This document shows, one piece after another, positions 1 to 12,842 of a stretch of 12,842 nucleotides of DNA. Under the pieces are notes generated by a model. The model saw nothing but the letters and a program-made list of their open reading frames with translations. It was not told the DNA's origin and did not search any database. The stretch covers positions 1 to 12,842 of the forward strand of contig CAMWKC010000035.1 of assembly GCA_947174735.1 (NCBI GenBank), written 5' to 3'. The stretch comes from an uncultured Porphyromonadaceae bacterium. GTDB taxonomy: Bacteria; Bacteroidota; Bacteroidia; Bacteroidales; Muribaculaceae. A program made the position numbers and the translations under genes. The first letter of the stretch is position 1; each line of letters starts with the position of its first letter.

Positions 1-150
1 GATAACTCTGATAACTCTGATAGTTCTGATTGGTCCGATAGCTCCGATTCCGATAACTCTGATAACTCTGATAGTTCTGATTGGTCCGATAGCTCCGATT
101 CCGATAGCTCCGATAATTCTGATAGCTCCGACTACTCCGATTACTCCGAT
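1..150. repeat. 9-bp tandem repeat array (GATNNNTCY), cut by the window edge
   Basis: Fifteen 9-bp units of the form GAT-NNN-TCY (for example GATAACTCT, GATAGTTCT, GATTGGTCC, GATAGCTCC) plus two 6-bp GATTCC units. Bases 1-51 are repeated exactly at 52-102, a recent higher-order duplication. The array ends five bases before the stop codon of the minus-strand gene at 155-553, so it lies in that gene's 3' flank. The same unit builds the palindromes at 10391-10579 and 11490-11671. Only one orientation is visible here, so this is probably one arm of a similar palindrome whose other arm is missing to the left. That last point is inference. Confidence 0.93.
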
Positions 151-154
151 TTAG

Positions 155-553
155 TCAGACTTTGCGTAGTAAGCGGTAGATAAGGCAGCGGGCGTATTCG
201 GGTGAGTAGTAAAAATTGGGGGCCGGAGAGTTGACGGCACGATAGACGGCATCAGTAAGGGTAAGACCAGGGGTGGTATCAAGCAGACGGCGAACTGCGG
301 TCAGTAAATCAGTATACATTTTGCGAACGGCAGTTCGTAGCGGTGGTAGTTGTCCGGTGCGCAGAGCAGTGCGGACTACGCGTAGGGCACGTTCCTCGGA
401 TATCCAGAAACGCGGTGCACCGGCACGACACATTTGTGTGGCAATCTGGCGCACGTCTATATGGTGACCCGGCCGTGAGTTAACGATACGCCAGAACAAT
501 TCGACAAAAGCATTATAGCGATGAACGGTAAAGTCTATTTTTCCTCGTGGCAT
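155..553 (-). CDS. Hypothetical protein with an internal tandem duplication, phage-module partner
   Basis: This 132-residue basic protein has no function that I recognise. It starts inside the 3' end of the portal gene (19-base overlap), so it is translationally linked and the last gene of the module. It consists of two similar halves, roughly residues 13-65 and 80-131. Each half has an aromatic helix, a Pro-Gly turn (28-29 and 95-96) and an Ala-Pro-x-Phe-aromatic-x-Ser-x-Glu core (46-54 and 111-119), followed by a hydrophobic helix. It has no signal peptide or membrane segment. The helical, Arg-rich halves would suit nucleic-acid or structural-protein binding, but that is inference. Its stop TGA lies right beside the 9-bp repeat array. 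Confidence 0.75.
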   Translation of the reverse strand: MPRGKIDFTVHRYNAFVELFWRIVNSRPGHHIDVRQIATQMCRAGAPRFWISEERALRVVRTALRTGQLPPLRTAVRKMYTDLLTAVRRLLDTTPGLTLTDAVYRAVNSPAPNFYYSPEYARCLIYRLLRKV

Positions 554-2106
554 GGTAATGGATTTTGAAGGTGAATATCATAACTGAAATTATCGAAATA
601 GCCCTCTCCCATAGTATCCCTATCAGAGACATCAGGCAGCCTGAAACAGCAGATGTTCTCGGCATCGCGACAGGCAGCGTCAAGTACAAACGTATCAAAG
701 CTCTCCAGTATGTCGAGCAACGATGTGAGGGAATTTTGAGTTTGCTGGTTAAATAAAGTTCCGGACACAGAACCGCTGTCCAGTCTGCCTTGTAGAGCGG
801 CATTGACTCCTGATATATCCTCAAGCATTTTCATTTGTACCGATAATAGTTCGGTAATGCCAAAATTGCTGACACTGCCGCTTACCTGCTGCGGTAACGG
901 TATGCCTGGGCGCGGACGGTAAGGAATCACACCGTTGAAGCGTGACCATTGGTCGGCAACATCTTCGAGAGACATACCGCGTCCTAAGGCGTCTTCCGGA
1001 AAAAGCAACACGCCTTTGGCCGAAGCACGCATCATCCAGTCGTTAAGAGTGACAAGGCGGTTAGTGTAGCGCTGCTGATCGATTATATCCGCTACAAACG
1101 AATGTACCTCACCATCGATATAAGGATATGCCTTAATTACATAAGGATGACCGAAACGATGATAAGGACTATCACCGCTTTTTAACACCGCACCGTTAGG
1201 ACTAAGATAATAATAGCGCCAGCGATGAGCGTTCACTTTGCGATATTCAATAGGCGCGCGTCCATCGCGTAGACGACGGCGATTCTCTGTCATAAGACTT
1301 TCGTAATCGTCACACTCAATACGACGACACTCGCCGGTAGCAGTATCATGACAAAGCCAATGAGTATCATTCTCACGTCGCCACACTTCGATGACACGGC
1401 ACAATGATGGTGCTGACGGATTCAGAAAGGCTTTTTTCATATCTCCTGTACCCCATTGAGCCATGTACCACGATTCACCGGTGCAGCCGGCATATATATC
1501 ACGTAGACGTGTTTCCGAGGCATAATCGGTAGCGAAAGCTGCGATAAGATCATCAATCGGAAGATCATGCAATTGGCCTACGGCTCGCACATCCCAAGAC
1601 CGACAATCTGTAGCCGATGCATCCATGAAAAAGGATTCAGGATCTACGCTGTCTGTCCAGCAGCCGATACGCCCCTCACGACGTCCGTACCATTTACGGT
1701 GCACTATACAGCCGCTTATCAGAAACTCCTCCATGCTGCGAGCATAAAGTTCATCAAGACGGTTGGTATGGGCGTTGGTATGCAGAAGTTTTGTCAGAAG
1801 CTCGGCACGATTCCGATCAGCTTCAAGTAGCGGATGACAGACAGCCTGACGTCCGCGACTACGAAATACTCCTAACACTGAGCGTACCAAACGACGTATA
1901 AGGTTATTGGTCAGAGGTACATTACCGAGACTCTGGATATATTGAGCTTCGGTCATGACACGTCCGTCTACAGTTATTGGATCTTCCCACTGACGGCCGT
2001 AGGTATAGCGTTTATTACGACGACGGTCACGACGGAAGTCCGAACGTGCTGTCCAAAGATCGTGAGCTAACTGCAGTAATTCGGCAGCCTCATGAGTGAT
2101 ATTCAT
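535..2106 (-). CDS. Phage portal protein (orphan, Bacteroidales type)
   Basis: A 523-residue protein with the look of a tailed-phage portal, the dodecameric ring at the capsid vertex through which DNA is packaged. Supporting features are a basic N-terminus with an aromatic patch (RYTYGRQW at 33-40), a segment around 61-85 that opens the portal body, and the stretch 346-370 with VTLNDWMMR and KGVLLFPED. Near 428-441 it has LEDISGVNAALQGR, the motif I associate most strongly with P22/crAss-like portals, followed by a Gln/Asn-rich helix (452-460) in the stem/crown region. It is somewhat short at the C-terminus compared with portals of about 600-700 residues. The start ATG overlaps the stop of the upstream gene (ATGA). 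No terminase, capsid or tail gene is adjacent, so it is a remnant or domesticated copy. Portal family is fairly certain; present function is unknown. Confidence 0.82.
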   Translation of the reverse strand: MNITHEAAELLQLAHDLWTARSDFRRDRRRNKRYTYGRQWEDPITVDGRVMTEAQYIQSLGNVPLTNNLIRRLVRSVLGVFRSRGRQAVCHPLLEADRNRAELLTKLLHTNAHTNRLDELYARSMEEFLISGCIVHRKWYGRREGRIGCWTDSVDPESFFMDASATDCRSWDVRAVGQLHDLPIDDLIAAFATDYASETRLRDIYAGCTGESWYMAQWGTGDMKKAFLNPSAPSLCRVIEVWRRENDTHWLCHDTATGECRRIECDDYESLMTENRRRLRDGRAPIEYRKVNAHRWRYYYLSPNGAVLKSGDSPYHRFGHPYVIKAYPYIDGEVHSFVADIIDQQRYTNRLVTLNDWMMRASAKGVLLFPEDALGRGMSLEDVADQWSRFNGVIPYRPRPGIPLPQQVSGSVSNFGITELLSVQMKMLEDISGVNAALQGRLDSGSVSGTLFNQQTQNSLTSLLDILESFDTFVLDAACRDAENICCFRLPDVSDRDTMGEGYFDNFSYDIHLQNPLPCHEEK

Positions 2107-2693
2107 ATCGGCGACATACGACGGGTAACAGGCCGCAGACGGTAAGCTAACATACCGATAATATCACTCACAGCCTGCTCCGTACGTGTTACGGCAGCTT
2201 CCGTACCGACCGTGTCGGATGTAAGTGCACACCAGCGTGAAAGCATTGACTGAAGCAGGTAAGCATGAACACCGTCGGTAAGCGGTGCAGTGAAGGCTTT
2301 GCTAAAATCGGCCGGTACTGACAGACGTAAACAAAGAGTATTGTTAATTTCACTCCACATAGGCAGATAACGGCACAGGTGTACCGATAAGGTACGTTGT
2401 GCCTCACGACGGTATCTGTCAAGCAACGGAAAATCATTCTCACAGACAGCAATACGATCGAAATCAACATTTTCTTGGCTATTCTTGACAGCAGCATAGC
2501 CTGTAGCTTCCACTATATCGCTTCGCAGAAGTCCAAGGTCAATCTCTACCGTTATTTCACGTGGCTTTGAAACACCACAGACCGGCTGGCGGCTTTCACT
2601 TACGCGGGCTGTCACGGCACGTATAGCAGAGTCTATCAGAGACATCATGAAAGGCCCGAGAGCTGATAAATTGTTTTTTGTCATAATCGTCAT
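2103..2693 (-). CDS. Hypothetical protein, first gene of the phage-portal module
   Basis: A 196-residue protein of unrecognised family. It is mostly helical in appearance with no signal peptide or transmembrane segment. Visible features are an acidic/hydrophobic strand near residue 50 (EITVEIDLGLL), a central basic helix around the DRYRREAQRTL segment, and a Ser/Thr/Val-rich C-terminal helix ending in Arg residues. Two in-frame starts are possible, at 2693 and at 2684 (MTKNN); the first is annotated. Its stop overlaps the portal start by four bases, so the two are translationally coupled. By position next to a portal it could be a small packaging or head-completion protein, but no motif shows this. 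A good minus-strand promoter lies about 75 bases upstream. Confidence 0.72.
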   Translation of the reverse strand: MTIMTKNNLSALGPFMMSLIDSAIRAVTARVSESRQPVCGVSKPREITVEIDLGLLRSDIVEATGYAAVKNSQENVDFDRIAVCENDFPLLDRYRREAQRTLSVHLCRYLPMWSEINNTLCLRLSVPADFSKAFTAPLTDGVHAYLLQSMLSRWCALTSDTVGTEAAVTRTEQAVSDIIGMLAYRLRPVTRRMSPI

Positions 2694-2744
2694 AAATTTG
2701 ATTCGCCCGAAATTACAGTTGATTTTAACATACGCTTAGTTATA

Positions 2745-2760
2745 ATAACACTATTGTTAT
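2745..2760. promoter_or_regulatory. Operator-like dyad downstream of the module promoter
   Basis: ATAACA-CTAT-TGTTAT is a perfect 6-bp dyad with a 4-base spacer. It lies just downstream of the predicted transcription start of the phage-module operon (about 2767). Its position would suit a repressor-binding site, but the region is very AT-rich and such dyads occur by chance. Confidence 0.25.
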
Positions 2761-2773
2761 AATAAAATTATAG

Positions 2774-2804
2774 CAAAGATAAATAAAAATTAAAATATAC
2801 TCAA
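2774..2804 (-). promoter_or_regulatory. Bacteroidetes-type promoter for the phage-portal module
   Basis: On the minus strand, TTGA (plus coordinates 2801-2804), 19 bases, then TATCTTTG (2774-2781). This fits the Bacteroidetes primary-sigma consensus of a TTTG-like -33 box, about 19-20 bases, and TAnnTTTG. Transcription would start near 2767, giving a leader of about 75 bases before the 196-aa protein's ATG. A promoter this intact suggests the remnant module is still transcribed. Confidence 0.55.
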
Positions 2805-2892
2805 TGAAGATTAAAAAATAATATTGATTTCTCTATATCTAATGACTTGTAAGCTGATTCAGTAATCATAATAGCAAACAATTGGTGTGAAG

Positions 2893-2923
2893 TTGCAGGG
2901 TTGCAGCATTTTTCTTAATTTTG
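2893..2923 (+). promoter_or_regulatory. Bacteroidetes-type promoter for pheT-yebC
   Basis: TTGC at 2893-2896, 19 bases, then TAATTTTG at 2916-2923, matching the Bacteroidetes TAnnTTTG -7 box. Transcription would begin near 2930, leaving a leader of about 87 bases before the pheT ATG at 3017. Confidence 0.6.
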
Positions 2924-2947
2924 CACTCTGAGACTCCATAAGCATCA

Positions 2948-2997
2948 ACCGCTGTCATGCGGTAGCCTACATTCAGTGAAAGGAGTCCGGCAACTCC
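2948..2997 (+). promoter_or_regulatory. Two small hairpins in the pheT leader
   Basis: The pheT 5' leader contains ACCGC-TGTCAT-GCGGT (2948-2963) and GGAGT-CCGGCA-ACTCC (2982-2997), each a 5-bp perfect stem with a 6-base loop. No Phe-rich leader peptide or T-box-like element is visible. They may only structure the leader; a regulatory role is speculative. Confidence 0.3.
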
Positions 2998-3016
2998 GCA
3001 ACAATCGAACTAATAT

Positions 3017-5506
3017 ATGGACATTTCGTACAAGTGGCTCAAACGCTACATAGACATCGACCTCCCGCCTCGCGAATTAGCAGCTGTGCTGACTTCGCTG
3101 GGTTTGGAATGTGATACTGTCGAGGAGGTAGAAACGGTCAAAGGAGGACTGCGCGGCCTCGTGACCGGCAAAGTGCTCACCTGCGAAGAGCACCCTAATT
3201 CAGACCATCTGCACATAACCACAGTTGACCTCGGTGACGGACAGCCGACACAGATAGTGTGTGGCGCACCAAACGTGGCAGCCGGACAATCGGTGATAGT
3301 GGCCCCTGTGGGATGTACGCTCTATGACGGTGACAAAGAATTCCAGATTAAGAAGTCGAAAATACGTGGTGTGGAGTCATTCGGTATGATATGTGCCGAG
3401 GACGAAATCGGTATTGGTACTTCGCACGATGGTATTATGGTTCTTCCCGAGACAGTTAAAGCCGGTATACCTGCCGCCGAATACTTCAATGTGCAGAGCG
3501 ACTGGCGTCTGGAAGTAGAACTGACTCCTAACCGTGTGGACGCTGCTTCACATTATGGAGTGGCCCGTGACCTGAAGGCACATATAGCACGTAATGACTT
3601 TGAGCACCGGGGCCAGGCAGAACCGCCTATCGTATCGCTGCCTGACACATCAGCTCTGCGTCCTGACCGTATGGATGGCGCCGTGAAGGTGACGGTAGAG
3701 GATACCGAAGGCTGTCTGCGCTATTCAGGTGTAACGCTGCGTAATGTGAAGGTGACTGAAAGTCCCGAATGGCTGCGTGATCTGCTCATTGCGGCAGGCC
3801 AACGTCCTATCAATAATATAGTTGACATAACCAACTTCATACTTCTCGGTCTCGGTCAGCCGCTACACTGCTTTGACCTTGCCAAAGTGGCCGGTCAGGA
3901 AATTGTGGTACGTACATGTCCTAAGGATACACCTTTTGTTACACTCGATGGTGTGGAACGCAAACTGTCGGAAGCTGACCTTATGATATGTGATGCAGCC
4001 AAACCTATGTGTATAGCCGGTGTATTCGGCGGTCTTGACTCGGGCGTGACTGAAGATACTAAAGATGTATTTATCGAGTCAGCTTACTTCAACCCGACAC
4101 GTGTTCGCCGTACAGCACGCCGTCACGGTCTGAGCACCGATGCCTCGTTCCGCTACGAGCGTGGGACTGACCCCAATATCACAGTCTATGCCGCGCGCCT
4201 CGCAGCTGTCCTCATTAAGGAATTGGCCGGAGGAGAGATGTGTGGTGATGTATCCGACTTCTATCCTGTACCAGTAAAGGATGTCGAGATGGAGTTTTCG
4301 CTTGACTATTGTGCGCGTCTCATAGGTAAGCGTCTACCTAAGGATTTAGTAATATGTATACTGCGTGCTCTTGAAATCGAAGTACGTCCTACCGACAACG
4401 AAGATGTGCTGCATCTGCGTGTTCCGGCCTATCGTGTAGATGTGACACGTCCATGCGATGTGGTTGAGGAAATACTGCGTGTTTACGGATATAATAATGT
4501 TGAGTTCGGCACCGAAATGCATGCTAATTTGTCGCAGCGCGGACGAACCGACGAAGTCAACGCCCTACAAACTCTCGTCAGCGAACAGCTTACAGGCCAG
4601 GGATTCAGTGAGATTCTAAATAACTCGCTGACTTCAGCCAACTATTATACCGAAGGTAAAGCCTTCCCTGCCGAACGATGTGTACGTCTGCTCAATCCAT
4701 TGAGTAACGAACTTTCCGTAATGCGTCAGACCTTGCTTTTCGGTGGGCTTGAAGTAATCAGCCATAATGTGCGCCGCAAAACTGCTGATTTACGTCTGTA
4801 TGAGTTTGGCAATGTCTACAGCTTCGATCCTGCTGCCGTCGCTACTGAGGAGAAACCACTCATACCTTATAGCGAACGCTTCATGTTAGGATTATGGTTG
4901 ACAGGTAATTATACCCAGCCTTCTTGGAATAGCAAAGCTGCCGAAGCTACTTTCTATGACCTTCGTGGCGTAGTAGACAACATAATGTCTCGTATGGGTA
5001 TACCGGCGTCGGCTGTAACTATCGCACAGGAGAGCGATGACTTGCTCGGTGCCATGTTGACTCTCGCAAGTCGCGATGGAAAGACTATAGGACGTATAGG
5101 AATAGTGGCACGCAAAGTACTGAAGGATTTCGATATTGAACAGGATGTAGTGTTTGCCGAACTCGATTTCGATGTGCTTTGCCGTTTAGCAGCACGCACT
5201 AAAGTGACCTTTACCGACCTGCCGCGTACACAGCCGGTACGTCGTGACCTCGCGTTGCTCATAGATAAGGGTACAGCGTTCGCTGACATAGACCGTACTG
5301 TGCGCAAAGCTGCCGGCAAGATGTTGCGTTCACTGACACTTTTCGACGTCTACGAAGGTGAAAAGCTTCCTGAAGGTAAGAAGAGCTATGCCATTGCCCT
5401 TACTCTACAGGACGACGAAAAAACTCTGACCGACAAACAGATTGATGCCGTCATGCATAAAGTGACCGATGCACTCGCCAAAAGTGTAGGCGCCGAGTTA
5501 CGCTAA
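3017..5506 (+). CDS. pheT: Phenylalanine--tRNA ligase beta subunit
   Basis: This is the beta chain of the cytoplasmic alpha2-beta2 phenylalanyl-tRNA synthetase. The alpha chain attaches Phe to tRNA-Phe using ATP; the beta chain binds tRNA and edits mischarged Tyr-tRNA-Phe. At 829 residues it is full length (family about 790-830). It begins with the usual MDISYKWLKRYIDI. Domains in order are an EMAP-like tRNA-binding domain (about 42-155, with HPNSDHLHI at 59-67), the B3/B4 editing domain (about 215-385), the B5 domain (about 405-480), the catalytic-like core, and a C-terminal ferredoxin-fold anticodon-binding domain (735-829, starting LPRTQPVRRDLALL). pheS is not in the window, so the two subunits are encoded apart, as is common in Bacteroidetes. 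yebC follows after 46 bases, probably in the same transcript. Confidence 0.98.
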   Translation: MDISYKWLKRYIDIDLPPRELAAVLTSLGLECDTVEEVETVKGGLRGLVTGKVLTCEEHPNSDHLHITTVDLGDGQPTQIVCGAPNVAAGQSVIVAPVGCTLYDGDKEFQIKKSKIRGVESFGMICAEDEIGIGTSHDGIMVLPETVKAGIPAAEYFNVQSDWRLEVELTPNRVDAASHYGVARDLKAHIARNDFEHRGQAEPPIVSLPDTSALRPDRMDGAVKVTVEDTEGCLRYSGVTLRNVKVTESPEWLRDLLIAAGQRPINNIVDITNFILLGLGQPLHCFDLAKVAGQEIVVRTCPKDTPFVTLDGVERKLSEADLMICDAAKPMCIAGVFGGLDSGVTEDTKDVFIESAYFNPTRVRRTARRHGLSTDASFRYERGTDPNITVYAARLAAVLIKELAGGEMCGDVSDFYPVPVKDVEMEFSLDYCARLIGKRLPKDLVICILRALEIEVRPTDNEDVLHLRVPAYRVDVTRPCDVVEEILRVYGYNNVEFGTEMHANLSQRGRTDEVNALQTLVSEQLTGQGFSEILNNSLTSANYYTEGKAFPAERCVRLLNPLSNELSVMRQTLLFGGLEVISHNVRRKTADLRLYEFGNVYSFDPAAVATEEKPLIPYSERFMLGLWLTGNYTQPSWNSKAAEATFYDLRGVVDNIMSRMGIPASAVTIAQESDDLLGAMLTLASRDGKTIGRIGIVARKVLKDFDIEQDVVFAELDFDVLCRLAARTKVTFTDLPRTQPVRRDLALLIDKGTAFADIDRTVRKAAGKMLRSLTLFDVYEGEKLPEGKKSYAIALTLQDDEKTLTDKQIDAVMHKVTDALAKSVGAELR

Positions 5507-5552
5507 AACAGAATTTAGAAACCTAACCACAAACACAATATAATCTCTACCC

Positions 5553-6275
5553 ATGGGAAGAGCATTTGAATACCGTAAAGCCCGTAAGCTCAAACGCTGG
5601 GGCAACATGAGCCGTACTTTCACACGTATCGGCAAGGAAATCACCATAGCTGTTAAGGCCGGTGGTCCTGATCCGGACACTAATCCGCGTCTGCGTGTAC
5701 TGATGCAGAATGCCAAAGCCGCCAACATGCCTAAGGATACTGTTGAACGTGCTATAAAGAAAGCTACCGATAAGGACGCTTCCGACTACAAGGAGATAGT
5801 TTACGAGGGTTACGGCCCTCACGGCATTGCTATCGTAATCGAAGCTGCTACCGACAATAACCAGCGTACTGTAGCTAACGTGCGCAGTTATTTCAATAAA
5901 CATGGCGGTTCGCTGGGCACAAGCGGTTCGCTGTCGTTCCTGTTCGACCATAAGAGTGTATTCCACGTTAAGCCTAATCCCGAAACCTCACAGGAGGATT
6001 TTGAACTTGAACTCATGGACTATGAGGCCGAGCTTGAGCCGGACGATGAAGAATGGCTCATCTATGGTGCTTTTGACCAGTTTGCCAATCTCCAGAAGTA
6101 TCTTGAGGAATCTGGTGTCGAAATCCTTTCAGCCGAGTTCGAGCGTATTCCCAACGACTACAAGGAGGTGACACCCGAACAGCGCGAAGCTATCGAAAAA
6201 CTGCTTGAGAAGTTTGAGGACGACGAAGATGTACAGAACGTCTTCCACAATATGAAGGAAGAGGAAGAAGCCTGA
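5553..6275 (+). CDS. yebC: YebC/TACO1-family protein
   Basis: A 240-residue cytoplasmic protein of the YebC/TACO1 family. These were long annotated as transcriptional regulators; members have more recently been linked to translation, assisting ribosomes at difficult proline-rich stretches. The Bacteroidetes form of the N-terminal signature is visible (MGRAFEYRKARKLKRWGNM), followed by FTRIGKEI, the conserved NPRLR segment (about 48-52), NMPKDTVERAIKK and the YEGYGPHG motif (about 88-95). The GGSLGTSGSLSFLFD segment (about 120-134) and an acidic C-terminus complete it. Length is typical. It lies 46 bases downstream of pheT with no terminator between and ends about 33 bases before a strong hairpin, so pheT-yebC is probably one unit. 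The protein runs on into a Glu/Asp-rich tail (EDDEDVQNVFHN and on). Confidence 0.96.
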   Translation: MGRAFEYRKARKLKRWGNMSRTFTRIGKEITIAVKAGGPDPDTNPRLRVLMQNAKAANMPKDTVERAIKKATDKDASDYKEIVYEGYGPHGIAIVIEAATDNNQRTVANVRSYFNKHGGSLGTSGSLSFLFDHKSVFHVKPNPETSQEDFELELMDYEAELEPDDEEWLIYGAFDQFANLQKYLEESGVEILSAEFERIPNDYKEVTPEQREAIEKLLEKFEDDEDVQNVFHNMKEEEEA

Positions 6276-6308
6276 TAGGTCTTATTTTACCTTACCCTTC
6301 TGAAATAT

Positions 6309-6359
6309 GAAACTGCCCTTACCACTATGTCTGATAGATAGAGTGGTAAGGGCAGTTTC
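6309..6359 (+). terminator. Strong hairpin terminator after yebC
   Basis: An 18-bp perfect inverted repeat, 6309-6326 pairing with 6342-6359, around a 15-base loop, 33 bases after the yebC stop. No T-tract follows on the plus strand; a T-rich stretch lies before the stem. It is a strong terminator or 3' mRNA-stabilising structure for pheT-yebC. Confidence 0.7.
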
Positions 6360-6412
6360 GTAAAAAATGTGAAAAAATATATTCTTCCGGACCAACTATA
6401 CAAAATATTTTA

Positions 6413-6420
6413 TACCTTTG
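6413..6420 (+). promoter_or_regulatory. -7 promoter element for the secreted-protein gene
   Basis: TACCTTTG fits the Bacteroidetes TAnnTTTG -7 box; no convincing -33 TTTG is seen 19-20 bases upstream. A start near 6427 would give a leader of about 150 bases, containing a 6-bp hairpin (TAAGCT at 6472-6477 with AGCTTA at 6486-6491). The stretch 6276-6578 holds only the terminator, this promoter and the leader. Confidence 0.45.
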
Positions 6421-6578
6421 CCATATAATGGCTCCTACTATATACCGATAGCTTCAAGGTCTCTCATCCTCTAAGCTCTGACTGTAGCTTATCTATCTAC
6501 AGGTTGTCGGTGTCCGGTACAGCCAGACTCTTGTTGCTTTGGTATAACTTTTTAAACACACTTATTAAAATATACTTT

Positions 6579-7202
6579 ATGATGAAGAAATTTACTCTTA
6601 TGGCTGCTTTCGCAGCTATGACTCTCGGAGCAGCCGCCCAGAATGTAGCTGTCACCTCCAGCGTAACGGAGGGTGACATTGAGAACGGTGCTACCGTTAT
6701 TGTACCCTGGGAAATAGGCTTCGAAATGGAGGGTATGACTATGTTTGAATGGAATCCTCATTTCACTGTACGTTCTCTCTCCGGAATGAACGAAGAGATT
6801 ACTGTGTACGCAACTTCATCTATAACCGCACAGCTTTGCTGGCCTTCAAATTGTCAGGCTATTATGGGTGGTAATGAGGTAAATGCTACTGGTACTGTAA
6901 ATGGTACTGGCAGTGATTTACAATTCGACCGCTCAGACTGGGATTATGAAGGTGGCTCTACTCCTTCTGAGGCTAATTCAGGTACAGGCTGCCTACGTAT
7001 AGTAGATAGCGATAATAATGAGATAGTAATCAATGTAGAATGGTCTCTTGAAAAGGAAGGCTCAGGCGTAGAAAATATTGCTACTGATATTAACGCTCCC
7101 GTCGAGTATTACAGTCTGACCGGTGTACGTGTCAACAACCCAGGCAAGGGTATCTATATCGTGAAGCGTGGCAATAAGGTTACCCGCGAGATAATGCGCT
7201 AA
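6579..7202 (+). CDS. Small secreted protein with T9SS-like C-terminal tail
   Basis: A 207-residue exported protein. The reading frame is open from 6504, but the double Met at 6579 opens a clear Sec signal peptide: basic MMKKF, a hydrophobic run of Ala/Met/Leu, and a likely cleavage near GAAAQ (about residue 21). The start at 6579 was chosen for that reason. The mature part (about 22-160) is Gly/Thr/Ser-rich with beta-strand-like alternation and resembles no enzyme I know. The last 35 residues (EYYSLTGVRVNN, then GKGIYIVKRGNKV) resemble the short C-terminal tail of many Bacteroidales secreted proteins, related to type IX secretion sorting domains. It is therefore probably surface-displayed or released. 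It is alone between a terminator upstream and a large inverted repeat downstream. Function unknown. Confidence 0.85.
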   Translation: MMKKFTLMAAFAAMTLGAAAQNVAVTSSVTEGDIENGATVIVPWEIGFEMEGMTMFEWNPHFTVRSLSGMNEEITVYATSSITAQLCWPSNCQAIMGGNEVNATGTVNGTGSDLQFDRSDWDYEGGSTPSEANSGTGCLRIVDSDNNEIVINVEWSLEKEGSGVENIATDINAPVEYYSLTGVRVNNPGKGIYIVKRGNKVTREIMR

Positions 7203-7209
7203 ATCATGC

Positions 7210-7368
7210 TTATAAGCGAGCTAAAGCTCGCACACAGAACCAGGAGGCACCTCGGACGGCTAAAAGTCGAAAGAGGTGTCTCCTGGTTCTGTGTGCAGCG
7301 GTGAGGTAGGGGGTGCTTTCTGAAGCGGTGCCTCCTGGTTCTGTGTGCGAGCTTTAGCTCGCTTATAA
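7210..7368. repeat. 42-bp perfect inverted repeat with a competing inner stem, between convergent genes
   Basis: 7210-7251 is perfectly complementary to 7327-7368 (42 bp). A third, partial copy of the right arm at 7273-7296 can pair instead with 7230-7253 (24 bp, one G-U). Two alternative hairpins therefore compete for the same left arm. Each outer arm also contains its own small palindrome (GCGAGCTAAAGCTCGC on the left). It lies 8 bases after the stop of the plus-strand secreted-protein gene and about 6 bases beyond the stop of the minus-strand gene at 7375, so it most simply acts as a bidirectional terminator. The repeated arms also resemble a dispersed intergenic palindrome. Confidence 0.9.
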
Positions 7369-7374
7369 CACGCA

Positions 7375-8184
7375 TCATGGTGTCGAGGTGAAAAAGAGGC
7401 GCCAGCCGGGAGCACGGGCGTAGGCCTTTCGGGCAGCCGGAGGCACAGTCAGCCGGCAGCGTATCCATGCGGTAGTGTCGTCCGGCTCAAAGAGAGTGCT
7501 GTTGCAGTCGAAAGGCGGCGGCACAGGCGACATCTCCACCACTTCTTCGAGTGCCGTACAGCCGCTGAGTATGAGTTCGCCAAGCAGTGACTTATTGGCC
7601 GGAAGCACTACGCGACGCAGAGATATGCAGTCAGAGAGAGCGTATGATTCAAGCTCTGTCACCGACTTAGGAAACGACATCTCTTCAAGTGAGGAACAGC
7701 GTGACCATACATTACTGCCTACATGACTTATAGTAGAAGGAAGAGGCATAGCACGTAGAGAAGCGCAATAGGCGAAAGCATGACTACCTATATCTTTGAG
7801 ACGTGAAGGAAGTATCACTTCAGTCAGAAGTGTATCCCATGCACAGCAGTAACGCGGCAGAGTAGCAAGACCGGTAGGAAAACCTATTCTTCGTAATTGT
7901 CCGCATTCCTTAAGACACCCTTCGCCAAGATAAGTTACAGAAGATGGGAAGTCCACACGTTGTAGCGATCCGCACTGCCAGAAAGCATAATCACCTACCT
8001 TATTAAGCTTCGATCCTGATTCAAAATGCACTTCAGCTATATCATTACGGCCGGCGTATGCAAAATCCGGCAAAGATCTCACCGAAGCCGGAATGTGGAG
8101 TACCGAGTCAGCATCGACCCACTGTCCCCGGACAGGTAAAGCACAGAGTAGCAACAGGACTTTAAGGAGCAGTCGGCTGAGCAT
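7375..8184 (-). CDS. BspA-type leucine-rich-repeat secreted protein
   Basis: A 269-residue exported protein. It has an N-terminal signal peptide (MLSRLL followed by a Leu/Val core, likely cut near VRGQ at about residue 20). It then has about six tandem repeats of the BspA/LRR_5 type, roughly residues 45-215. Repeat signatures are VGDYAFWQCGSLQRVDFPSS, IGSHAFAYCASLRAMPLPST and LESYALSDCISLRRVVLPA. The C-terminal part (PPPFDCNSTLF and a Val/Pro-Ala segment) is the usual cap. Such proteins are typically surface adhesins or binders in gut Bacteroidales, but no ligand can be inferred. Its start lies inside the 3' end of the upstream gene (23-base overlap), so the two are probably co-expressed. It ends beside the 42-bp inverted repeat. 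Confidence 0.88.
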   Translation of the reverse strand: MLSRLLLKVLLLLCALPVRGQWVDADSVLHIPASVRSLPDFAYAGRNDIAEVHFESGSKLNKVGDYAFWQCGSLQRVDFPSSVTYLGEGCLKECGQLRRIGFPTGLATLPRYCCAWDTLLTEVILPSRLKDIGSHAFAYCASLRAMPLPSTISHVGSNVWSRCSSLEEMSFPKSVTELESYALSDCISLRRVVLPANKSLLGELILSGCTALEEVVEMSPVPPPFDCNSTLFEPDDTTAWIRCRLTVPPAARKAYARAPGWRLFFTSTP

Positions 8185-8770
8185 GGTAACGGGGGTTATA
8201 TTCTGGCGGCAGTATCTTCGAGGGGTCGACAGAATCTATATCAGTAACGATAATCTTGGCAGCTCCGCGCCATGGCAATGTGGCGTGATAACGGCGGTAA
8301 TGTACCATTACAGGCTGGGCGTTAAGCTGCATACGGCGAAGTTTTACAGCGACTTTGCTATCCGCCGCACTGAAAACAAAATCACGTCGGTATACCCGTG
8401 AAGTGTCTCGTAGTTCCTTGTAGGGAATGAGTACACCTTCATAAGTCTTGAATACGGTACCGCGACGTTCTATATGGTCAATATAACCGTATTGGACCGC
8501 ATCATCAATGTAAGGAGAAAAATAACGCATCCAGAAACCAATCATGATACCTATTATCACTACTGAGGCTCCCAGCCATAACCACAACTTACGCCCCCGA
8601 GGGCGCGGAGCACGCAGATGTTCCCATTCCGATTCCTCGGCATCCCAATAGGCGGGATCATCCGGAGTCAGTACGGGCGGTTTAGGAGCCTTAGGTGGTT
8701 TGGGAGTCTCCGGTGAGGGAGTTGACTCAAAAAAGTCATCGGTATCGGAGTCGGAGGGTTTGAACATCAT
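8162..8770 (-). CDS. Single-pass membrane protein, Bacteroidales hypothetical
   Basis: A 202-residue protein of unknown function. It has an acidic, Pro-rich N-terminal region (about 1-60, with KPPKAPKPP), then a basic stop (RPRGRK) and one transmembrane helix (about 61-83, LWLWLGASVVIIGIMIGFW). A roughly 115-residue soluble domain follows, carrying the conserved-looking segment YIDHIERRGTVFKTYEG (about 96-112). This resembles a family widespread in Bacteroidales, sometimes given unsupported enzyme names; I would not assign activity. The likely orientation is N-terminus in the cytoplasm and C-terminal domain in the periplasm. The start has two adjacent Mets at 8770. It overlaps the start of the BspA-like gene by 23 bases; the flippase-like gene ends 54 bases upstream. 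Confidence 0.8.
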   Translation of the reverse strand: MMFKPSDSDTDDFFESTPSPETPKPPKAPKPPVLTPDDPAYWDAEESEWEHLRAPRPRGRKLWLWLGASVVIIGIMIGFWMRYFSPYIDDAVQYGYIDHIERRGTVFKTYEGVLIPYKELRDTSRVYRRDFVFSAADSKVAVKLRRMQLNAQPVMVHYRRYHATLPWRGAAKIIVTDIDSVDPSKILPPEYNPRYHAQPTAP

Positions 8771-8824
8771 AAGCTAAAAATTACTCTTAGGTTATTTTTA
8801 CAGAAGAAAGGATTTGAGAATTTT

Positions 8825-9889
8825 TCAGGCCTTACGCCGCGACATAGCTATATATCCCATAGTATATATACCCAATATAATGAGCATCACTGTCTGGCCT
8901 GACCACTGAAGCATGGAGAAAGCGGTACCTTGAGCATCAGTTATGCCATATACAGCCAGACCGAACATCACAGCGATATTCCATGGGCCGAGACCACCGT
9001 TGGAGGGTATGGCCATACCTATCGAAGACAGCACGAAAGCCACAAGACAAGGTATGAGACCCCATCCTAACAGAGGTTGTGAACATAATTCGCGGGTGAA
9101 AGGAAAAGCATAAAAAGCCACATACAACTGCAGGAAGTAACATCCCCATATACAACCTGTAAGAGCGACAAAACGGCCGCGGCCTTTCATACGCGCCACT
9201 ACTACAAAGCCCTGCCACAGCTCACGTAGCCAACCTTTAAGTTTTATAACAAAGACGGTGTGACGCAGAAGATAGAAAGCTATACCGCCAAGTAGCACAG
9301 CGCCTAAAGCTATAATCCAGAACCACGGGTTAGAAAGCAGACTTATCAGATCACGACCCACCGGATATTTGGCAAGGAAAGAGTTAATAGCCGAGTTAGC
9401 TATAACAAAAGTCAGTACCGTGAGAAGCAACACTGTAAGAGTATCGGCCAGACGGTCAGCTACCATCGAACCGAGTACGGTGGTAAAGGGTGCTTTCTGA
9501 CGTGACGAGATATATGTACAGCGCCATACCTCACCTAAACGCGGGAATACAAGGTTAAGAGCATAACAACCGAAAATCGAACAGCATAAAGCCATAAAGG
9601 GAGCATCGATACCTAACCCACGCAGCTGAAGACGCCAGCGGGCGGCCCGAAAGACATGCGAAAAGACACTGATACCCATAGCAAGCAGAATCCACCAATA
9701 GTCAACTCCGTTACGGATTATATCCATCATGACATGGAAATCGACTTTGCGGAACATATACCACACCAGCGCCACCGTCAGCAAAAGCGGCAGTAGATAA
9801 CGCACGCCATACCCCAGCCATTTACGCAGACCGCTCTCCGGTTTACCGTCACTTCGGGAATTATCGTCTATCTGAGAATTATCGTTCAT
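8825..9889 (-). CDS. Flippase-like membrane protein (LPG synthase TM / UPF0104 family)
   Basis: A 354-residue integral membrane protein of the lysylphosphatidylglycerol-synthase transmembrane (AglD-like, TIGR00374) family. These lack the MprF synthase domain and are thought to move or modify lipids or lipid-linked sugars in the inner membrane. About eight membrane segments are visible, for example near 29-46, 62-80, 100-115, 150-166, 190-207, 243-260, 277-292 and 333-347. Family hallmarks are FPRLGEVWR (115-123), ADRLADT (144-150) and PSNGGLGPWN (295-304). The N-terminal 25 residues are polar and low in complexity. It lies about 204 bases downstream of birA on the same strand with its own likely -7 box, so it probably has an independent promoter. 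Substrate unknown. Confidence 0.9.
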   Translation of the reverse strand: MNDNSQIDDNSRSDGKPESGLRKWLGYGVRYLLPLLLTVALVWYMFRKVDFHVMMDIIRNGVDYWWILLAMGISVFSHVFRAARWRLQLRGLGIDAPFMALCCSIFGCYALNLVFPRLGEVWRCTYISSRQKAPFTTVLGSMVADRLADTLTVLLLTVLTFVIANSAINSFLAKYPVGRDLISLLSNPWFWIIALGAVLLGGIAFYLLRHTVFVIKLKGWLRELWQGFVVVARMKGRGRFVALTGCIWGCYFLQLYVAFYAFPFTRELCSQPLLGWGLIPCLVAFVLSSIGMAIPSNGGLGPWNIAVMFGLAVYGITDAQGTAFSMLQWSGQTVMLIILGIYTMGYIAMSRRKA

Positions 9890-9919
9890 GAAGCAGTAAT
9901 GTTGAGTTGTTCACCTTAA

Positions 9920-9945
9920 CGGGGTGCCACCCGTAGCGCTCCCCG
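9920..9945 (-). promoter_or_regulatory. GC-rich hairpin in the leader of the flippase-like gene
   Basis: CGGGG (9920-9924) pairs with CCCCG (9941-9945) around a 16-base loop that can itself fold. It would sit in the leader RNA just after the predicted transcription start and about 30 bases before the ATG at 9889. It could affect translation, but it matches no riboswitch that I recognise. Confidence 0.3.
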
Positions 9946-9957
9946 ACATTCAAACTG

Positions 9958-9965
9958 CAAATATA
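9958..9965 (-). promoter_or_regulatory. -7 promoter element for the flippase-like gene
   Basis: On the minus strand the sequence reads TATATTTG, a TAnnTTTG match, with a start expected near 9951. No TTTG is seen at -33, so this is a partial match. The remaining intergenic sequence to birA (9966-10093) shows nothing else clear. Confidence 0.45.
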
Positions 9966-10093
9966 GTCATAAACCTCCATACTCACGCCACAACTATCCC
10001 ACTTTTCCACCATTGAACCTCTATTCTACCACTACAATCAAAGAAGGAACCTAAAGATAGAAAGAAGGGATAGAGGGCCAAGACAGAAAAAAT

Positions 10094-11032
10094 CTAAGAG
10101 TGTTGGGGAAGGAGATATTCGACTTCTTTGAAAGCATAGGTACGTTCAGTGCCGTCAGGAAGACGAAGATGAAGGAGGCCTATAGGCTCGATGTCGGCTA
10201 TGACGGCCTTAAAGGTGAGACCGGTAGCACGGTCACGGTAGGGATAAAACTGTCCGTCGCCACGATAGAGACGCTGTAGAAAAGCAGTGTGGGTAGCTTC
10301 ACGGTCGGTTGGAGTAGAGACGGAAGCTAAGCGCTTTTCAAGTAGGGAAGCCAGCTGCGTACGCAGCTGGTCAAGGTTATAGCGGCGAGCGCTATCGGAG
10401 TAATCGGAATTATCGGATTTCTCGGAGCTATCAGAGCTATCAGAGCTATCAGAGTTATCGGAGTAATCGGAATTATCAGACTTATCAGAAAATTCCGAAA
10501 GCTCTGATTGTTCTGATAGCTCCGATAGTTCCGATGACTCCGATAATTCCGATAACTCCGATTGCTCCGAGAAATCCGACACCGTAAGCTGAAGGAGAGA
10601 GACAGGATTAGGCGCGTCGCTGATAAAGCGGGTCTGATTGACGTTGAGGCCAACGCCAATGATGCTGTGCATGATAGATGTGCCCATGACCGCGTGTTCG
10701 ATAAGTATACCGCATATTTTGCGATCGCCAACATATATGTCGTTCGGCCATTTGACTGTAGCTGTAAGGCCGTAAGTCGCGAGAAGGTCGGTTACAGCCA
10801 GAGCAGTCGCTTCAGAGATGGAGAACTGGCTGCGTGCCGGCATATCTTCAGGACGTATCAGAAGGGAAAACGTGAGATTAGCACCCGGTTCTGATTCCCA
10901 GCTATTGCCACGCTGTCCACGTCCGGCAATCTGTCGGGCAGCTGTTACCATAGTCAGATGAGGTAATTCAGCGGCATGTTGAGCGAGCCATGTGTTAGTA
11001 GAACTCACCTCATCAAGAGATATGTGTGTCAT
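10094..11032 (-). CDS. birA: Biotin--[acetyl-CoA-carboxylase] ligase carrying an in-frame repeat insertion
   Basis: A class I biotin protein ligase (no N-terminal DNA-binding domain) that makes biotinyl-AMP and transfers biotin to a carrier lysine on biotin-dependent carboxylases. It begins MTHISLDEVSSTNTWL. It has the biotin/ATP-binding GRGQRG (37-42) with SWES following, KWPND (94-98), GILIE (108-112), IGVGLNVNQ (125-133) and a C-terminal SH3-like domain (about 270-308, ending FKEVEYLL). The normal order is interrupted after NPVSLLQLT (142-150): residues 152-214 are a 63-residue Ser/Asp/Glu-rich tract (SELSE, then SDNSDYSD triplets) translated from the 9-bp palindromic repeat. The expected helix resumes at RRYNLDQLRTQL. 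At 312 residues it is about 60 longer than usual. All catalytic motifs are intact and the insertion falls between the catalytic core and the last helix, so the protein is probably active. It lies 8 bases downstream of tsaE in one operon. Confidence 0.95.
   Translation of the reverse strand: MTHISLDEVSSTNTWLAQHAAELPHLTMVTAARQIAGRGQRGNSWESEPGANLTFSLLIRPEDMPARSQFSISEATALAVTDLLATYGLTATVKWPNDIYVGDRKICGILIEHAVMGTSIMHSIIGVGLNVNQTRFISDAPNPVSLLQLTVSDFSEQSELSELSESSELSELSEQSELSEFSDKSDNSDYSDNSDSSDSSDSSEKSDNSDYSDSARRYNLDQLRTQLASLLEKRLASVSTPTDREATHTAFLQRLYRGDGQFYPYRDRATGLTFKAVIADIEPIGLLHLRLPDGTERTYAFKEVEYLLPQHS
10391..10579. repeat. Palindromic 9-bp repeat element inserted in frame within birA
   Basis: 189 bases, exactly 21 units of 9 bp. 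On the birA strand the first half is TCGGAGNNA-type (Ser-Glu-x) and the second half TCCGATNNC-type (Ser-Asp-x), which are reverse complements of each other. The whole is therefore a large imperfect palindrome centred near 10496. The outermost 16 bp (10413-10428 with 10564-10579) pair perfectly. Both strands are the same family as 1-150 and 11490-11671. Confidence 0.92.
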
Positions 11033-11040
11033 AATGCTTA

Positions 11041-11475
11041 TTACGATTCAAAGGTAAGTAAACGGCTGCCGTCAGGTTGCGGTTCGATACTGACCCAGAC
11101 TGTATCGTCAGGCAACATCGGCTCTATCTGACGCGGCCATTCCATAAGGCACAAAGCTCCCGAGTCGAAATAATCCTCAAGACCCATGTCGACTGCTTCG
11201 CGCAGGTCATCAATGCGGTAAAAGTCAAAATGGAATATAACCGGGTAAGCAGAGTCACTACCGTCCGCATGATACTCATTGATAATGCTGAAAGTAGGAC
11301 TGCCTATGTCGTCAGTCACACCTAACTGACGACATACCTCACTGATAAACGTAGTCTTACCGGCACCCATCGGAGCCTCAAAAGCGAAATGCCGACGTGC
11401 GCCTATAGCGCTCACGAACGCGGCGGCCGCCTCAGGTAATGTCTGAAGCGACTCTATTAAAATCTGATGTCTCAT
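11041..11475 (-). CDS. tsaE: tRNA t6A-modification ATPase TsaE
   Basis: A 144-residue cytoplasmic P-loop ATPase that works with TsaB and TsaD to make N6-threonylcarbamoyladenosine at position 37 of ANN-decoding tRNAs. Motifs seen, numbered from the chosen start, are Walker A (APMGAGKTTF, about 32-41), the SPTFSIINEY switch (about 60-69), the HFDFYR Walker B region (about 83-88) and LCLMEWPRQ (about 109-117). The reading frame stays open another 67 codons upstream to 11676, but that part is only the 9-bp repeat read in a Tyr-Arg-Asn register. The Met at 11475 (MRHQILIESL) gives a family-typical length and sits directly before the core fold. birA follows after 8 bases. The leader appears to contain the 182-bp palindrome. 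Confidence 0.95.
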   Translation of the reverse strand: MRHQILIESLQTLPEAAAAFVSAIGARRHFAFEAPMGAGKTTFISEVCRQLGVTDDIGSPTFSIINEYHADGSDSAYPVIFHFDFYRIDDLREAVDMGLEDYFDSGALCLMEWPRQIEPMLPDDTVWVSIEPQPDGSRLLTFES

Positions 11476-11489
11476 AGTTGGGAATTTAG

Positions 11490-11671
11490 TTGGCGGAGTG
11501 GTCGGAGTAGTCGGAGCTATCGGAGTTATCGGATTTCTCGGAGTAATCGGAACTATCGGAGTTATCAGAGCTATCGGAATAATCCGAAGATTCGGATAGT
11601 TCAGATAGTTCCGATAACTCCGATAGCTCTGATAGTTCCGATAGCTCCGACTACTCCGACCACTCCGCCAA
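11490..11671. repeat. 182-bp palindromic 9-bp repeat (giant hairpin) between divergent genes
   Basis: The outer 35 bp form a perfect stem (11490-11524 with 11637-11671). Inside it, the 9-bp units (for example GTTATCGGA) pair in shifted register because the left arm has about two more units than the right. The tip is an ATCCGAA-GA-TTCGGAT hairpin at 11582-11597. It lies between the tsaE start (11475) and the dehydrogenase start (11757), in the divergent promoter region, not at a gene end, so a simple terminator role fits poorly. Confidence 0.94.
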
Positions 11672-11673
11672 TG

Positions 11674-11681
11674 CAAATTTA
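11674..11681 (-). promoter_or_regulatory. Candidate -7 element for tsaE-birA
   Basis: On the minus strand this reads TAAATTTG, fitting TAnnTTTG; no -33 box is seen at the right spacing. A start near 11667 would place nearly the whole 182-bp palindrome in the tsaE leader. Confidence 0.4.
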
Positions 11682-11714
11682 GTTAAATTTAGCCTCAATA
11701 TGAGAAATCTTTAT

Positions 11715-11722
11715 TAACTTTG
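11715..11722 (+). promoter_or_regulatory. -7 promoter element for the dehydrogenase gene
   Basis: TAACTTTG matches the Bacteroidetes TAnnTTTG box. A start near 11729 gives a short leader to the ATG at 11757. A clear -33 TTTG at the usual spacing is not seen. Confidence 0.55.
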
Positions 11723-11756
11723 TAGCAAACACGCAAAAGAAAACATCACAGAGAAA

Positions 11757-12790
11757 ATGGGAAAAGTTTTGATTATCGGCGCCGGAGGCGTCGGCTCAGT
11801 AGTAGCGGCCAAGTGTGCCCAGAACCCTGAAGTGTTCAACGAAATCGTACTGGCCTCACGCACCAAAGAGAAGTGCGACCGTATCGCCGAGCGTCTTAAC
11901 GCTGGTATTGTCACTGACCGTGTGGATGCTGACTCGGTAGAGGAGCTTTGCGAACTTATGCGCCGTCATCGTCCCGACATTTGCATAAACGTGGCTCTCC
12001 CTTATCAGGACCTCACTATCATGGAAGCCTGTCTGCAGTGTGGTGTCAACTATCTCGACACAGCTAACTTCGAGCCCAAGGACGAAGCTCACTTCGAGTA
12101 CTCATGGCAGTGGGCTTACCGCGAGCGTTTCGAGAAAGCCGGTCTGACCGCTATCTTAGGTTGTGGTTTCGATCCGGGAGTATCGGCCGTATTCGTAGCT
12201 TACGCTGCCAAGCATCACTTCTCAGAGATGCGTTATCTCGATATAGTTGATTGCAATGCCGGTAATCACGGCAAAGCTTTCGCCACCAACTTCAACCCTG
12301 AAATCAATATTCGCGAAATCACCCAGAAAGGAAAATACTGGGAAGATGGCAAATGGGTTGAAACAGAGAACTTAGCTATTCACCGTCCGTTGACCTATCC
12401 TAATATCGGTGTACGCGAATCATACCTGCTCTATCATGAAGAGCTCGAATCGTTGGTACAGAACTATCCCACGATACGCCGTGCCCGTTTCTGGATGACC
12501 TTCGGACAGGAATACCTCACTCATCTGCGTGTCATACAGAACATCGGAATGGCCTCAATAGAACCTATAATGTACAACGGTCAGGAAATTGTACCTATAC
12601 AGTTCCTTAAGGCCGTGCTGCCTGACCCCGGTTCACTCGGAGAAAACTACACCGGCGAGACTTCTATAGGTTGCCGTATCAGAGGTCTTGACAAAGAGGG
12701 TAAAGAGTCGACCTACTACATCTACAACAACTGTTCGCATCAGGAGGCATACCGCGACACAGGTGCGCAGGCAGTAAGCTACACTACCGG
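11757..12790 (+). CDS. Saccharopine dehydrogenase-family protein, probable carboxy(nor)spermidine synthase; 3' partial
   Basis: An NAD(P)-dependent enzyme of the saccharopine dehydrogenase (Lys9-like) family. The best match is carboxynorspermidine/carboxyspermidine dehydrogenase, which reductively condenses aspartate semialdehyde with a diamine in the alternative polyamine route common in gut Bacteroidales. It shows a Rossmann GAGGVGSVVA (8-17), ASRTKEKCD (33-41), YLDTANFEPKDE (99-110), GCGFDPGVSAVFVAYAAKH (135-153) and a C-terminal SYTTG segment. About 344 residues are genuine. The family runs to about 395-400, with a segment continuing after TTG. The apparent stop at 12798-12800 lies in adapter-derived sequence and is created by a mismatch to it, so the gene is simply cut by the contig end. 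The decarboxylase partner is not in the window. Lysine-pathway saccharopine dehydrogenase is the less likely alternative. Confidence 0.9.
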
Positions 12791-12842
12791 CTGTCTCTGA
12801 TACACCTCTCCGAGCCCACGAGACTCCTGAGCAGCTCGTATG
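12791..12842 (+). other. Illumina Nextera adapter contamination at the contig end
   Basis: 12791-12824 matches the Nextera transposase adapter read-through (starting CTGTCTCT, ending CCGAGCCCACGAGAC) with two mismatches (12799 T to G, 12806 A to C). 12825-12832 is TCCTGAGC, which equals a standard Nextera i7 index. 12833-12842 matches the start of the following flow-cell sequence with one mismatch (12834). This is not genomic DNA. Confidence 0.93.

Follow-up and report, generated by a model that had tools for sequence, protein, structure and literature searches.

A tract of nine-base units lies in frame in birA of the present genome, and it is probably one site of a resident family of palindromic TCNGA-N4 arrays that turn over in place. 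The repeat unit is TCNGA followed by four variable bases (nine bases, or three codons), and the units form two head-to-head arms, those of the left arm reading TCRGARNNA and those of the right arm reading TCRGARNNA on the opposite strand. In the window (the whole stretch of 12,842 nucleotides that was analysed; Table 1), the birA tract shows exact TCNGA cores in 21/21 units at a spacing of nine bases (10395-10579), its longest arms are 77-81% complementary (inverted repeats I7-I11), and its fold of -103.3 kcal/mol lies far below the -48.9 averaged by shuffled sequences (z = -13.6; 0/200 shuffles equal it). The palindrome of 21 nine-base units that the earlier note had described within the birA frame is thus real. 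Non-coding palindromes had also been claimed elsewhere in the window; this holds for the array at 11490-11671, which has 18/18 cores within 11502-11659 and a counterpart in the sister species G045 (L165:3-195, matched via one flank; L numbers denote genomic stretches), but the array at 1-149 shows one arm only, at the contig end.

Table 1. Features of the window, and proteins elsewhere in the present genome and in G045 that carry arrays in their reading frames
Feature	Position	Strand	Basis or remark
birA, biotin--[acetyl-CoA-carboxylase] ligase	10094..11032	-	312 aa; Pfam BPL_LplA_LipB 8.5e-20
birA in-frame insert, 64 codons, residues 151-214, Ser/Asp/Glu-rich	10391..10582	-	Orthologue alignment; low pLDDT
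TCNGA-N4 array in birA, 21 units, head-to-head palindrome	10395..10579	.	
birA array left arm, TCRGARNNA units on + strand	10395..10480	.	Inverted repeat I7
birA array right arm, TCRGARNNA units on - strand	10485..10579	.	Inverted repeats I7-I11
Second palindromic array, between divergent tsaE and saccharopine dehydrogenase-like gene	11490..11671	.	Inverted repeat I6, 83% complementary
Third array, 17 TCNGA units, one visible arm, cut by contig end	1..149	.	
tsaE, next gene upstream of birA	11041..11474	-	Pfam TsaE 4e-33
Saccharopine dehydrogenase-like gene, divergent from tsaE	11757..12800	+	Pfam Sacchrp_dh_NADP 1.3e-35
OstA-like protein			Array internal and C-terminal
PorW/SprE-like type IX secretion lipoprotein			Array C-terminal
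XerD			Array in C-terminal tail
HipA-like protein, G045			Array C-terminal
Protein without Pfam or NCBIfam family, G045			In-gene array

The BirA protein scores 125.6 bits against NCBIfam TIGR00121 (cut-off 83.1). A 56-protein BirA alignment that includes the present genome and G045 shows it to retain all conserved catalytic motifs, invariant columns and the C-terminal motif, as the earlier note had stated. The same alignment, a check which that note had proposed, gives no counterpart of residues 151-214 in any of the 54 more distant orthologues (54/54), and the BirA of G045 bears an insert at the matching position. The extra residues are in frame as claimed, though they number 64 (10391-10582) and not 63 (10391-10579). 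At E ≤ 1e-20, 96/111 genomes of the genus gave a BirA match, and a single match spanning the insert was found in the present genome and G045 only. The dN/dS ratio is 0.059 in the N-terminal part of birA, 0.206 in the C-terminal part past the insert and 0.262 in the insert itself (64 aligned codons). Because the domain past the insert is under purifying selection and the catalytic residues are intact, the birA array appears to be translated. An AlphaFold2 model built on the 56-row alignment has a mean pLDDT of 84.4; values per ten-residue block are 41-61 over residues 151-210 and 74-98 elsewhere except for the last two residues, and a helix drawn over residues 154-169, where the insert begins, is of low confidence. 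Judged from the substitution pattern and the model, the birA array is a translated linker that is predicted to be disordered. Quite likely, it persists as such a linker between the catalytic and the C-terminal domains, tolerated rather than useful. It is scarcely credible that repeats were chimerically joined into birA by the assembly: the draft has 388 contigs and several arrays stand near contig ends, but the G045 assembly has the same birA site, frame and flanks, and other protein records show shorter linkers at that place.

The present genome (G000; a draft of 2.49 Mb, 72% complete) gave 59 blastn matches to the array, and at least 26 of its places hold at least five units, a possible further place (C217) being left out of the count. 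In G045 at least 42 runs were found, some of which are halves or near-copies of one array, with the possible places C132, C111, C151 and C34 left out. The array-rich genomes are incomplete drafts. Two similar arrays with similar flanks stand about 2.1 kb apart in G045 (L163:1988-2226 and 4089-4327), reflecting either a tandem duplication or an assembly duplication. Array matches occur in 21/61 genomes of the genus, the present one included (blastn, E ≤ 1e-3), and at E ≤ 1e-6 in 39/397 genomes of the family, 6/393 of the order and 1/395 of the phylum, the present one being counted each time; since one array served as the blastn query, diverged arrays go unseen, and some of the matches comprise a short stretch or one arm only. 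The phage and plasmid collections gave no array match. In this family-wide search, likewise proposed earlier, the distribution of arrays is patchy.

Run lengths range from 41 to 311 bases, with about 200 bases per site, and no array of at least five units arose in one mononucleotide shuffle of 338,383 bases. The core T, C, G and A occur at 0.989-1.000 in 1,000 non-coding units, with position 3 and the spacer variable; the unit detector favours exact cores, and strongly decayed arrays fall outside these counts. The order of arms is purine then pyrimidine in 45/78 arrays and the reverse in none, the other 33 being mixed or one-armed. Exact base pairing from arm to arm is only slightly higher than oriented units of this composition would produce by themselves: z averages 0.68 in non-coding arrays, with 5/47 above 2, and 0.03 in coding arrays, with 0/9 above 2. 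The structure is better described as oriented units set head to head than as a precise hairpin. Selection on base pairs for an exact hairpin was rejected as the main driver, because redealing the spacers within an arm costs little complementarity. The longest direct self-repeats exceed those of unit-shuffled arrays (medians 20 vs. 15 bases, 95th percentiles 50 vs. 30 bases; 56 arrays). Genome-wide copying of arrays is not supported, shared stretches being only slightly longer within a genome (95th percentiles 29 and 25 bases) than between genomes (24 bases; 18 in unit-shuffled arrays). There is no avoidance of TCNGA outside arrays, a feature considered under a restriction or methylation idea (1316 observed vs. 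1089 expected from base composition).

An array stands at the matching G045 place for 20 of the 26 places in the present genome, through one flank only at L003, L018, L025 and 11502, and two more (L012 and L021) match in part; the comparison covered array-bearing stretches of G045, so that it is biased to shared sites and empty ones could be missed. At L012 (vs. L168) and L021 (vs. L184), one flank adjoins a G045 array and the other is about 2 kb distant, and G045 has a gene between the two flanks (in L184, the HipA-like gene); these are either array-mediated deletions or misassemblies. The flanks of L019 were not found in the whole of G045, and those of L020, which match at the start of one contig and in another contig, show no empty site there. 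The 300-base flanks of arrays are 80-98% identical between the two species. Among 16 orthologous pairs, the identity of array bodies is above the non-orthologous mean in 9, equal to it in 1 and below it in 6; only 4/16 (L004, L015, L022 and L023) beat every non-orthologous comparison, and 14 longer pairs show no significant orthologous likeness at any of five positions (P = 0.13 or more). The 36 bases immediately left of the arrays are 0.59 alike by an ungapped measure, and array borders change too. Most sites are shared, and orthologous bodies resemble each other, on average, no more closely than do those of unrelated arrays. These results suggest that such arrays stay put while their length and sequence change.

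In a third relative, G398, OstA is 83% identical, no BirA was found in a genome search at E ≤ 1e-20, and one weak array match was obtained genome-wide. Seven distinct array sites were matched through their flanks in the 690 kb of G398 that were examined, and intact TCNGA arrays stand at 0/7 of these readable sites. The arrays at the internal and C-terminal OstA sites have decayed and are still Ser/Glu-rich; the L010 site has a decayed array with a long perfect hairpin, and at the L016 site the array is replaced by a hairpin that has A and T tracts. Arrays of a different 9-base unit, TCTTATAAR, occupy the L013 and L020 sites, and no array is present at the L161 site, which has one in G045. This was the sole array-less site seen when target duplications were looked for, and no clean empty site was found. 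The absence of intact arrays from all seven sites suggests that array maintenance depends on lineage. A palindrome of the present genome at L024:2700-2850 mixes TCTGATAAG and TCTTATAAG units and is possibly an intermediate between two unit types.

It is also evident from protein records that the birA site varies among closer relatives. Among the best 120 of 5,407 matches in a protein search that scored 8,000 candidates, at least five close BirA relatives (P0002-P0006, one partial) were found beyond those from the genome searches, and together with the proteins of the present genome and G045 they form one clade with 99% support. Linkers in this clade, measured from PNPVS to the next helix, are 72 (present genome), 78 (G045), 40, 34, 25, 24 and 18 residues long, and five outgroups have a linker of 8 residues. 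The P0006 linker has nearly the same ends as that of the present genome with a much shorter Ser-Asp tract between them; in P0003 and P0004 the linkers are Ser-rich and clear units are absent. Since linkers of 18-78 residues occur within a clade of 99% support, the linker site is, on the evidence of protein sequences compared across species, old within the clade and its length fluid. The birA tract has the look of a resident array that lengthens, shortens and degenerates; it may descend from one insertion in the founder of the clade or have grown out of a short Ser/Asp linker. A low-complexity expansion at the protein level, independent of the intergenic repeats, would agree with the shorter, Ser-rich linkers of close relatives and with the free variation of third codon letters, but it is highly improbable, because the intergenic arrays share unit, polarity and palindrome with the birA array, most of them have stops in that frame, and a palindromic form is not expected of coding expansion.

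The earlier note's reading of an inserted element, if taken to mean a recently mobile unit, is not supported. That the family is mobile in the manner of RPEs or MITEs, with palindromic copies that a transposase inserts in trans and occasionally in frame, is distinctly unlikely in our view. The dispersed copies, in-frame position, palindromic form and patchy distribution among the family genomes all speak for it, as does the G045 site L161, which is without an array in G398. Against this, no common leader, tail or consensus was recognised beyond the 9-mer in runs of such varied length, most sites are shared with G045 (in a comparison biased to shared sites), target duplication was not recognised, and G398 may just as well have lost an array at L161. 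The range of linker lengths at one site in the BirA clade is taken as further evidence against recent insertion of a mobile element.

Arrays inside reading frames were found at seven sites in the present genome and G045: in birA, in the OstA-like gene twice, and in the genes for PorW/SprE, XerD, the HipA-like protein and one family-less protein. All seven translate as Ser-(Glu/Asp)-x. Coding arrays are open in their own frame in 10/10 cases, which is partly circular, as open frames had defined them. Among non-coding arrays, 10/46 have an open Ser-x frame on one strand or both and 31/46 have another frame open, so genes do not simply take the commonest open frame. Open frames preceded by 70 or more codons run through 13 arrays of other species, and some of these frames may be spurious; the Ser-x frame is used in 9/13, with a second frame also crossing two of the nine, and 4/13 (L033, L195, L199 and L206) are crossed only in frames other than Ser-x. 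Because the 9-base unit equals three codons, changes in array length cause no frameshift. In genes, purifying selection would then retain stop-free Ser-(Glu/Asp)-x versions, and unit changes would keep the frame.

Outside genes the arrays concentrate at 3' ends. Neighbouring genes of runs of at least 8 units were called with a simple codon-usage caller, whose gene starts are rough (the called tsaE start is 131 bases away from the array, and only 27 bases separate the array from the ATG at 11474). At most 10 bases from a run, or within its first units, lie 38/60 neighbouring 3' ends and 1/35 5' ends (P = 9e-10, Fisher's exact test). Leaving out 13 runs with one side undefined and 9 in-gene runs, the 41 classified intergenic runs comprise 17 convergent, 20 codirectional and 4 divergent cases, 11490-11671 being one of the last, as against 11, 119 and 15 among 145 array-free gene pairs; the convergent excess (17/41 vs. 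11/145) gives P = 1e-6 by Fisher's exact test, and both P values are too small because the two species have sites in common and single arrays were in part entered as two half runs, as happened to two convergent arrays (L167 and L168). The L003 array stands after a 5S rRNA gene, and the same flank followed by an array opens the G045 contigs C92, C15, C152 and C46. More tentatively, arrays at 3' ends might form hairpins that work in both directions and terminate or protect transcripts, a possibility to which we give somewhat less than even weight. This would explain why several arrays nearly fill the stop-to-stop gap of convergent genes (bases left: 1 + 7 in L007, 0 + 5 in L016 and 0 + 9 in L173). 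A terminator role is a hypothesis drawn from array position and from the L016 site of G398; no terminator-like site (a stem with a T tract behind it) was detected at either array within 9900-11900 of the window. Bidirectional intrinsic terminators, which form a hairpin between convergent genes, have far shorter stems than the TCNGA arrays, and the T tract is missing at both arrays near birA.

The near-invariant core, the purine-then-pyrimidine polarity without a single reverse case, and the occurrence at convergent 3' ends and after rRNA would also be consistent with binding arrays at the DNA level, in which a protein (a topoisomerase, nucleoid or termination factor) recognises TCNGA at 3' ends and the birA copy is accidental. 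We hold this to be doubtful, as coding arrays retain the core although binding is not needed there, and G398 lacks intact arrays at all readable sites. For the resident arrays that we favour, change of the bodies would come about through gain, loss and replacement of 9-base units, and there is about an even chance that this occurs by slippage or template switching aided by the self-complementary core. Slippage alone leaves the near-invariant core (about 99%) and the arm polarity unaccounted for; the core would be accounted for by a protein that binds it or by some process of active maintenance. It is rather unlikely that machinery acting in trans actively writes the arrays and maintains them at gene 3' ends, holding core and polarity constant while the bodies turn over, with its unit specificity changed or lost in G398; if true, array sites would be rewritable landing places, and proteins such as BirA would carry translated copies.

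A literature search outside subscription papers and preprints found no published description of the TCNGA-N4 family, and several known systems resemble it in part. Rickettsia palindromic elements (RPEs) and Wolbachia palindromic elements occur in and outside genes, in frame, at conserved sites and as solvent-exposed inserts, and the biotin ligase gene of Rickettsia japonica carries RPE-6, of 96 bp (PMC3767692). Like RPEs, TCNGA arrays lie both in frame within genes and outside them, and orthologues in related species carry them at a common site. By description, RPEs are families of defined sequence of 100-150 bp, whereas TCNGA arrays consist of 9-base units over 41-311 bases with bodies that vary between species, and they concentrate, unlike RPEs, at gene 3' ends. 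The likeness to RPEs proposed earlier therefore stands for the effect (in frame, conserved sites) and falls for the sequence, as there is no fixed family sequence. The parallel with the R. japonica biotin ligase is noteworthy as an analogy that concerns the gene and not the position of the insert.

REP elements have an associated REP transposase (RAYT). They are palindromic, prefer gene ends and are transcribed with their neighbours (PMC12306157), and BIMEs are REPs in alternating orientation (PMC2817692). The 3'-end location is common to REP/BIME and TCNGA arrays; E. coli REPs are stem-loops of 14-40 nt with a common motif and are seldom in coding DNA, whereas TCNGA arrays have 9-base units, about 200 bases per site and tens of sites, several of them in frame. 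The family is RPE-like in its effect in genes and REP-like at gene ends, and it fails a tested defining feature of each: it falls outside RPEs because it has no fixed-length family sequence, and outside REPs because it is too long and partly coding.

Porphyromonas gingivalis belongs to the Bacteroidales. Its minisatellite-bearing MITE, BrickBuilt, has tandem units in 19 copies, with copy-number differences at conserved sites; it has a 23-base unit and a leader and tail with terminal inverted repeats, and is always intergenic, 49-591 bases from genes (PMC4596501). By eye, no terminal inverted repeats were found outside the TCNGA units, and array ends run into differing flanks. Bacterial minisatellites or VNTRs gain and lose whole units, usually in one orientation and at one locus each. 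TCNGA arrays share with them the length variation at one locus and differ by their head-to-head arms and many sites.

Shared sites with differing bodies, a near-invariant core, the decayed, swapped or missing arrays of G398 and graded BirA linker lengths are apparently new. In-gene palindromic repeats are known from Rickettsia and Wolbachia, and a similar outcome is now seen in Bacteroidales with a simple 9-base unit. Graded linker lengths at one site make the conversion of a non-coding repeat to protein sequence directly testable, and shared sites, rewritten bodies and a near-invariant core pose the question of the maintaining process.

A self-complementary core was rejected as a universal rule: in two other genomes, arrays at L058:4822-4908 and L079:3608-3674 have a 9-base period, a variable spacer and a constant, non-palindromic TAGGC core, and the habit of 9-base arrays may be wider than the TCNGA unit. 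The window also holds a perfect 42-base inverted repeat, its arms 75 bases apart, at 7210-7368. It contains the 17-mer CAGAACCAGGAGGCACC, which is found again in L017 and three times in L165, making it a second dispersed palindromic repeat. Beside the one-armed array, positions 155-2693 of the window carry three phage-family genes, one of them for a portal protein (phrog_156, 2.3e-60), and are perhaps a prophage remnant, judging by these gene families.
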